Assembly (NCBI RefSeq): GCF_021431925.1
Contig: NZ_CP090371.1
Coordinates: forward strand, 1-64,000
DNA from: Halobaculum sp. CBA1158
Lineage (GTDB): Archaea > Halobacteriota > Halobacteria > Halobacteriales > Haloferacaceae
Direction of reading: 5' to 3'
DNA: 64,000 nt
This document shows, one piece after another, positions 1-64,000 of the stretch. The translations under genes and the position numbers were made by a program. The notes beneath the pieces are model-generated. The model ran no database searches. It saw nothing but the letters and a program-made list of their open reading frames with translations, and had not been told where the DNA came from. Position 1 is the first letter of the stretch. Every line of letters begins with the position of its first letter.

Positions 1-1812
1 ATGACACAGGACGATCGAACGGACGATGGAACGGACGGCGAGGGAAGCGACGGAACCAGCGATACTGACGCCGACCAGCACGACGCTGCCGATGATTCAC
101 ACGAATCCGCGGCAGTAGACGAGTCCCGAGCAGTAGATCCCTCCGGAACGGGCGGTGAATCCGGGGGGGCGGACGAGTCCGAGCGGACGGCCGGTGAGTC
201 CGAGCCGACGGCAGATGAGTCCGGGTCGATCGATGTGTCGACCGACGACGCGTCGTCTCGAGGGGTCACTCCAGATATCGAGGACACTCCGGATGCCGGT
301 GACACCCCGGATATCGGTGACGACAGCGGCTCGTTCCGATTCGGATCTGGATCACGCTCGCGTGCGGACGTGGATTTGGACGTCGACGATCTGGATGTCG
401 ACGAGGTACTCGGCGACGACGACGAGGCGAGCACCGGACTGTTCGACGACCTCCTCTCGGGCGAGCCGATCTTCGAGAACAAGGAAGTCCTCCGACCGTC
501 GTACACTCCTCATGAACTCCCTCACCGCAACGATCAGATCAACAAGATGGCGACGATCCTCGTGTCGGCGCTGCGTGGGGAGACGCCGTCGAACATCCTC
601 ATCTACGGGAAGACGGGGACCGGTAAGACCGCCTCCGCGAAGTTCGTCTCCCAGGAGCTGGAGTCGACCTCCCAGAAGTACGACGTTCCCTGCGAGGTTG
701 AGTACATCAACTGCGAGGTGACCGACACCCAGTACCGGGTGCTCGCACAGCTCGCGAACAAGTTCATCGAGAAGAACGAGGCGGTCATCGACGACCGACT
801 CGACGACCTCCGCGACCTCCGCTCGGAGGCGACGGACCGTCCGGACGCGTTGACCGACAGCGAGTTCGACGCAGTCGCCGACATCGACGACCGGATCGCC
901 GACCTCGAATCCGACCGCGAGGAGATGGAGGAGGTGCCGATGACCGGGTGGCCCACCGACCGCGTCTACTCCACGTTCTTCGACGCCGTCGACTACCACG
1001 AGCGCGTCGTCGTCATCATGCTCGACGAGATCGACAAGCTCGTCGAGAAATCCGGCGACGACACGCTGTACAACCTCTCGCGGATGAACTCCGAACTGGA
1101 GAACTCCCGGATCTCCATCATGGGGATCTCGAACGACCTGAAGTTCACCGACTTCCTCGACCCTCGCGTCAAGTCGAGCCTCGGCGAGGAGGAGATCGTC
1201 TTCCCGCCGTACGACGCCAACCAGTTACGGGACATCCTCCAGCACCGCTCGGACATCGCGTTCAAGGGCGACGCGCTCACCGAGGACGTGATCCCGCTTT
1301 GTGCGGCGTTCGCCGCGCAGGAGCACGGCGACGCCCGCCGCGCGCTCGACCTCCTCCGCACAGCGGGGGAACTCGCCGAGCGCTCGCAGGCGGATCTCGT
1401 CGAGGAGGCGCACGTCAGGCAGGCCCAGGACAAGATCGAGTTGGACCGCGTCGTCGAGGTCGTTCGCACCCTCCCGACGCAGAGCAAGATCGTCCTCTTT
1501 TCGATCATCCTGCTCGAACAGAACGGCGTCCACAACGTCAACACCGGCGAGGTGTTCAACATCTACAAGCGGCTCTGTGAGGAGATCGACGCCGACGTGC
1601 TCACCCAGCGCCGGGTGACGGACCTGATCTCCGAACTCGACATGCTCGGCATCGTCAACGCGGTGGTCGTCTCGAAGGGTCGCTACGGCCGCACGAAGGA
1701 GATCAGCCTCTCGGTCCCCATCGACGAGACCGAGGCGGTCCTCATGTCCGACTCCCGTCTCGGCGACATCGAGGACGTCCAGCCGTTCGTGCAGGCGCGC
1801 TTCGACAACTGA
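1..1812 (+). CDS. orc1: Orc1/Cdc6 replication initiator ATPase
   Basis: AAA+ origin-recognition protein that binds origin repeats and loads the MCM helicase. Of 603 residues, about the first 150 are an acidic, Ser/Asp/Glu-rich low-complexity extension with repeats around 'ADESE'. The AAA+ core follows: Walker A GKTGTGKT at 203-210 and Walker B MLDEID around 340-345. A C-terminal winged-helix region starts near residue 500. The core (LFDDLLSGEPIFENKEVLRP) looks like the main chromosomal Orc1 of haloarchaea. The ATG is base 1 of the window, so upstream DNA and any earlier in-frame start cannot be seen. The next genes are signal peptidase and the PolD small subunit, an order I recall at the start of the Haloferax volcanii chromosome. 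Function is certain; the true N-terminus is less so. Confidence 0.95.
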   Translation: MTQDDRTDDGTDGEGSDGTSDTDADQHDAADDSHESAAVDESRAVDPSGTGGESGGADESERTAGESEPTADESGSIDVSTDDASSRGVTPDIEDTPDAGDTPDIGDDSGSFRFGSGSRSRADVDLDVDDLDVDEVLGDDDEASTGLFDDLLSGEPIFENKEVLRPSYTPHELPHRNDQINKMATILVSALRGETPSNILIYGKTGTGKTASAKFVSQELESTSQKYDVPCEVEYINCEVTDTQYRVLAQLANKFIEKNEAVIDDRLDDLRDLRSEATDRPDALTDSEFDAVADIDDRIADLESDREEMEEVPMTGWPTDRVYSTFFDAVDYHERVVVIMLDEIDKLVEKSGDDTLYNLSRMNSELENSRISIMGISNDLKFTDFLDPRVKSSLGEEEIVFPPYDANQLRDILQHRSDIAFKGDALTEDVIPLCAAFAAQEHGDARRALDLLRTAGELAERSQADLVEEAHVRQAQDKIELDRVVEVVRTLPTQSKIVLFSIILLEQNGVHNVNTGEVFNIYKRLCEEIDADVLTQRRVTDLISELDMLGIVNAVVVSKGRYGRTKEISLSVPIDETEAVLMSDSRLGDIEDVQPFVQARFDN

Positions 1813-1982
1813 TCGCAACTCTCTCGCTCCGGAACGCTCACGGGATCAACACCCCTTCACTTCGCCTCGAGAAACCTACCTACGTACCTGTATTTTCTCG
1901 CCATTTCGATTCCACACGAAACGGTAGATGTCACCGGTACAGACGAGAGAGGGCGGTCACCCGATCACGGTCGATTCCCCTA

Positions 1983-2780
1983 CTACCCGGGGACGGGAGT
2001 CGGTACCGATGGGCTCGGTCCGGTGGTTGCAGTCGAAGGGCTCGGTGCCGCGACCGCGGGTCGTCCGTCGTCGGCCGTCGCCGGCGCGGTCCCGGGTGAC
2101 GCCGCGGTTTCGGACGTCGCCGCCGCGGTTCCCGATTCGGCGGCGACGACGGCCTCCGAGAAGATCAGCCGGACGTATCCCAGGTACGGAATTCGGACTC
2201 GGGCGACCCCGTGAATCCAGTCTGCGCGGACCACCGGGGCGATGCCGCTGACCTGGTCGTACTGGGAGTTCGCGTCGCCCTTGGTGATGAAGCCGTCGTA
2301 GGGGGCGGGACAGGCCGGCACGCGGTCACAGGAGTCGGCCGGGAGGTGGTCGGGATCCGCGCGGTCGACCCAGTTTTCTCCCTCCTCGACGTGCAAGCGA
2401 GCGCGGTGGATGATCGGCGGTCCACCTTCGCCTGGCGGCCGGTAGACGATCACCGATCCGGGGTCGCCGAAGGTTCCGTACTCCTGCTCGACGCCCGTCT
2501 CGTAGGTGACGACGCCGGTGTCCTCGTGGGCGAACTCGGGCGAGAAGCGGTCGGGATCCGTGATGAACACCAGGTCTCCGCGCTCCATGTGCGGTTCCAT
2601 GCTCCCGGACTCGACGGCGACCATCGGCGGCCAGACGCCGGAGACGGCGAACAGGATCAACCCGACGAGCGCGACCGCAAGCGCCGAGGAGAGCACCTCC
2701 CGGATGAACAACAGCGTCCCGGTCTCGGCGTTGAGGAACCGCGACAGCGGGTCGTCCGGCCGCCGTCCGTCGTCGCTCAT
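1983..2780 (-). CDS. Signal peptidase I (S26, Sec11 type)
   Basis: Membrane serine protease that removes Sec signal peptides outside the cytoplasmic membrane. I chose the ATG at 2780 (265 aa, MSDDGRRPDD) rather than an upstream start at 2873, because the extra 31 residues are poor sequence and would overlap the promoter region of the divergent polymerase gene. One membrane segment lies at about 28-48. The nucleophile is Ser60 in VESGSMEP. His125 in IIHRARLH replaces the bacterial Lys, as in archaeal Sec11 enzymes, and acidic residues lie in KGDANSQYDQ (169-175). The last 50 or so residues are an Ala/Thr/Pro-rich tail without recognisable fold. Confidence 0.9.
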   Translation of the reverse strand: MSDDGRRPDDPLSRFLNAETGTLLFIREVLSSALAVALVGLILFAVSGVWPPMVAVESGSMEPHMERGDLVFITDPDRFSPEFAHEDTGVVTYETGVEQEYGTFGDPGSVIVYRPPGEGGPPIIHRARLHVEEGENWVDRADPDHLPADSCDRVPACPAPYDGFITKGDANSQYDQVSGIAPVVRADWIHGVARVRIPYLGYVRLIFSEAVVAAESGTAAATSETAASPGTAPATADDGRPAVAAPSPSTATTGPSPSVPTPVPG

Positions 2781-2962
2781 TATCGTCTCTGACCCGGCCG
2801 GCGGTGTTGAAGCTTCTGTTACCTCGATTTCTCGACCCCCGGACTCGTCCGCCGCGCCGGCTCCGGTTGTCATTCCGGCTCCGGTTCACCCGCACTCCGA
2901 CTCTCTCTCGGATCGCGGGCCCGTCCGCTATGCTTTTGCCCGGCGACGGCAGACCCCCGTGC

Positions 2963-4633
2963 GTGCCGCTGGAATCGTCCTCCCGTGTCGTGCAGGCGCT
3001 CGCCAGCCGCGGCTACAACGCCGAGCGGGAGGCCGTCACGCTCATCGCCGAGGCGGACGCGCCCGGCGTCGCGCTGGAAACCGCCGTCGAGGTCGCTCCC
3101 GACGACGCGCTCGTGATCACCACGGACCACGTCCGCGAGGCGCTGGCGACCGAGCCGGTTCCCGACCCCAGCGCCCTCGACGAGGACGCGACCGACGACC
3201 GCGGTACCGCCGATGGAGTCTCCGCGAGCGAGGGATCCGCCGCAGGCGACGGATCCCCCGTGACTGACGGATCCCCCGCGCCCCAAACCCCCTCGGTTTC
3301 GTCTGGAACCGAGTCGACGTATCCCACGGACGACGGTGGGCGAGTTCCAGACGAAACGGGGGGGTCGATAGACGAGTCGACGACGGGCGATCCGTCACCC
3401 GAGAACTCGCGGGTCGGCGACCGATCGCCCCCCGCGCCCGTCGTCGCCAACGACATGACTGGCGAGTCGACCGGTACGGGCGAGTACGACGAGTTCGTCG
3501 GCGTGTTCCGCGACCGCTACGAGCGGCTCTCGGGTCAACTTCGCGGTCGCGTGAACCACCGTCCCGCCGACTCGATCGAGGCGATGGGCGGGGGGGCCGA
3601 CGTGGAGACGATCGGGCTCGTCAACGACATCCGGTCGACCGCATCGGGCCACTGGCTGATCGAACTGGAGGACACGACCGGAACGTTCCCGTGTCTGGTG
3701 ATGAAGGACCGCGACATCGCCGACCTGGTCGACGAACTCCTCCTGGACGAGTGCATCGCCGTCTCGGGGACGCTCGCCGACGACGCGGGAATCGTCTTCG
3801 TCGACGCGATCCACTTCCCGGACGTCCCCCGCACCCACCGCCCGAGCACCGCCGACCGCCACGTGCAGGCGGCGCTGATCTCGGACGTGCACGTCGGCTC
3901 CCAGGAGTTCCTCGCCGACGCGTGGAGCCGGTTCGCCGACTGGCTTCACACGGAGGAGGCCGAACGCGTCGAGTACCTGCTCATCGCCGGCGACATGGTC
4001 GAGGGCGTCGGCGTGTATCCGGGGCAAGACGAGGAACTGGACATCGTCGACATCTACGACCAGTACGAGCGGTTCTCCGAACACCTCAAGCAGGTCCCCG
4101 GCGACATGGAGATCGTCATGATCCCCGGGAATCACGACGCCGTCCGACTGGCCGAACCCCAGCCGGGGTTCGACGAGGAGCTCCGGGAGATCATGAGCGC
4201 CCACGACCCCCAGATCGTGAGCAACCCGGCCGTAGTCGACGTGGAGGGCGTGTCGATCCTGATGTATCACGGGGTCTCGCTGGACGAGGTAATCGCCGAA
4301 CTGCCGGAGGAGAAGGCCAGCTACGACGAGCCCCACAAGGCGATGTACCAGCTCCTCAAGAAGCGACACGTCGCCCCGCAGTTCGGCGGGAAGACCCGCG
4401 TCGCCCCCGAGGAGCGCGATTACCTCGCGATCGACGAGGTGCCGGACGTGTTCCACACCGGCCACGTCCACAAGCTCGGCTGGGGGAAGTACCACAACGT
4501 CCTCGCGGTCAACTCCGGCTGCTGGCAGGCGCAGACCGACTTCCAGAAGTCGGTGAACATCGACCCCGACGTGGCCCACGCCCCGATCCTCGACCTCGAC
4601 ACGCTCGACATGACCGTCCGGAAGTTCGTGTGA
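2963..4633 (+). CDS. polD1: DNA polymerase D small subunit (DP1, 3'-5' exonuclease)
   Basis: Proofreading subunit of the archaeal replicative polymerase PolD. The GTG start at 2963 (556 aa) gives MPLESSSRVVQALASRGYNA, the N-terminus I expect for the family. A TATA-like GCTTTTGCC lies about 27 bp upstream, fitting a leaderless transcript; ATG 2930 is the alternative. After the N-terminal domain comes a disordered Asp/Ser/Pro-rich linker of about 90 residues, then an OB fold. The calcineurin-like phosphoesterase domain follows, with motifs SDVH (D308, H310), GDMVEG, GNHD (N390-D392), YHG and GHVH that bind the two metal ions. The large subunit is not in this window. Confidence 0.95.
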   Translation: MPLESSSRVVQALASRGYNAEREAVTLIAEADAPGVALETAVEVAPDDALVITTDHVREALATEPVPDPSALDEDATDDRGTADGVSASEGSAAGDGSPVTDGSPAPQTPSVSSGTESTYPTDDGGRVPDETGGSIDESTTGDPSPENSRVGDRSPPAPVVANDMTGESTGTGEYDEFVGVFRDRYERLSGQLRGRVNHRPADSIEAMGGGADVETIGLVNDIRSTASGHWLIELEDTTGTFPCLVMKDRDIADLVDELLLDECIAVSGTLADDAGIVFVDAIHFPDVPRTHRPSTADRHVQAALISDVHVGSQEFLADAWSRFADWLHTEEAERVEYLLIAGDMVEGVGVYPGQDEELDIVDIYDQYERFSEHLKQVPGDMEIVMIPGNHDAVRLAEPQPGFDEELREIMSAHDPQIVSNPAVVDVEGVSILMYHGVSLDEVIAELPEEKASYDEPHKAMYQLLKKRHVAPQFGGKTRVAPEERDYLAIDEVPDVFHTGHVHKLGWGKYHNVLAVNSGCWQAQTDFQKSVNIDPDVAHAPILDLDTLDMTVRKFV

Positions 4634-4660
4634 TTCCCGAACCCGTTCGGATACGTTTCC

Positions 4661-5089
4661 TCAGGCCTTCTCGACCCGGTAGCGCGTCGTCTCTTTCCCA
4701 TCGAAGCGAGGCCCGGGACCGACCTCCTCGAACCCGGCGGCGTCGGCGGCCTCGCGAAGCGCGGACTCGCCCTCGACGACGAGCAGTTCCACCGCCATTC
4801 CCTCGCTCGCAGCGAACCGCAGCGGCTCTCCGAGGAGGCGCTCGGCGGCCTCGCGGGTCCCGCCGAACTGCGTGACGTGGACCGTCTCCCCGTGGGCGTC
4901 GAAGCTGACGAAGCCGAGCAGGTCGTCGGGGTCGGCGTCGACGTCCTCGTTGGGGTCGGTCGCGTCGGCCTCGCCGACGGCGACGCGGACGGTTCGGTCG
5001 TGGACCAGCCCCCGCATCGCGGCCGCGGGCGCGTCGGCGATGGACGAGAGCGCCTCCGCGTCGGCCTCCACCGCGTCCCGGACGTGCAT
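4661..5089 (-). CDS. GNAT-family N-acetyltransferase
   Basis: Small (142 aa) acyltransferase of the GNAT fold; substrate unknown. It begins MHVRDAVEADAEALSSIAD, the usual first strand and helix of the fold. It continues with a strand pair (DLLGFVSFDAH, VHVTQFGGT) and ends AADAAGFEEVGPGPRF, the common C-terminal 'AGF' segment. The acetyl-CoA loop is divergent: the usual Q/RxxGxG is replaced by a region around GTREAAERLL. A TATA-like CTTTAGG lies about 25 bp upstream on the minus strand. It converges with polD1. Confidence 0.7.
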   Translation of the reverse strand: MHVRDAVEADAEALSSIADAPAAAMRGLVHDRTVRVAVGEADATDPNEDVDADPDDLLGFVSFDAHGETVHVTQFGGTREAAERLLGEPLRFAASEGMAVELLVVEGESALREAADAAGFEEVGPGPRFDGKETTRYRVEKA

Positions 5090-5215
5090 ACCCCCGCTTC
5101 GGCCGCATCCGTCCTAAAGCCTCACCCGCTCTCGACATCGACGGGGTGGGTCGTCCAACCGGCGGATCGGTCGTCAACCGTCGGAGTATTTGTCTCCGGC
5201 CGCGAACCCCGGCCC

Positions 5216-5908
5216 ATGAGCGTTCGCGAGGAGTTCGACGCCTGGGCCGCCGACGGCCGCGACAGGGGGATGGAGGAGCGTCACTGGCACACGGCCAAGC
5301 ACGTGCTCGCGCGGATGCCCGTCGAGGACGGCGACCGCGTCCTCGACCTGGGCACCGGCAGCGGGTACGCCCTCCGCGCGCTGGCGGATTCGACGGGGAT
5401 GGCCCGCGGCTACGGCCTCGACGGCGCGCCCGAGATGGCCCGCAACGCCCGGGAGTACGCCCTCGGTGCGACTCGCGACGCCGATCTCGGGTTCGTGATC
5501 GGTGACTTCGGCCACCTCCCCTTCGCCGACGACTCGCTGCACCACGCGTTCACGATGGAGGCGTTCTACTACAGCGACGACCCCGTCGAGACGCTCCGGG
5601 AGATCGCGCGCGTCCTGATACCGGGAGGTACCTTCTACTGCGCGGTCAACTACTACGAGGAAAACGTCCACAGCCACGACTGGCAGGACGCCATCTCGGT
5701 CGACATGACGCGCTGGGACGCCGACCGGTACCGCGACGCCTTCCGCGAGGCGGGCCTCCACGTCGCCGAGCAGGACAACGTCCCCGACCGCGAGACGGAG
5801 ATCCCCCCCGCCGACGAGTTTCCGACCGAGAACTGGGACACCCGGGAGGCGATGGTCGAGCGCTACCGCGAGCTCGGGACGCTGCTCACCGTCGGCGTCG
5901 CGCCGTGA
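5216..5908 (+). CDS. SAM-dependent methyltransferase (class I)
   Basis: 230-residue methyltransferase starting at ATG 5216. The SAM-binding motif I is VLDLGTGSGYALRAL (residues 43-57). Motif II is YGLDGAPEMARNA, and the post-motif is LPFADDSLHHAFTMEAFYY, as in the Methyltransf_11/UbiE-like group. The acceptor is unknown. A TATA-like AGTATTTGTC lies about 25-30 bp before the ATG. Translation could extend further upstream in the same frame, but that part is promoter and shadow of the divergent GNAT gene. Confidence 0.85.
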   Translation: MSVREEFDAWAADGRDRGMEERHWHTAKHVLARMPVEDGDRVLDLGTGSGYALRALADSTGMARGYGLDGAPEMARNAREYALGATRDADLGFVIGDFGHLPFADDSLHHAFTMEAFYYSDDPVETLREIARVLIPGGTFYCAVNYYEENVHSHDWQDAISVDMTRWDADRYRDAFREAGLHVAEQDNVPDRETEIPPADEFPTENWDTREAMVERYRELGTLLTVGVAP

Positions 5909-6002
5909 TCGGGTACCCGAGTCGCGTCCCGGCGTCGCGTCGTAGATAGTCGTGGGGGACGCCGGCGGCCGGCAGTTCGAGCGCGGGGACCGAGCATCCG
6001 AG

Positions 6003-7349
6003 CTACCCGCGATCCGCCCGCTCGACCACGCGTACGTCGTCGCGCTCGACGACGAGTCGCACGGGCTCGCCGGGCGCGAACGATCGCTCGCCGTCCGTGC
6101 GCGCCGCGATCGCGACGCCGTTCCAGTCGCAATGGAGGCGGGTGGCGTCGCCGAGGAACTCCGTGCTCTCGACGGTCGCCGAGAGCGTCGTGGACGCTGT
6201 GCCGCCGGCGCGTCTCATCCCGATCGGGGATCCCGTGTCGGGGGATTCGCCCGCGGCGTCGCCCCGCTCCACGCCGATCCGTTCCGGTCGGACGCAGGCG
6301 ACGAGCCGGTCGCCCGCGGTCGGTCGTCGTCCCGCGGTCGGTCGTCGTCCCGCGGTCGACCGTCGTCCCGCGTCGGTCCCACTCGCCTGCGTTCCCTCCG
6401 CTTCGACTGGAAGCGGAATCGACATCCCTCGGTCGCTGTCTGCGGGGTTTCCGCCTTCGTCGAGGCCGTCGACACGAAGCCAGGGGGCCGCGTCGGTGTC
6501 GTTTCCCTCGACGACGCGCCCGTCGAGGACGTTGTTGTCCCCGAGGAACTCCGCGACGAACCGGGTCGCGGGCGCGTCGTACAGTTCCCTGGGCGGGCCG
6601 ACCTGCTCGATCCGTCCGTCGTCGACGACGGCGACGCGGTCGGACACAGCCAGCGCCTCCTCCTGATCGTGGGTGACGTACACCGTCGTCAGGCCGAGCT
6701 CGTGCTGGATCGTCCGGATCTGCACGCGGAGTCGCTCGCGCAGGCGAGCGTCCAGCGCCGACATCGGCTCGTCGAGCAGCAGGAGCCGGGGTTCGGGCGC
6801 GAGCGCCCGCGCCAGCGCCACCCGCTGGCTCTGTCCGCCCGAGAGCGTGTCCGGGTCGCGGTCGGCGAACCCCGAGAGGTCGACCAACTCGAGCAGGTCG
6901 TCGACCCGACCGTCGACCGTCGTCCCCTCGGGGGGGTCGGCGAACCGGAGGCCGTAGGCGACGTTCTCGCCGACGGTCATGTGCGGGAACAGCGCGTAGC
7001 TCTGGAAGACGACGCCGATCCCCCTCGCTTCGGGTGGAACCCCCGCCATCGACTCGCCGCCGATGGCGATCGAGCCGTCGGTTGGCTCCTCGAACCCCGC
7101 GAGACACCGGAGCGTCGTGGTCTTTCCGCAGCCCGAGGGGCCGACGAGCGTGAAGAACTCCCCGGGCTCGATCCGGAGGTCGACGCCGTCGAGCGCCGTC
7201 GTCGGCCCGTACTCGACGCGGAGGTTCTCCACTCGAACCCCTCCTCCGGGGTCGTCGCCGTCGCGGTCGCCGTCGCGGTCGCTGTCGCCGTCGCGGTCGC
7301 CGTGAGTGCGCCCCCGTCCGGACCGCTCTCGCTCACCCACGGAACTCAC
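6003..7349 (-). CDS. thiQ: ABC transporter ATPase, probable thiamine importer
   Basis: Energising subunit of the importer encoded with the two upstream genes. Walker A GPSGCGKTT, signature LSGGQSQR, Walker B LLLLDEPMSALD and the switch His in YVTHDQEEA are all present, followed by a TOBE-like C-terminal region of the PotA/ThiQ class. The predicted GTG at 7349 overlaps the thiP end by 17 bp. The first 35 or so residues are Asp/Gly/Arg repeats encoded by a 6-bp tandem repeat (7257-7305), so the true start may be further in. A second repeat of 18-bp units (about 6319-6370) encodes a GRRPTA linker in the regulatory domain. Thiamine is inferred from the binding protein. Confidence 0.8.
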   Translation of the reverse strand: MSSVGERERSGRGRTHGDRDGDSDRDGDRDGDDPGGGVRVENLRVEYGPTTALDGVDLRIEPGEFFTLVGPSGCGKTTTLRCLAGFEEPTDGSIAIGGESMAGVPPEARGIGVVFQSYALFPHMTVGENVAYGLRFADPPEGTTVDGRVDDLLELVDLSGFADRDPDTLSGGQSQRVALARALAPEPRLLLLDEPMSALDARLRERLRVQIRTIQHELGLTTVYVTHDQEEALAVSDRVAVVDDGRIEQVGPPRELYDAPATRFVAEFLGDNNVLDGRVVEGNDTDAAPWLRVDGLDEGGNPADSDRGMSIPLPVEAEGTQASGTDAGRRSTAGRRPTAGRRPTAGDRLVACVRPERIGVERGDAAGESPDTGSPIGMRRAGGTASTTLSATVESTEFLGDATRLHCDWNGVAIAARTDGERSFAPGEPVRLVVERDDVRVVERADRG

Positions 7350-9069
7350 CCCCGACGCGCTCGACGACCACGAAGGCGGCGGCGGTCACCGCCAGCAACA
7401 CGGTCCCCATCGCCGTCGCGGGACCGAGCCGGCGACCGATGAACCGCTCGACGGCGACGGGCATGGTGTAGGTCCCGCCGCCCTCGGCGAGGATCACCGT
7501 CGAGTCGAACTCGCCGATCGAGATGGCGACCGCGAACGCCGCGCCGGCGACGACGCCGGGCCACACCAGCGGGAGTTCAACGTCCACGAGCGCCCGCGCC
7601 CGCGACGCGCCGAGCGCCCGCGCGGACTCGACGAGCGAGCGGTCGAGGGTGTCGAGCGGCGGCGCGACCGTCCGCACGACGAACGGGTAGGCGGCGACGG
7701 CGTGGGCGGCGACGATGGCGACCGCGCCCGTGACGGTGAACCGGTAGCCGAACGCCTCGAACCCGAAGACGAGCCCCCGGAGCATGCCGAGGCCGACGAC
7801 GATCCCCGACACCGCGAGCGGGGCCATCGACAGCGCGTCGACGAGCCACCGCCCGCGGAAGCGGCGCGTCGTGAGCACGCCCATCGCGACGCCCATCGGC
7901 ACGGCGACGAGGAGCGTCGCCGCCGCGAACAGCACGGAGTTGACGATCGCGGGGAACGGCTTCACCTGGAACGTCGCCCCGGTCGTCTGTCGCTCGAGGA
8001 GGAACCGGTAGGAGTCGAGCGTGAGCCCCGCGTCGCCGGCGACGCTGGCGTATACTGTGCTCGCAAGCGGTGCGAGGAACACGACGGCGACGACGGCGGC
8101 GTAGCCGGCGACCGCGAGGCGGCTCGCGAGTCGCTCGCGCGTCCACGACTCGGGCACCAGCGGCCGCCGGGCGAGCGTGCGGTTCCCTCGCCGCTCGGCC
8201 GCCTGCGCGCGCTCGTAGCGGAGGTACAGCGCCATCAGCGACAGCGACACGCCGGTCTCGAGCGCCGCCAACGACGCCGCCCGGCCGTACTCCAGTTGCT
8301 GGCGCGCCGAGTAGATGAACACCTCGATGGTCGCGAACTGCGCGCCCCCCAGCGCCAGGGGGATCGCGAAGGAGGCGAACGTGAACACGAACGTCAGCGC
8401 CGCCCCCGTGAGCATCGCCGGCAGCAGTTGCGGGAGCACCACGTCGAGAAAGGCCCGCGGTCGCGACGCACCCAGCGAGCGCGCCGTCTCGACGGCGCTC
8501 GCGTCGACGGACTCCCAGGCGGCCGTCACCACCCGGGTCACCAGCGGGGCGTTGTAGAAGGCGTGCGCGACGAGGATCGCCCCCAGCGACGGGAGCAGGT
8601 CGACCGGCGGAAGGCCGACGGCCGACAGCGTCGCGTTGAGCGTCCCGTCCGCGCCGAAGGTGGCGTAAAACCCCACGGCGACGAGCACCGACGGGAGCAC
8701 GAACGGCACCATCGTCACCGAGCGGAGCGTGGCGCGCCCGCGGAACTCGAAGCGCGCGAGCACCCACGCCCCCGGCAGCCCGAGGACGACGCTGAGAAGG
8801 GTCGACAGCGCCGCCTGATAGGCAGTGAAGCCGAGCACGCGCCCGAGGTAGAACTCGTCGGTGAGCACCTCCGCGAGCGGACCGAAGGTGAGGCGACCGT
8901 CCTCGACGACGGCGTCGACGAACACGGTCGCGACCGGGTAGTAGAACAGCACGGCGAGCAGGAGGGCCGTACCGACCGCCAGCAGGGGGAGGGCGACCCG
9001 CTCCGCGAGCGCCGCGGGGCCGGCCTCACGTGCGCGACGCAGCGCGCGACCGAGTCGGGCCTCGCTCAC
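7333..9069 (-). CDS. thiP: ABC transporter permease, fused double domain, probable thiamine
   Basis: Membrane channel of the importer, with about 12 membrane segments in two homologous binding-protein-dependent permease halves, the layout of ThiP. EAA-type loops that contact the ATPase are visible as SLGASRPRAFLDVVLPQLLP and ALGASRARALVDVELPLVWP. I prefer GTG 9069 (578 aa), which overlaps the thiB stop as GTGA, a coupling used repeatedly in this genome. ATG 9105 would overlap thiB by 40 bp. Confidence 0.85.
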   Translation of the reverse strand: MSEARLGRALRRAREAGPAALAERVALPLLAVGTALLLAVLFYYPVATVFVDAVVEDGRLTFGPLAEVLTDEFYLGRVLGFTAYQAALSTLLSVVLGLPGAWVLARFEFRGRATLRSVTMVPFVLPSVLVAVGFYATFGADGTLNATLSAVGLPPVDLLPSLGAILVAHAFYNAPLVTRVVTAAWESVDASAVETARSLGASRPRAFLDVVLPQLLPAMLTGAALTFVFTFASFAIPLALGGAQFATIEVFIYSARQQLEYGRAASLAALETGVSLSLMALYLRYERAQAAERRGNRTLARRPLVPESWTRERLASRLAVAGYAAVVAVVFLAPLASTVYASVAGDAGLTLDSYRFLLERQTTGATFQVKPFPAIVNSVLFAAATLLVAVPMGVAMGVLTTRRFRGRWLVDALSMAPLAVSGIVVGLGMLRGLVFGFEAFGYRFTVTGAVAIVAAHAVAAYPFVVRTVAPPLDTLDRSLVESARALGASRARALVDVELPLVWPGVVAGAAFAVAISIGEFDSTVILAEGGGTYTMPVAVERFIGRRLGPATAMGTVLLAVTAAAFVVVERVGGEFRG

Positions 9070-10247
9070 CCGCCGGCGAAGCGCCGCGCCCACTGGTCGG
9101 TCCATGTCCCGAGGTTCGCTTCGAGCTCGTCGTACGTGAAGGTGACCGACTCCGGCGGCTCCTTGGCGTACTGGGCGTAGTCCTCGGGCAGCGGGGCGTC
9201 CGCGATCGCCGGGAACGCGACGTTGCGCTGGGCGATCCCCGCCTGGATCTCCGGCCGGAGCATGAACTCCATGAACGCCTCGGCGAGCCGGGGCGCGTCG
9301 GTGTCGGCGAAGCGGGCCATCCCCTCGGGGTTCGCGTACCCCTGGTCGTTGAGGAACCGGATCTGGTGTCTGTCGAGGTCCTGGTCCTCGGCGGCGGCGT
9401 ACACCTGGTCGGTGGAGTAGGAGACGACCATGGGGGCCTCCTCGCTCTCGTAGGCCGCGTAGGAGTCCGACCAGTTGCCCAGCACCGTGATCCCGCCGTC
9501 CTGGAGGCGGTCCCAGTAGTCGAGGTACCCCTCCGGGCCGAAGGCGTCAATCGTGTGCAGCATGAACGCCTCGCCCGTCGAGGAGGTGGTCGGGTTCTGG
9601 GTGATGAGGTCGCCGGCGTGGTTCTCGGCAAGCTCGTCGAACGTCTCTGGGGCGACGAAGTCGCCGCCGTCCATCGTCGCGTTCCACACCAGCGAGATGT
9701 AGCCGGTGTCGAACGGCACCGCGCGGTTCTGCGGGTCGAACTGGAGCCCGTCGCGGACGGCGTCGAGCCCCTCGAGCGCGCCGGCCTCCGCGAACAGCGG
9801 GTCGGTGAACTGCCCCTCGCCGCGCTGGCCGTCGGCGTCGATGAGCTGCCCGGTGTTGAGCCCGACGTACACGTCGGCCTCGAACTCGACGCCCTGCACC
9901 GCGCGCTCGATGTAGTAGTTCAGCTCCGAGTCGGGGGTCTGATACACCAGCGTCGCGTCGAACTCGGACTCGAACTCCCGCTTGAGCCACGCGCCCGGAC
10001 TCGTCGACGGCGCGTTGACGAACGGCGGGTACGTCGCCACGACGAGCGTGTCGGCCATCGGCTCCGTCGGCTCGCCGGTCGTGGTCCCCGGATCGCTCGT
10101 CTCCCCGCCCGAGTCGTCGGTCGTGTCGGCCGGCTCGCTTGTCGGATCGGCCGTCCGCTCGGCCGAACAGCCGGCCAGCGCGGCGATCCCGCCCGCGCCG
10201 ACCGCCCGGATGAACCGTCGCCTGCTGCGACCACTCGCGTCTGTCAT
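9066..10247 (-). CDS. thiB: Thiamine-type ABC transporter substrate-binding lipoprotein
   Basis: Extracellular solute-binding protein (393 aa) of the TbpA/ThiB group. The Tat motif SRRRFIRA (residues 8-15) and lipobox LAGC (Cys27) predict Tat export with a lipid anchor. An acidic spacer of about 40 residues follows. The mature part begins DTLVVATYPPF and includes GAWLKREFE, DVYVGLN and PFDTGYISLVWN, which I recognise from haloarchaeal thiamine-binding proteins. First gene of a thiBPQ operon; its promoter holds a strong inverted repeat. Related binding proteins for iron or phosphonates are an alternative, so the ligand is about 75% sure. Confidence 0.82.
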   Translation of the reverse strand: MTDASGRSRRRFIRAVGAGGIAALAGCSAERTADPTSEPADTTDDSGGETSDPGTTTGEPTEPMADTLVVATYPPFVNAPSTSPGAWLKREFESEFDATLVYQTPDSELNYYIERAVQGVEFEADVYVGLNTGQLIDADGQRGEGQFTDPLFAEAGALEGLDAVRDGLQFDPQNRAVPFDTGYISLVWNATMDGGDFVAPETFDELAENHAGDLITQNPTTSSTGEAFMLHTIDAFGPEGYLDYWDRLQDGGITVLGNWSDSYAAYESEEAPMVVSYSTDQVYAAAEDQDLDRHQIRFLNDQGYANPEGMARFADTDAPRLAEAFMEFMLRPEIQAGIAQRNVAFPAIADAPLPEDYAQYAKEPPESVTFTYDELEANLGTWTDQWARRFAGG

Positions 10248-10249
10248 TA

Positions 10250-10277
10250 CCGGGTGGTCACACCCGGAGGTAATTAA
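10250..10277 (-). promoter_or_regulatory. thiB promoter with perfect inverted repeat
   Basis: On the minus strand a TATA-like TTAATTA (10271-10277) lies 24 bp before the thiB ATG. Between it and the start is a perfect repeat CCGGGTG-GTCA-CACCCGG (10250-10267), ending 2 bp before the ATG. That place suits a repressor site over the transcription start, or a hairpin over the initiation codon. No TPP-riboswitch fold was recognised. Confidence 0.6.
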
Positions 10278-10332
10278 CCCCCGCGATCCGGTGCGGGGAA
10301 CGGTTTTGTACCGTGGGGTTCGGGATCGGGGC

Positions 10333-11577
10333 ATGCAACCGACCCGTCGGACGGCGCTGGCCGCGCTGCTCGCGGGCCTTCTGGTGCTCACGGCCGTCGT
10401 CCTCCAGAGCGTCCTCTCGACGGTCGTGTTCGCGATCACGGTCGCGTACGTGCTGTACCCCCTCCGGCAGTTGATCCGCGAACGCGGTCGATCCGAACGG
10501 TTCGCGGCCGCCACGGCCACGACGGCGGGGTTCCTCGGCGTCGTCGCGCTCGCGGTCCCGCTGGGGTACGTGCTGTACCGCCGGCGTCGCGACCTGATCG
10601 GCTTCTTCGAGACGCTTCCCCCGCGCGTGGTCGTCGAGGCCGGCCAGTTCGCCTACGTCGTGGAGTTCTCCGACTGGTTCGCGCTCGCGCGGACGGCGCT
10701 CCGCGATGTCGCGTTCTCGCTGGCGGCGGCCGCGCCCGTCATCGCGCTGAAGCTGGTCGTGTTCACCTTCCTGGTGTACGGAGTGCTGCTCAAGCCGCAC
10801 GCGCCGCGGGCGGCGCTGTTGCGGCTGTGCCCCGGGGAGTACCACGACGTGCTGTTCGCACTCCACCGCCGCACGGCGACCACGTTGCGGGCGATCTACG
10901 TGCTCCAGGGCGCGACCGCGGTCGCGACGTTCGTCCTCGCGTTCGTCACGTTCGCGGCGCTCGGGTACGACGCGCCGTTCTCGCTGGCGGTCGTCGCGGG
11001 CGTGCTCCAGTTCGTCCCGGTGCTGGGACCGAGCATCGTCGTCGTCGCGCTGGCGGTCGTCGACGTGGTCGCCGGCGACGCCTTCCGGGCGGCGATCGTC
11101 CTCGTCGTCGGCCTGATCCTCGTCGGGTTCATCCCCGACGCGGTGATCCGTCCGCGGCTGGCCGGCGGCACGACCGACCTCCCGGTCTCTGTGTACTTCG
11201 TCGGCTTCGTCGGGGGGCTGCTCACGCTCGGTGCGATCGGCTTCGTCGTCGGCCCGCTCGTCGTCGCCCTGCTCGCGGAGACGGTCAGACTGCTCTCGGC
11301 GAACGGGGACGCCGTCACGGCCCAGCAGCAGCTTCCGGGGCCGGCTCCTCGCGACGACCCGTCCGGACTCGCGAAACGGCTCGAACGCTTCGTCGCCGGC
11401 GACCCGGTGGCGGACCCCGAGAGCGTCGCCGGCGACGCGACCTCGGCCGACCGCGCCGGCGACTCGGCGGAGTCAGGATCCCGGGACAGCGTCGGCGACG
11501 ACCCGACTGCCGCTGGCGACGATTCGACTGCCGACGGCGAGGACGAGGGATCGGACGACGCGGACGCTACTCGCTGA
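10333..11577 (+). CDS. AI-2E family (PerM-like) membrane transporter
   Basis: 414-residue polytopic protein starting at ATG 10333. It has early hydrophobic helices, a cytoplasmic loop and a C-terminal block LVVGLILVGFIPDAVIRPRL...GGLLTLGAIGFVVGPLVVALL. That block, with a conserved Pro-Arg-Leu before two closing helices, is the hallmark of the AI-2E/PerM family. The last 90 residues are an acidic, disordered, Ser/Asp/Gly-rich tail. TATA-like GGTTTTGTA sits about 25 bp upstream. The 3' end overlaps the convergent sulfurtransferase gene by 11 bp. Substrate unknown. Confidence 0.82.
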   Translation: MQPTRRTALAALLAGLLVLTAVVLQSVLSTVVFAITVAYVLYPLRQLIRERGRSERFAAATATTAGFLGVVALAVPLGYVLYRRRRDLIGFFETLPPRVVVEAGQFAYVVEFSDWFALARTALRDVAFSLAAAAPVIALKLVVFTFLVYGVLLKPHAPRAALLRLCPGEYHDVLFALHRRTATTLRAIYVLQGATAVATFVLAFVTFAALGYDAPFSLAVVAGVLQFVPVLGPSIVVVALAVVDVVAGDAFRAAIVLVVGLILVGFIPDAVIRPRLAGGTTDLPVSVYFVGFVGGLLTLGAIGFVVGPLVVALLAETVRLLSANGDAVTAQQQLPGPAPRDDPSGLAKRLERFVAGDPVADPESVAGDATSADRAGDSAESGSRDSVGDDPTAAGDDSTADGEDEGSDDADATR

Positions 11578-12412
11578 CGGTCTCGCCACCGCGCTCCTCC
11601 CACTCGGTGAGGCTGCCCTCGTAGAACAGGACGTCTTCGTAGCCGAGGTGCCGGAGCACGAGGTACGTGTGGCTGATCCGACGGGCGGTGTTGCAGTACA
11701 GCAGCACCGCCCGATCCGGGGTGATCCCCCGGTCCGCGAGGATCGATTCCAGCTCTCCCCGGGGTTTCAGCCCCCTGGTGTCGGCGTCGACCAACTCGAG
11801 CCAGTCGAGCTGGACCGCCCCGGGGAGGTGCCCCTCCGCGTGCTCCCACTCCTCCCGGGTGTCGACGATCACCGTGTCGCCGTCGCGGTCCGCGTCGCCG
11901 TCAGGATCGCCGTCGCCGTCGCGGTCCGCGTCGCCGTCGAGGCGCTGGCGAACCCCCGCGAAGTCGACGAGCGGCGAGTCGCCGCCGGCGACGGGATCGG
12001 TCGGCTCGTAGTCGCTCGGATCCGGCTCGGGGGCGTCCCGTTCGGTCGCGTGCCCGCGGCTCCACGCGCTGTAGTCGCCGTCGAGCAGGTGCAGTCGATC
12101 CGGGTCGTGACCGTACAGTTCGGCGGTGACGAGAAAGCGCGCGGCGAAGACGCCGTGCTCGTCGTCGTAGGCGACGATCTCGTCGTCGCGGTCGATCCCG
12201 GCCGTCGAGAGCAGGTCGCCCCATCGCTCGGTCCCGGGGAGCATCCCCTCGTCCCCGACCTCGGACCTGAACTCGTCGAACGGGATCGAGACCGCCCCCG
12301 GCAGGTGGCCGATCCCGTCGTACTCCCATGCGTCGCGCACGTCGACCACGGCGAGGCCGGGGTCGTCCAGTCGGTCCGCGACCCACTCCGCGGAGACGAA
12401 CGTGTCGGTCAT
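11567..12412 (-). CDS. Tandem-rhodanese sulfurtransferase
   Basis: 281-residue thiosulfate/3-mercaptopyruvate sulfurtransferase. The N-terminal domain (MTDTFVSAEWVADRLDDPGL, AVVDVRDAWEYDGIGHLPGA) lacks the catalytic Cys. The C-terminal domain carries VIVDTREEWEHAEGHLPGA and the active-site loop YCNTARR. The interdomain segment contains a run of Asp-Gly-Asp-Arg/Ala repeats encoded by a GTCGCC-type 6-bp repeat (about 11875-11940). ATG 12412 is chosen over a longer frame. It is divergent from another enzyme of the same family, with a 272-bp space between them. Confidence 0.88.
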   Translation of the reverse strand: MTDTFVSAEWVADRLDDPGLAVVDVRDAWEYDGIGHLPGAVSIPFDEFRSEVGDEGMLPGTERWGDLLSTAGIDRDDEIVAYDDEHGVFAARFLVTAELYGHDPDRLHLLDGDYSAWSRGHATERDAPEPDPSDYEPTDPVAGGDSPLVDFAGVRQRLDGDADRDGDGDPDGDADRDGDTVIVDTREEWEHAEGHLPGAVQLDWLELVDADTRGLKPRGELESILADRGITPDRAVLLYCNTARRISHTYLVLRHLGYEDVLFYEGSLTEWEERGGETVSE

Positions 12413-12684
12413 ACCCTCCGTTCGCGAGGGGGAGACAAAAGCCCGGCCGAGACGGCGACGCCGGCGGCGCGTCCGGGAAACCAGCAATAGTTGCCCAAAC
12501 ATACCGTCGGCGTGAACCCCCCCCGATCCGCGTCGCCCACGCGACGACGCGATGGCGGCATCGGGGACGGACAGAGGGCCGAGGGCGGCGGATATACGGC
12601 AACATTCTCCGGTTCGCGGAACGAATGGCCGCCTCTGCCGGGGATACGGGTATTAAACCCCGAGGCGACGTATGGGAGATCGCA

Positions 12685-13554
12685 ATGTCAGACTACGCAA
12701 AGGACGTACTCGTCAGCGCCGAGTGGGTTGAAGAGCGCCTCGACGAGTTCCAGTCCGACGACCCCGCGCACCGACTGGTGGAGGTGGACGTGGACACCGA
12801 GGCGTACGACGCCGAACACGCCCCCGGTGCCATCGGCTTCAACTGGGAGACGGACCTCCAGGACCAGACCCAGCGCGACGTGCTCACGAAGGAGGACTTC
12901 GAGGCGCTGAACGCCGAGCACGGCATCAGCGACGACTCGACGGTCGTGCTGTACGGCGACTCCTCGAACTGGTTCGCCGCCTACACCTACTGGCAGTACA
13001 AGTACTACGGCCACGACGACGTGAAGCTGCTCAACGGCGGCCGCGAGTACTGGCTGGACAACGACTTCCCGACGACTCAGGAGGTCCCGGAGTACCCCGA
13101 GACCACCTACGAGGCCGACGACCCCGACGAGTCCATCCGCGCGTACCGCGACGACGTGGACGACGCCATCGGCGCGGGCGTTCCCCTCGTCGACGTGCGC
13201 TCGCCCGAGGAGTACAGCGGCGAGATCCTCGCCCCGCCGGGCCTGCAGGAGACCGCCCAGCGCGGCGGCCACATCCCCGGCGCGCGCAACATCTCGTGGG
13301 CCTCGGTCACCAACGACGACGGGACGTTCAAGACCAAGGAGGAGCTGGAGGAGCTGTACGACGACGTGCTCGCGGAGGGCGACGACGAGATCGTCGCCTA
13401 CTGCCGCATCGGCGAGCGCTCCTCGGTCGCGTGGTTCGCGCTCCACGAGCTCGTGGGCGCAGACCAGACCGTCAACTACGACGGTTCCTGGACCGAATGG
13501 GGCAACCTCGTGCGCGCCCCGATCGTGACGGGCGACGAACCCGGCGGGAACTGA
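12685..13554 (+). CDS. Tandem-rhodanese thiosulfate sulfurtransferase
   Basis: 289 residues, two rhodanese domains. The first domain (KDVLVSAEWVEERL) has LYGDSSNW where a catalytic loop would be, so it is inactive. The second has PLVDVRSPEEYSGEI and the active loop YCRIGERSS with the catalytic Cys, matching the thiosulfate (CRxGxR) type. ATG 12685 follows a TATA-like GTATTAAACC about 30 bp upstream. Transfers sulfane sulfur to cyanide or thiol acceptors; its physiological partner is unknown. Confidence 0.92.
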   Translation: MSDYAKDVLVSAEWVEERLDEFQSDDPAHRLVEVDVDTEAYDAEHAPGAIGFNWETDLQDQTQRDVLTKEDFEALNAEHGISDDSTVVLYGDSSNWFAAYTYWQYKYYGHDDVKLLNGGREYWLDNDFPTTQEVPEYPETTYEADDPDESIRAYRDDVDDAIGAGVPLVDVRSPEEYSGEILAPPGLQETAQRGGHIPGARNISWASVTNDDGTFKTKEELEELYDDVLAEGDDEIVAYCRIGERSSVAWFALHELVGADQTVNYDGSWTEWGNLVRAPIVTGDEPGGN

Positions 13555-13556
13555 AG

Positions 13557-13585
13557 CGAGACGCGAGGCGGAGCCGAGCGTCTCG
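13557..13585. terminator. Hairpin just after sulfurtransferase stop codon
   Basis: Perfect 8-bp stem CGAGACGC / GCGTCTCG around a 13-nt loop GAGGCGGAGCCGA, starting 2 bp after the stop codon at 13552-13554. Position suggests a 3'-end or terminator role. The loop resembles the GAGCGAAGCGA loops of hairpins near 18.7, 27.3, 34.1 and 43.4 kb. Confidence 0.5.
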
Positions 13586-13665
13586 GTAGGACGCCGGGGC
13601 GGTCCCGTGCCGCCCCGGCCAGGACCGACACGAGGCCGTTCGACGGCCCGTTCTTTCGACGCGCG

Positions 13666-15261
13666 CTACCCGCCCAGCACCGCCGCCGCGATCCGCGGGG
13701 TGAGGAACGCTTCGATGGCCGCCGCGACGACCAGCAGGATCGCGATCCCGACGAGGACGTGCGCCGCCCGCTCGAACTCGTCGGCGACGGTCGCGGCGCT
13801 GGCGCGTCCGCGGAGGCCCCGCCAGCCCACGACGCCGAGGTGCAGACCGAGGCCGCCGGCGACGGCGATCACCGGCAGTTCGAGCACGCCGTGGGGGGCG
13901 ACGAGCGCGAGGAAGGCGGCCCGGTCGAACACGCCCGCGAGCGCCCCGACGAGCAGCCCGTTGAACGCCAGCCCGGAGGCGGCCGGGATGCCGAGCGCGA
14001 GCCCGCCGAAGGCGATCCCGGCGCTCACGAGCCAGTTGTTGACCGCGATGGTGAGGAACGGGCCGACGGCGACGGAGCCGAACACGCCGGCCACGTCCGC
14101 CGGCGGCGGGACCGCGACGCCGTAGGGGGCGGTCGTGGCGTAGCCGACGACGACGCCGCCGGCCAGGATCCCGAGGCCGGCGAGCACGGTGACGGGGTGG
14201 CCGCGAAGGAAGGCGACGAGTTCGCCCCACCCGTCGGCGAGCGCTCGCCGGAGTCGGGTCCTGACGGCCGGTCGCTCCACCGGGGCCGGCACGCCGACGC
14301 CGGCGTAGAGGGCGGTCGCCCCCGCCTCCAGCAGCGGGACGACCACGAGCGGGAGGAACAGTCCGCCGAGGCGGCCCGCGCCCGCGGCGTTGGCGACGGT
14401 GACGGCGATCCCGACGCCGACGTAGCCGCCGACGGCGACCAGCGCGAACGCCACCGCGCGGGCCGGGTGCGCTCGAACGAACCCGACGCTGCCTCGGACG
14501 GCACCCAGCGCCCCGCGCTCGTCGACGACGGCCGCCGACTCGGCGAACGCCAGCAGGAACCACACGAGGGCGGCGACGAGTCCCCCGATCCCGACGACGG
14601 CGACGCCCACGAAGATCGCGAGCGCCCCCGTCGCGGTCGTGATTTCGCCCGCCGGCGAGCCCGCGGAGGCGGTCCACCCCGAACGAGAGGCGACCCCGGC
14701 GACGACCGCCAGCGGAAGGCCCACCGCGAGCAGGACAAGTGCCGCACGCACGACCGCGACGCCGACGAACGTCCGCCAGCGACCGATCGTCTCGACGCCC
14801 GAGACCAGCGGCGGTCGGCCGTCGAGGGCGGCCCAGACGGTGCCGTACGTCGCCGCCGAGGCGACGGCGCGCGCGAGGACGCTCACGACGACCGCGCCGA
14901 CCCCGCCCAGCGCGACTGTCGCGATCACCGCCGGCGTCGCGGCGGCGGTCACGGCGTCGCCGACGCCCGGCGGCAGGTCGCCCGCCATTCCCGCGGCCGG
15001 GCCGCCGCCGGCCGATCCGGACTCTCGGGCGGCGGTCATGACCTCCCCGAGCGCGCGCACGAGCGGCTCGAGCCGTCCGGTCGCGGCGAGGATCGCGGCC
15101 GTGCCCGCGATCGCGACGACGACCGGCACCTGTGTGGCGGCGGTGACGCCGAGCGCGAGGAGGTATGCGGGGAGGACGGCTGCGGGGCGATCGCGGAGGA
15201 GTCGTCCGGCGGCGCGGAGGGCGTCGGCGACCGACCGGGGACCGTCGTGGGGACGCGGCAT
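13666..15261 (-). CDS. SpoIIM-domain integral membrane protein
   Basis: 531 residues, ATG at 15261, about 11-12 hydrophobic segments. The N-terminal 320 or so residues form a repeated membrane domain with helices separated by Gly/Ala-rich loops. The C-terminal 180 match stage II sporulation protein M: RGHPVTVLAGLGILAGGVVVG at its start and VAPHGVLELPVIAVAGGLGL near the end, with the PHG-E-P motif. Archaea do not sporulate; the family is a general membrane protein of unknown role. It is divergent from the ferritin-like protein gene, 135 bp apart, and its 3' end faces the sulfurtransferase. Confidence 0.75.
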   Translation of the reverse strand: MPRPHDGPRSVADALRAAGRLLRDRPAAVLPAYLLALGVTAATQVPVVVAIAGTAAILAATGRLEPLVRALGEVMTAARESGSAGGGPAAGMAGDLPPGVGDAVTAAATPAVIATVALGGVGAVVVSVLARAVASAATYGTVWAALDGRPPLVSGVETIGRWRTFVGVAVVRAALVLLAVGLPLAVVAGVASRSGWTASAGSPAGEITTATGALAIFVGVAVVGIGGLVAALVWFLLAFAESAAVVDERGALGAVRGSVGFVRAHPARAVAFALVAVGGYVGVGIAVTVANAAGAGRLGGLFLPLVVVPLLEAGATALYAGVGVPAPVERPAVRTRLRRALADGWGELVAFLRGHPVTVLAGLGILAGGVVVGYATTAPYGVAVPPPADVAGVFGSVAVGPFLTIAVNNWLVSAGIAFGGLALGIPAASGLAFNGLLVGALAGVFDRAAFLALVAPHGVLELPVIAVAGGLGLHLGVVGWRGLRGRASAATVADEFERAAHVLVGIAILLVVAAAIEAFLTPRIAAAVLGG

Positions 15262-15396
15262 GTGTCCCGTCTCCGACGCGCGCGGCGTAAGCGTGTCGCC
15301 GGCGCGGTTGCGTCGTCGCCGTCGCCTCGACCCTGCTCGGTTCCCTGGCGTCGTCGTGGCGAGGGTTTCAAGCACGGGAGCGGCGTACGGTCGCGC

Positions 15397-16032
15397 ATGG
15401 ACGCAGCCACCTTCTCGAGGGAGTTCCGCGACGACAACGAGACGCCGCTCTCCCGGCTCGGATCCTCGAAGTCGCTGTACGCGCTCACCGGCGGCGAGAT
15501 GGACGCCGGGGCGGTCCGGACGGCCGTCGCCGCGGAGTTCGCGCTCGCCGGTCGCACCTTCGAGTCCTGGAGCGCAGACGAGGCCAACGGCGACGCCGCC
15601 GCGCTGTTCGGCGACGTGGCCGAGGACGCCCGCGAGCATCGGGACACGGCCGACGCCGACGTGGACCCCGCGGGCGACGACGTGCACGAGTACCCCGAGT
15701 ACGACGTGCTCGCCGACCTCGACGCCACGGCCGAACGGGCCGGCGGGCTGTACGGCCGCCTCGTGCTCGCGCACACCCGAACCGAGCAGACGGTCGGCTT
15801 CTTCGTCGGCGACGCCGACCCGGCGTCCTCGAACGAGTTCCGCGCGGTCCGCGACGATCTCGACGACCGCCTCGACGACGCGCTCGACCTACTGGCCTCG
15901 GTCTGTGAGGGCGACGACGACGGGGACTGGGCCGCCGCCCGCGACGCCGCCGACGCCGTCGTTGACGCCGCATACGACGACTACGTCGAGACGCTGGAGT
16001 CGATGGGCGTGAAGCCGAAGAACGTCTGTTGA
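15397..16032 (+). CDS. Conserved haloarchaeal helical protein, rubrerythrin-like
   Basis: 211 residues, acidic and almost all helical. It starts MDAATFSREFRDDNETPLSR and ends YDDYVETLESMGVKPKNVC. The pattern AAEFALAGRTFESW ... DVAEDAREHRD resembles the Glu and Glu/His spacing of ferritin/rubrerythrin four-helix bundles, and I recall similar haloarchaeal proteins labelled that way. The second half lacks clear metal ligands, so di-iron binding is unproven. ATG 15397 is preceded by a TATA-like GGTTTCAAG. No neighbour explains its job. Confidence 0.55.
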   Translation: MDAATFSREFRDDNETPLSRLGSSKSLYALTGGEMDAGAVRTAVAAEFALAGRTFESWSADEANGDAAALFGDVAEDAREHRDTADADVDPAGDDVHEYPEYDVLADLDATAERAGGLYGRLVLAHTRTEQTVGFFVGDADPASSNEFRAVRDDLDDRLDDALDLLASVCEGDDDGDWAAARDAADAVVDAAYDDYVETLESMGVKPKNVC

Positions 16033-16071
16033 GGGGGTCGTCGTCGACCGCGCGGCGACGCGTCGACCGGC

Positions 16072-16341
16072 TCAGACGCCGGGGAGGTCCTCGCGGTACT
16101 CGTTGATGCACTCGACGGCGTCGGCGACGTGTTCCTCCGCGTCGCCGCCGGCGTTCCCGGCGGCCTCGCGCAGGACGTGCGTCTGTTTGGCCAGCCAGCC
16201 GTGGTCCGGGCCGCGCTCGCGGTCGACCGCCGACGCCAGCGCGTCGGCCGCGTTCTCGAGCCGTTCGGCCGGCTCGCCGTCGGCGCTCTCGGCCGCCCGC
16301 TGTGCGTGCTCGCTCGCTTCCGTGAGGAGTTCCGGTCGCAT
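16072..16341 (-). CDS. Small conserved haloarchaeal protein (DUF7553-like)
   Basis: 89 residues, helical and acidic, MRPELLTEASEHAQRAAESA. The pattern ERGPDHGWLAKQTHVLRE ... DAVECINEYREDLPGV matches my memory of a short haloarchaeal family named DUF7553. Function unknown. The upstream DNA (16342-16605) has no gene and contains two copies of an 18-bp GTCGTCGCGTTCGCC-type unit around 16415-16465. Confidence 0.6.
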   Translation of the reverse strand: MRPELLTEASEHAQRAAESADGEPAERLENAADALASAVDRERGPDHGWLAKQTHVLREAAGNAGGDAEEHVADAVECINEYREDLPGV

Positions 16342-16605
16342 GGGCGACGGTTCTCGGCTCCGCGTCGTAGTCGTTTCGACGCGACTCCGGGGCCGCGTGG
16401 GGTTCGTTCGTCGTCGTCGCGTTCGCCGTCGTCGTCGCGTTCGCCGTCGTAGTCGCCATCGCGGTCGCCACTCCCTCGGGTCGCGGCGACCGCGCTGTCT
16501 GTGGGCGGTGCAGCACGGGACCGCTCCGCCGTTGTCCGCGGTCTCGCCGGCCGGAAGCCGGCTCGACCGCGCTCGTCAAGTGGTTCCCACCCCACACCAC
16601 ACACA

Positions 16606-18693
16606 ATGAGTGAATCGCAGGGGCCCCTCTCGCCGGACCGGCCCGAGGCCGAGAAGCCGCTTCGCGTCGACGCCCCGTTCGACCCCGCGGGCGACCAGCC
16701 CGACGCGATCCGCCAGTTGGTGGACGGTTTCGAGTCCGGGATGACCGAGCAGACGCTGCTCGGCGTCACCGGCTCCGGGAAGACGAACACCGTCTCGTGG
16801 GTCGTCGAGGAACTCGACACCCCGACGCTCGTGATCGCCCACAACAAGACGCTCGCGGCGCAGTTGTACGAGGAGTTCCGGAACCTCTTCCCCGACAACG
16901 CCGTCGAGTACTTCGTCTCCTACTACAACTACTACCAGCCCGAGGCGTACGTCGAACAGACGGACACCTACATCGACAAGGAGATGTCGATCAACGACGA
17001 GATCGACCGCCTCAGGCACTCCGCAACCCGCTCTCTCCTCACGCGGGACGACGTGATCGTCGTGGCGTCGGTCTCGGCCATCTACGGGCTGGGCGACCCC
17101 AATAACTACCGCGGGATGGCGCTGGAGTTGGAGGTCGGCCAGGAGATCGGCCGCGACGAACTGCTGAAGCAACTGGTCGACCTGAACTACGAGCGCAACG
17201 ACGTGGACTTCCAGCAAGGGACGTTCCGCGTGCGCGGGGACACGGTCGAGGTGTTCCCGATGTACGGCCGCCACGCCGTCCGGATCGAGCTGTGGGGCGA
17301 CGAGATCGACCGCATGCGTAAGGTCGACGTGGTCGACGGCGAGGTCGTGAGCGACGAACCCGCCGCGCTGATCCACCCCGCGGAACACTACTCGCTCCCC
17401 GAGGAGCAGATCGACCAGGCGGTCTCGGAGATCGAGGAGCTGATGGAGCAGCGCGTCTCGTACTTCGAGCGCCAGGGCGACCTCGTCGCCGCCCAGCGAA
17501 TCGAGGAGCGCACCACCTTCGACATTGAGATGCTCCAGGAGACGGGCTACTGCTCGGGCATCGAGAACTACTCCGTCCACCTCTCGGACCGCGAGTCCGG
17601 CGACGCACCCTACACCCTGCTGGACTATTTCCCCGACGACTTCCTCACGGTGATCGACGAGTCCCACCAGACGCTCCCTCAGATCAAAGGACAGTACGAG
17701 GGCGACAAGTCGCGCAAGGACTCGCTTGTCGGCAACGGATTCCGCCTGCCGACGGCGTACGACAACCGCCCGCTCACCTTCGAGGAGTTCGAGGAGAAGA
17801 CCGACCGCCGTCTGTACGTCTCGGCCACCCCCGCGGACTACGAGCGCGAGCGCTCCGAGCAGATCGTCGAGCAGATCGTCCGCCCCACCCACCTCGTCGA
17901 CCCCGAGGTGACCGTCGAGCCCGCGCAGGGACAGGTGGACGACCTGATGGACCGCATCGACGACCGCATCGAGCGCGGCGAGCGCACCCTCGTCACCACC
18001 CTCACCAAGCGGATGGCCGAGGACCTCACCGAGTACCTCGAGGAGGCCGGCGTCGAGGTCGCGTACATGCACGACGAGACCGACACCCTGGAGCGCCACG
18101 AGATCATCCGCTCGCTCCGGCTGGGGGAGATCGACGTGCTCGTCGGCATCAACCTCCTCCGGGAGGGACTGGACATCCCCGAGGTCTCCCTCGTCGCGAT
18201 CCTCGACGCCGACCAGGAGGGGTTCCTCCGATCCGAGACCACCCTCGTGCAGACGATGGGTCGCGCCGCCCGGAACGTCGAAGGCGAGGTGATCCTCTAT
18301 GCCGACGAGACGACGGGCGCGATGGAGGCGGCGATCGAGGAGACCAACCGCCGTCGCGAGATCCAACGCGAGTTCAACGAGGAGCACGGCTACGAGCCGC
18401 AGACGATCGACAAGGAGATCGGCGAGACGAACCTCCCCGGGTCGAAGACCGACACCTCCGGTGTCGCCGACGACGAGGTGGCCGACGAGGCGGAGGCGCA
18501 GGCGCGGATCCAGGCGCTCGAAGAGCGCATGGAGGAGGCCGCGAGCAACCTGGAGTTCGAGCTGGCGGCGGACATCCGCGACCGGATTCAGGACCTCCGC
18601 CGAGAGTTCGACGTTGACCCCGAGGAGGTCGGGATCGAGCCGCCGGGCGAGGACACCGACGGGATCGATCCGGGCCCCGGCGCTGAGTTCTAG
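16606..18693 (+). CDS. uvrB: Excinuclease ABC subunit B
   Basis: Damage-verification helicase of nucleotide excision repair, 695 aa from ATG 16606. Walker A GVTGSGKT is at 53-60. The beta-hairpin signature [11 protein letters not shown] inserts between strands around lesions. The DESH helicase box is at 351-354, helicase motifs V-VI ([22 protein letters not shown]) follow, and a C-terminal UVR motif lies around 630-665 that contacts UvrC. Acidic additions at the C-terminus are typical of halophiles. No uvrA or uvrC in the window. Confidence 0.97.
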
Positions 18694-18796
18694 CGAGGTG
18701 GAGCGAAGCGAGACCTCGGAAGACGGCGGCGAACTTGCGGGCGAGCCGCCCAGAAAGAGAGCGAGGTGGAGCGAAGCGAGACCTCGGAAAACGGCG
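18692..18796. repeat. Two 37-bp direct repeats, each a hairpin
   Basis: Copies at 18692-18728 and 18760-18796 differ at one base. Each folds into a 6-bp stem CGAGGT/ACCTCG (18694-18718 and 18762-18786) with a 13-nt loop GGAGCGAAGCGAG. The first starts at the uvrB stop codon. They lie between the 3' ends of convergent genes, so a transcription-end role is plausible. Confidence 0.75.
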
Positions 18797-18797
18797 T

Positions 18798-18847
18798 TCA
18801 CAAATCGCGACGCGATTTGTGAGCTCACGAGACCGCCGGTCTCGTGA
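18798..18847. terminator. Two back-to-back hairpins between convergent genes
   Basis: First hairpin: TCACAAATCGCG / CGCGATTTGTGA with a 1-nt centre (18798-18822). Second: TCACGAGACC / GGTCTCGTGA with a 3-nt loop (18825-18847). They sit between uvrB and the oppositely oriented MATE gene and could end transcription from either side. No T-tract follows. Confidence 0.5.
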
Positions 18848-18901
18848 ACGGCGAGGTCCGTTCGTCGTTCGCGTATCCGGGGCCCTCCGATCGGCCCCGT
18901 A

Positions 18902-20386
18902 TCAGTCGTCGGCCGCAGTCGCGCCGTCGCCCGCGTCGCCGCCGGCGTCCTCGGCCGCGCGCTCGTGGAGCCCCCGTCCCGTGGAGTAGCGGAAGTAGCC
19001 GACCAACCCGACGGCGGCGACGACGTTCGACGCCGTGATCGCCCAGAACGGTCCGAGCGCTCCCCAGCCGAGCACGTACGCGCCGACCGCGGCGACCGGG
19101 ACGCGGACCGCCCAGTACTGCAGCATCGTCGAGTACATGCTCACGTCGGTCCGACCCGCGCCGTTGAAGCCCGCCTCGACCGTCCAGATCGCGCCCAGCG
19201 CCCAGTAGCCGAACGCGAGGATCTGGAGGTACGCGACCGTCAGCGTCAGCGCCTCGCCCCCAATCCCGGGGACGAACGCCGTCGCGATGAGCTCCGGGAC
19301 GAGGTACTGGACGATCCCCAGCGAGCCGAGGCCGACGGTCCCGACGCCGACGCCGAGCCACGTCGCGCGCGTCGCGCGGTCGGGGCGGTCCGCGCCGAGG
19401 TTCTGGCCCACGAGGGTCGTCCCCGCCGAGCCGATGGCGGCCGCCGGGACGAACACGACCGTCGCGATGCGCGCGCCGACGGTGTAGGCGGTCAGCGCGG
19501 CCGCGCCGCCGGCGAACGAGACGATCGCGACGACGATCAGCCGGGCGACCTGCCGGGCGGCCGACTGGCCCGCCTTCGGCGCGCCGACCTCGACCAGCTC
19601 CCGGAACTCGTCGAGGTCGAGGCCGGCGGCGTCGAGGTGGAAGGTGAAGCCGCGACGCGAGGACAGCGCCGCCGCGATCATCACGAGCGCGCCGACGCCG
19701 AAGCCGACCGCCGTCGCGTAGGCGGCCCCGGCGATCCCCGAGCCGGCGTAGCCGGTCGCGGCGTACAGCGACGACTCGAGACCCCCGAGTCCGAGCATTC
19801 CGAACAGGGGATTGTCGACGAAGCCGAAGATGAGGATCGGGTCGAGCCCGACGCTGATACCGATCGACAGGAGGTTCACGAACAGCGGCGTGCGCGAGTC
19901 GCCCGCGCCGATGAAGCCGTACTCGAACACGTCGCTGACGGCGGAGACGGTGTATGCGATCGCCATCGTCGCGAGGTAGACGGCTCCGAGGGCGACGACC
20001 TCGGGTCCGGGGTCGAACAGCGACGTGAGCTGTCGCCCGAAGACGCCGGTGATCGCGACCATCGCCAGCATCACAGCGACGGCGGCGACCAGCGCGTGGA
20101 ACACCGCCCGGCTGGCCCCTCGCTCGTCCCCCTCGCCGACGCGCTGGGAGACGAGGACGTGCTCGCCGGTGAACACGCCGCCGGTGACCGCCGTCATCAG
20201 CCCGATCAGCGGCGCGACGAGCCCGACGGCCGCGACGGCCTCGCCGCTGAGGCGACCGAGCCAGAGCACGTCGACGACGCTCTGGGCGACCACCGCGAGC
20301 TGCTGGGCCACGATGGGGATCGACAGGAACGCCAGCGCCCGTCCCAGCCGCCCCTCGGTGATCTCTTCGGTCGACACGTCCAACAT
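18902..20386 (-). CDS. MATE family multidrug/toxin exporter
   Basis: 494 residues from ATG 20386, with 12 predicted membrane segments in two homologous halves. The N-terminal half begins GRALAFLSIPIVAQQLAVVA and DVLWLGRLSGEAVAAVGLV, the usual MATE signature; the second half has EVGAPKAGQSAARQVARL and GTTLVGQNLGA. Exports cationic compounds in exchange for H+ or Na+; the substrate is not known. Promoter TATA-like CTATTTTTTGTA lies about 25-38 bp upstream in an AT-rich 146-bp divergent region shared with lipA. Confidence 0.92.
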   Translation of the reverse strand: MLDVSTEEITEGRLGRALAFLSIPIVAQQLAVVAQSVVDVLWLGRLSGEAVAAVGLVAPLIGLMTAVTGGVFTGEHVLVSQRVGEGDERGASRAVFHALVAAVAVMLAMVAITGVFGRQLTSLFDPGPEVVALGAVYLATMAIAYTVSAVSDVFEYGFIGAGDSRTPLFVNLLSIGISVGLDPILIFGFVDNPLFGMLGLGGLESSLYAATGYAGSGIAGAAYATAVGFGVGALVMIAAALSSRRGFTFHLDAAGLDLDEFRELVEVGAPKAGQSAARQVARLIVVAIVSFAGGAAALTAYTVGARIATVVFVPAAAIGSAGTTLVGQNLGADRPDRATRATWLGVGVGTVGLGSLGIVQYLVPELIATAFVPGIGGEALTLTVAYLQILAFGYWALGAIWTVEAGFNGAGRTDVSMYSTMLQYWAVRVPVAAVGAYVLGWGALGPFWAITASNVVAAVGLVGYFRYSTGRGLHERAAEDAGGDAGDGATAADD

Positions 20387-20532
20387 TCGTGAATCTATTC
20401 TCCGGTATTTCCGATACAAAAAATAGCTATCGGTACAATATTCTATCACGATCGGCGTGTTGTTTTTTCCCCGCGGACCGTCGCCGTCACGACATACCGT
20501 ACTCTTTTGCCCTCGGCACCGGAGATCCGCGT
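20387..20532. promoter_or_regulatory. AT-rich divergent promoter region, MATE / lipA
   Basis: Much lower GC than its surroundings. On the minus strand CTATTTTTTGTATC (20412-20425) serves the MATE gene. On the plus strand CTCTTTTGCC (about 20501-20511) lies about 25 bp before the lipA ATG. The arms CCGAT and ATCGG flank the A-tract at about 20409-20431, and a GTTGTTTTTT run follows near 20460. These could be operator sites, but no regulator is identified. Confidence 0.45.
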
Positions 20533-21534
20533 ATGAGTAGTCGGCGGCGCAAGCCCGACTGGCTGAAGATGCGGCCGCCTTCCGGCCAGCGATTCGCCGA
20601 GATCAAGTCCACGCTCCGCGAGCACGACCTCCACACGGTGTGTGAGGAGGCCAACTGTCCCAACCTCGGGGAGTGCTGGTCAGGAGGCGGCGATGCTCCC
20701 CCGAACGCGGAGGCGGCGGACGCCGCCGACGCGAACGAGAGCGGTCCCGGTCCCGGCACCGGCCCGGGCACGGCGACGTTCATGCTGATGGGCGACCGCT
20801 GCTCGCGCGGGTGCAACTTCTGCGACGTGGAGACCGGCGGGATGGAGCCGCTTGACACCGACGAACCGGCGAACGTCGCGAGCGCGGTCGCCGAGATCGG
20901 CCTCGATTACGTCGTGCTCACCTCCGTCGACCGCGACGACCTCGCCGACGGCGGCTCCCGGCACTTCGCGGAGACGATCCGCGCGATCAAACGGCGCGAC
21001 CCCTCGATCCTCGTCGAGGTGCTCATCCCCGACTTCGGCGGCGACCCCGACGCGATCGATCGGATCGTCGACGCCGGCCCGGACGTGATCGCCCACAACA
21101 TCGAGACGGTCGAGCGCCTCCAGTGGCCCGTCCGCGACCGCCGGGCGGGCTACGGACAGACGCTCGACGTGCTCGAACGGGTGGACCGCGAGTCCGACAT
21201 CCACACGAAGACGAGCGTCATGCTCGGCCTCGGCGAGTACGACCACGAGGTGTACCGCACCCTCCGTGACCTGCGGAGCGTCGGCGTCGACATCGTCACG
21301 CTCGGACAGTACCTCCAGCCGTCGCGCTCGCACCTGGACGTGTTCGAGTACGTCCACCCCGACGCCTTCGACACTTGGGCGCGCGTCGCCGAGGAGGAAC
21401 TGGGCTTCCTCTACTGCGCCTCCGGCCCGATGGTCCGCTCCTCGTACAAGGCGGGCGAACTCTTCGTCGAGGCGCTCGTTCGCGAGGGGACGAGCGTCGA
21501 GGCGGCCCGCGAGGCCGCCCGCGCCGCCGACTGA
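20533..21534 (+). CDS. lipA: Lipoyl synthase (radical SAM)
   Basis: Inserts two sulfurs into octanoyl-lysine on lipoyl domains. 333 aa from ATG 20533. The auxiliary 4Fe-4S cluster uses CEEANCPNLGEC (Cys37, 42, 48). The radical-SAM cluster uses CSRGCNFC (Cys90, 94, 97). Between them residues 51-80 are an Ala/Gly/Pro-rich insertion ('GPGPGTGPGT') not usual in LipA. The C-terminal RSSYKAGE motif with its conserved Ser completes the family. It stands directly before pdhABC, whose E2 carries the lipoyl domain it would modify. Confidence 0.95.
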   Translation: MSSRRRKPDWLKMRPPSGQRFAEIKSTLREHDLHTVCEEANCPNLGECWSGGGDAPPNAEAADAADANESGPGPGTGPGTATFMLMGDRCSRGCNFCDVETGGMEPLDTDEPANVASAVAEIGLDYVVLTSVDRDDLADGGSRHFAETIRAIKRRDPSILVEVLIPDFGGDPDAIDRIVDAGPDVIAHNIETVERLQWPVRDRRAGYGQTLDVLERVDRESDIHTKTSVMLGLGEYDHEVYRTLRDLRSVGVDIVTLGQYLQPSRSHLDVFEYVHPDAFDTWARVAEEELGFLYCASGPMVRSSYKAGELFVEALVREGTSVEAAREAARAAD

Positions 21535-21687
21535 TCCCGTCTCCATCATCGATTGTCACAGATTCCCGCCGCTTCCCAGCAGTTTTCGTCGTCGCTGTCG
21601 GCCTCACCCAGTAGAACTGGACGAACGTCCGTTTCACCTCCGCATCGTCGAACGGCTTGAGAATCGGTGGCAGTATTTCTGTCCACA

Positions 21688-21700
21688 GTAAACTATTTAC
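21688..21700 (+). promoter_or_regulatory. Palindromic AT-rich site before pdhA
   Basis: GTAAA-CTA-TTTAC (perfect 5-bp arms) lies 54-66 bp upstream of the pdhA GTG, next to AT-rich stretches that could include the TATA box. It is a candidate operator. The rest of the 219-bp lipA-pdhA gap shows no gene. Confidence 0.35.
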
Positions 21701-21753
21701 GAAAACACTATCACGCGGGGCGGACAGCGTTCGGGTATGCGAAGGTGGGTACC

Positions 21754-22869
21754 GTGAGCACGCTCGAGCGCGACCCCCGCGACGGCATGGTGCAGGTCCT
21801 GGACGAGGACGGGGGCGTCGTCGGCGACGTGCCGGACCTCTCCGAGGAGGAGTTCGTCGCGATGTACCGTCACATGAAACTCGCCCGCCACTTCGACGAG
21901 CGGGCGGTGTCTCTCCAGCGACAGGGGCGGATGGGGACGTACCCGCCGCTGTCCGGCCAGGAGGGAGCGCAGGTCGGCTCCGCGATGGCGCTGGCCGAGG
22001 ACGACTGGATGATCCCCTCCTACCGCGAACACGGCGCGGCGATGGTTCGCGGGCTCTCGCTGGAACAGACGCTGCTGTACTGGATGGGCGACGAGCGCGG
22101 GAGCCTCGTCCCAGAGGAGGCGAACGTCTTCACGCCCGCCGTGCCGATCGCCAGCCAGATCCCCCACGCGACGGGGATGGCCTGGGCGGACAAGCTGCAG
22201 GGCGACGGCGAGACCGACACCGCCTTCATCTGCTACTTCGGCGACGGGGCGACCAGCGAGGGCGACTTCCACGAGGGATTGAACTTCGCGGGCGTGTTCG
22301 ACACGCCGACGGTGTTCTTCTGCAACAACAACCAGTGGGCCATCTCGGTTCCCAGGGAGCGCCAGACGAACAGCGAGACGCTGGCGCAGAAGGCCGTCGC
22401 CTACGGCTTCGAGGGCGTCCAGATCGACGGAATGGACCCGCTGGCGGTGTACAAGGCGACGACGGAGGCGCTGGAGAAGGCGAGGAATCCCGGCGAGGGC
22501 GAGCGCCGCCCGACGCTGATCGAGGCGGTCCAGTACCGCTTCGGCGCGCACACCACCGCCGACGACCCCAGCGTCTACCGCGAGGAGGACGAGGTGGAGA
22601 AGTGGAAGGCGAAGGACCCGATCCCCCGCCTGGAGGAGTTCCTCCGGAACCAGGGGATCCTCGACGACGAGCGCGTCGCCGAGGTAGAGGAGTCCGTCCG
22701 CGAGGCGGTCGCCAACGCCATCGACGCCGCCGAGTCGACGGTGCGGCCCGACCCCGGATCGATGTTCGATCACGTGTTCGCCGAGCAGTCCCCCGAACTG
22801 CGGCGGCAGGCCGAGGAGTTCGCACAGCTTCGCGAGGAGTACGGCGACGAGGCGTTCCTGGAGGAGTGA
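21754..22869 (+). CDS. pdhA: Pyruvate/branched-chain 2-oxoacid dehydrogenase E1 alpha
   Basis: Thiamine-diphosphate subunit of a 2-oxoacid dehydrogenase complex. GTG 21754 (371 aa, MSTLERDPRDGMVQVLD) is preferred; a longer start at 21667 would add 29 poor residues through the promoter. The ThDP motif runs from GDGATSEGDF to NNQWAIS, and the phosphorylation-loop-like YRFGAHTTADDPS is present. It is followed after 1 bp by E1 beta, then E2. Haloarchaea use ferredoxin for pyruvate oxidation, so the substrate may be branched-chain 2-oxoacids rather than pyruvate. Confidence 0.92.
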   Translation: MSTLERDPRDGMVQVLDEDGGVVGDVPDLSEEEFVAMYRHMKLARHFDERAVSLQRQGRMGTYPPLSGQEGAQVGSAMALAEDDWMIPSYREHGAAMVRGLSLEQTLLYWMGDERGSLVPEEANVFTPAVPIASQIPHATGMAWADKLQGDGETDTAFICYFGDGATSEGDFHEGLNFAGVFDTPTVFFCNNNQWAISVPRERQTNSETLAQKAVAYGFEGVQIDGMDPLAVYKATTEALEKARNPGEGERRPTLIEAVQYRFGAHTTADDPSVYREEDEVEKWKAKDPIPRLEEFLRNQGILDDERVAEVEESVREAVANAIDAAESTVRPDPGSMFDHVFAEQSPELRRQAEEFAQLREEYGDEAFLEE

Positions 22870-22870
22870 C

Positions 22871-23875
22871 ATGAGCAGTCAAGAACAAGATCAAGCCACG
22901 CAGAACCTGACGCTGGTACAGTCGGTCCGCGACGCGCTCGCGACCGAGATGGAGTCGGACGACGACGTGCTCGTGATGGGCGAGGACGTCGGCAAAAACG
23001 GCGGCGTCTTCCGCGCCACCGAGGGCCTGTACGACGAGTTCGGCGAGGACCGCGTCATCGACACTCCGCTGGCGGAGTCGGGCATCATCGGCACGGCGGT
23101 CGGCATGGCCGCGATGGGGCTGAAGCCGGTGCCGGAGATCCAGTTCTCCGGGTTCATGTACCCCGGGTTCGACCAGATCGTGAGCCACATGGCCCGCCTG
23201 CGCACTCGGTCGCGGAGCCGGTACACGCTGCCGATGGTGCTCCGTGCGCCGTACGGCGGGGGCATCCGCGCGCCAGAACACCACTCCGAGTCGAAGGAGG
23301 CGTTCTACGCCCACGAGGCCGGGCTGAAGGTGGTGATGCCCTCGACGCCGTACGACACGAAGGGCCTGCTCATCTCGGCGATCCGCGACCCGGACCCGGT
23401 GATCTTCCTGGAGCCGAAGCTCATCTACCGCGCCTTCCGAGGCGAGGTACCCGAAGACGACTACGAGGTGCCGATCGGCGAGGCGACGACCCGCCGCGAG
23501 GGGTCGGACGTGTCCGTGTTCACCTACGGCGCGATGACGCGCCCCTCGCTCGAGGCGGCCGAGGAGCTTGCCGAGGAGGGGATCGACGCGGAGGTCGTCG
23601 ACCTCAGAACGGTCTCGCCGATGGACCGCGAGGCCATCGTCGAGTCGTTCAAGAAGACCGGTCGCGCGTGCGTCGTCCACGAGGCTCCGAGGACAGGCGG
23701 GCTCGCCGGCGAGATAACCGCCACGCTCCAGGAGGAGGCGCTGCTGTACCAGGAGGCTCCGATACAGCGCGTGACGGGCTACGACGTGCCGTATCCGCTG
23801 TACGCCCTGGAGGACTACTACATGCCGAACGCGGCGCGAGTCGCCGACGGTATCAAGGAGGCCGTGGACTTCTGA
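22871..23875 (+). CDS. pdhB: 2-oxoacid dehydrogenase E1 beta
   Basis: 334-aa partner of E1 alpha, forming the alpha2beta2 ThDP enzyme. It begins NLTLVQSVRDALATEMESDD and has the family marks VMGEDVGKNGGVFRATEGL, FGEDRVIDTPLAESGI and VSPMDREAIVESFKKTGR. The start is 1 bp after the E1 alpha stop and the end 2 bp before E2, so the three genes are almost certainly one transcript. Confidence 0.95.
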   Translation: MSSQEQDQATQNLTLVQSVRDALATEMESDDDVLVMGEDVGKNGGVFRATEGLYDEFGEDRVIDTPLAESGIIGTAVGMAAMGLKPVPEIQFSGFMYPGFDQIVSHMARLRTRSRSRYTLPMVLRAPYGGGIRAPEHHSESKEAFYAHEAGLKVVMPSTPYDTKGLLISAIRDPDPVIFLEPKLIYRAFRGEVPEDDYEVPIGEATTRREGSDVSVFTYGAMTRPSLEAAEELAEEGIDAEVVDLRTVSPMDREAIVESFKKTGRACVVHEAPRTGGLAGEITATLQEEALLYQEAPIQRVTGYDVPYPLYALEDYYMPNAARVADGIKEAVDF

Positions 23876-23877
23876 CC

Positions 23878-25581
23878 ATGGCCGAGAAGGAGTTCAAACT
23901 CCCCGACGTCGGCGAGGGCGTCGCAGAGGGGGAGCTCGTCAACTGGCTGGTCGACCCCGGCGACACCGTCACCGAGGACCAGCCGGTCGCCGAGGTCGAG
24001 ACGGACAAGGCGCTCGTGGAGGTCCCGTCCCCGTACAACGGGACGGTGAAGCAACTGCACGTCGAGGAGGGCCAGATGGTCCCCGTCGGCGACGTGATCG
24101 TCACTTACGAGGTCGCGGACGAGGAGGGCGAGGCCGGGAGCGACGGGACGGCCGAGGAATCCACCGACGAGTCCGCGGAAGCGACGGGATCGGCCGCCGC
24201 TGAGACCGCCGAGACCGCCGAGGCTGGAGACGACGCGGATGACTCGGCCGACGCGGCCGACACGAGCGCCGCCGGCGACGCTGCCGACGACGCCGACGAG
24301 ACGCCGGCACCGTCGTCGGGTCGCGTGTTCGCGCCGCCCTCGGCCCGCCGGGCCGCACGCGAACTCGGCGTCGACATCGCCGCCGTCGAGGGGAGCGGTC
24401 CAGGCGGGCGCGTCACCGAGGGCGACGTGCGCGCCCACGTCGAGTCCGACGGCGCGCCCGATACGGGTGCCGCCGGCGACGCCGACGGAGGCGACTCCTC
24501 CGGGCCGAAGCCGGTCGACATCGACGGCAAGCGGTCGGCAGTCTCTCGAAAGAACGGCGACGGCGAGGCCGCCGGAGCCGACGCGTCCGCGTCGGCAGCG
24601 TCGTCCGTCGAGGCGGCGGGTCGCGACCGGACGCTCGCGGTGCCGGCGACGCGCAAGGCCGCCGAGGAGGCGGGCGTCGACATCGACGACGTGCCGACCG
24701 ACGAGACGCGCGACGGCGAGGCGTTCGTCTCGACCGAGCAGGTGCAGCAGTACGCGCAGGCCGTGAAAGAGGCGAAGGCCGCCGAGGCGGCGGCCGAGTC
24801 CGCGACGGCCGGCGGCGACGGGGCGACCGCGACCGCTGAGGGCGGCGACGGCGAGGCGGCCCCGTCTGCCGCGTCCGCCTCCCGGGAGCCGGAGACGGTC
24901 CCGTACCGCGGCGTCCGCCGCACCATCGGCACCCAGATGGCGGAGTCGAAGTACACGGCCCCGCACGTCAGCCACCACGACACGGCCGTCGTCGACGACC
25001 TCGTCGACACCCGCGCGGAGCTGAAAGCGCGCGCCGCCGAGCGCGACGTGAAGCTGACGTACATGCCGTTCGTGATGAAGGCGATCGTGGCCGGACTCAA
25101 GCAGTTCCCGTACCTCAACTCCGAGCTTCGCGAGGACGACGAGGAGATCCTCCTCAAGAAGGAGTACAACGTCGGCATCGCGGTCGCGACCGACGCGGGG
25201 CTGATGGTCCCCGTGGTCGAGGACGTCGACGAGAAGGGGCTGCTGCGGATCGCCGAGGAGGTGAACGACCTGGCCGCCCGCGCCCGCGACCGGAAGCTCG
25301 CCCGCGAGGAGATGCAGGGCGGCACCTTCACGATCACCAACTTCGGCGCGGTCGGCGGCGAGTACGCCACCCCGATCATCAACTACCCCGAGACGGCGAT
25401 CATGGGACTGGGCGCGATCGACGAGCGACCGGTCGCCGAGGACGGCGAGGTGCGGGCGGCCCACACGCTGCCGCTGTCGCTGTCGATCGACCACCGCGTC
25501 ATCGACGGCGCGGAGGCGGGGCGGTTCACGAACTTCGTGATGGAGCGGCTGGAGAACCCCGAGCTGTTGCTGCTGGAGTAG
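23878..25581 (+). CDS. pdhC: 2-oxoacid dehydrogenase E2, dihydrolipoyl acyltransferase
   Basis: 567 residues, the core that moves acyl groups on a lipoyl arm. Residues 1-80 are one lipoyl domain with Lys44 in ETDKALVEV. After an acidic linker there are two peripheral-subunit-binding-like segments, at about 147-188 (FAPPSARRAARELGVD) and about 251-293 (VPATRKAAEEAGVD). Most E2 proteins have one. The catalytic domain starts near 340 and ends with HRVIDGAEAG (His539, Asp543). No E3 (lpd) gene follows; the next gene is threonine ammonia-lyase, 94 bp on. Confidence 0.95.
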   Translation: MAEKEFKLPDVGEGVAEGELVNWLVDPGDTVTEDQPVAEVETDKALVEVPSPYNGTVKQLHVEEGQMVPVGDVIVTYEVADEEGEAGSDGTAEESTDESAEATGSAAAETAETAEAGDDADDSADAADTSAAGDAADDADETPAPSSGRVFAPPSARRAARELGVDIAAVEGSGPGGRVTEGDVRAHVESDGAPDTGAAGDADGGDSSGPKPVDIDGKRSAVSRKNGDGEAAGADASASAASSVEAAGRDRTLAVPATRKAAEEAGVDIDDVPTDETRDGEAFVSTEQVQQYAQAVKEAKAAEAAAESATAGGDGATATAEGGDGEAAPSAASASREPETVPYRGVRRTIGTQMAESKYTAPHVSHHDTAVVDDLVDTRAELKARAAERDVKLTYMPFVMKAIVAGLKQFPYLNSELREDDEEILLKKEYNVGIAVATDAGLMVPVVEDVDEKGLLRIAEEVNDLAARARDRKLAREEMQGGTFTITNFGAVGGEYATPIINYPETAIMGLGAIDERPVAEDGEVRAAHTLPLSLSIDHRVIDGAEAGRFTNFVMERLENPELLLLE

Positions 25582-25675
25582 CCGGACCGCGCGGCGGGTC
25601 GTCCGCCACGACTCGCAGCCGGGTTCCGATCCACGCAACTTTTGCGCCCCCACGGAGACGCCACCTCCAACAGCC

Positions 25676-26917
25676 ATGTCCGACCTCGTCACCGTCACCG
25701 ACATCCGGCGGGCCCGCGAGCGATTCGACCCGGAGATCGTTCGCGAGACGCCGGTCGAGCGCTCGCGGTCGCTCTCGGAGATGAGCGGCGCGGACGTGCG
25801 CCTCAAGATGGAACACCTCCAGCGCACCGGCTCGTTCAAGACCCGCGGTGCGTCGAACAAGATCCACGAGCTCGTCGCGGGCGGCGCGAGCCGGTCGGAC
25901 GCGGGCGACGCCGAGCGCGTCGTCGCCGCGAGCGCCGGCAACCACGCCCAGGGGGTCGCGCTGGCGGCCACGAACGCCGGGATCCCCTCGACGGTCGTCA
26001 TGCCCGAGGACGCCCCGCAGGCGAAGGTCGACGCCACCCGCGGCTACGGCGCGGAGGTCGTCCTCCGCGGCCGGGAGTTCCAGGTCGCGGTCGCCCACGC
26101 CCGCGACCTGGCCGACGAGCCCGGAGCCGTCTTCGTTCACGCCTACGACGACCCTGCGATCGTCGCCGGCCAGGGTACGCTCGGCCTCGAAATTGCCGAA
26201 CAGGTGCCGGATCTCGACACCGTGATCGTGCCCATCGGCGGGGGCGGCCTCATCGGGGGAGTCGCCACCGCCCTCGCGGCGGTCGCCCCCGAGGTGCGCG
26301 TCGTCGGCGTGCAGGCCGATGACGCCGCGACCGTGCCCGAGAGCCTCGACAAGGGCGAACCCGTCGACCGCGAGGAGACCCGCACCATCGCCGACGGCAT
26401 CGCGACCGGCGGCGTCGCCGACCTCACCTACGACCTCATCGAGCGCCATGTCGACGAGGTGGTCACCGTCAGCGACGACGAGATCGCCCACGCCATCCTC
26501 ACGCTCCTGGGGCGCGCCAAGCAACTGGTCGAGGGCGCGGGCGCGGCCTCGGTCGCCGGCCTCCTGTCTGGTCGCGTCGACGTGACCGACGAGACGGTCG
26601 TCCCGCTGCTGTGCGGCGGCAACATCGACATGTCGATGCTCGACACCGTGCTCGAACACGCGATGACCGACCGCGACCAACTGCTGCGCCTGCGCGTCCG
26701 CATCGAGGACGAGCCCGGTGAGCTGTCGACGCTGTCGACGGTCCTCGCCGACCGCGGCGCGAACGTCCGTCACGTCCGCCACGACCGCGCCGTCGGGGAG
26801 CTCCGCGTCGGCGAGGCGTACCTCACCTTCGAGGTGAACACGTCCGGACGCGAACACGCCACCCAGCTCATCGACGCGATCGACGAGCGCGGCTACGAGG
26901 TAACCCGGATAAACTGA
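25676..26917 (+). CDS. ilvA: Threonine ammonia-lyase with ACT domain
   Basis: PLP enzyme turning threonine into 2-oxobutyrate for isoleucine synthesis. 413 aa. The PLP Lys55 lies in RTGSFKTRGA, the phosphate loop is GGGGLIGG, and SAGNHAQGVA is the substrate loop. Residues from about 330 form one ACT domain (LRVRIEDEPGELSTLSTVLADR), the short allosteric or biodegradative form rather than the two-ACT biosynthetic type. TATA-like ACTTTTGCG is about 30 bp before the ATG, so it has its own promoter after pdhABC. A role in serine/threonine degradation is also possible. Confidence 0.92.
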   Translation: MSDLVTVTDIRRARERFDPEIVRETPVERSRSLSEMSGADVRLKMEHLQRTGSFKTRGASNKIHELVAGGASRSDAGDAERVVAASAGNHAQGVALAATNAGIPSTVVMPEDAPQAKVDATRGYGAEVVLRGREFQVAVAHARDLADEPGAVFVHAYDDPAIVAGQGTLGLEIAEQVPDLDTVIVPIGGGGLIGGVATALAAVAPEVRVVGVQADDAATVPESLDKGEPVDREETRTIADGIATGGVADLTYDLIERHVDEVVTVSDDEIAHAILTLLGRAKQLVEGAGAASVAGLLSGRVDVTDETVVPLLCGGNIDMSMLDTVLEHAMTDRDQLLRLRVRIEDEPGELSTLSTVLADRGANVRHVRHDRAVGELRVGEAYLTFEVNTSGREHATQLIDAIDERGYEVTRIN

Positions 26918-27408
26918 CACGTCTCGTGCCGCGGTGACAACTCTCCACGCGCCGATCGTGGGAACCGTCCGCACTCCAGTCGAAACGAAGGGGTACTCGC
27001 GTCGGAGTCTGACGACTTTCGGCATATACGAAACGATTCAGCCGTTGACCGTTGTCTGACGGACGTCTGCTTTCAGACGGACGAACGGCTCTCGCTCGAC
27101 CGACACATGTCAGATTAAAACTAGTATCGATCGACCGAAACGGGTCCCGGGGGATCGCCTCGACTGGAGGAGAGTTCTCGGCGAACGACGCGTCTACCGG
27201 CGGGTGGCCGTCCCCCGAGGGTTCGTCCGTTCGCTTCGCTCACTCCGCGCCGCTCGCGCTCACGGCTCGCTTCGCTCGCCGTTCACGTATCGAGGCCTCG
27301 CTCACTACGTCCGCTCGGCCTCGCCCATTTCGTGGGCGGTTCGGGCGAGACGGTCTCACTCCGTTCGACCGCCTCCACCTCACCGCCGACTATCCGAGCC
27401 CTCGCTCA
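26918..27408. other. 491-bp gap after ilvA, no supported gene
   Basis: No convincing ORF. It holds a TATA-like GGCATATACG (27022-27031), then a perfect hairpin CGTCTG-CTTT-CAGACG (27064-27079) and an AT-rich GATTAAAACTAG (about 27114-27125), which together could be a short RNA unit. Further on are a GAGCGAAGCGA-class hairpin (27262-27282) and the first of two 30-bp repeats. Between these lies GC-rich 'TTCGCTC' low-complexity DNA. Confidence 0.4.
27262..27282. repeat. Hairpin with TCGCTTCGCTC loop
   Basis: Stem ACGGC/GCCGT, 11-nt loop TCGCTTCGCTC, which is the complement of GAGCGAAGCGA. Same loop and different stem compared with the hairpins at 18694, 18762 and 43387. Confidence 0.5.
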
Positions 27409-27429
27409 CTACGTTCGCTCGGCCTCGCC
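27296..27429. repeat. Pair of 30-bp direct repeats at 3' end of DUF460 gene
   Basis: Copies at 27296-27325 and 27400-27429 differ by one base (CTCACTACGTCCGCTCGG versus CTCACTACGTTCGCTCGG in the core). The second copy contains the stop codon and last six codons of the minus-strand DUF460 gene, so part of its C-terminus may derive from the repeat. Confidence 0.7.
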
Positions 27430-29382
27430 TGCCCGATGTTCGGAGATGATCTCGTCGACCATCGCCTCCGTCTGCTCGCGCTCGCGCTCGGCGGCGCGGC
27501 GTTCCCAGTCGTCGATCACGTCCTCCACGTCGCTCTCGCGGGCGACTGCGAGTTCGTCGACCTCCTGGATCGCCACGTCGTCGGCGGGACCGACGGGGAT
27601 CTCGTGGTCGAACAGCACCTCTCGGGCGACGTCGGAGAGCCCGCCCGTCCGCAACACGACGCGGGGCTCGGTCTCGGCGAGGCGTTCGGCGGTCGCCTGC
27701 CCGGCTCCGGAGGCGTCACGGAGGTACACCACGTCGCCGGCGGCGAGTCCGTACTGCTCGTCGGCCCGGCGGATCGCCCGCTTGGTGAACTGATCGACGG
27801 TCTTCACGGACACGAGGTCTCGGCCCTTCGAGACCTCCGCGAAGTCGTCGTGGTCGAGCTTCCACAGCGTCTTGAGCCGCGCGAGCTTCTCCTCGAGTTC
27901 CTCGACGGTCTCCTCGGCCTCGTCGCGCTCGCGCTCCAGTCGGTCGTTCTCCCGGCGAATCCGGGTGACCTCGCGGTCGCGGCGGGCCTCCATGCGCTCC
28001 TCGCGGCGGGCGTCCGACAGCTCCGTCTCCAGTTCGTCGATCCTGTCGTCCTTCCGCTCGATCGTCTCCTTCAGGTCCGCGACGTGCTCGTCGAGCCGCT
28101 CGACCTGCTCCTCCAGGTCGCGGATCCGCTTTTCCTCGTCGGTGAGTTCGCGCGGCTCGGGTCCCGACTCCTCGTCGTCCTCGCCGTCGTCGTCCCGCAG
28201 GTCCGACAGCGCCCCCTCGACTGACTGCTCGTCGGCGACGACCCTGGCGATCACCTCCGCGCGGTCGACGCCGGCGGGGATCTGCCGACCGATGCGCTCG
28301 AACTGGTCGGCGTGGTCGTCGACCGCGAACAGCGCCGCGGCCAGCGCGTCGCGCTCGTGGTCGTTGTCGTACGCCTCCTCGCGGGTCCTGTGGAGCTTCT
28401 CGTCGATCGGGAGGTCCGACTCGGGCGTCCAGCCGGCGGCGTCGAAGCTCCGACGGAACGTCTCGACCGTCTCGGGCATCGGCGTCACGTCGGCGGCGAC
28501 GATGACCGGTCGCCCGCGCTCGATCAGCCACTCGATCACCGCGGCGGTGTCGGCGGTCCTGGTGGAGAACACGTCGAAGACGGTGCCGTCGAGCCCCACG
28601 ACGGCGGCGGCGGTGGTCGTCCCCGGGTCGATCCCGACGACGACGCGGTCGCGGCGCTTCACCAGCGGCTCGAACTCGATCCCGTCGCGTCGCTCGCGGT
28701 CGATCTCGACGCGGGTGTCTCCCCCGCGACCCGCGCTTACCGGAATGTCCTGGGGGCGTGCCTCCACGGAGAAGACGGCGTTCTGGTAGCCGCCGTACTT
28801 CTCCGTGATGTCGACCTCGTAGTCGAGCCCCGCGTCGTCCAGTTCGGACTCGACCTCGCGAGCGCGGCGCTTCACGTTCCCGTGGATCCGGCGGGTGTAG
28901 CGGTCCTGGCTCCAGCCGCCCTTGCCCGTCGAGCGACCCCTGGACACCTTCACGGTCGTCGTGTTCGTGAAAGCGGACACCTCGTAGCCGACGTTCGCGG
29001 CCGCGAGGCGGGCGCTGGCCTCCGCCTCCTTCATCGGCTTCTTGCCGTACGGGACGCCGTGGCGGGCGGCGACTCGTGAGAGCGGCTCGGGTCGCTCGTC
29101 TCCGGTCACCTGCACCAGCGCCGTGCCGTGGGGGAGCGCGCGGAGGAATCGCACGAGCGCGTCCTTGTCGGCCGCGAGTTCGTAGGCGTTGTCGGTGGCG
29201 ACGATGGCGGGCTCCTCGTCCTCGATGCGCCGGCGGAGCTTCCGGTGTGAGACCACGTCCCGCTCGAACGACTCGCCGTCGAAGACGACGAGCGCGTAAG
29301 AGGGCGCGTCGCCCCGGATGTCACCGCTTTGGATGTCGACTCCGAACACGAGGGAGTCGAGCGCGCTCGTCCGGGCGTTCAC
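27409..29382 (-). CDS. DUF460 protein, predicted RNase H-like nuclease with coiled coil
   Basis: 657 residues from GTG 29382, with a TATA-like GAGTTTTTC about 30 bp upstream. Two RNase H-fold segments are visible: the first with FGVDIQSGDIRG near the N-terminus, the second VVVGIDPGTTTAAAVVGLDG around 245-265, followed by VIVAADVTPMP and an HERDALAAALFA motif. An acidic linker and a coiled coil of about 110 residues (RDLEEQVERLDEHVADLKET onward) follow, then a C-terminal domain. This is the archaeal COG2433 family. Nuclease activity is predicted from the fold; substrate unknown. Confidence 0.82.
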   Translation of the reverse strand: MNARTSALDSLVFGVDIQSGDIRGDAPSYALVVFDGESFERDVVSHRKLRRRIEDEEPAIVATDNAYELAADKDALVRFLRALPHGTALVQVTGDERPEPLSRVAARHGVPYGKKPMKEAEASARLAAANVGYEVSAFTNTTTVKVSRGRSTGKGGWSQDRYTRRIHGNVKRRAREVESELDDAGLDYEVDITEKYGGYQNAVFSVEARPQDIPVSAGRGGDTRVEIDRERRDGIEFEPLVKRRDRVVVGIDPGTTTAAAVVGLDGTVFDVFSTRTADTAAVIEWLIERGRPVIVAADVTPMPETVETFRRSFDAAGWTPESDLPIDEKLHRTREEAYDNDHERDALAAALFAVDDHADQFERIGRQIPAGVDRAEVIARVVADEQSVEGALSDLRDDDGEDDEESGPEPRELTDEEKRIRDLEEQVERLDEHVADLKETIERKDDRIDELETELSDARREERMEARRDREVTRIRRENDRLERERDEAEETVEELEEKLARLKTLWKLDHDDFAEVSKGRDLVSVKTVDQFTKRAIRRADEQYGLAAGDVVYLRDASGAGQATAERLAETEPRVVLRTGGLSDVAREVLFDHEIPVGPADDVAIQEVDELAVARESDVEDVIDDWERRAAEREREQTEAMVDEIISEHRAGEAERT

Positions 29383-29433
29383 GAACCGGCATTGGCGGTT
29401 GACGGTGAAAAACTCCGCGCCGGGACCGTCGTG

Positions 29434-29898
29434 TCACCGATCCGCACGCGCCGCTCGCTGGAGACGGCGAGAGTCGTCGACCGCGGCTCGAATCGCCGCT
29501 TCGAGCCGTTGGAACGTCCCCGATCGTCCCTTTTCGACGTACGCGTCGGCGACCGTCCACGCCGCGTCCGCGAGTGCCCACGGCGGCGCGCCCGTCGCGA
29601 GTACGACTGGCGCGCGCAGGCCGAGCCACGCCGCCCGACGGATCGCCGACTCGCCACCGACGCCAGGATCGATCACCACGCAGTCGGGCGGCCGCCTGGT
29701 CGCATCCGTCGGCGCGTCGCCGGCGTCGGCCACCGCTTCGACGGCCATCGCTTCACGTCCCAACAGCGCCGTCGCGGCCGACCGGAAGCTGTCGTTCGGA
29801 TCGACCAGCAGGACCCCGATCCGGTCACAGTCGGGAGCGGGCACTTCCCGGGCGGATCTCTCCCGCGTCGCCGTGTCCTCCGACGTGATTGCGGCCAT
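29434..29898 (-). CDS. Stand-alone response-regulator receiver protein
   Basis: 154 residues with a divergent CheY-like fold. Acidic residues are in VLLVDPNDSFR, the probable phospho-acceptor Asp in CVVIDPGVGG, VLATG has the conserved Thr, and VEKGR holds the Lys. There is no output domain and no adjacent histidine kinase. ATG 29898, with TATA-like CCGTTAAGC about 25 bp upstream. The signal and target are unknown. Confidence 0.65.
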   Translation of the reverse strand: MAAITSEDTATRERSAREVPAPDCDRIGVLLVDPNDSFRSAATALLGREAMAVEAVADAGDAPTDATRRPPDCVVIDPGVGGESAIRRAAWLGLRAPVVLATGAPPWALADAAWTVADAYVEKGRSGTFQRLEAAIRAAVDDSRRLQRAARADR

Positions 29899-30049
29899 CG
29901 TCTGTCCGTTCGGCCTCGCTCGCTTAACGGATGCTATGACCCGAGTGTACCGGTGGATACGGCTACGTATCGCTCGGGGGTCCGCTGATGACAGATCGGT
30001 GGACAGGGTCTCCGCGGGTCGGTCCCGGCGTCAGCCGGCCGCTGAACGC

Positions 30050-30985
30050 TCACTCGTCGTCGGCGTCGGGGAACGGGACCTCGATCTCCTCGCCGTCGTC
30101 GGGCAGGAACGCCTCGCCGTCGAACGCCTCCGCGGCCTCCCGCTCCAGTTCGTGCGCCCGGCCGGCGTACCGCGAGGAGAGGTGCGTGAGCGCGAGTCGC
30201 TTCGCCTCGGCGCGGTCGGCGACCTCGGCGGCCTCTCGCGCCGTCGAGTGGGCGGTCTTGCGCGCGCGGTCGACCGCCTCGTGGAGGAACGTCGCATCGT
30301 GGACGAGTAGGTCGGCGTTCTCGGCGGCCTCGACGGTCGCCTCCACCGGGCGGGTGTCGCCGGTGTAGACGACCCGGCGGCCGGGCCGCGGCGGGCCGAC
30401 GACCTCCTCCGGGTCGACGACGCGCCCGTCGTCCAACTCGATCGTCTCCCCCGCGTGGAGCCTCCCGTACGCCGGCCCGGGCGGGATCCCCAGTTCCGCT
30501 TCGGCCTTCTCGCGGTCGAACCGGCCCTTGCGGTCGGCCTCGACGAGCGCGTAGCCGACCGAGGAGGTGCGGTGGTTCGTCTCGAAGGCCCGAACCTCGT
30601 ACTCCTCGCGGTCGAGCGCGACCGCGCCGGGGCGGACCTCGCGGACGGTGACCGGAAACCCGGGGTCGTGGCCGACCGCGTGCACCAGTTCCGTGAGGTG
30701 GCGTTTCGAACCGGGCGGGCCGTGGATCGCCAGCGGCTCCTCTCGGTCGTTGAAATCGAGGCTCTGGACGAGCCCGGGGATGCCGAGCACGTGGTCGCCG
30801 TGGAGGTGCGAGACGAACAGGTGCGAGAGTCCGAAGCCGGTCCCGAAGCGCATCATCTGCCGCTGGGTGCCCTCCCCGCAGTCGAACAGGAACTCGTCGC
30901 CCTCGCGGTTCAGGTGGACCGCGCTGGGGGCGCGCGACACCGTCGGCACCGCGCCGCTCGTGCCGAGGAAGGTGACCCGGATCAT
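30050..30985 (-). CDS. rnz: Ribonuclease Z (tRNA 3' processing)
   Basis: Metallo-beta-lactamase-fold endonuclease that cuts tRNA 3' trailers. 311 aa from ATG 30985: MIRVTFLGTSGAVPT, then SHLHGDH with metal ligands His60, His62, Asp64 and His65. The tRNase exosite region (TELVHAVGHDPGFPV) and further ligands in TGDTRPV, LLVHDATF and ALTHLSSRY complete it. A TATA-like GTTTCACC lies upstream. It diverges from the DUF4382 lipoprotein gene. Confidence 0.95.
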   Translation of the reverse strand: MIRVTFLGTSGAVPTVSRAPSAVHLNREGDEFLFDCGEGTQRQMMRFGTGFGLSHLFVSHLHGDHVLGIPGLVQSLDFNDREEPLAIHGPPGSKRHLTELVHAVGHDPGFPVTVREVRPGAVALDREEYEVRAFETNHRTSSVGYALVEADRKGRFDREKAEAELGIPPGPAYGRLHAGETIELDDGRVVDPEEVVGPPRPGRRVVYTGDTRPVEATVEAAENADLLVHDATFLHEAVDRARKTAHSTAREAAEVADRAEAKRLALTHLSSRYAGRAHELEREAAEAFDGEAFLPDDGEEIEVPFPDADDE

Positions 30986-31194
30986 ACGCGGGAGTGACGG
31001 GGCCGACGGTGAAACGCTGTCGAAGCGCCTCCGACCGCGGCCGCGATACCGCCCCCGAACCCCTGGGTCGACTCCCCCCGAGGACGACCGCGTCGATCGC
31101 GACTGAATCCGACGCCGTCTCGGGATTAATCCGGATGAATCCCGCTTTGCGGCCGGTTCGGTATATGCCGACGCGGTTCGTGTGATCGGGTGTA

Positions 31195-32880
31195 ATGTCA
31201 CGACACACGACGGGATGGGCGGCCGTTGCGGCGGCCCTGATGCTCGTCCTCGCCGGCTGCGCCGGCGGCGTCCCCGGGGGCTCCTCCGGAACGGACGCCG
31301 GCACCGCCGGCGGCGACGACGGGGGAACTGTGAACTTCTACATCAGCGACCAGCAGAACGCGATCGACCAGTTCGAGCACCTGAACGTCACGATCACCGA
31401 GGTCACGCTCGTCAGAGCCGACGACGGTGACGGCGAAGACGCCGACGGCGACGCAGAGACCGACGAGCCGACCGAGACGACTGAGCCGACCGAGACGACT
31501 GAGCCGACTGAGACGGTAACCACCGCGTCGACCGAGACGCCCGAGTCCGACGACGACGAAGGCGAGCAGGTCACCTACGAGGTCGACAACGTGACCGTCG
31601 ACCTGACCGAGTTGCAGGGCGCGAACGCCTCGCGGCTGGGCTCGATCCCCGCCCCGAACGGCACGTACACGAAGGTGTTCGTCGAGATCGACGCGGTCGA
31701 GGGCACCCTCACCGACGGCTCCTCGGCGGACGTGAAGCTGCCGTCGAACAAGCTCCGACTGAACACGGAGTTCACCGTCGGAAACGGCGAGGAGGTCGAC
31801 TTCGTGTTCGACGTGACCGTGTTCGAGCGCGGGAACCAGGGGTACATCCTGCGCCCCGTCGCCGGCGAGTCCGGCACGGGTGACGACGTCGAAATCCGCG
31901 ACGTGGACGACCGTGACGACCGCGGCGACGACCGCGGGAACGCGGGCGACCGCGGCAACGACGACGAGAGCGAGACGGACGACGACGAGAGCGAGACGGA
32001 CGACGGCGACAGCGCGTCCGACTCCGGTCAGTCGTCGATGAACTTCTACCTCAGCGACGAGGAGAACGCCATGGGAGACTTCGCCCACCTCAACGTCACC
32101 GTGACGAAGGTCGGGCTGCGGACCGCCGGCAACGACACCGGCTGGGTCGAGAAGGACGTCGACGACCGCACGGTCGACCTGACGACGCTGCCGGGCGCGA
32201 ACGCGACGAGGCTCGGCACCTTCGGCGTCGAGAACGGCACGTACACGAAGGTGTTCGTCTACGTCGACGGCATCGACGCGACGCTGGAGAACGGCGACTC
32301 GGCGAACGTGAAGCTGCCGTCGAACAAGCTCCAACTGAACACGGAGTTCACCGTCGGCGACGGCGAGGAGGTCGACTTCGTCTACGACATGTCCGTGTTC
32401 AAAGCCGGCAACTCGGGCAAGTACATCCTCAAGCCGGTCGTGAGCGAATCCGGCACGGCCGACCAGGTCGACATCGAGGACGTCGACGAGAACGCGGACG
32501 AGGACGCGGAGGGCGCTGACGACGACGCTGACGACGCCGCTGACGACGCCGCCGACGAACCGGGCCTGAACGCCTCGTTCGTCGGGAACGTCACCGCCGG
32601 CGAGAACGCGACCGTCGAGGTGACGCGCAACGGCTCGGCCGTCGGGAACGCGACCGTCGAGGTCGTCCAAGAGGTCGACAGCGAGGAGTCGACCGGGACG
32701 TACAGCACAGACGCGGACGGAACGGTCACGTTCCCGGTCGACGCCAACGCGACCGAGTTGACCGTCGAGGTGAACGCCGACGGCGACGAGGCAGAGTTGG
32801 AGCGTGAGTTCGAGTCGACCGGCGGCGACGAGGCCGACGACGAGGACGACTCCGCGGCGCTGCGCGCCCCCGCAGTCTGA
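31195..32880 (+). CDS. DUF4382 lipoprotein with duplicated domain
   Basis: 561-residue exported protein. The lipobox LVLAGC puts the lipid anchor on Cys22. Two DUF4382 domains, about 42-230 and about 280-435, begin NFYISDQQNAIDQFEHLNVT and NFYLSDEENAMGDFAHLNVT and share long near-identical stretches (VKLPSNKL.LNTEFTVG). The first contains a Thr/Glu/Pro repeat (EPTETTEPTET), a likely glycosylated linker. A C-terminal Ig-like region (VEVTRNGSAVGNATVEV) ends in 'DSAALRAPAV'. ATG follows a TATA-like GGTATATGCC. Function unknown; surface-exposed. Confidence 0.8.
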   Translation: MSRHTTGWAAVAAALMLVLAGCAGGVPGGSSGTDAGTAGGDDGGTVNFYISDQQNAIDQFEHLNVTITEVTLVRADDGDGEDADGDAETDEPTETTEPTETTEPTETVTTASTETPESDDDEGEQVTYEVDNVTVDLTELQGANASRLGSIPAPNGTYTKVFVEIDAVEGTLTDGSSADVKLPSNKLRLNTEFTVGNGEEVDFVFDVTVFERGNQGYILRPVAGESGTGDDVEIRDVDDRDDRGDDRGNAGDRGNDDESETDDDESETDDGDSASDSGQSSMNFYLSDEENAMGDFAHLNVTVTKVGLRTAGNDTGWVEKDVDDRTVDLTTLPGANATRLGTFGVENGTYTKVFVYVDGIDATLENGDSANVKLPSNKLQLNTEFTVGDGEEVDFVYDMSVFKAGNSGKYILKPVVSESGTADQVDIEDVDENADEDAEGADDDADDAADDAADEPGLNASFVGNVTAGENATVEVTRNGSAVGNATVEVVQEVDSEESTGTYSTDADGTVTFPVDANATELTVEVNADGDEAELEREFESTGGDEADDEDDSAALRAPAV

Positions 32881-33012
32881 CCGGCGATCCTCGATCAACG
32901 ATCGGGCAGTACGGCAACGATTGCGCCGGGTTTCGCCGGCTTTCACCGACTGGGAACTGGGTCTCGCTTATACCGGGATGGCCGTCCAATTCGCATCTGT
33001 GAGGTGAGACCC

Positions 33013-33537
33013 ATGGCATACTCGGAAACCAACCCGCTGGCCGAGGACTTCGGCTTCGACGTCGGTGGACCGCTCGCCGCGTACTGGATCGCCCTGCTCC
33101 GTGTCATCACGGGCTGGTGGTTCTTCCACGCGGGCGTGACGAAGCTCATCGAGGACGGCCTGAGCTTCACGTACGGCACGACGTACATGCAGGGGATGAC
33201 CGGCACGGCCCTGGGCCCGATTCCGGTGTGGATGGGCAACAACCTCGCGTGGCTCATCGAGCCGGGGGTCCCCCTGTTCGAGACGCTCATCGGACTGGCG
33301 CTCATCGCCGGCGCGTTCGTCCGGCTTGCGGCCTTCGGCGGGGTCGTCTTCATGACCCTGTTCTGGGTCGGCAACGCCGGCTTCGGGAACGGCCTCGTCA
33401 ACAGCGACCTGATGGGGCTGCTCCTGTTCGCCACGATGATGGTGTTCGCGGCCGGCCGCTACTACGGCCTCGACGCCGTCATCGAGCGCCTCGACGTGGT
33501 GAACCGCTACCCCAGACTCCGCTACCTGCTCGGTTAA
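33013..33537 (+). CDS. DoxX family membrane protein
   Basis: 174 residues, ATG 33013. It has four hydrophobic helices with RVITGWWFFHAGVTKL near the first and LIGLALIAGAFVRLAAFGGV in the middle, the DoxX/DoxD pattern (thiosulfate:quinone oxidoreductase small subunit and relatives). Unlike most genes here it has a Shine-Dalgarno-like GAGGTGA 6 bp before the start, besides a TATA-like CGCTTATAC about 40 bp upstream. The next gene encodes a two-helix protein, likely its partner. Quinone-linked redox work is inferred from the family only. Confidence 0.82.
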   Translation: MAYSETNPLAEDFGFDVGGPLAAYWIALLRVITGWWFFHAGVTKLIEDGLSFTYGTTYMQGMTGTALGPIPVWMGNNLAWLIEPGVPLFETLIGLALIAGAFVRLAAFGGVVFMTLFWVGNAGFGNGLVNSDLMGLLLFATMMVFAAGRYYGLDAVIERLDVVNRYPRLRYLLG

Positions 33538-33551
33538 CGAGGTGAACACGA

Positions 33552-33842
33552 ATGCAAGAATTCGACATCGTCGACACGATCGCGACGGGCTTCGCCGCGG
33601 CCCTGATGCTGCTGGGCATCGTCGGCCTCGGCGTCGTGGAACTGCTCGCGGGACGGCCGTACAGCCCCGTCCCGCTCACCAACGAGGCGGGCGACGTGAT
33701 CGCGACGCCCGCGGTCGACCCGACGCTCCGGACCGGGCTGGTCCTGCTCGGCCTCGCGGTGCTTTTCGCGTGGGGCCTCTACCGGGCCACCGTGACTCCG
33801 GGAGCCCCCGACCGGACGCCTCGCGAGGTCACGGCCGACTGA
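33552..33842 (+). CDS. Small two-helix membrane protein, DoxX partner
   Basis: 96 residues: MQEFDIVDTIATGFAAALML starts the first membrane helix, a short loop faces outside, and RTGLVLLGLAVLFAWGLYRA forms the second. It lies 14 bp after the DoxX gene, has its own GAGGTG ribosome site, and is probably cotranscribed. No known domain recognised. Its stop-codon region is duplicated in the DNA just downstream (33871-33898). Confidence 0.7.
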   Translation: MQEFDIVDTIATGFAAALMLLGIVGLGVVELLAGRPYSPVPLTNEAGDVIATPAVDPTLRTGLVLLGLAVLFAWGLYRATVTPGAPDRTPREVTAD

Positions 33843-34143
33843 GGGTCGCGGCCGACCGACGGTCGCGGCCACGGCCAACTGAGGGTCACGGCCGACCGGG
33901 GTTGCGTCAGTCAGATCGGCTCCGATCGAACGGCGAGCACGCGCCGACCACGCGTCGATAACGCATCGACCGTGCGGCACCACCGACCCGCCTGGCGGGT
34001 CGCAGTCGCTGTCTTCGCCCCGTTTCGTTTCGTTCCGTTCCGTTTTGTTCCGGTTCGGCTCGCTTCGCTCTCGCCGCGAGCGTCGGGATCCGTGCGAGCG
34101 ACAACGGCAGGGTTCAAGCCCGCCCGCCCGCTACCGTCCGGTA
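33843..34143. other. 301-bp gap with short repeats, no gene
   Basis: A 28-bp segment covering the end of the preceding gene (33831-33858) is repeated at 33871-33898 with 2 mismatches. A TTCGT/TTCCG pentamer run spans about 34022-34056. A hairpin CGGC/GCCG with loop TCGCTTCGCTCTC is at 34056-34076. The rfcC promoter is probably the AGGGTTCAAGC about 30 bp before its ATG. Confidence 0.5.
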
Positions 34144-35193
34144 ATGGACGGCCCGCTGTGGACGGACACGCACGCCCCCGCGCTCGCGGACCTCCCGCAG
34201 GAGGACGTGCGCGAGCGGCTCTCGCGGGCGGTGGACGAGCCGATGAACCTCGTGGTGCAGGGCCCGCCGGGGTCGGGTAAGACCGCCGCCGTGCGCGCGC
34301 TCGCCGGGGCGGCCCACGACGACCCGGACAACGACCTCATCGAGGTCAACGTCGCGGACTTCTTCGGCCGCAGCAAAAAGGAGATCCGCGAGGACCCACG
34401 CTTCGCCTCGTTCCTCGAGGGCCGGAGTCGGATGGCGAAACGCGACATGATCAACCGCGTGCTCAAGGAGTCGGCGGCGAACGCGCCGATGTCTGGCACG
34501 TACAAGACGGTCCTGCTCGACAACGCCGAGGCGATCCGCGAGGACTTCCAGCAGGCGCTGCGGCGCGTGATGGAGCAGTACCACCGCACGACGCAGTTCG
34601 TCGTCGCGACGCGCCAGCCGGCGAAGCTCATCCCGCCGATCCGATCGCGGTGTTTCCCGGTGCCGGTGCGCGCGCCGACGACCGACGAGACGATCGAGGT
34701 CCTCCGGGGGATCTGCGAGGCCGAGGGCGTCGAGCACGACCACGACGGCCTGGAGTTCGTCGCCAGCGCCGCCGGCGGCGACCTTCGGCAGGCCGTTCTC
34801 TCCGCACAGACCACGGCCGTCGAGCACGACGAGGTGACGATGAACGCCGCCTACGAGACGCTCGGCGAGGTCGGCACCGACGAGGAGGTCCTCTCGGCGC
34901 TGGAGGCGGCCCAGGCGGGGCAACTGAAGGACGCCCGCTCGACGCTCGACGACCTGCTCCACGACGACGGCTACGAGGGGGGCGACCTGCTCCGTGAGGT
35001 GCTGCGCGTCGCGCGCTCGAAGTCCGACGCCTCGCCCGAGTCGGTCGCCCGGCTCCACGCGCTGGCGGGCGAGGTCGACCTCGACCTCGTCGACGGGAGC
35101 GACGACCGGATCCACCTCACGCACCTGCTCGCGGCGTGGGGCGCGCGGCGGACGACGACCGAGACGACCCTTCACGACCCTGTGGACGCGTGA
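34144..35193 (+). CDS. rfcC: Replication factor C small subunit (RfcC type)
   Basis: AAA+ clamp-loader subunit that helps place PCNA on DNA. 349 aa, Walker A GPPGSGKT (40-47). The Walker B is LLDNAE in place of the usual DEAD/DExx, so it may bind but not hydrolyse ATP. An arginine-finger segment IRSRCFP (SRC) follows. FFGRSKKEIREDPRFASFL is an insertion I know from halophilic RfcC. It overlaps the downstream archaetidylserine decarboxylase gene by GTGA. Confidence 0.92.
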   Translation: MDGPLWTDTHAPALADLPQEDVRERLSRAVDEPMNLVVQGPPGSGKTAAVRALAGAAHDDPDNDLIEVNVADFFGRSKKEIREDPRFASFLEGRSRMAKRDMINRVLKESAANAPMSGTYKTVLLDNAEAIREDFQQALRRVMEQYHRTTQFVVATRQPAKLIPPIRSRCFPVPVRAPTTDETIEVLRGICEAEGVEHDHDGLEFVASAAGGDLRQAVLSAQTTAVEHDEVTMNAAYETLGEVGTDEEVLSALEAAQAGQLKDARSTLDDLLHDDGYEGGDLLREVLRVARSKSDASPESVARLHALAGEVDLDLVDGSDDRIHLTHLLAAWGARRTTTETTLHDPVDA

Positions 35194-35945
35194 CTCGTAC
35201 CCCCACCCCCGCGCCGATCGGACTCCCGAATCCCCTTCCCGACCTCGCCCCCGGCAGCGCCCGCCGCGTGGCCGTCCCGGTCGCGCTCGCTGTGCCGTTC
35301 CTGTTCCTCGTGCCGCCGCTCGGACTGGCGCTGCTGGCGCTGGGAGCGTTCTCCGCGTACTTCTACCGCGACCCCGACCGCACCCCCGCGGGCGAGGGGA
35401 TCGTCGCGCCCGCCGACGGCCACGTCTCTGTGATCCGCGAGGACGGCGACCGCGTCCGCGTCGGCGTGTTCATGAGCCCCGTCGACGTGCACGTCTGCCG
35501 CGCTCCGGCCGACGGGACCGTGACGCGGCTCGATCACCGCGGGGCGGCCCACCGACCGGCGTTCGCCAAGGGGTCCGAGCGCAACGAGCGGTTCGAGTAC
35601 GCGCTCCGCGCCGTCGACGGCGAGGGCGACGCGAGCACGACGGCCGATCGCGCCGGCGATGTCGACCGCACCGGCGCGGAGACGACGGCCGCCCGGGACG
35701 GCGACCCGGCCGCCGACGCGACCGCCGTCGTCGACGGCGCGCTCATCGCGGGGTGGTTCGCCCGCCGCATCACCCCCTACGTTTCGCGTGGAGACCGGCT
35801 CGACCGCGGCGACCGACTCGGCTACATCGCGTTCGGGTCGCGCGCCGACGTGGTGCTCCCGCCGGCGTACGACCCCGAGAGCGTCCGCGTGAGCGTCGGC
35901 GAGGCGGTTCGAGCCGGCGAGTCGGTGATCGCGCGCCGCGAGTGA
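35190..35945 (+). CDS. asd: Archaetidylserine decarboxylase proenzyme
   Basis: Makes archaetidylethanolamine; in Haloferax the homologue is needed for archaeosortase-dependent lipid anchoring of S-layer protein. GTG 35190 overlaps the rfcC stop (GTGA), 251 aa. Membrane segment about 27-57, then FYRDPDRTP, IVAPADG and the FGSR motif where the chain cuts before Ser217 to form the pyruvoyl group. A 35-residue acidic insertion (144-180) lies before the last strands. No archaeosortase in the window. Confidence 0.88.
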   Translation: MTRTPTPAPIGLPNPLPDLAPGSARRVAVPVALAVPFLFLVPPLGLALLALGAFSAYFYRDPDRTPAGEGIVAPADGHVSVIREDGDRVRVGVFMSPVDVHVCRAPADGTVTRLDHRGAAHRPAFAKGSERNERFEYALRAVDGEGDASTTADRAGDVDRTGAETTAARDGDPAADATAVVDGALIAGWFARRITPYVSRGDRLDRGDRLGYIAFGSRADVVLPPAYDPESVRVSVGEAVRAGESVIARRE

Positions 35946-36077
35946 GGCGGTCGCGGAAACGACGCCGGCGACCCACCGGCGACCCACCGGCGACTCCACA
36001 CCCCGTCCGCGTTCACTTTCACTCCGCACTCCCGCGGGACCGTCCCGCTTATCCGCGCCAGCGACCCACTCGCGTCC

Positions 36078-36566
36078 ATGCCGGGCAACCCGAAGGGCGA
36101 CCGCCGGGAGCGCGAACTCGTCAACAGGCTCGACGAGGCCGGCTTCGCGGTGATGCGCGCGCCCGCCAGCGGCTCCTCCACCGACCGCGAACTGCCGGAC
36201 GTGCTCGCGGGCGACGCCAGCGCCTTCTACGCCGTCGAGGCGAAGTCCTCCTCGGGCGACCCGATCTACCTCCGGGGCGAGGAGGTGGAGGCGCTCATCT
36301 ACTTCGCGCGCAACTTCGGCGCGTCGCCGAAGATCGGCGTCCGCTTCGACCGCGAGGACTGGTACTTCTTCCACCCCGGGGACCTGTACGTCACCGACGG
36401 CGGAAACTACCGAGTGAAAAAGGAGACCGCCGTCGCCGACGGCGAGACGATCGACGACCTGCTGGCCGCCGGCGACGACACGGAGTCGGACACCAGCGTC
36501 GCGGAGGTGCTCACCGCCGTCGAGCAGGGCGTGCTCTCGGCCGAGGAGGCCGAGGAGATGCTGTAA
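36078..36566 (+). CDS. hjc: Holliday junction resolvase Hjc
   Basis: 162 residues. The nuclease core is [20 protein letters not shown] (catalytic Glu), ELPDVLAG (Asp), and the AVEAKSSSG motif (Glu-X-Lys), as in archaeal Hjc. The C-terminal 45 residues ([13 protein letters not shown] onward) are an acidic extension ending in a helix. TATA-like CGCTTATCC is about 27 bp before the ATG. Resolves four-way junctions during recombination and fork repair. Confidence 0.93.
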
Positions 36567-36594
36567 CCGTATCCCGAATCGGTCGGCGTCCGTC

Positions 36595-37374
36595 TCAAAG
36601 CCCGATCACGGGAACGGACGGTCGCTCTGCGGGATCGAGTCGCCGCAGCCGCGAGGCGGGGAAGCCGTACGTCCGCCGGCCGGACACGTCGAGCGGGCCG
36701 GGACTGGCGAGCGCGTTGCCGACGTACACCGCCTCGACCACGGGCTCGTGGTCGCCGTAGTCGGCGTTCGTCTCGTACCCGCTGATCGGCCGGCCCTCGT
36801 CGGTCTCGTATTCGTCGGCGCGTTCGGTCGTGACGCCCGTGGCGACGAGGAGCTTGTCGGCCTCGCTGTCGCGGACGAACGACCCGATCGCGGGGCGGTG
36901 TTCGCCACAGAGGAACGCGCCCGTCTCCCGAACGGGGACGAACACGCCGTCGCCGCAGACGGCGCAGGCGGCGACGCGCTCGCCGGGGGCGGGAACGCGA
37001 CCGATCCCGACCTCCATGTCGACGCGCCGGAGGTGCTTACACCGCTGGCCCCGGATCGCGTGGTCCGGACAGGTGCAGGCGTCGCTCGCGAGGTCGACGA
37101 CGTAGGAGCCGCCCTCGGTGTCGACGAGGTAGCGGTCGTCGTCCCGGAGGGGGTACACCGCCATCGGCTCGGTGCGCGCGCGCCCCGTCCTGGCGTCGGC
37201 ACCGCCGGTAGTCGTCCCGCCGGGATCGGGACCCGACTGGCGGTCGGACGCGTCGTCGTCGAAGAGGGCGGTTCTGGCGCGCTCGCGGGAGTCGAGCGTC
37301 CGGAGTCGCTCGTCGGACGCCGCGGTCTCGTCGTCGGAACGGGCCGTTCGATCGCGTGTGAGCGTGGGAGTCAT
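36595..37374 (-). CDS. SWIM zinc-finger protein
   Basis: 259 residues. The SWIM motif CTCPDHAIRGQRCKHLRR (CxCxnCxH) lies around 108-125. A second putative zinc site follows, built from CAVCG and an FLCGEH segment. The first 70 residues are Asp/Gly/Arg low complexity. SWIM domains bind DNA or protein; the target is unknown. TATA-like GGGCTTAGG is about 35 bp before the ATG. Converges with hjc. Confidence 0.8.
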   Translation of the reverse strand: MTPTLTRDRTARSDDETAASDERLRTLDSRERARTALFDDDASDRQSGPDPGGTTTGGADARTGRARTEPMAVYPLRDDDRYLVDTEGGSYVVDLASDACTCPDHAIRGQRCKHLRRVDMEVGIGRVPAPGERVAACAVCGDGVFVPVRETGAFLCGEHRPAIGSFVRDSEADKLLVATGVTTERADEYETDEGRPISGYETNADYGDHEPVVEAVYVGNALASPGPLDVSGRRTYGFPASRLRRLDPAERPSVPVIGL

Positions 37375-37591
37375 GTGATCGATGAAAGTAGAGTCCGGAA
37401 GAACCTAAGCCCTCTCCCGGCCGGGTCGAGCGTGCTCGGACCCGCCCCCGACGTTCGTCGCCGCCGGCTCTTCGTCGCCGCTGGCCCTTCGTCACCGTCG
37501 CCCCTTCGTCGCCGCTGGCCGCGTCGGCGACGTATCGGCCGCTCGGGGTCGCTTCGAAGCCCTTTTGCCGGGTCCACGGGAACGCCGGTGC

Positions 37592-37792
37592 ATGGAACTC
37601 GACGCCGAGATGCGCCGAAAGATCGCCGTCTCCACCGGCGCTGTCGTCGTCTTCATCGCCCTCCTGATCGCCATCGGCACCCGGTTTTCGACGGGGCACA
37701 ACCTCTCGGTTCCGGGGGCGTACTACATCGTCGGCATCATCGCTCTGTTCGTTCTGCTGATGGCCGGGGCCGGCGTCTACCTCGACGACTAG
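37592..37792 (+). CDS. Small two-helix membrane protein
   Basis: 66 residues. MELDAEMRRKIAVSTGAVVVF leads into the first membrane helix, and YYIVGIIALFVLLMAGAGVYL is the second. I recall a similar short haloarchaeal family (DUF7472). ATG 37592 follows CCCTTTTGCCGG by about 27 bp, a typical promoter. Function unknown. Confidence 0.65.
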   Translation: MELDAEMRRKIAVSTGAVVVFIALLIAIGTRFSTGHNLSVPGAYYIVGIIALFVLLMAGAGVYLDD

Positions 37793-37841
37793 ACGACGCT
37801 CGAACTCTCCTGCGCTTCTCGGTCGCGGACGGGCGTCGCGC

Positions 37842-38969
37842 TCACGCCTCCGCGTCGCCGCTGGCTCCGCGGCCGCTGTCGGTCCCGTCTCCGTCGCCGG
37901 CGCGGTCGCGCCAGTCGACCACGTCGTCGGCCTGGCGGAGCTGTCTGCTGTAATACTCCATGGGGTGCGGGGCGACGCTGCGGTGGTTGTCCTCGTTGTC
38001 GCAGATCCCGTACTCGCCGAGCGTCCGGCACGACGGCGGGGGGTACTGCGCGCCCGACTCGTCTCTCAGGTACGCGAAGCGGTCGGCGACGAGGTCGGGA
38101 CCGAGCGACGTGAGCGCGACGACCTCGTCGCTCTCGAGGTTGAGCCCGGCGAGAAACGCCAGAAGCGAGAACAGCTCCCGGGAGTCGAGGTCGTCGCCGG
38201 CCTGGGCGCGACCCAGCAGCTTCGCGATACACGGCGGGAAGTGCTCGGGCGCGACAACTTCCAGGTCGGCGCGGACGCTCCGGTCGGCGAGGAGGTCGCG
38301 CAGGTCGCTTATTTCGGCTTCCAGTTCCGCGGCGAGGTCGTCGCCGACGCCCTCGAACGGGAGGCCGTCGGCGACGCGGTCGCGAACGGCCTCCCGGAGC
38401 AGGCGGTACAGCTCCTCGCGCTCGGCGCGGACCTCGCCGTCGGCGAGGTCGCGGTTGACGAGACGCCAGTCGTCGCCCCACTCGGGGTCGACGTACGAGA
38501 GGTACGCGCCCACGCCGAGCCAGAGCCACTTCCCCTCGGGCTGGCCCGGCTTGGGTGCTTCCGCCCGGACGGCCCCGTCGAGGTCGAACTCCCGGAGGAG
38601 CGCGTCGCGGTCGACGGCGGCGGGGTCGGGGCGGGCGTCGCCGGAGCGCTCGCGGTCGAGGTCCTCGGTGAAGCGGCGGTAGGCGGTGCGGGCCTCCGCG
38701 TCGGCGTACTTCTCGACGGCGGCGTGGGAGTCGAGCAGCGAGACGAGGATCCGCGCGATGGGGTACGAGAGGAGCTCGTCGCGGGCGTCCCACTCGACGG
38801 GGTCGTCGGCCTCGACTGTGCCCTCGGTGAGCGCGCGCTCGACCCGCTCGCGCCCCCGGTCGACGGCGGGGTCGCCGTCGGCGACGAGGGCGGCGAGGTC
38901 GACGCCCGACTCGCGGACGGCCTCGCGGGCCGTCGCGAAGAAGGGGTAGCGGGCGTGGCGCGGCTCCAT
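37842..38969 (-). CDS. priL: DNA primase large subunit
   Basis: Regulatory iron-sulfur subunit of the archaeal primase. 375 aa, ATG 38969. N-terminal helical domain MEPRHARYPFFATAREAVRE. The C-terminal cluster domain has Cys in PPCIAKLL, PSCRTLGEYGICDN, and the conserved HPMEYYSRQL. The final 25 residues are acidic tail. Its promoter is probably CGCTTAACC, about 30 bp upstream. The small subunit (PriS) is not in the window. Confidence 0.93.
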   Translation of the reverse strand: MEPRHARYPFFATAREAVRESGVDLAALVADGDPAVDRGRERVERALTEGTVEADDPVEWDARDELLSYPIARILVSLLDSHAAVEKYADAEARTAYRRFTEDLDRERSGDARPDPAAVDRDALLREFDLDGAVRAEAPKPGQPEGKWLWLGVGAYLSYVDPEWGDDWRLVNRDLADGEVRAEREELYRLLREAVRDRVADGLPFEGVGDDLAAELEAEISDLRDLLADRSVRADLEVVAPEHFPPCIAKLLGRAQAGDDLDSRELFSLLAFLAGLNLESDEVVALTSLGPDLVADRFAYLRDESGAQYPPPSCRTLGEYGICDNEDNHRSVAPHPMEYYSRQLRQADDVVDWRDRAGDGDGTDSGRGASGDAEA

Positions 38970-39394
38970 GATCGCGTGTTCGTGGTGGTGGCTGGTGGTT
39001 AAGCGCGACGGTCTGATCCGTACTCGGCTCGCTCCGTCGCGGACGCGGTTCGTTCGCCTCGCTCGCTCCGCTACGATGCTTGTTTCCTCCCGCCTCACGA
39101 GCGCGTCCTCGGGAGGGCAACCCATCCCGAGTTCACGGCCGTCGCCGCGAACGGCCCGTTTCGTTCCCGCCCACCGCGACCGCACCGCGGGCCTCGCCCA
39201 CCCCAGCCGACTCACTCGTCGCTCACTTCGTTCGCTCCTCGTTCGCCCCTCGCGCGCGGCGACCGCGCACACGGCGCGGTCGGCCGCGCGCCGGTCTCGG
39301 TGGGTCGTGCACGCCGTGCGAACGGGTGCTTTCGAACCGCTCGTGTCGGTGCCGACGACGGACCCAGTACCGAACGACGCAACGACGGGTCGAA
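38970..39394. other. 425-bp gap, priL promoter side, no gene
   Basis: Apart from the priL promoter near 39000 I see no coding frame with haloarchaeal character. The DNA has many short 'CGCTCGCTTCG' low-complexity words and a GCACACGGCGCGGTCGG segment that can fold imperfectly. No RNA gene recognised. Confidence 0.4.
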
Positions 39395-40498
39395 CTACTC
39401 CGCCTCGAACCCCTCCTCCCACCGGAACGTTCCATTCCGCTGCACCACGTCGCCGTCGACCAGCATCCGCGAGTCCTCGGACACGTCCGTGATCATGTCG
39501 ACGTGGACCGCCGAGTCGTTGCCCGACTCGCCCTCTGGGAGGCAGGCGTCGTACGCGCGCCCCAGCGCCAGGTGGATCGTATCGCCCATCTTCTCGTCGA
39601 AGAGGATCGAGTCGGTGAAGCGGTCGATGCCGCGGTTCATCCCGATCCCGAGTTCGCCGAGTCGGCGCGCGCCCTCGTCGGTGTCGAGCACGTCCGCGAT
39701 CGCCTCCTCGCCCTGCTCGGCGGCGAAGTCGACGACCTCGCCGTCCTCGAAGGTGAGCGAGACGTCCTGCACGCGCCGGGCGTCGATGGTCATCGGCACG
39801 TCGAAGAACACCTCGCCGTCGGTCGCGTGCGGCGCGGTGAACACCTCGCCCGAGGGGAGGTTGTGGGAGTCGTACGCGACCGACGCCGCGGAGTTGACCG
39901 CCGTCCGATCCTCGATGGACATCGTGAGGTCCGTCCGTTCCGTCTCGATCCGAACTTCGCTGCCGGCGTCGAGGACCTCCTTCATGTTCGCCATCTCGTC
40001 GGCCAGCGCCTCCCAGTCGCGGAGAACGGCGTCGTACACGAAGTCCCGATACTCCTCGTAGGCCATGCCGGCCTGCTGGGCGAGGGACCTGGTCGGATGT
40101 ACCGTCGAGACCCAGTCGGTGTCCATCCGCGCCTCGCGCGTCGCCGTGGTCGCTTTGCGGGAGCGCTGCCGGCGGTCGCCGTCGACGTCCGCCAGCGCCG
40201 TGGTGTTGCGACCGCCGCCGATGCGGAGGTACACGTCAGCCGCCTCAAGCATCGCCAGTTCCGGCTCGCTGTGGGCGAACTCGCGGCCGTCGTCGCCGGC
40301 GCGGAGGAACGCCCGGCCGACCTCGCTGGACCCGTACGTCGTCAGCAGCGTCGCGTCGCGCTTCCCCACCTCCGCGGCCACCGCGACCGCCAGGTCGTGG
40401 GCCCCCTCGGCGACGTCCATCACGACCTGATCGCCCGCCTCGACGCGGGCGCTCCAGTCGACGAGTACCTCTGCGTGCTCGCGCACTCGGTCGTCCAT
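39395..40498 (-). CDS. M29 family metallo-aminopeptidase
   Basis: 367 residues from ATG 40498: MDDRVREHAEVLVDWSARVE. Family marks are RIETERTDLTMSIEDRT, NLPSGEVFTAPH (metal-site segment), GIGMNRGIDRFTDSILFDEKMGDTIHLALG, and the C-terminal NDSAVHVDMITD. This is the AmpS/PepS-type thermophilic metalloprotease family that trims peptides in the cytoplasm. The same frame stays open far upstream, but the part beyond 40498 lacks similarity and runs antisense over the 6-phosphogluconate dehydrogenase gene. Confidence 0.9.
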   Translation of the reverse strand: MDDRVREHAEVLVDWSARVEAGDQVVMDVAEGAHDLAVAVAAEVGKRDATLLTTYGSSEVGRAFLRAGDDGREFAHSEPELAMLEAADVYLRIGGGRNTTALADVDGDRRQRSRKATTATREARMDTDWVSTVHPTRSLAQQAGMAYEEYRDFVYDAVLRDWEALADEMANMKEVLDAGSEVRIETERTDLTMSIEDRTAVNSAASVAYDSHNLPSGEVFTAPHATDGEVFFDVPMTIDARRVQDVSLTFEDGEVVDFAAEQGEEAIADVLDTDEGARRLGELGIGMNRGIDRFTDSILFDEKMGDTIHLALGRAYDACLPEGESGNDSAVHVDMITDVSEDSRMLVDGDVVQRNGTFRWEEGFEAE

Positions 40499-40657
40499 GC
40501 CGGCGACTGCGGCGGGCGGGCGCGTAAGTGCGACGCTTTCGGGCGTCCGATCGACCCGCTCGCCGACGCCCTCGAACGGGAGGCCGTCGGCGGCGCTGTC
40601 GGTCGCGACGCCCGCGCACATCGCAACGCCTACGCCGCACCTCGCCGACGCGCCGGT

Positions 40658-41593
40658 ATGAGCATGGAGATCGGCGTTATCGGGCTCGGACGGATGGGTG
40701 CCATCGTCGTCGACAGGGTCCTGGCGGCGGGACACGACGTGGTCGCGTTCGACCTCGACGCGGAGGCGACCGCGGCGGCCGCGGAGGCGGGCGCGGAGCC
40801 GGCCGACTCCGTCGCGGACCTGTACGACCGACTGGCTGGCGACGAAGGGGGAGATGGCGAGGGCGACGACGACGGTGCCCGCATCTGGCTGATGGTGCCC
40901 GCCGGCGACCCGGTTGACGCCACGCTCGACGAACTGGAACCGCACCTCGACGGCGACGACGTGGTCGTCGACGGCGGCAACTCCCACTTCGAGGACTCTA
41001 CCCGCCGGGCGGCGGCGACCGACGCCGCCTACCTCGACTGCGGCACCTCCGGCGGCCCCGCCGGGGCGGAGCTGGGCTTCTCGCTGATGGTCGGCGGCCC
41101 CGAGTGGGCCTACGAGAGCATGACGCCGGTGTTCGACGCCGTCGCCACAGGTCCCGCCGGCCACGACCGCATGGGGCCGGCCGGCTCCGGGCACTACGTG
41201 AAGATGATTCACAACGGCGTGGAGTACGCCCTGATGCAGGCCTACGGCGAGGGCTTCGAGCTGCTCCATCGCGGTCGCTACGACCTGGACCTGGAGGCCG
41301 TCGCGCGCACGTGGAACAACGGCGCGGTCATCCGCTCGTGGCTGCTCGAACTCTGTGAGGAGGCGTTCCGCGAGGAGGGCAACGATCTGGGCGACGTGGC
41401 CGACCGCATCGAGGGCGGATCGACCGGCACGTGGACCGTGCAGGAGGCGCTCGAACAGGAGGTGCCCGTGCCTCTCATCTACCAGGCGCTGGCCGAGCGC
41501 TTCGACTCCCGCGAGGAGCGGTTCGGTCGCCGGCTCGCGAGTCGGCTCCGGTACGGCTTCGGTCGCCACGAGGTCCCCCGGACCGGGGAGTAG
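40658..41593 (+). CDS. gndA: 6-phosphogluconate dehydrogenase, decarboxylating
   Basis: Oxidises 6-phosphogluconate to ribulose 5-phosphate and CO2; haloarchaea use this for pentose synthesis. 311 aa, the short form. The dinucleotide motif GVIGLGRMG is at the N-terminus. Substrate and catalytic segments are DGGNSHFEDSTRR, YLDCGTSGGPAGAELG and GHYVKMIHNGVEYALMQ, with the catalytic Lys. A Gly/Asp/Glu insertion (DEGGDGEGDDDG) sits in the Rossmann domain. ATG 40658 or the in-frame ATG 40664 could start it. Confidence 0.93.
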   Translation: MSMEIGVIGLGRMGAIVVDRVLAAGHDVVAFDLDAEATAAAAEAGAEPADSVADLYDRLAGDEGGDGEGDDDGARIWLMVPAGDPVDATLDELEPHLDGDDVVVDGGNSHFEDSTRRAAATDAAYLDCGTSGGPAGAELGFSLMVGGPEWAYESMTPVFDAVATGPAGHDRMGPAGSGHYVKMIHNGVEYALMQAYGEGFELLHRGRYDLDLEAVARTWNNGAVIRSWLLELCEEAFREEGNDLGDVADRIEGGSTGTWTVQEALEQEVPVPLIYQALAERFDSREERFGRRLASRLRYGFGRHEVPRTGE

Positions 41594-41665
41594 CGTACCC
41601 GCTTCCCGTTCCCCGGTCCGCGGCGGTCCGCCACGGACTTCACGGAGCCGCGACAACGGCCGCGC

Positions 41666-42235
41666 ATGGTCTCCGAATCCACACGGCGGCTGGTCGCCGT
41701 CGCCCTCCTCGCGCTCGCGGTCGGTGCGGTGGTCGGTCCCTCGGTGAACGCGCTCCCCGGTTTCTCCGATCACACGGGTCCCGAAGAACTGCGCGTCACC
41801 GAGTTCGAACGCCTCGATTCCGGCTGCGCCGAGGACGTGGCGACGTACGCCAGCAGCTCCTTCGACGCCGGCAACTACTCGCGCGTCACGTTCATCGAGA
41901 CCGCCGACACCGACGCGAACCTCTCGGCGTGGACCGAACGCACGTCGCCTGCGGGAACGGACCTCAGCACCTTCCGCGTTCACGTCGAGTCGCGCCACGA
42001 GGGCTCGACGAACGTCACCTGCGACACCGGGGTCGTGTATCGAATCACGGTGACGCCCGACGGCGGGAGCCCCGAGGGACTGATCCCCGACGCGCACGGC
42101 ACGCGGATCCAGTGGATGGAGAACGGCGCGTACGCCGGCTGTTCGGGATCGTACACCAGCCCCCTCGACGGACGGTGTCCCGGCGCGACCGACCCGGCCG
42201 CCGACCGGGCGTGGGCGAACGCCTCCGTGAACTGA
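41666..42235 (+). CDS. Secreted protein of unknown function
   Basis: 189 residues. Residues 8-30 (LVAVALLALAVGAVVGPSVNA) look like a signal peptide or membrane anchor without lipobox. The exported part has four Cys (in DSGCAED, NVTCDTG, YAGCSG and DGRCPG) that could form two disulfides, uncommon in this acidic proteome. No domain recognised. The neighbours give no hint of role. Confidence 0.6.
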   Translation: MVSESTRRLVAVALLALAVGAVVGPSVNALPGFSDHTGPEELRVTEFERLDSGCAEDVATYASSSFDAGNYSRVTFIETADTDANLSAWTERTSPAGTDLSTFRVHVESRHEGSTNVTCDTGVVYRITVTPDGGSPEGLIPDAHGTRIQWMENGAYAGCSGSYTSPLDGRCPGATDPAADRAWANASVN

Positions 42236-42403
42236 TCGGGATCGGCACGGCCGTGACGGTTCTCGCCCGGCTCCGGGCCGAACACGGCCGCGAGCTTCCG
42301 TGGCCGGTCTCGGGCCGAACACGTTCGCCGTCGGCGACTCCACCGCCCCGACGACGGCGAACGATCACAACCCTTGTTACCCCCCGCTCCATAGCGCGAG
42401 CAT

Positions 42404-42985
42404 ATGGTAGACCCCGTGGCAGTCGGGTTCGGCGCGGGCCTCGTGTTGGTCTTCGTCGCCCTGCACTTCGCCCGCGGCACCGGCTGGGAGGCCACCGCGG
42501 ACATCTCAGAGGAGGTGATCGAGCACCGCGCCTCCACCGTACCCGAGACGGACTTCCCCGAACCGGGGAGCCGCGCGATCGGCGGCGGGAGCGCCCCCGC
42601 CGGCGCGGTCGCGGCCGGGGAGGAGGGCGAACTGGCGGAGGGCGAGGCCGTCGAGGACGACGCCGGTCCCGGCGACATCCCGGAGGACGAGATCGAGTAC
42701 TTCGAGGTCGAGTTCGCCAAGGAGGGCGAGACGATCGAACTCGCGAACGACGAGACCGTGCTCGACCAGGGCGAGGAACACGGCTGGGACCTGCCCTACG
42801 CCTGCCGGCAGGGGCAGTGCGTCTCGTGTGCCGGACAGATCACGTCCGGCGGCAACGCCGAGGACTACGTCGAACACGACAACCAGCAGATGCTCGACGA
42901 CGCCGAACTCGACGAGGGGTACACGCTCACCTGCGTCGCGTACCCCCGCGCGGACTTCACGATCGAGACCGGCGAAGCGCCCTGA
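42404..42985 (+). CDS. Membrane-anchored plant-type 2Fe-2S ferredoxin
   Basis: 193 residues. One N-terminal membrane helix (VAVGFGAGLVLVFVALHFA), a 90-residue acidic spacer, then a [2Fe-2S] domain with CRQGQCVSC (Cys134, 139, 142) and a fourth Cys177 in LTCVAYP. The ferredoxin domain, including the ENGVDLP-like GWDLPYACRQGQC, matches halobacterial ferredoxin, but the anchor and spacer replace the usual soluble N-terminus. It may accept electrons near a membrane complex. Promoter CCCTTGTTACC about 25-30 bp before the ATG. Confidence 0.85.
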   Translation: MVDPVAVGFGAGLVLVFVALHFARGTGWEATADISEEVIEHRASTVPETDFPEPGSRAIGGGSAPAGAVAAGEEGELAEGEAVEDDAGPGDIPEDEIEYFEVEFAKEGETIELANDETVLDQGEEHGWDLPYACRQGQCVSCAGQITSGGNAEDYVEHDNQQMLDDAELDEGYTLTCVAYPRADFTIETGEAP

Positions 42986-43123
42986 GGTCGGTCGCGACGC
43001 GGCACCCTTCTCCGGCGGCGCGGTGACGTTCGGATGTCGGCGAGCGACGGCTTCTCCACGGACCGACGGTCGGCTGTGACGGTTCCGAAGGCTTATTCGC
43101 CGGGCCGCGATACGAGGCTGTGA

Positions 43124-43196
43124 GGGCGGCTAGTTCAGCGGACAGAACGCTTGGTTCCGGACCAAGAGGTCGGGGGTTCAAATCCCTCGTCGCCCG
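43124..43196 (+). tRNA. tRNA-Arg (anticodon CCG)
   Basis: Full cloverleaf by eye. Acceptor GGGCGGC pairs with GTCGCCC (one G-U). The anticodon stem CTTGG/CCAAG encloses TTCCGGA, anticodon CCG. The T arm has GTTCAAAT. Discriminator G; CCA is not encoded. TATA-like GCTTATTCG lies about 33 bp upstream. Reads CGG codons. No intron. Confidence 0.95.
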
Positions 43197-43351
43197 CTAT
43201 CTCTCGCGGCACCCCGTGACGAACGGCACGAACGTGGTGAGTGTCGTGAGGAACCGTGCCGCGTGTGTCGCTTCTGCAAGAGGGATTTGAACGACGGACC
43301 GAGCGAGCGGCAGCGAGCGACGTTCAGGTGGTTCAGATCCCTCGTCGCCCG
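43175..43351 (+). repeat. tRNA-Arg 3'-end duplication, attachment-site-like
   Basis: The last 22 bp of the tRNA (43175-43196) recur at 43330-43351 with one mismatch (TTCAAATCC versus TTCAGATCC), 155 bp away in the same orientation. An inverted 13-bp copy GAGGGATTTGAAC (43280-43292) lies between them. Direct repeats at a tRNA 3' end are the usual trace of integrase-driven insertion. No integrase remains, so this would be a remnant. Confidence 0.6.
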
Positions 43352-43356
43352 GTGCA

Positions 43357-43407
43357 AGGTCGAACGAAGTGAGACCTCGACCGTGAACGGGGAGCGAAGC
43401 GACCCGT
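43357..43407. repeat. Two tandem hairpins with GAGCGAAGCGA-type loops
   Basis: First: AGGTC/GACCT stem, loop GAACGAAGTGA (43357-43377). Second: ACGGG/CCCGT stem, loop GAGCGAAGCGA (43387-43407). The stems differ completely while the loops are alike. Confidence 0.55.
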
Positions 43408-43710
43408 GAGCGGTCCGGCACGCGACGCGGCGGACGGGCGAAGGGGATACCGGTCCGGGTGTACGACCGGAACGCGGTCTCATTTTCGATCGGAACGCCG
43501 GAGGGTACGACCGTCCCGTACGCCGGCCGTCGCCTGCCACCGATCGCGTCCGCCTCCCGGCCGCATCGCTCCACGGGGCCACCGCCTGGCCCCGCTGTGT
43601 CTCTCGGTCCGACGTCGAGTCAGCGACGAGCGTGGGCGACGACCGTCGAATCCGGGGAGGGATCGGGGCTCCGCCACGGACGCGCCCGCGCCGCCCGACG
43701 CTCGAAAAGT

Positions 43711-43738
43711 TTTACAAACCAGGTTGTGCTTGGACAAT
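43711..43738 (+). promoter_or_regulatory. cbtB promoter with TTGT-N6-ACAA operator candidate
   Basis: TATA-like TTTTACAAACC (43710-43720), then TTGT-GCTTGG-ACAA (43724-43737), ending 12 bp before the cbtB ATG. The same spaced motif appears before cbiT and between chlID and cobN. A site just after the TATA box suggests repression. Confidence 0.55.
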
Positions 43739-43749
43739 CTGAGTTGACG

Positions 43750-43935
43750 ATGACAACAGCCGACACGGTACACGACCGATGGGAACTGGCTCGGACGAAT
43801 CTGACGGCCGCGCAGGCGGCGACGGCGGCGCTGACCGTCGCGGCGTTGGGGTTCGCGATGCTGTTCCTGCAGGAACCGGCGGCGCACGAGGCGATGCACA
43901 ACTTCCGCCACGCCGCCGGGATCGTCTGCCATTGA
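43750..43935 (+). CDS. cbtB: CbtB cobalt transporter subunit
   Basis: 61 residues. One membrane helix (AATAALTVAALGFAMLFL-like, about 20-40) and the C-terminal metal-binding tail HEAMHNFRHAAGIVCH, the family signature with three His and a Cys. It acts with CbtA, whose gene starts 2 bp later, to bring cobalt into the cell. ATG 43750 is chosen; the longer open frame upstream runs through the promoter. Confidence 0.9.
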   Translation: MTTADTVHDRWELARTNLTAAQAATAALTVAALGFAMLFLQEPAAHEAMHNFRHAAGIVCH

Positions 43936-43936
43936 G

Positions 43937-44716
43937 ATGCTCGTCGCGTACCTGGTCCGAGGAGTCAAGGCCGGAGTCGTCGCGGGTGCCGTCTTCGGAC
44001 TGCTGTTGGCGCTCGTGGCGAATCCCGTGATCGCCTTCGCCGAGGACCGGGCGCACGGGACACACGACGGACAGGCCGGGGGCGCGTCCCACACAGACGA
44101 CCACCACGCGGGCGAGACGGCCGCCGGCGGCGGCCGGCTCCCCGTCACCGACGCCGTGAGCGTCGCCTCGGGCGTCCTCTGGGGGGTGCTGTTGGGCGTC
44201 GTCGGGTTCGGTGCGGCCTTCTACCTCCTCGAGCCGCTGGTGCCGGGCGGGCCGGCGCTGCGGAGCTACGCGTTCGCCGCCGCCGGGTTCGTCACCGTCT
44301 CGGGCGCGCCGTGGCTCGCGCTGCCGCCGTCGCCGCCGGGGACGACCCACGCCCTCGGCGTGCGGACGCGGCTGTTCGTCTACGCGGCGATGCTGCTCGC
44401 GGGCGCGCTGGCGACGGTCGGCGGCATGGCGCTGTACGACCGCCTCCGCGACCGCCGGGGTCGCGCGGTCGCCGCCGCGGCCGGGCTGGTGCCGCTGGCG
44501 GCGCTGCCGGCGGTGGCGGCCGCGCTCCCGTCGAACGCGACGCGGAGCGCGCTCGCGGAGCCGCTGGCCGCCGGCGTCACGGGGCTCGCCGTCTTCGGAC
44601 AGCTGCTCGTCTGGCTGCTGCTTGCGGGGGTACACGCCCGCCTCCACCGGAGCGACGGGCCGGAGGCGGGACCGACCGCGACGCCGCGGCCCGACCCCGG
44701 GGTGGGGGGCGACTGA
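43937..44716 (+). CDS. cbtA: CbtA cobalt transporter subunit
   Basis: 259 residues, five to six membrane helices. It begins MLVAYLVRGVKAGVVAGAVFG and has a His-rich outer loop HTDDHHAGE after an EDRAHGTHDG segment, both good metal ligands. Known to pair with CbtB in B12-regulated cobalt uptake in bacteria; here it leads the cobalamin locus. Its stop shares one base with the next start (TGATG). Confidence 0.9.
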   Translation: MLVAYLVRGVKAGVVAGAVFGLLLALVANPVIAFAEDRAHGTHDGQAGGASHTDDHHAGETAAGGGRLPVTDAVSVASGVLWGVLLGVVGFGAAFYLLEPLVPGGPALRSYAFAAAGFVTVSGAPWLALPPSPPGTTHALGVRTRLFVYAAMLLAGALATVGGMALYDRLRDRRGRAVAAAAGLVPLAALPAVAAALPSNATRSALAEPLAAGVTGLAVFGQLLVWLLLAGVHARLHRSDGPEAGPTATPRPDPGVGGD

Positions 44717-45075
44717 TGCGCGACCGTACCGACGACGTGTACGAGAACGGCTTCACCGACCACGTGCTCGTGTGCACGAACGCCCGCGATTCCGAGTACG
44801 CCGCCTGCGCGGACGCCCACGGCGAGGCGGTGCTCGAGGCGGTCCGGACGTGGCTGCGCGACCGCGGCGTGTTCTGGTCGCGGGTCCACGTCGCCGAGAC
44901 GAGCTGTCTCGGGCTGTGTAGCGCGGAGGGGACCGCCGTCGCGGTCCACCCCCGAGGGCGGTGGTTCTCCGACGTGACGCCCGGGGACGTCCCCGAACTG
45001 CTCGCGGACGTGTTCGGCTCCGAGGCCTCCGACCTGCGCGTCGGCCCGTCGCCGGAGGTGGTCGAGTCGCGGTAG
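44716..45075 (+). CDS. Thioredoxin-like 2Fe-2S ferredoxin
   Basis: 119 residues. Cysteines in CTNARDSEYAAC (Cys20, Cys31) and CLGLC (Cys64, Cys68) match the CX10-12C...CX3C pattern of thioredoxin-fold ferredoxins (COG3411). The same fold recurs at the C-terminus of CbiX in this locus. Overlapping start with cbtA shows coupling. Likely electron donor to a reductive step of corrin synthesis, by inference. Confidence 0.82.
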   Translation: MRDRTDDVYENGFTDHVLVCTNARDSEYAACADAHGEAVLEAVRTWLRDRGVFWSRVHVAETSCLGLCSAEGTAVAVHPRGRWFSDVTPGDVPELLADVFGSEASDLRVGPSPEVVESR

Positions 45076-45135
45076 GTGATCCCGCCGTCGGCGGTTGGTC
45101 GCCCCCGAGTAGCCGCCGGACCGTCCGCCCTAACG

Positions 45136-45174
45136 CAATTTAAATTGTCTTAGAACAATCCAAATTGTTATATT
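45136..45174 (+). promoter_or_regulatory. cbiT promoter with nested palindromes
   Basis: AT-rich island in GC-rich DNA. CAATTTAAATTG (45136-45147) is a perfect palindrome. ATTGT-CTTAGA-ACAAT (45144-45159) and AACAAT-CCAA-ATTGTT (45154-45169) overlap it. TATA-like TTATAT (45168-45173) lies about 25 bp before the cbiT ATG. The sites sit on and before the TATA box, so either activation or repression is possible. No cobalamin riboswitch is visible. Confidence 0.6.
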
Positions 45175-45197
45175 GCGTCGCTCGTTCGCGATAGGTG

Positions 45198-45863
45198 ATG
45201 CCTCGGACATCGCAGATGGACCTCCCGCACGACGCGAAGGCGGGGCCGACGAAGCCCGAAGTACGGGCGGTGACAGTCTCGAAACTCGGTCTCACCGAGG
45301 CGGATCACTTCGTCGAGGTGGGGTCGTGCACCGGTGCGGTGACCGTCCTGGCGGCCCGGCGGGCCGGTCGCGTCACCGCGCTGGAGCGCAAGCCCGAACG
45401 GCTCGAGGTGACCGAACGGAACCTCGCGGCCAACGGGATCGATCCGACCGCCGACCGCGTCGACCTGGTCGCCGCGGAAGCGCCCGAGGGGCTGCCGGCC
45501 GACGCGGACGCGCTGTTTCTCGGCGGCTCCCGCAACTTCGAGGCGGTGCTCGACCACGCCGTCGAGACCGGGGTCCGGCGGGTCGTGATGAACGTCTCGC
45601 GGCTGGAGGTCGCCGGCCGCGCGGTCGAGGCGTTCCGCGAGCGCGACATCCTCGACGAGGTGATCCAACTGCAGGCCAGCTACGGGTACGAACTCGCCGG
45701 CGCGACGAGCTTCGACGCGGAGAACCCCGTGTACGTGCTCACCGGGGGCGTCGTCGACGACGACCGCGACGGGGGCGGTGAGTCCGAGGCCGTCGACGAC
45801 GGGTCCGAGGCGAGCGACGACGCGAAACGGTCGGACGCCGACCGAGCCGGGGTGGACGCGTGA
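45198..45863 (+). CDS. cbiT: CbiT, cobalt-precorrin C15-methyltransferase (decarboxylating)
   Basis: 221 residues. Class I SAM fold with HFVEVGSCTGAVTVLAA, TALERKPERLEVTERN and DALFLGGSRNFEAVLDHAV, matching CbiT, which methylates C15 and removes the C12 acetate carboxyl. The C-terminal 45 residues are a disordered acidic tail. ATG 45198 is the second of overlapping GTG/ATG choices. It has its own promoter and starts the long run of cbi genes; its end overlaps cbiL by GTGA. Confidence 0.88.
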   Translation: MPRTSQMDLPHDAKAGPTKPEVRAVTVSKLGLTEADHFVEVGSCTGAVTVLAARRAGRVTALERKPERLEVTERNLAANGIDPTADRVDLVAAEAPEGLPADADALFLGGSRNFEAVLDHAVETGVRRVVMNVSRLEVAGRAVEAFRERDILDEVIQLQASYGYELAGATSFDAENPVYVLTGGVVDDDRDGGGESEAVDDGSEASDDAKRSDADRAGVDA

Positions 45864-46603
45864 CGCTGTACGGCGTCGGGCTCGGGCCCGGACGGTCGGA
45901 CCTGATCACGGTGCGGGGCCGCGAGGTGCTGCGGTCCGTCGACACCGTCTACACGCCCGGGCGGCTCTCGCGCTCGGTCGCCGTCGACCACGTCCCGGAG
46001 TCGCGGCTGGGCGATCTCGAGTTCCCGATGACGCGCGACCCCGAGGAGCTCCGCCGGGCGTGGCGGGCGGCGGCCGCGGAGGTCGCCCCCGTCGCCCGCG
46101 ACGGCGACGCGGCGTTCGTCACGCTGGGCGATCCGAACGTCTACTCGACGTTCGGCCACCTCCGGCGGACCCTCGACGCGTTCCACCCGGACGTGGCGGT
46201 GGAGACGGTGCCGGGCGTCTCGGCGATGACGGCGTTCGCGACCGCGCTGGGCGTCGAGGTCGAGGCCGGCGCGGGGCTGGCCCTCCGCGAGGCGGACGCG
46301 GGGACGTCGCCGACGGGTCCCGACCGCATGATCCTGTTCAAGGTGACCGACGCGCCGGCGACCCACGAGGGGCTCGTCGAGGCGGGCTACGAGGTGACGT
46401 ACGGCCGCCGCCTGTTCATGGAGCAGGGCGAGACGCTCGTCACCGACGACCCCGCGGAGGTCGCCGACCGCGACTACTACACGCTGGCGTACGCCCGCCG
46501 ACCGGACGCCGGGGCGGAGCCGGCGACGGCGGCGTTCGCCGACGGCGACGCCACGGCGACCGACGGCGGCACCGCCGTCAACGACGGGGGGACCGACCGA
46601 TGA
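45860..46603 (+). CDS. cbiL: CbiL, cobalt-factor II C20-methyltransferase
   Basis: 247 residues from GTG 45860 (GTGA overlap with cbiT). Tetrapyrrole methylase fold: YGVGLGPGRSDLITVRGREVL at the start, FVTLGDPNVYSTF as the GDP loop, and TVPGVSAMTAFATALG. These are marks of the CbiL/CobI branch. Methylates C20 early in ring building. The last 30 residues are low complexity. Confidence 0.9.
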   Translation: MTLYGVGLGPGRSDLITVRGREVLRSVDTVYTPGRLSRSVAVDHVPESRLGDLEFPMTRDPEELRRAWRAAAAEVAPVARDGDAAFVTLGDPNVYSTFGHLRRTLDAFHPDVAVETVPGVSAMTAFATALGVEVEAGAGLALREADAGTSPTGPDRMILFKVTDAPATHEGLVEAGYEVTYGRRLFMEQGETLVTDDPAEVADRDYYTLAYARRPDAGAEPATAAFADGDATATDGGTAVNDGGTDR

Positions 46604-47439
46604 CCGGCGACCTCCCCGAGCCGTCGACGGAGGTGCTGGACGACCGCGAGGGCGTCCCGTTCGTCGGCGCGGGCCCGGGCGACCCGGGGCTGCTCACGGT
46701 GCGGGGCCGGGCGCTGCTCGCCGACGCCGACCTGGTCGTCCACGCCGGGTCGCTGGTGAACAGCGAACTGCTCGACGCCTTCTGCGACCACGCCGAACAG
46801 GTGAACTCCGTCGGGAAGGACCTCGAGGAGCTGATCCCGCTGATGCGGGACGCCCACGAGGACGGGCGGACGGTCGTCCGACTCCACTCGGGCGACCCCT
46901 CCGTCTACGGCGCTGCGCTCGAGCAGATGGACGCGCTGGAGTCGGAGGGGGTCCCCACCTACTTCGTCTCCGGCGTCACCTCGGCGTTCGCCGCGAGCGC
47001 GACGCTGGGCACCCAGCTCACGCTCAACGAGGTGGCGAACCACGTCGCGTTCACCCGCCCGCAGGGGAAGACGCTCGACCCCGAGGAGGACCACATCTCC
47101 GAGTTCGTCCGCATGGGCGACGTGACCGTCTGCATCTACCTCGGGACCCACGCCGTCCGCGAGACGATGGAGCGTCTGCTGGACGACGGCGTCGACCCCG
47201 ACACGCCCGTCGCGGTCGTCTATCACGCCTCCTGGCCCGACGAGGACGTGATCCGCGGGACGGTCGCCGACGTCGCCGACGCGGTCGAGGAGGCGGGCTA
47301 CCGCGCCTCCGCGCTCGTGGTGATCGGCGAGGCCGTCACCGGCGGCGGCTACGAGCGCTCGTACCTGTACGGCGACTGGGCGAACCGCGGGGGCGACGGC
47401 GGAGAGACGGACGCTGAGACGGCCGAGAGCGACGATTGA
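46600..47439 (+). CDS. cbiF: CbiF, cobalt-precorrin-4 C11-methyltransferase
   Basis: 279 residues, ATGA overlap with cbiL. The tetrapyrrole methylase begins PFVGAGPGDPGLLTVRGRALL, has VRLHSGDPSVYGA, and SGVTSAFAASATLGTQLTL, plus YLGTHAVRETMERLL, as in CbiF/CobM. Methylates C11. About 30 bp separate it from cbiG. Confidence 0.92.
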   Translation: MTGDLPEPSTEVLDDREGVPFVGAGPGDPGLLTVRGRALLADADLVVHAGSLVNSELLDAFCDHAEQVNSVGKDLEELIPLMRDAHEDGRTVVRLHSGDPSVYGAALEQMDALESEGVPTYFVSGVTSAFAASATLGTQLTLNEVANHVAFTRPQGKTLDPEEDHISEFVRMGDVTVCIYLGTHAVRETMERLLDDGVDPDTPVAVVYHASWPDEDVIRGTVADVADAVEEAGYRASALVVIGEAVTGGGYERSYLYGDWANRGGDGGETDAETAESDD

Positions 47440-47468
47440 TACCGACGATCGACAGCGAGGACCACGAC

Positions 47469-48500
47469 ATGAGCACGGACGACGACACGACGAACGCATC
47501 GACCGGCGACGCGACGGGGTCGGACGCGGGCTCCGATTCCTCGGACTCGGGCGGCGGACACTGTTCCACCCCCGACTCCGACGGCGAGGTCGCCGAGACG
47601 CTCGGCATCGTCACCTTCGAGCGCAAGCGCGAGACCGCAGAGGAGATCAGGAACGGGCTCGCCGACCGCTACGAGCGCATCGACCTGCTGGAGTACCACG
47701 GCGACGTGTTCGCCGAGCACTGGGGCGAGTACGACGTGTTCTGCGGGCTGATGGCCAGCGGTATCGCGATGCGCAAGACCGCCCCCCTGCTCGACGACAA
47801 GTGGGAGGACCCCGCGGTCGTCGTCGTCGACGAGGAGCTGACGTGGGCCATCCCCCTGACCGGCGGTCACCACGGCGCGAACCAGGTCGCCGACGACCTC
47901 GCGTCGCTGGGGGCGGTCCCCGCGATGACGACCGCCAGCGAGGCCGCGGGCAAGCAGGGCGTCGAGGAGCGCGCGAAGGCGCTGGACGCCCACGTCGTCA
48001 ACGGCGACTCGACGGTCGCGACGAACCTCGCGGTGCTGGACGACGAACTCGGTCCCGTCGCGCGCCTCGACGGCCCGCGGGCGGTCCTCGTCGGCGACGA
48101 CGTGACCGTCCTCAAGCGCAACAGCGACCCCGAGGACGGCGTCGTCCTCGGGACCGGTTCGGTCTCGGGCGCGACCGCCGAGCAGTTCGAGGCCGCCTGG
48201 GAGCGCGCCCTCGCGGAGGCCGACGCCGACTGGGCCGACGTGGAGTTCGTCGCCACGGGCACCCGCAAAGAGGAGGAGCCGGGATTGCTGGAGGCGGCCG
48301 AGAACCGCGACCTCGGGGTCGTGAGCTTCGAGAAGGAGACGCTGGAGGAGTTCGAGGGGCCGACGCCGTCGCGCTCGAAGGAGCTGATCGGCTGGCCGGG
48401 CATCTCCGAGGCCTCGGCCATCGCCGGGGGCCGCGAGCACGAACTCGTGGTCGAGAAGATCGGCCACGAGGACAGCGTCACCGTGGCGGTGGGGCGATGA
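47469..48500 (+). CDS. cbiG: CbiG, cobalt-precorrin-5A hydrolase
   Basis: 343 residues from ATG 47469. Opens the ring-A lactone, releasing acetaldehyde. The central domain shows FCGLMASGIAMRKTAPLL and PLTGGHHGANQVADDLA, typical of CbiG. The C-terminal CobE/GbiG domain contains EFVATGTRKEEEPGLLEAAE. The first 45 residues are Thr/Ser/Asp low complexity with GGGHCSTPDS. It overlaps cbiH by ATGA. Confidence 0.92.
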   Translation: MSTDDDTTNASTGDATGSDAGSDSSDSGGGHCSTPDSDGEVAETLGIVTFERKRETAEEIRNGLADRYERIDLLEYHGDVFAEHWGEYDVFCGLMASGIAMRKTAPLLDDKWEDPAVVVVDEELTWAIPLTGGHHGANQVADDLASLGAVPAMTTASEAAGKQGVEERAKALDAHVVNGDSTVATNLAVLDDELGPVARLDGPRAVLVGDDVTVLKRNSDPEDGVVLGTGSVSGATAEQFEAAWERALAEADADWADVEFVATGTRKEEEPGLLEAAENRDLGVVSFEKETLEEFEGPTPSRSKELIGWPGISEASAIAGGREHELVVEKIGHEDSVTVAVGR

Positions 48501-49423
48501 GCGGCGACGCGGGCGACGGCGACGCGGCCGCGGGAGGCGGCCACTCGCCGGGCCGGCCGCTCCTGTCCGCCTCGCGCGCGGCCGCCGGCGGCGACCCGGA
48601 CGGGGAGGCCCCCGACGGCTACGGCACGCTATACGTCGTCGGGATCGGCCCGGGCCTGCCCGGGGAGATGACCGACCGCGCGCGCCGGGTGATCGAGGGG
48701 GCCGACTGCGTGATCGCCTCGAACCTGTATCAGGCGTTCCTCCGGGACGACGGCACCCTGCCGCCGGAGGAGGAGCAGGAGGGAATCGATCAAGAGCTGG
48801 TCCGCTCGTCGATGGGCAAGCAGGTCGAACTGGCACGGGAGGCGTTCGAGCGCGTCCGCGACGGCGAGGACGTGGCGCACGTCTCCGGCGGCGACCCGAA
48901 CGTGTACGGGAAGTCGGACCTGCTGTTCACGATGGCCGAGGCGGAGGAGGCGACGGACGTGCCGATCGAGATCGTCCCCGGCGTCACCGCGGGGTTGAGC
49001 CTCGCGGCGACGCTGGGCGCGCCGCTGTCGAACGACTTCTGTACGGTCTCGCTGTCCGACAAGTGGCGCGGCTGGGACGAGATCGAGGAGAAGCTCCACG
49101 CGGCGGCGACGGCCGATTTCGTGATCGTCCTGTACAACTGCTGGCGCGACTACGAGCGCGCGATCGAGGCGATCCGCGAGGCCCGCCACGACGACGTGCC
49201 CGTCGCCATCGTCAACGACGCCGGCCGCGGCGACGCCGGCCGCAACGTCGACGGCGAGACGTACACCCTGACGACGCTCGGGGAGGCGACCGAGCACGAC
49301 GAGGAGGTCGGCGGGATGGGCACGTCCATCCTCGTCGGCACCCACGAGACCGAGGTCTGGGAGAACGACTACCGCGACTACCTCGTCACGCCCCGCGGCG
49401 GGCGCGACGTGGAGGACTTCTGA
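48497..49423 (+). CDS. cbiH: CbiH-type precorrin-3B C17-methyltransferase, copy 1
   Basis: 308 residues. After a 40-residue Gly/Asp-rich leader the methylase begins TLYVVGIGPGLPGEMTDRAR. HVSGGDPNVYGKSDLLF and IVPGVTAGLSLAATLGAPL follow, and NDFCTVSLSDKW identifies the CbiH/CobJ branch. It contracts the ring at C17. A second related gene follows directly. VIVLYNCWRDYERA replaces the YNPxSxxR motif kept in copy 2, so their reactions may differ. Confidence 0.88.
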   Translation: MSGDAGDGDAAAGGGHSPGRPLLSASRAAAGGDPDGEAPDGYGTLYVVGIGPGLPGEMTDRARRVIEGADCVIASNLYQAFLRDDGTLPPEEEQEGIDQELVRSSMGKQVELAREAFERVRDGEDVAHVSGGDPNVYGKSDLLFTMAEAEEATDVPIEIVPGVTAGLSLAATLGAPLSNDFCTVSLSDKWRGWDEIEEKLHAAATADFVIVLYNCWRDYERAIEAIREARHDDVPVAIVNDAGRGDAGRNVDGETYTLTTLGEATEHDEEVGGMGTSILVGTHETEVWENDYRDYLVTPRGGRDVEDF

Positions 49424-49449
49424 GACACCACGACACCACATCACACACC

Positions 49450-50487
49450 ATGAGCGACGACACCACCTGCGGCGGTTCGACCGACGAGGCGAACAGCATG
49501 GAGACCACCGGGGCCGAGACGGGGACGAGCGCCTGCGGCGCGACGACCGACGGCGGGACGGCGACCGACACCGGCGGGTCGGGCGACGCGGCCCCCGGGT
49601 CGGCCTGCGGCGCGTCGTCGGGGTCCTCGGACGCCTCGGGGTCGTCCTCCTGCGGCGGCTCCTCGTCGGCGACCGACGAGAAGGTCGAGGCCACCGTCGA
49701 CGACTTCGAGGCCGACCCCGGACGGCTCGTCGCCGTCGGGCTCGGTCCCGGCCACGCCGACGGGATGACCGCGCGGGCGAAGTCCTCGCTGGCGGACGCC
49801 GAGCACATCGTCGGCTACACGACATACATCGACCTCATCCCCGACGAGATCACCGAGCAGGCCGACGAGCTGTACGACACGCCGATGTGTGGGGAGGTCT
49901 CCCGGACGGAGGAGGCGATCGACCGGGCGCTGGCCGGCCACGACGTGGCGATCGTCGGCTCGGGCGACCCGAACGTGTACGCGCTCGCCGGGCTCGCACT
50001 CGAGATCCTGGAGTCGAAGGGCGCGACCGCCTCGATGGTCGACTTCGAGGTCGTCCCCGGCGTGCCGGCGGCCCAGTCGTGCGGCGCGCGGCTGGGCGCG
50101 CCCCTCGTCAACGACTCGGTGTCGGTCTCGCTGTCGGACCACCTCACACCGATGGACGAGATCGAGTCCCGCCTCCACGCCGTCGCCGGCGAGGGGTTCA
50201 CGATCTCCATCTACAACCCCTGGAGCCGCAAGCGCCGCGAGAACTGGGAGACGGCCTGCGAGATCCTCCGCGAGCACCGGGCCGACGACACCCCCGTCGG
50301 CATCGTCCACGGCGCGGGCCGCGAGGACGAGGAGATTGAGATCACGACGCTGGGCGAACTGGAGTCGTACGGCGAGACGGACCTCGTGGACATGACGACG
50401 ACGGTCGTCGTCGGCAACGAGGAGACGTACGTGTGGGACGACCGGATGGTCACCCCGCGCGGCTACGAGACCAAGTACGACTACTGA
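49450..50487 (+). CDS. cbiH: CbiH-type precorrin-3B C17-methyltransferase, copy 2
   Basis: 345 residues. The methylase part (about 95 onward) has AVGLGPGHADGMTARAK, YTTYIDLI, VGSGDPNVYALAGLALE, SVSVSLSDHLTP and SIYNPWSRKRRENW, the canonical CbiH set. The first 80 residues are Gly/Ser/Thr low complexity with four Cys-Gly pairs (Cys7, about 29, 53 and 68), suggestive of metal binding. It is followed by the ferredoxin gene after 1 bp. Confidence 0.9.
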   Translation: MSDDTTCGGSTDEANSMETTGAETGTSACGATTDGGTATDTGGSGDAAPGSACGASSGSSDASGSSSCGGSSSATDEKVEATVDDFEADPGRLVAVGLGPGHADGMTARAKSSLADAEHIVGYTTYIDLIPDEITEQADELYDTPMCGEVSRTEEAIDRALAGHDVAIVGSGDPNVYALAGLALEILESKGATASMVDFEVVPGVPAAQSCGARLGAPLVNDSVSVSLSDHLTPMDEIESRLHAVAGEGFTISIYNPWSRKRRENWETACEILREHRADDTPVGIVHGAGREDEEIEITTLGELESYGETDLVDMTTTVVVGNEETYVWDDRMVTPRGYETKYDY

Positions 50488-50488
50488 G

Positions 50489-50767
50489 ATGACCGAGCCA
50501 ACCAGCTACACGGTGACGGTCGACCGCGACGCCTGCGACGGCGTGTTCGCGTGTCTCGTCCGCGACCCCCGGTTCGTCGAGGACGACGACGGCCTCGCGG
50601 GGATCGACGCCGCCGACGCCGAGGCGGTCGAGCGGACGGACGCGAGCGTGGCCGCCACGTTCGCCGACGACCGGATCGACGACGCGCGGCAGGCGGCCGC
50701 GGCGTGCCCGCTGGACGCGATCACCGTCGAGGCCGTCGAGGCCGCCGAGGCGGGGGCCGAGCCGTGA
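50489..50767 (+). CDS. Single-cluster ferredoxin in cobalamin operon
   Basis: 92 residues. Cysteines lie in RDACDGVFACLVRD (CX5C, Cys16 and Cys22) and AAACPLDAI (CP). Three ligands suggest a 3Fe-4S cluster, or a 4Fe-4S with one non-Cys ligand. Its stop overlaps the next GTG start (GTGA), tying its dose to that protein. May donate electrons to a corrin reductase; inferred from location. Confidence 0.8.
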   Translation: MTEPTSYTVTVDRDACDGVFACLVRDPRFVEDDDGLAGIDAADAEAVERTDASVAATFADDRIDDARQAAAACPLDAITVEAVEAAEAGAEP

Positions 50768-51522
50768 GCGACGCGGCCGACCCCGCCGCCGACGGCGAGT
50801 CCGTCGAGGCGGTCGACGACGCACCCCTCCCGGACGCCCCCGAGGACCTCCTCGCGGCGACGCCGGAGGCCGCGTACCTGTGGGGCCGCGTCGCCGCCGA
50901 CGGCTCGATCGCGGGCGACGAGGTGAGCGTCCGCGTCGGCGACGCCGAGGCCGCCGAGCGCGTCGCCGCCCTGTTCGGCGAGCGCGACGTGGACCGCGCC
51001 CGCGAGGTGACCGAGCGGGAGTACGCCCACAACACCGACGTGACCCGCACGAGCGACGAGTTCGTCGTCGCGGCGCAGACGCCCGCGGCCCGGCGTGCGG
51101 CCGCGGCGTTCGGCCTCCCCGCAGACGGCGACGAGTCCGGCGGCTACCGGTTCTCGGCGCTCGACGACCACCGCCGACAGCTCCTCCGCGGGCTCGTCGA
51201 GGGCTGTGGCACCGTCTGCTACAAGTCGGACGCGAACGCGGTGGGGATCTCGGTCGTCCACGACGACGAGGCGCTGCTCGCGACCGTCCGCGCCCACCTC
51301 GACGCCGCCCCGGTCGACGCGTCGTACGGCGACCTGAACGAGTCCTCCTCGGGCGGCTACTGGTTCGGCGTCGCCGACGACGCCGGCCCCGCGCTCGGGG
51401 AGTGGCTGTACGAGGGAAGTACGGAATCGGGGCTGTTCGCCCCGCAGCGCAGGCGCAAGACCCGACGGAGCATCGAGCGCGTCCGCGGGGACGGAACCGA
51501 CGCCGACGGAGGGGAGCCGTGA
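50764..51522 (+). CDS. LAGLIDADG-endonuclease-like protein in cobalamin operon
   Basis: 252 residues from GTG 50764, coupled by GTGA on both sides. Two repeats resemble a monomeric LAGLIDADG homing endonuclease. Motif 1 is LWGRVAADGSI (39-49), keeping the acidic D46. Motif 2 is LRGLVEGCGTV (141-151), where Cys148 replaces the second catalytic Asp. Following strands (AVGISVVHDDEALLATVRAH) and the C-terminal LGEWLYEG...RRRKTRRSI also fit the family. The lost acid, lack of intron or intein, and coupling to cbiX argue for a domesticated protein, perhaps DNA-binding or structural. The assignment is by motif reading only. Confidence 0.6.
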   Translation: MSDAADPAADGESVEAVDDAPLPDAPEDLLAATPEAAYLWGRVAADGSIAGDEVSVRVGDAEAAERVAALFGERDVDRAREVTEREYAHNTDVTRTSDEFVVAAQTPAARRAAAAFGLPADGDESGGYRFSALDDHRRQLLRGLVEGCGTVCYKSDANAVGISVVHDDEALLATVRAHLDAAPVDASYGDLNESSSGGYWFGVADDAGPALGEWLYEGSTESGLFAPQRRRKTRRSIERVRGDGTDADGGEP

Positions 51523-52748
51523 GCAGCGAGACCGCTCCCACGCCCTCGTCGCTGTCGGACGAGGCGGTGCTGCTCGTCGGCCACGGCTCCCGTCGCGAGA
51601 AGTCGAACGAGCAGGTCCGGGAGCTCGCCGCGGATCTGGAGTCCCGACTCGGCATCCCGGTCGACGCGGCGTTCCTCGAACTCGCGTCGCCGGCCATCGA
51701 CGAGGCGATCGCGGGGCTCGCGAACGCGGTTTCTCGCGTCTCGGTCGTCCACCTCTCCCTGTTCGCCGCGAGCCACGTGAAGAACGACGTGCCGCTCGCG
51801 GTGAAGCGCGCGCGCGGCGAGCACCCGGATCTGGAGATCGCGAACGGCTCGCATCTGGGCGTCCACCCGGCGCTGATCGACCTGCTCGACGACCGCGCGG
51901 CGGCCGTCGAGCGCGAGCTCGGCGTCGATCGCGCGGACGACGAGGTGGCAGTCGTGCTGTGTGCACGGGGCTCCTCGGACCCCGACGCCAACGCGGACGT
52001 GCACAAGCTCGCCCGCCTGCTGTACGAGGGCCGGGCGTTCGACGACGTGCGCGCCACCTTCATCGGCGTGACCGAGCCGACGCTGGACGACACGCTCCAC
52101 GCCGTCGCCCGCGAGCGACCGGACGCCGTGGTCGTCCTCCCGTACATGCTCGGCGACGGCGTCCTCACCGGTCGGATCAAGGAGGGTGCCGCGGAGTTCG
52201 ACGACGAGTACCCGTACGTCGCCGCCGCGCCGGGCGAGCCGCTGGGCACGGACCCGCGGCTGCTCGACGTGCTCTCGGACCGCTGGCAGGAGGCCCGCAC
52301 CGGGAGCGTCGAGATGTCCTGTGACACCTGCAAGTACAAGGTGGAACTCGACGGCTACGAGGCCGACGAGGGGGGCGCGCGGGCGATGCTGCGCGCGCTG
52401 AATCACAGCGCGGCCCACGCCGACCGCGAGGACGTGGACGACGATCCCCACGCCCACGACGCCCCCGCCAACCACGTCGCCGTCTGCACGAACCAGACGT
52501 GCGCCGCGGCCGGGTCGCCCGCGGTGCTGGAGCGCCTCCGGCAGGCCGTCCGCGACTCCGACGCCTGCGACGCCCGGGTCACCCGGACCTCCTGTCTCGA
52601 CCAGTGCGGCGACGGCCCGATGGTGGCCGTCTACCCCGACGGCGTCTGGTACGGCGGCGTCGGGGAGGACGACGCCGACCGCATCGTCTCCTCGCATCTC
52701 GACCGCGAGCGCATCGTCTCCGACCTCGTCCACGACACCCTACAGTAA
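51519..52748 (+). CDS. cbiX: CbiX cobaltochelatase fused to a ferredoxin-like domain
   Basis: Inserts Co2+ into sirohydrochlorin. 409 residues. Two CbiX halves: VLLVGHGSRREKSNEQV (catalytic His) to HLSLFAASHVKNDVP, then VVLCARGSSDPDANADV with LPYMLGDGVLTGRI. A zinc-ribbon-like CDTCKYK follows, then a His-rich linker (HSAAHADREDVDDDPHAHD). The C-terminal thioredoxin-like 2Fe-2S module has CTNQTC, DACDA and CLDQC. The fusion hints that metal insertion is coupled to a redox or sensing role. GTG start, GTGA overlap. Confidence 0.92.
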   Translation: MSSETAPTPSSLSDEAVLLVGHGSRREKSNEQVRELAADLESRLGIPVDAAFLELASPAIDEAIAGLANAVSRVSVVHLSLFAASHVKNDVPLAVKRARGEHPDLEIANGSHLGVHPALIDLLDDRAAAVERELGVDRADDEVAVVLCARGSSDPDANADVHKLARLLYEGRAFDDVRATFIGVTEPTLDDTLHAVARERPDAVVVLPYMLGDGVLTGRIKEGAAEFDDEYPYVAAAPGEPLGTDPRLLDVLSDRWQEARTGSVEMSCDTCKYKVELDGYEADEGGARAMLRALNHSAAHADREDVDDDPHAHDAPANHVAVCTNQTCAAAGSPAVLERLRQAVRDSDACDARVTRTSCLDQCGDGPMVAVYPDGVWYGGVGEDDADRIVSSHLDRERIVSDLVHDTLQ

Positions 52749-52749
52749 C

Positions 52750-53118
52750 ATGAGCTGTCTCGAACTCGAAGCGCTGCGACTCGGCCTGATGACCGTCCTC
52801 GGCACCGACGACCGCGCCGCCCGCGAGCACGCCGAGAAGGAACTGGAGGGCGAGCTCGAGGGGCCGATCGAGGGGCTCGCGAGCGCCGAATCGCTCGACG
52901 AACTCCGCCGGCACCTCGACGCCGCGCTCGTCGACCTCGAGGAGGAGGTGGCGACGCTCGACGACGCCGACCCCGAGGCCGACTACGTCCGCGGCCGCCT
53001 CGTCGCCGTCCGCGACGCCGAGCGAAGTCTCGCGCGCCTGGCCGACCACGGCGAGGGGCTGCTCGACGGGCTCGGCGAAACGCACCACGACCTGCACGAT
53101 GCCTTCCCCGTCGAGTAG
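52750..53118 (+). CDS. DUF3209 family protein
   Basis: 122 residues, acidic helical protein, MSCLELEALRLGLMTVLGTDD. It begins 1 bp after cbiX. I know DUF3209 from haloarchaeal cobalamin loci only, function unknown. One Cys near the N-terminus and C-terminal His residues (GETHHDLHDAFP) could bind metal. It overlaps the beta-propeller gene by 20 bp. Confidence 0.75.
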   Translation: MSCLELEALRLGLMTVLGTDDRAAREHAEKELEGELEGPIEGLASAESLDELRRHLDAALVDLEEEVATLDDADPEADYVRGRLVAVRDAERSLARLADHGEGLLDGLGETHHDLHDAFPVE

Positions 53119-54472
53119 CGAGGCGGCCGCCGCCGACGGGCTCTCGGGCCACGCGAGGCGGTCGCTCGACGCGGTCGACCCCTGCGGGTCGCGCCAGCGC
53201 GGCCGCCGTTCTGCCGTCGCGCTCCTCCCCGAACTGGTCGTCGTCGGCACCGCCGGCGGCGACCTCCGGGCGTTCGAGCGCGACGGCGACGGCGGTCTCG
53301 GCTCGGAGCGCTGGCGCGTCGCCGGCGAGGAGCCGGTCGTCGCGCTCGCGCCGTTCGACGGCGGCGTCCTCGCGGGCACCCGCGGCGAGCGCGGCCTGCT
53401 CCGCCTCGTCGACGCCGACGGCACGGAGCGCTGGCGGGTCGAGGCGGCGGCCGACGTGGGGTCGCCGGCCAAGGAGACCCGCTTCTGGTACCCGTTCGTC
53501 GCGGCGCTGGCGACGGACGGCGACCGGGCGTATGCGGCCGCCCGGCGGTACGAACGCCGTTCGGGCGGCGACGACGGCGACGGGGAGACCGACTCCGCCC
53601 GTCGCTTCGAGAGCGTCGTGTACGCCGTCGAACCGGACGGGACGGTCGCGTGGCGCTCCCCCGCCCGCGCCTCGCCGATCGCGCTGGCGACGGACGGCGA
53701 CCGACTCGCGGTCGCGTACAACCGCTGTCCCGAGCCGGCGGCCCACGACGCCGGCCTCGTCGTGCTCGACGCCGCCGCCGGCGACGAGCGGCTCCGGTGG
53801 GACCCGCGGGTCGGGGTCGGCTCCGACGCCGCGACTCCCGCGGGTCGGGACGCGGACTCCGGCACCGCCGACCGGGGCCGCGCGGTCGGCGACGTCGCGC
53901 TCACCCCCGACGGCTACGCGGTCGCGAGCCACGCCGACCGCCGCGGGTACCTCCTCGACCGCGACGGCGGGGTGACCGCGACGCTCGAGCTGGGTGCGAC
54001 GGCGACGTGCGACCCGGCCGACGGTGGCGAGCCCGAGCGGGCGTACGCCTACCCGAACCACGTCGTCGCCGGCGACGGCGTCGTCGCGTTCGTCCTCGGG
54101 AACACCTTCCCGGTCGAGGGGCGCGAGACCGACGCTCGCCACCCCGCCGAACACACCGCCGTCGGGGTCGACCCCGACGGAACGGAGCGCTGGCGGGCTC
54201 CAGTCGGGGGATTCGCGCACCACGTCGCGAGCGACGGGGACGCGCTCGCGGTCCCGACGGCGCAGCACTTCCGCGAGCGCGACCCGTCCGTCCACGGCGT
54301 CCGACTGATCGACCTCGCGGACGGAAGGGCACAGCGCCGGCGGACCGAGGGCGTCGCCGCCGCCGTCGCGCTCGGGGGCGAGGCGGTCGCGGCCGTCGAG
54401 GAGCCGGTCGCGTACCACGACGGCGACGCCGACGGCCACGGGGCGTATCGCCTGCACGGCTGGGGGCGGTAG
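53099..54472 (+). CDS. Cytosolic PQQ-like beta-propeller in cobalamin operon
   Basis: 457 residues with no signal peptide. Repeated blades have the pattern 'DGTERWRVE', 'DGTVAWRSP', 'DGTERWRAP', spaced roughly 50-130 residues apart, as in BamB/PQQ-type propellers. FVLGNTFPVEGRE and several DGDxLAVA strands support the fold. No cofactor-binding site can be named. It overlaps DUF3209 by 20 bp and converges with chlID. Its role in B12 synthesis is unknown. Confidence 0.65.
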   Translation: MPSPSSSEAAAADGLSGHARRSLDAVDPCGSRQRGRRSAVALLPELVVVGTAGGDLRAFERDGDGGLGSERWRVAGEEPVVALAPFDGGVLAGTRGERGLLRLVDADGTERWRVEAAADVGSPAKETRFWYPFVAALATDGDRAYAAARRYERRSGGDDGDGETDSARRFESVVYAVEPDGTVAWRSPARASPIALATDGDRLAVAYNRCPEPAAHDAGLVVLDAAAGDERLRWDPRVGVGSDAATPAGRDADSGTADRGRAVGDVALTPDGYAVASHADRRGYLLDRDGGVTATLELGATATCDPADGGEPERAYAYPNHVVAGDGVVAFVLGNTFPVEGRETDARHPAEHTAVGVDPDGTERWRAPVGGFAHHVASDGDALAVPTAQHFRERDPSVHGVRLIDLADGRAQRRRTEGVAAAVALGGEAVAAVEEPVAYHDGDADGHGAYRLHGWGR

Positions 54473-54503
54473 CGTGCGGACGAACGAACGGCGGGGCGGC
54501 GAC

Positions 54504-56798
54504 TCAGTCCCGACGCGCCTCGTCGGCCGCGCGGTCGACGCGCTCGGCCGAGAGGGCCGCGAGCGGGACGCGCTCGGCGTCGGCCGTCTCGAGCAGCGCC
54601 GGGACGACGCCGTCGGCCTCGCCGGCGTCGACGACGAGCGTCCGGTCGACGGCCGCCCGGAGGGGTCCGGCGGCGTCCCGGACCGCCGCGGTGGGGCGCT
54701 CGGCCGCGTTCGCGCCGCCGTCGGTGACGACGACCGCCAGCGCGGCGTCGGGGTCCGCCCGGCGACACACCTCGGCGGCCGTCTCCAGCCCCGCCGACAG
54801 CGGCGTCCGGTCGCCCGTCGGGAGGTCCTTGAGGTGTCGGGCCGCCCGGCCCACGTCGTCCGTCGGCGGGAGCAGCACGTCGGGGCTGTCGCCGGCGACG
54901 GCGACGAGCGCGACGGCGTCGCGGTGCTCGTAGGAGTCGCGCAACAGCTCGACGGCGACGCCCTTCGCCGCGCGCATCGGCCCCCGCATCGACGCGGAGG
55001 CGTCGACGACGAAACACACCAGCGTCTCGGCGTCGCCCGCGCGGACCGACCGCCGGAGGTCGCGCGACTCGACGCGGTCGCTCCCCCGACGCGCGGCCGC
55101 CCGAACGGACGCGCCGGCGTCGACGGGGTCGCCGGCCTCGGGGTCCGCGCGCTCGGTGCGCACCCGCGCGCCGCGGCCGTCCGCGCTCGCGGCGGCGTCG
55201 CCGCGACCGCCGCCGGAGCCGCCCGCGGGGTCCGTCTCGGGGGCCTCGACCTCCGGCGCGGCCGCCTCGCCGACGCCCGCCCGGGCCGCCCCGGGGACGA
55301 TCGGCGTCGCCGCCTCCGCGTCGTCGCCGGAGCCGTCGGCGTCGGCATCGGTCCCGCCATCGCCGTCCGACCCGTCCGACCCCTCGCCCCCGTCCGCCGT
55401 CGCGTCGGCCGCCGAGCCGGGACCGCCGGACGGTCCGTCGCCCCCGTCCACGGGATCCGGCGGGGTCGCCGCGTCGCCCGCGGACGCGCCGGGCGGGGGG
55501 TCAGCTGGCTCCGAGGAGTCGGCGGAATCGGGCCCGGATCCAGCGCCGTCGTCGGACCCGTCGCTCCGGCCGGCCCCGTCGGGGTCGGCACCGCCGGGCG
55601 CGTCCTCGCCGGCGGTCCCGTCGTCCCCGCCGGACCCGGTCGAGTCGCCGGCGTCACCCGGATCGTCCGGGGGAGCGTCGCCGGCGTCGCCGGACGCGTC
55701 GCCCCCGTCCCGGTTCTCGGGCTCGCCGTCGGGCCCGTCCTCGTCGCCGAGGCGGTCGTCGATCAGCTCCTCGGCGTCCGGCGGGTCCTCGAAGGGATCG
55801 CTCCGCAGGCGGTGCGGGAGCGCCCACGACAGCGCCGTCCGCACGTCGCCCTCGGCGACGCGGGTGCGCCCCGCAAGCGCCGCGAGCGTCCGGGCGCACC
55901 GCGCGGCCGCGATGTCGCCGCGGTGGCCGTCGACGCCGGCGTCGCGGCAGGTCTCGACGACGTCGCGGACGAACGCCTCCGGCAGCGTCACCGACGGAAG
56001 CAGGTCGCGGGCCTCGGCGACGGCCGCGGCGGGGTCGCCGAGCGCGGCGTCGGTTCCGCTGGCCGGGGCGGGGTCCGCGGAGGAATTTTCGCCGGCCGCG
56101 ACCGCCTCGCCCTCGAGCGCGCGGTCCACGACGGCGACGCGGTCGTCGGTGTCCGCGAGCCCGGTCACCTCGACCGCGAGGTCGAACCGGTCGCGAAGCT
56201 GCGGCCGGAGGTCGCCCTCCTCGGGGTTCATCGTCCCGATCAGGGTGAAATCGGCGGGGTGGCTCCGGGAGACGCCGTCGCGCTCGACGGCGTTGACGCC
56301 GGCGGCGGCGGCGTCCAGCAGCACGTCGACGAGGTGGTCGTCGAGGAGGTTCACCTCGTCGACGTAGAGGACGCCGCGGTTGGCCCGCGCGAGCAGCCCC
56401 GGCTCGAACGACGCCTCCCCGTCGAGCGCGTCCGCGACCGACAGCGAGCCGACGACCGCCTCGCGGGTCGCCCCCAGCGGGAGCGTGACGAACGGCGCGG
56501 GTCGCCTCTCGACGGGCACGCTCGCACGTCGCCGGCAGTCGGGACACTGCCGGGCGCGCTCGCCCGGCGGACAGCCGAACGGGCAGTCGGCCACGACGCG
56601 TCGCTCTGGGAGCGCCCCCGCCAGCGCGCGCGCCAGCGTCGACTTCCCGGTCCCCTTCTCGCCGCGCACCAGCAGCCCCGAGAGGCCGTCGTGCGCGCCG
56701 ACGGCGACCAGCGCCCGCTTCAGCTCCGCCTGCCCGACCACGTCGCCGAAGGCGGCGTCGGGCGTCGGCGGACCGCTCGCACGGCCTTCATCAAACAC
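54504..56798 (-). CDS. chlID: Fused ChlI/ChlD-type chelatase ATPase, cobaltochelatase partner
   Basis: 764 residues from GTG 56798. The AAA+ motor has Walker A GEKGTGKST (46-54), a four-Cys segment CPFGC...CPDC (72-88), Walker B VLYVDEVNLLDDH and TMNPEEGDLRPQLRDRFDL. A Gly/Asp/Pro-rich linker of about 150 residues follows. The VWA domain has the MIDAS motif DASASM near residue 597. In magnesium and cobalt chelatases these two parts drive the large CobN/ChlH subunit, which is encoded divergently 34 bp away. The combination points to cobalt. Confidence 0.88.
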   Translation of the reverse strand: MFDEGRASGPPTPDAAFGDVVGQAELKRALVAVGAHDGLSGLLVRGEKGTGKSTLARALAGALPERRVVADCPFGCPPGERARQCPDCRRRASVPVERRPAPFVTLPLGATREAVVGSLSVADALDGEASFEPGLLARANRGVLYVDEVNLLDDHLVDVLLDAAAAGVNAVERDGVSRSHPADFTLIGTMNPEEGDLRPQLRDRFDLAVEVTGLADTDDRVAVVDRALEGEAVAAGENSSADPAPASGTDAALGDPAAAVAEARDLLPSVTLPEAFVRDVVETCRDAGVDGHRGDIAAARCARTLAALAGRTRVAEGDVRTALSWALPHRLRSDPFEDPPDAEELIDDRLGDEDGPDGEPENRDGGDASGDAGDAPPDDPGDAGDSTGSGGDDGTAGEDAPGGADPDGAGRSDGSDDGAGSGPDSADSSEPADPPPGASAGDAATPPDPVDGGDGPSGGPGSAADATADGGEGSDGSDGDGGTDADADGSGDDAEAATPIVPGAARAGVGEAAAPEVEAPETDPAGGSGGGRGDAAASADGRGARVRTERADPEAGDPVDAGASVRAAARRGSDRVESRDLRRSVRAGDAETLVCFVVDASASMRGPMRAAKGVAVELLRDSYEHRDAVALVAVAGDSPDVLLPPTDDVGRAARHLKDLPTGDRTPLSAGLETAAEVCRRADPDAALAVVVTDGGANAAERPTAAVRDAAGPLRAAVDRTLVVDAGEADGVVPALLETADAERVPLAALSAERVDRAADEARRD

Positions 56799-56800
56799 AG

Positions 56801-56830
56801 TTGAGATACCACAACGAGTCTTTACAAACC
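56801..56830. promoter_or_regulatory. Shared chlID/cobN divergent control region
   Basis: Only 34 bp separate the two starts. TTGA-GATACC-ACAA (56801-56814) fits the TTGW-N6-ACAA motif of the cbtB and cbiT promoters. TTTACAAACC (56821-56830) is identical to ten bases at 43711-43720; read on the minus strand it gives TTTGTAAA, about 25 bp before the chlID GTG, a fitting TATA box. The cobN promoter is less clear and must overlap chlID coding DNA. Confidence 0.5.
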
Positions 56831-56832
56831 TT

Positions 56833-59800
56833 ATGACGACGATCGGACTGTACACGGCGACGGAGAACGAACTCGGCGCGGTGGCGACGGCCGTCGACGA
56901 GACGGCGGCGTCGCTGGTGGCGCGCTCGAAGAGCGACCTGGGCGATCCCACGGACGTGGACGCCTTCTGCGACGACCTGGAGGCGGCCGACGCCGCGGCG
57001 GTCGTCCTGTGGCTCCACGGCGGAGTCGACAGCATGCCCGGCTACGAGCGGGCGCTCGACCGCCTCGACGAGGCCGGGATCCCGGTCGTGGTGCACTCGA
57101 CCGGCGACGCGTTCGCCGCCGAGGACACGACCGCCGACTCGGAGACCGCCGGGACGGTCCGCGAGTACCTCGAACGCGGGGGCGCGGCCAACGCCGCCAA
57201 CCTCCTGCGGTATCTCGCGGACGCCTACGGCGACCCCGGCGACGCCCCGCCGGGCGGCTACGAGTACGACGACCCCGTCGCGCTGCCCTCGGAAGGGGTG
57301 TACCACCCCGACCACCCGGGCGCTGACTACGAGGAACTCGTCTCGACGTTCGACCCCGAGACGCCGACGGTCGGCGTCTGGTTCTACGAGTCCCACTGGA
57401 CCCACGAGAACACCCGCTACGTCGACGCGCAGGTTCGCGCGCTGGAGGCTCGCGGCGTCGACGCCCTCCCGGTGTTCTGCAACCCCGCGGGCGACGAGAA
57501 CGGCTGGGACGCCGAGCGCGTCACCGACGAGTGGCTGCTGGACGCCGACGGCGACCCGGTCGTCGACGCGATGCTGTCGTCGTTCATGTTCGCCCTCTCG
57601 ATGGACGAGCGCGGACGCGACGCCGACGACGAGGGCACGGGTGCCGAGGAGGTGTTCCTCGACCGGCTGGGCGTTCCGGTGATCCAGACGGTGACGACGA
57701 TGCGCTCGCGCTCGCGGTACGCCTCGAGCGACACCGGCGTCATGGGATTCGAATTGGCGCTGTCGGTCGCGCTGCCGGAGTTCGACGGCAACGTCATCAC
57801 CCACCCCGTCTCGGGGAAGGAGCGCACGGACGACGCGGCGGGGATCGGATCCGCGCCGAAACAGCACTTCCCCATCGACAACCGCGTCGAGCACGCCGCG
57901 TCGCTGGCGGTCAACTGGGCGCGCCTGCGACACCTCCCGAACGACGAGGCCGACGTGGCGGTCGTCCTCCACAACTACCCGCCCAGCGACGACGGCATCG
58001 CGACGGCCTTCGGCCTCGACACGCCCGAGAGCACGGCGAACCTTCTCGCGGAACTCGACGAACGCGGGTACGATCTGGGGGACGCCGGGAGCGACGCGAC
58101 CGACGAACCGGTCGACGACGGGCCGCCGGCCGACGGGGCGGCCCTCATCGACGCGCTCACGGCTCAGCTCACCCTCGACGACCGCTGGGTCGCCCCCGAG
58201 GACGTGCGCGACCTCGCCGTCGACACGGTCGCGCCCGACACCTACCGCGAGTGGTTCGACGATCTGGACGACGACTTCCGCGGGAACGTCCGCGAGGAGT
58301 GGGGCGAGCCCCCGGACCGGCCGTTCGCGATCCCCGGCGTCGAGTTCGGGAACGTCCTCGTGACGGTCCAGCCGCCGCGCGGGTTCGGGATGGACCCCGA
58401 GAAGGTGTACCACGACTCCGACCTCCAGCCGCCCCACGACTACGTCGCCTTCTACGGCTGGCTCCGCGAGATGTTCGACGCCGACGCGGTCGTCCACATG
58501 GGGACGCACGGCTCGCTGGAGTGGCTCCCGGGCAAGACGGTCGGCCTCGACGGCGAGTCCGCGCCCGACCAGCTCGTGGGCGACCTGCCGAACGTCTACC
58601 CGTACGTCATCAACAACCCCGGCGAGGGGACGCAGGCGAAGCGGCGGTCGTACGCCGCCGTCGTCGACCACCTCACGCCGCCGATGGCCAACGCCGGCAC
58701 CTACGACGACCTCGCGGAGCTGGAGGAGCTGGCCGAGCAGTACCGCGAGGCCGGCGCGACCGCCGCCCGCGGCGACGACGGCGACCGGATCGAGCGACTG
58801 ATCCGCGAGAAGGTGGACGACCTCGATCTGGCGGTCGAGCTCGGCGTCGCCGGCGACGTCGACGAACGGGTGGACGTGCGCGGCCCCGAGGAGGCCGGCA
58901 CGACGCTCGCGGACGGTGAAGTCGAGGGCGACGACCTCGCCGTCGACGACCTCGTCGAGCGGATCCACGCGTACCTCACGGACGTGAAGACCACCCAGAT
59001 CCGGATGGGCCTGCACACGCTCGGGGAGCCGCCCGCGGGCGACCGCCTCGTGGAGTACCTCGTCGCGCTCACCCGGCTGGAGAACCCGGGCGCGCCGAGC
59101 CTCCGCGAGTCCGTCGCGGGCGTGCTCGGCGTCGACTACGACCGCGTGCGCGAGGAGCCCGGTGCCTACGACGAGGACCTGGGGATGACGTACGCCGCGG
59201 CCGCCGACCGCGTCCACGAGGTGAGCTGTGACCTGATTCGGACGCTCGCCGAGCACGGCTTCGACGTGCCCGACTCCGAGCGGGACGGCGACGCCGACAG
59301 CGAGGTGAACATGAACCTCCTCGTCGTCGACGTCGACACGATCGGCGACGCCCGCGCCCGGTCAGGCGCGCACGACGACCTCCGTGAGGCCCTGCACTAC
59401 GTCTGCGAGGAGGCCGCCCCGCGCGTCGGCGGTGCCCGCGCGGAGGTTGGGAACGTCGCCGACGCGCTCGCCGGCGAGTACGTCCCGCCGGGCGGCAGCG
59501 GCGCGCCCACCCGCGGCGGCGTCGACCTGCTCCCCTCGGGCCGGAACTTCTACACGCTGGACCCGCGGAAGGTGCCCGCTCGGGCCGCCTGGGAGGTTGG
59601 CCGGGAGGTCGCCGAGGGCATGCTGGAGCGCCACCTGGACGACGAAGGAGAGTACCCCGAAGAGGTCGGCGTCGTCGCGTGGGGCACCCCGACGGTCAGG
59701 ACCCGCGGGGAGACCATCGCGCAGGTGCTCGCGCTGATGGGCGTCGAGCCGGTCTGGTCGGACGCCGGCCGCGTCGAGGACGTGGAGCCGATCCCGCTTT

Positions 59801-60777
59801 CGGAGCTCGACCGCCCGCGGGTCGACGTGACGACGCGCGTCTCGGGGCTGTTCCGGGACGCCTTCCCCGCGGCCGCGGGGGTGATCCACGACGCGGTGGA
59901 CGCCGTCGTCGACCTCGACGAGCCCCACGAGATGAACTACGTGAAGAAGCACGTCGAGGAGGAGACGGCGGAGCTCGCCGCCGAGGGCGTCGACGACCCC
60001 GAGGCCGCCGCGCGCCACCGCGTGTTCACGACGAAGCCCGGCGGCTACGGCGCGGGCACGAACAAGGCCGTCGACGAGGGCAACTGGGACGACCGCTCGG
60101 ACCTGGCGGACGTGTACACCCAGTGGGGCGGCTACGCCATGGGGAAACGCGGGAGCGTCAGCGAGGCGCACGACAGCTTCGCCCGGCGGCTCTCGGGCGT
60201 CGAGGCGACCGTGAAGATCGAGGACACCGACGAGCAGGACGAGTTCGACTCCTCGGACTGGTACGCGTTCCACGGCGGGTTCATCACCGCCGTCACCGAG
60301 CACGCCGGCGAGGAGCCCGCCTCCTACGTCGGCGACTCGGCCGACCCCGACGACGTGCGGGTGTACACGAACGAGGAGAAGGTCAGGAAGACGATGCGCT
60401 CCAGAGTTCTGAACCCGCGCTGGCTCGACTCCATGGAGGAGCACGGCTACAAGGGCGCGGGCGACCTCTCGACGACGGTCGACGTCGTCCTCGGCTGGGA
60501 CGCGACCACGGGCGTCGTCAGCGACACGCTCTGGGAGGCAGTCGCCGAGGCGTACGCCCTCGACGACGACCGCCGCGAGTGGATGCAGGAGGTGAACCCC
60601 TGGGCGGTCGACTCCATCGCCGACGCCCTGCTGGAGGCGATCGACCGCGGGCTGTGGGACGCCGCGGACGCGACTGAGGAGCGCCTGCGCGACCTGAAAC
60701 TCCGCAACGAGGGCGCGATCGAGGAGCGCGAGACGCGCGACCCCGACGCGCTCGCGGACGCCGCGGGCGACGACTGA
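56833..60777 (+). CDS. cobN: CobN, cobaltochelatase large subunit
   Basis: 1314 residues, the CobN/BchH family body that holds the corrin during ATP-driven metal insertion. Recognisable segments are WLHGGVDSMPGYERAL, QTVTTMRSRSRYASSD, HPVSGKERTDDA, AVVLHNYPPSDD, DAVVHMGTHGSLEWLPGK, YVINNPGEGTQAKRRSYA and TKPGGYGAGTNKAVDEGNW. It is followed at 31 bp by cbiC. Presence with chlID and with CbiX gives two possible cobalt insertion systems. Confidence 0.95.
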   Translation: MTTIGLYTATENELGAVATAVDETAASLVARSKSDLGDPTDVDAFCDDLEAADAAAVVLWLHGGVDSMPGYERALDRLDEAGIPVVVHSTGDAFAAEDTTADSETAGTVREYLERGGAANAANLLRYLADAYGDPGDAPPGGYEYDDPVALPSEGVYHPDHPGADYEELVSTFDPETPTVGVWFYESHWTHENTRYVDAQVRALEARGVDALPVFCNPAGDENGWDAERVTDEWLLDADGDPVVDAMLSSFMFALSMDERGRDADDEGTGAEEVFLDRLGVPVIQTVTTMRSRSRYASSDTGVMGFELALSVALPEFDGNVITHPVSGKERTDDAAGIGSAPKQHFPIDNRVEHAASLAVNWARLRHLPNDEADVAVVLHNYPPSDDGIATAFGLDTPESTANLLAELDERGYDLGDAGSDATDEPVDDGPPADGAALIDALTAQLTLDDRWVAPEDVRDLAVDTVAPDTYREWFDDLDDDFRGNVREEWGEPPDRPFAIPGVEFGNVLVTVQPPRGFGMDPEKVYHDSDLQPPHDYVAFYGWLREMFDADAVVHMGTHGSLEWLPGKTVGLDGESAPDQLVGDLPNVYPYVINNPGEGTQAKRRSYAAVVDHLTPPMANAGTYDDLAELEELAEQYREAGATAARGDDGDRIERLIREKVDDLDLAVELGVAGDVDERVDVRGPEEAGTTLADGEVEGDDLAVDDLVERIHAYLTDVKTTQIRMGLHTLGEPPAGDRLVEYLVALTRLENPGAPSLRESVAGVLGVDYDRVREEPGAYDEDLGMTYAAAADRVHEVSCDLIRTLAEHGFDVPDSERDGDADSEVNMNLLVVDVDTIGDARARSGAHDDLREALHYVCEEAAPRVGGARAEVGNVADALAGEYVPPGGSGAPTRGGVDLLPSGRNFYTLDPRKVPARAAWEVGREVAEGMLERHLDDEGEYPEEVGVVAWGTPTVRTRGETIAQVLALMGVEPVWSDAGRVEDVEPIPLSELDRPRVDVTTRVSGLFRDAFPAAAGVIHDAVDAVVDLDEPHEMNYVKKHVEEETAELAAEGVDDPEAAARHRVFTTKPGGYGAGTNKAVDEGNWDDRSDLADVYTQWGGYAMGKRGSVSEAHDSFARRLSGVEATVKIEDTDEQDEFDSSDWYAFHGGFITAVTEHAGEEPASYVGDSADPDDVRVYTNEEKVRKTMRSRVLNPRWLDSMEEHGYKGAGDLSTTVDVVLGWDATTGVVSDTLWEAVAEAYALDDDRREWMQEVNPWAVDSIADALLEAIDRGLWDAADATEERLRDLKLRNEGAIEERETRDPDALADAAGDD

Positions 60778-60808
60778 GAACCGAGCCACCGAGCACACGA
60801 CACACCGC

Positions 60809-61606
60809 ATGAACGACACACCCGACGCGACGGAGACGGCGGAGGAATCGACGGACGGAACGGCGAGCGACGGCCGCGAGGCGTACGCGGACCTCGGCGC
60901 GACGACCGAGGCCGCGATGGACATCGCGGAGACGAGCATGGACCGCGTCCACGAGCTGGTCCCGCAGGAGACGCTCGCGGACCGACTGCGCGCGAAGGCG
61001 GTCCACGCCACGGGCGACCCCGAGTTCCAGCACCTCGTGCGCTTCGCCGGCGACGACGAGGACGAACCGGTCCGCGCCGGCGCGCGAGCCGTCCTCGACG
61101 AGCGACCGATCGTCACCGACATCACGATGGTGAAGGCCGGGATCACCGGCCGCGGGCACGACTGCGAGGTGCGCAAGGCGATCGGCAACGGCGCGGAGCT
61201 GGCCGCAGAGACGGGGATGACGCGGACCGCGGCGGCCGTCCTCGAGCTCGACCGCGAGGGCGTCTACGACGGCGCGATCGCGGTCGTCGGCAACGCGCCC
61301 ACCGCGGCGCTGGCGCTTTCCGACTGCATCGAGGACGGCACCCGCCCGGCGGTCGTCGTCGCCACCCCGGTGGGCTTCGTGAAGGCCGCCGACTCCCGCA
61401 AGCGCGTCCGGAAGGTCTGCGCCGAGCACGGCGTTCCCGCGGTGACGAACGTGGGACGCCGCGGCGGGAGCGGCCTCGCGGCCGGCCTGACGAACGAACT
61501 CGTTCACGTCGCCAGCGACGCCCGGGACGGCGAGGTCTCCCTGGAGGCCTCGGGGCTGGCGAGCGACGAGGACGCGGAGCCGCGAGACGGGGAGGGAGAT
61601 CTGTGA
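60809..61606 (+). CDS. cbiC: CbiC, (cobalt-)precorrin-8X methylmutase
   Basis: 265 residues. Moves the C11 methyl to C12, making hydrogenobyrinate or cobyrinate. It has RVHATGDPEFQHLVRF-like, IVTDITMVKAGITGRG (catalytic region with conserved Thr/Lys), CEVRKAIG and AIAVVGNAPTAALAL. The N-terminal 35 residues are Glu/Thr/Asp low complexity. It overlaps cbiE by GTGA. Confidence 0.93.
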   Translation: MNDTPDATETAEESTDGTASDGREAYADLGATTEAAMDIAETSMDRVHELVPQETLADRLRAKAVHATGDPEFQHLVRFAGDDEDEPVRAGARAVLDERPIVTDITMVKAGITGRGHDCEVRKAIGNGAELAAETGMTRTAAAVLELDREGVYDGAIAVVGNAPTAALALSDCIEDGTRPAVVVATPVGFVKAADSRKRVRKVCAEHGVPAVTNVGRRGGSGLAAGLTNELVHVASDARDGEVSLEASGLASDEDAEPRDGEGDL

Positions 61607-62394
61607 CCGGTCGGGACGACGGCGACCCGGAGCCCGGTCTCGACCTCCCGGACCGCCCGGGAGTCGCCGCGAGCGCGGAGCCGGAGCCGCACGCCGGCGA
61701 CGAGCCGGTCGTCCACGCGATCGGGATCGGTCCGGGGAACCCCGAACTCCTGACGCGCCGCGGCGGCCGCCTGCTCCGCGAGGCGGACGTGGTCGTCGGC
61801 TTCGAGACCGTCGTCGACTACGTCGCCGACGAGACGGACGCCGACCTGCTGACGTGCGGCTACCGCGACGAGCGCGAGGCGCTGGCGCGGTTCGCCCGCC
61901 GCGTCGCCGCCGGCGACCGCGGGGTCGCCGTGCTGATGGGCGACCCGAACCACTCGGGCTACCAGTTCCTCGGGAAGGTCGAGGCGGCCGTCGACGCGCC
62001 GGTCCGCGTGGTTCCGGGGATCTCCTCGGTACAGGTGGCCGCGAGCCGGGCGCGGACGCCGCTGGAGGACTCGACGTTCGTCACGCTCCACGTCCGCGGC
62101 GACGTGACCGCGGACCTCGACCGGCTCGTCGGCGACGCCGGGGACCGGCACCTGATCGTCATTCCCCGTCCGTACGACTGGATGCCCGAGGACGTGGCGG
62201 GGCGGCTGGTCGACGCGGGAGCCGACCCAGCGCTCGACGCGCTCGTCATGGAGCGGCTCACCCACTCGGACGAGGCGATCACGCGGACCGACCTCGGATC
62301 GCTCGCCGAGGACGCCGGCGGCGACGCCCCGGAGGACAGCCCGTTCTCGGACCTGTCGGTGCTGGTCGTGCGACGGAACTCAGATCGGGTCTGA
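61603..62394 (+). CDS. cbiE: CbiE, cobalt-precorrin-7 C5-methyltransferase
   Basis: 263 residues from GTG 61603. The tetrapyrrole methylase fold has HAIGIGPGNPELLTRRGGRLL, VVGFETVVDYV, VLMGDPNHSGYQFLGKV and VVPGISSVQVAASR, the CbiE subgroup. CbiT for C15 is separately encoded at 45 kb, so C5 and C15 methylation are split as in the anaerobic path. Last gene of the cobalamin locus in the window. Confidence 0.92.
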   Translation: MTGRDDGDPEPGLDLPDRPGVAASAEPEPHAGDEPVVHAIGIGPGNPELLTRRGGRLLREADVVVGFETVVDYVADETDADLLTCGYRDEREALARFARRVAAGDRGVAVLMGDPNHSGYQFLGKVEAAVDAPVRVVPGISSVQVAASRARTPLEDSTFVTLHVRGDVTADLDRLVGDAGDRHLIVIPRPYDWMPEDVAGRLVDAGADPALDALVMERLTHSDEAITRTDLGSLAEDAGGDAPEDSPFSDLSVLVVRRNSDRV

Positions 62395-62408
62395 TAGCGG
62401 GTCCCCGT

Positions 62409-63140
62409 TCAGAACGTGTACGCCATCATCGCCTCGTCGACGTACTCGTCGCCGATGGTGTAGTGGTCGCGGCGGATCGCCTCCGTCTCCCAGCCGTGGT
62501 CGCCGAGGAACTCCAGGGCGGCGGCGTTCGTCACCGGGACGCTGTTGTACACCTTCCGGAAGCCGTTGGCCTCGGCCCAGTCGAGCCCGCGTCCCAGGAG
62601 CTTTCCGCCGATCCCGGACCGCCGGTACTCGGGAACGACCCCGACGGTCTGCTTGGCCGTCTCGCGCACCCGCGACACCTGGGGCAAGTCGAGGTGAGTC
62701 CACCCGACGATGGCGTCGTCGGCCACGGCGACGAAGAACACTCGCGACTCGACGGAGTTGTGCCGCGTCACCGTCTCCTCGTACAGCAACTGCTCGGCGA
62801 TGCTCTCGGCGACGACGTACGTCTCCTCGTCGGTGACTTGCCGGATCGCCGCCACGAGCCCCTCGAAGTCGTCCTGATCGGCCGGTCGGATGGTGAACGA
62901 CGTGTCGGCGCTCTCGTACTCCTCGACCGCGCCGACGTCCAGCGCGATCCGGAGGGTCCCCCCGTCGTCGTCGAGGTAGCCGCGCGACTCCAGGCGGTCG
63001 AGCTCCCGCTCGAACTCCTCGGCCGGTGCCGAGACGGTCTGCTGGACGACGAGACGGTTCGCAGTTCCGTGCCGCTCGACGTACTCGTATATCCGCTTGC
63101 TCACCTCGGACTCGAACGTGGGCCGCTCTGCGACCTCCAT
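62409..63140 (-). CDS. Winged-helix/GNAT acetyltransferase fusion
   Basis: 243 residues. Residues 1-75 (SEVSKRIYEYVERHGTANRL, EFERELDRLESRGYLDDDGG) look like a winged-helix domain. Residues about 80-243 are a GNAT fold with FTIRPADQDDFEGLVAAIRQ and the acetyl-CoA loop VVPEYRRSGIGGKLLGRG. It could be a DNA-bound acetyltransferase or a self-sensing regulator; substrate unknown. TATA-like GCTAAATCC about 25 bp upstream of ATG 63140. Converges with cbiE. Confidence 0.82.
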   Translation of the reverse strand: MEVAERPTFESEVSKRIYEYVERHGTANRLVVQQTVSAPAEEFERELDRLESRGYLDDDGGTLRIALDVGAVEEYESADTSFTIRPADQDDFEGLVAAIRQVTDEETYVVAESIAEQLLYEETVTRHNSVESRVFFVAVADDAIVGWTHLDLPQVSRVRETAKQTVGVVPEYRRSGIGGKLLGRGLDWAEANGFRKVYNSVPVTNAAALEFLGDHGWETEAIRRDHYTIGDEYVDEAMMAYTF

Positions 63141-63211
63141 ATCGGCCTATCGACCGCTCGGGATTTAGCGTTTGGCACGCGGTAGCATCCAACGTGATTA
63201 CGCGCGTTCGC

Positions 63212-64000
63212 CTACTCCCAGGGCTTCACGAGCACCTTCACCGCCTCGCGCTCGTCCATCATCCGGTACCCCTCGGGAACGCCGTCAAGCCCCACGGTCT
63301 CCGTGAAGATCGGCGAGGGGTCGAGGGTCCCCTGCAACACGTCGTCCATCAGTTCCTCGGCGTACGCCCGGACGGGCGCGACGCCGCCGCGCAGCGCGAC
63401 GTTGTCGCCGAAGAACGGGAACAGGTCGAGGCCGCCCTCCATGCCGTGCGGGACGCCGACGTAGCCGACGGTGCCGCCGGGGCGGGCGACCTCGACGGCC
63501 GTCTCCATCGCCGAGGTCGCGCCGACGCACTCGAGCACGTGGTTCGCGCCGCCGTCGGTGACGTCGAGCACCTCCTCGACGGCCGCCTCGCCGCGTTCGG
63601 CGACCGTGTGGGTCGCGCCGAACTCCTCGGCGATCGCGAGGCGGTCCTCGTGGTGGCCGACGGCGACGATCCGCTCGGCACCGAGCCGGCGGGCGGCGGC
63701 GACGCCGCACAGGCCGACCGCGCCGTCGCCCACGACGACCGCGTCCTCGCCGGCTTCCACCCCCGCCGAGCGGGCGGCGTGGTGACCCGTCCCCATCACG
63801 TCGGTCAGTGGAAGCAGCGATTCGAGCACGTCCTCGTCGTCGGCGTACCGGTCGGGCACCCGGACGAGCGTGCCGTCGGCGTGTGTCGAGCGGACGAACT
63901 CGCCCTGGCCGCCGCCGTTGTCGCCGCCCCACGAGTCGCCGTTCACACAGGAGGTGTGCAGTCCCTTTCGACAGAACTCACAGGAGCCGCAGGAGATGGC
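63212..64000 (-). CDS. Zinc-dependent alcohol dehydrogenase, 5' end outside window
   Basis: At least 262 residues; the start lies beyond 64000 on the minus strand. The visible N-terminal piece has the structural zinc cluster CGSCEFCRKGLHTSC (CX2CX2CX7C). GLCGVAAARRLGAERIVAVG with VVGDGAVG forms the NAD(P) fold. The C-terminus (GVPEGYRMMDEREAVKVLVKPWE) is the usual end of MDR alcohol dehydrogenases. The catalytic zinc ligands are off window. Substrate not known. Confidence 0.9.
   Translation of the reverse strand, partial: AISCGSCEFCRKGLHTSCVNGDSWGGDNGGGQGEFVRSTHADGTLVRVPDRYADDEDVLESLLPLTDVMGTGHHAARSAGVEAGEDAVVVGDGAVGLCGVAAARRLGAERIVAVGHHEDRLAIAEEFGATHTVAERGEAAVEEVLDVTDGGANHVLECVGATSAMETAVEVARPGGTVGYVGVPHGMEGGLDLFPFFGDNVALRGGVAPVRAYAEELMDDVLQGTLDPSPIFTETVGLDGVPEGYRMMDEREAVKVLVKPWE

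Follow-up and report, generated by a model that had tools for sequence, protein, structure and literature searches.

Haloarchaea make vitamin B12 in air with enzymes that belong to an oxygen-sensitive route, the cobalt-early one, and two steps of this route, together with four genes of the cluster, are without an assigned function. Aerobic synthesis of cobalamin with enzymes of the anaerobic branch has been described for Halobacterium (PMC3403918). In Haloferax volcanii, the four cobalamin-cluster genes in question are HVO_B0052, HVO_B0053, HVO_B0055 and HVO_B0056, and the main text of PMC8305020 puts forward the same four as candidates for the two pathway gaps. Two further systems bear on the present locus: the actinobacterial protein WhiA, which controls a regulon jointly with the [4Fe-4S] protein WhiB (PMC4850268), and CbiX-L of Bacillus megaterium, for which the His-rich extension has been proposed to serve in the storage and delivery of metal (PMC7689651). 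Here we describe one of the four genes as encoding a predicted LAGLIDADG fold that appears to be catalytically dead; a separate group of B12 producers has none of the four, and the finding points to an accessory role in redox or cobalt handling.

The gene and its cobalamin cluster

The window, i.e., the whole stretch of 64,000 nucleotides of Halobaculum sp. CBA1158 that was analysed, carries the cluster cbiT-cbiL-cbiF-cbiG-cbiH1-cbiH2-fdx-LAG-cbiX-DUF3209-PQQ, followed by chlID (on the minus strand), cobN and cbiC. The gene under study is named LAG, and the ferredoxin gene before it fdx. The central genes are the following:

49450..50487, plus strand: cbiH2 (CbiH/CobJ; TIGR01466, E 9e-94), directly upstream of fdx
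50489..50767, plus strand: fdx, three-cysteine ferredoxin (C[DE]G[IV]FAC...CP), HVO_B0056 by position, GTGA-coupled to LAG
50764..51522, plus strand: LAG, gene for a LAGLIDADG-fold protein, HVO_B0055 orthologue by position; GTG start, 252 aa
51519..52748, plus strand: cbiX, two-lobed CbiX with an MSCDTC motif and a C-terminal 2Fe-2S tail
52467..52691, plus strand: the 2Fe-2S thioredoxin-like ferredoxin tail of CbiX (aa 317-391)
52750..53118, plus strand: DUF3209 gene, which tracks with 2Fe-2S-tailed CbiX

The preliminary description had LAG coupled by GTGA to a ferredoxin gene before it and to cbiX after it, and both overlaps are present in the sequence, at 50764-50767 (ferredoxin stop) and 51519-51522 (cbiX start); the fdx/LAG overlap measures 4 (or 8) bases in nearly all orthologues. 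LAG belongs to the HVO_B0055 family, with the same sequence family and a locus between ferredoxin and cbiX, the identity of HVO_B0055 itself being given by position. The gene, and its membership of the cobalamin cluster without an assigned function, are thus already known (PMC8305020), but the main text of that paper says nothing, on HVO_B0055, about a LAGLIDADG fold, a dead active site, residues C152 and H89, the three-cysteine neighbour or the pattern of absence. Orthologues are named in plasmid records and were confirmed by sequence; PGAP calls them “cobalamin biosynthesis protein” (e.g., WP_222923807.1 of Halobaculum roseum), while WP_012660184.1 of Halorubrum lacusprofundi is annotated as “hypothetical protein”. 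From cbiT to DUF3209, no gene evolves faster than LAG, whose median identity to the window gene is 51% (fdx, 60%; cbiX, 77%).

Two other parts of the cluster are recorded in passing. A gene for a CbtA-type cobalt transporter (43937-44716) and one for a DUF1636-like small protein (44716-45075) lie upstream of cbiT, the location of the latter shifting in other genomes. The gene for a PQQ-type beta-propeller (53099-54472) overlaps DUF3209, is fast evolving (median identity 45%) and is missing from operons that lack LAG; one record names the gene in that slot a transcriptional regulator.

A predicted two-domain LAGLIDADG fold

Sequence searches return the fold at the margin of detection. Pfam LAGLIDADG_3 matches the window protein below threshold (E 0.0073; 17 bits against a cut-off of 22.5) and 37 of 65 orthologues, with a best E of 2.7e-5. 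Searches of the PDB sequences (phmmer and profile) gave no LAGLIDADG match, NCBIfam and PADLOC gave no match, and PHROGs gave weak endonuclease matches only.

The AlphaFold model, built from 65 sequences, has a mean pLDDT of 88.4 and a pTM of 0.87. Its first half runs helix-strand-strand-helix-strand-strand-helix and its second half follows the same order, with one strand poorly formed, so that the predicted structure consists of two alpha-beta-beta-alpha-beta-beta-alpha domains joined at the LAGLIDADG helices. In a Foldseek search against the PDB, the top 32 chains are all LAGLIDADG proteins, among them I-Tsp061I (8e-8), PI-SceI, WhiA, I-DmoI and I-SceI, and the next match has an E of 0.12; a viral library agrees. 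With TM-scores of about 0.4-0.53 and an rmsd of 5-7, what is matched is the fold as such rather than one particular relative. The two LAGLIDADG-like repeats seen beforehand in the sequence are thus borne out by structure prediction.

Active site and conserved residues

The helices and the residues discussed below are located as follows:

50863..50901, plus strand: first LAGLIDADG helix (aa 34-46); its final position, 46, is Asp in the window protein and variable in the family
51028..51030, plus strand: codon of His89, invariant in 65 of 65 orthologues and in four further divergent copies
51154..51207, plus strand: second LAGLIDADG helix (aa 131-148); its final residue, where the catalytic acid would be expected, is Cys148
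51217..51219, plus strand: codon of Cys152, invariant in 65 of 65 orthologues and in four further divergent copies

In homing endonucleases, each LAGLIDADG helix ends on a conserved acid. In the alignment of 65 orthologues, position 46 is occupied by D in 37, S in 17, G in five and A in four, and position 148 by C in 63 and A in two; in the four divergent copies, position 148 is C in genomes G014, G021 and G182 and T in G173, i.e., three genomes have replaced Cys148 (two by Ala, one by Thr). The variability of position 46 and the Cys at 148 mean that a conserved catalytic acid pair is absent from LAG. The preliminary description, which had the first Asp kept and a Cys at the second site, placed both residues rightly, but across the family D46 varies, while C148 is nearly conserved. 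To judge from these alignments, LAG is a dead, non-nucleolytic endonuclease. Also invariant in the 65 are W40, R142, G143, E146, G149, F201, R229, K232 and S236.

A metal site formed by Cys152, Cys148 and His89 is possible; this candidate site is suggested by conservation and by the topology of the fold. The use of Cys148 in binding metal or corrin had been proposed beforehand and may be correct, but that residue is lost in three genomes and C152 and H89 never are.

That LAG is a homing endonuclease, still mobile or carried along in the operon as a passenger, is scarcely credible: the LAGLIDADG fold speaks for it, but the acid pair is not conserved, LAG is a free-standing gene outside any intron, intein or mobile insertion, its position is fixed in 68 of 68 loci, the copy number is one per genome as a rule, no copy occurs in 178 haloarchaea without CbiC, and a phage collection gave no match.

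The fold could also be one that no longer cuts DNA and still binds it. In such a scheme, LAG would be a DNA-binding regulator of the cobalamin locus, with the three-cysteine ferredoxin as its Fe-S sensor partner, comparable to WhiA and WhiB. WhiA is among the top Foldseek matches (3hyj, 3hyi, 8dy9), the joint control by WhiA and WhiB provides a precedent (PMC4850268), the gene that overlaps LAG upstream encodes an Fe-S protein, and R229 and K232 are invariant in the last helix. We nevertheless consider a regulator unlikely. WhiA/DUF199 proteins combine the LAGLIDADG unit with a C-terminal HTH, and LAG has neither an HTH nor another DNA-binding domain beside its LAGLIDADG unit, its secondary structure being accounted for by the two LAGLIDADG domains. 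The protein is strongly acidic (though all its neighbours are too), and strand parity would put C152, K/R154, G161, S163 and V165 on the saddle of domain 2 and the conserved acid E99 on that of domain 1, a surface that would not suit DNA.

Distribution and pathway link

LAG is present in 204 of the 391 genomes of the class, and a search of 345 genomes of the phylum with profile A2 did not find it beyond the haloarchaeal order. If CbiC is used to mark synthesis of the corrin ring, LAG is restricted to genomes that make that ring: CbiC occurs in all 40 genomes with LAG that were tested and in nine of 187 genomes without LAG (Fisher p 4e-36, descriptive only, as species are non-independent). The gene is almost confined to B12 loci, genome G021 being the single exception, and the order cbiH2-fdx-LAG-cbiX is kept without exception in 68 of 68 fetched loci, which include at least two pairs that are the same contig. 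The earlier view that LAG does not reside in an intron or intein, being fixed instead inside a biosynthetic operon, is thereby upheld by the survey of gene neighbourhoods, which did not find the gene mainly outside B12 loci.

CbiD (EC 2.1.1.195) and CbiJ (EC 1.3.1.106), the missing activities for which the four genes were suggested (PMC8305020), were found in none of 80 haloarchaea, a set that leaves out G128, G268, G318, G317 and G359. LAG, with fdx, might fill one of these gaps, since it occurs in nearly all corrin makers and HVO_B0055 is a named candidate in the main text of that paper. An analogue of CbiD or CbiJ should be present in every pathway genome that lacks them, but G001, G007 and G052 have none of LAG, CbiD and CbiJ and keep cbiT, L, F, G, H1, H2, cbiC and cobN. 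G001 and G007 are also without fdx, DUF3209 and the PQQ gene. The open reading frames checked around the G007 operon include no alternative enzyme, so that, as a general solution to the two published gaps, these genes are poorly placed. Moreover, the LAGLIDADG fold is not known to have methyltransferase or reductase activity. We therefore hold a gap-filling role to be improbable, although the lineages without LAG could have a different, unseen filler.

The former DNA-binding saddle might, alternatively, hold an unstable cobalt-corrinoid intermediate and pass it between enzymes. A chaperone of this kind for tetrapyrroles or corrins would suit the conserved small and aromatic residues of domain 2 (G161, S163, W200, F201), the strict co-occurrence with the pathway and a rate covariation that is closest with CbiH1 and CbiG; LAG is, however, absent from producers that have the same CbiH1/CbiG/CbiF set, and we rate this role as rather less probable than regulation, if not as improbable as gap filling.

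Cobalamin producers that lack LAG

The nine genomes with CbiC and without LAG are G315, G001, G007, G128, G268, G318, G317, G359 and G052. G315 is an incomplete assembly with no CbiX at all. In G001, G007, G128, G268 and G318, cbiH2 runs directly into a CbiX that has a His-rich tail and no 2Fe-2S tail, and in G317 and G359 the His-tailed CbiX is located behind cobN. These seven all lack LAG, the three-cysteine ferredoxin, DUF3209 and the CbiX 2Fe-2S tail: a genome-wide search for DUF3209 left one sub-threshold match, in G268, and the search for the cobalamin-type ferredoxin returned weak paralogues at most. G052, by comparison, retains fdx, the 2Fe-2S CbiX and DUF3209, and the precise place of LAG is taken there by a His-tailed CbiX, which is suggestive given the metal storage and delivery proposed for such a tail (PMC7689651). 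G371 is the reverse: DUF3209 is missing there, and fdx and LAG occur together with a His-tailed CbiX.

Haloarchaeal CbiX in general has one of two tail types, 2Fe-2S or very His-rich (loci L100, L101, L112, L115, L117, L119, L121, L071 and L103:6664-7641), and the His content of the tail is bimodal (20-28% vs 4-7%). The His-tailed proteins form one clade (99/95; some members on long branches). In a tree of cbiF+cbiG+cbiH2, the operons without LAG fall outside the group with LAG (96), save for G052, which is nested within it, and only two changes of LAG state are needed. The correlation of LAG absence is real but has few evolutionary events behind it, and the absence of LAG, the His-tailed CbiX and anaerobic life may consequently share a history and not a cause.

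COX1, the heme-copper oxidase gene, is present in 35 of 35 tested genomes with LAG; among the LAG-less producers with cobalamin genes, it is missing from G001, G007 and G128 only, being present in G317, G359, G268, G318 and G052. A rule by which absence of LAG marks a strict anaerobe is thus ruled out, and aerobic adaptation is no more than a lead.

Two apparent gene pairs, and gene retention in broken operons

The motif C-[DE]-G-[IV]-F-A-C...CP occurs in 69 of 69 fdx orthologues, the second canonical cysteine being missing. With three cysteines in this arrangement, a 3Fe-4S cluster is favoured, or else a 4Fe-4S cluster in which one site is open, and the fdx cluster is, on its motif, probably one of these; LAG could possibly supply a ligand to it. 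The cobalamin-type fdx (E <= 1e-12) was found in 19 of 19 tested genomes with LAG and in G052, and in no other genome without LAG.

Partial correlations of distances are 0.65 for CbiX-DUF3209, 0.37 for LAG-CbiH1, 0.17 for LAG-fdx and 0.02 for LAG-CbiX. The distances of LAG are untied to those of CbiX and closer to CbiH1 than to fdx, which leaves uncertain the step that LAG serves; together with G371, these values also weaken the idea that LAG is strictly tied to the 2Fe-2S CbiX. On Thermus plasmids, CbiX(2Fe-2S) and DUF3209 are adjacent, without LAG or fdx beside them, and CbiD is present in the fuller of two clusters. By these correlations and the Thermus plasmids, it looks as if CbiX-2Fe2S/DUF3209, also bacterial, and fdx/LAG, haloarchaeal, are two pairs and not one block. 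DUF3209 accompanies the 2Fe-2S CbiX in haloarchaea and on the Thermus plasmids (window 52750-53118; L158:10102-10464; L159:6346-6711), and is absent where the CbiX tail is His-rich only.

Two genomes have lost the linkage. In G014, the cluster is in two parts, cbiT-L-F-G-fdx and cbiH1-cbiH2-LAG-cbiX-DUF3209; in G021, it is spread over three contigs, carrying cbiT-L-F-G-H1-H2-fdx, LAG and cbiX-DUF3209, respectively. Both retain the cobalamin-type fdx, LAG, the 2Fe-2S CbiX and DUF3209, and that these genes have outlasted their linkage speaks for a functional connection rather than hitch-hiking. The divergent LAG of G021 (L154:10444-13453) is flanked, away from the B12 operon, by two CDF (cation-efflux) transporters, with a rhodanese gene adjoining.

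Proposed role

At roughly even odds (a probability of about 0.5), we propose that LAG is a domesticated, catalytically dead LAGLIDADG accessory of the ferredoxin, acting in redox or cobalt handling during cobalt-early cobalamin synthesis in haloarchaea. LAG would work together with the coupled three-cysteine ferredoxin; close to the former active site, the invariant Cys152 and His89, in most cases with Cys148, may bind a metal ion or an Fe-S cluster, or dock the ferredoxin. LAG would in this way supply electrons, or maintain cobalt in an available and reduced state, early in a nominally anaerobic pathway that runs in air, candidates for the step being metal insertion by CbiX and ring contraction by CbiH/CbiG.

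We count in favour of the accessory role the predicted fold with its dead active site, the link to CbiC, the synteny in 68 of 68 loci, the overlap with fdx, the occurrence of the cobalamin-type fdx in all tested genomes with LAG, the missing second cysteine of fdx, the retention in G014 and G021, the His-rich CbiX tails of the producers without LAG, the aerobic cobalamin synthesis of Halobacterium (PMC3403918), the His-tailed CbiX in the LAG slot of G052, the CDF transporters of G021 and the COX1 pattern. Against it, we count that there are two state changes only, the gene content of G371, the fdx without LAG in G052, the weak covariation of LAG with CbiX and fdx, the presence of COX1 in several LAG-less producers and the losses of C148. 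A wider proposal is that a homing-endonuclease fold has come to serve an open-site (three-cysteine) ferredoxin as its partner in handling metal or Fe-S, and that the pair lets aerobic haloarchaea run the “anaerobic” cobalt-early pathway in oxygen, while anaerobic relatives do without it; this we offer tentatively, as a good deal less probable than the accessory role as such.

Comparison with known systems

The closest likeness is to HVO_B0055, the operon slot being identical, between the ferredoxin HVO_B0056 and cbiX1 (HVO_B0054), and no difference was seen. The CbiX-L chelatase of Bacillus megaterium, with its C-terminal 4Fe-4S (MXCXXC) and His-rich extension, resembles the His-tailed CbiX of the haloarchaea in which LAG is missing; the fold of LAG is unrelated to it, and LAG occurs where the His tail is absent, with G371 as the exception. 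With the LAGLIDADG homing endonucleases (I-Tsp061I, 2dch; PI-SceI; I-DmoI; I-SceI), LAG has in common the two-domain architecture with its LAGLIDADG helices, but it differs in lacking the conserved catalytic acid pair and in being fixed in a biosynthetic operon, outside introns and inteins. WhiA/DUF199, like LAG, is a degenerate LAGLIDADG unit with a cellular role and an association with an Fe-S protein (PMC4850268), whereas LAG has no HTH, is archaeal, resides in a cobalamin operon and has a ferredoxin-type neighbour instead of a Wbl-type one. LAG would thus join WhiA as an instance in which the fold of a homing endonuclease has been retained for a task of the cell.
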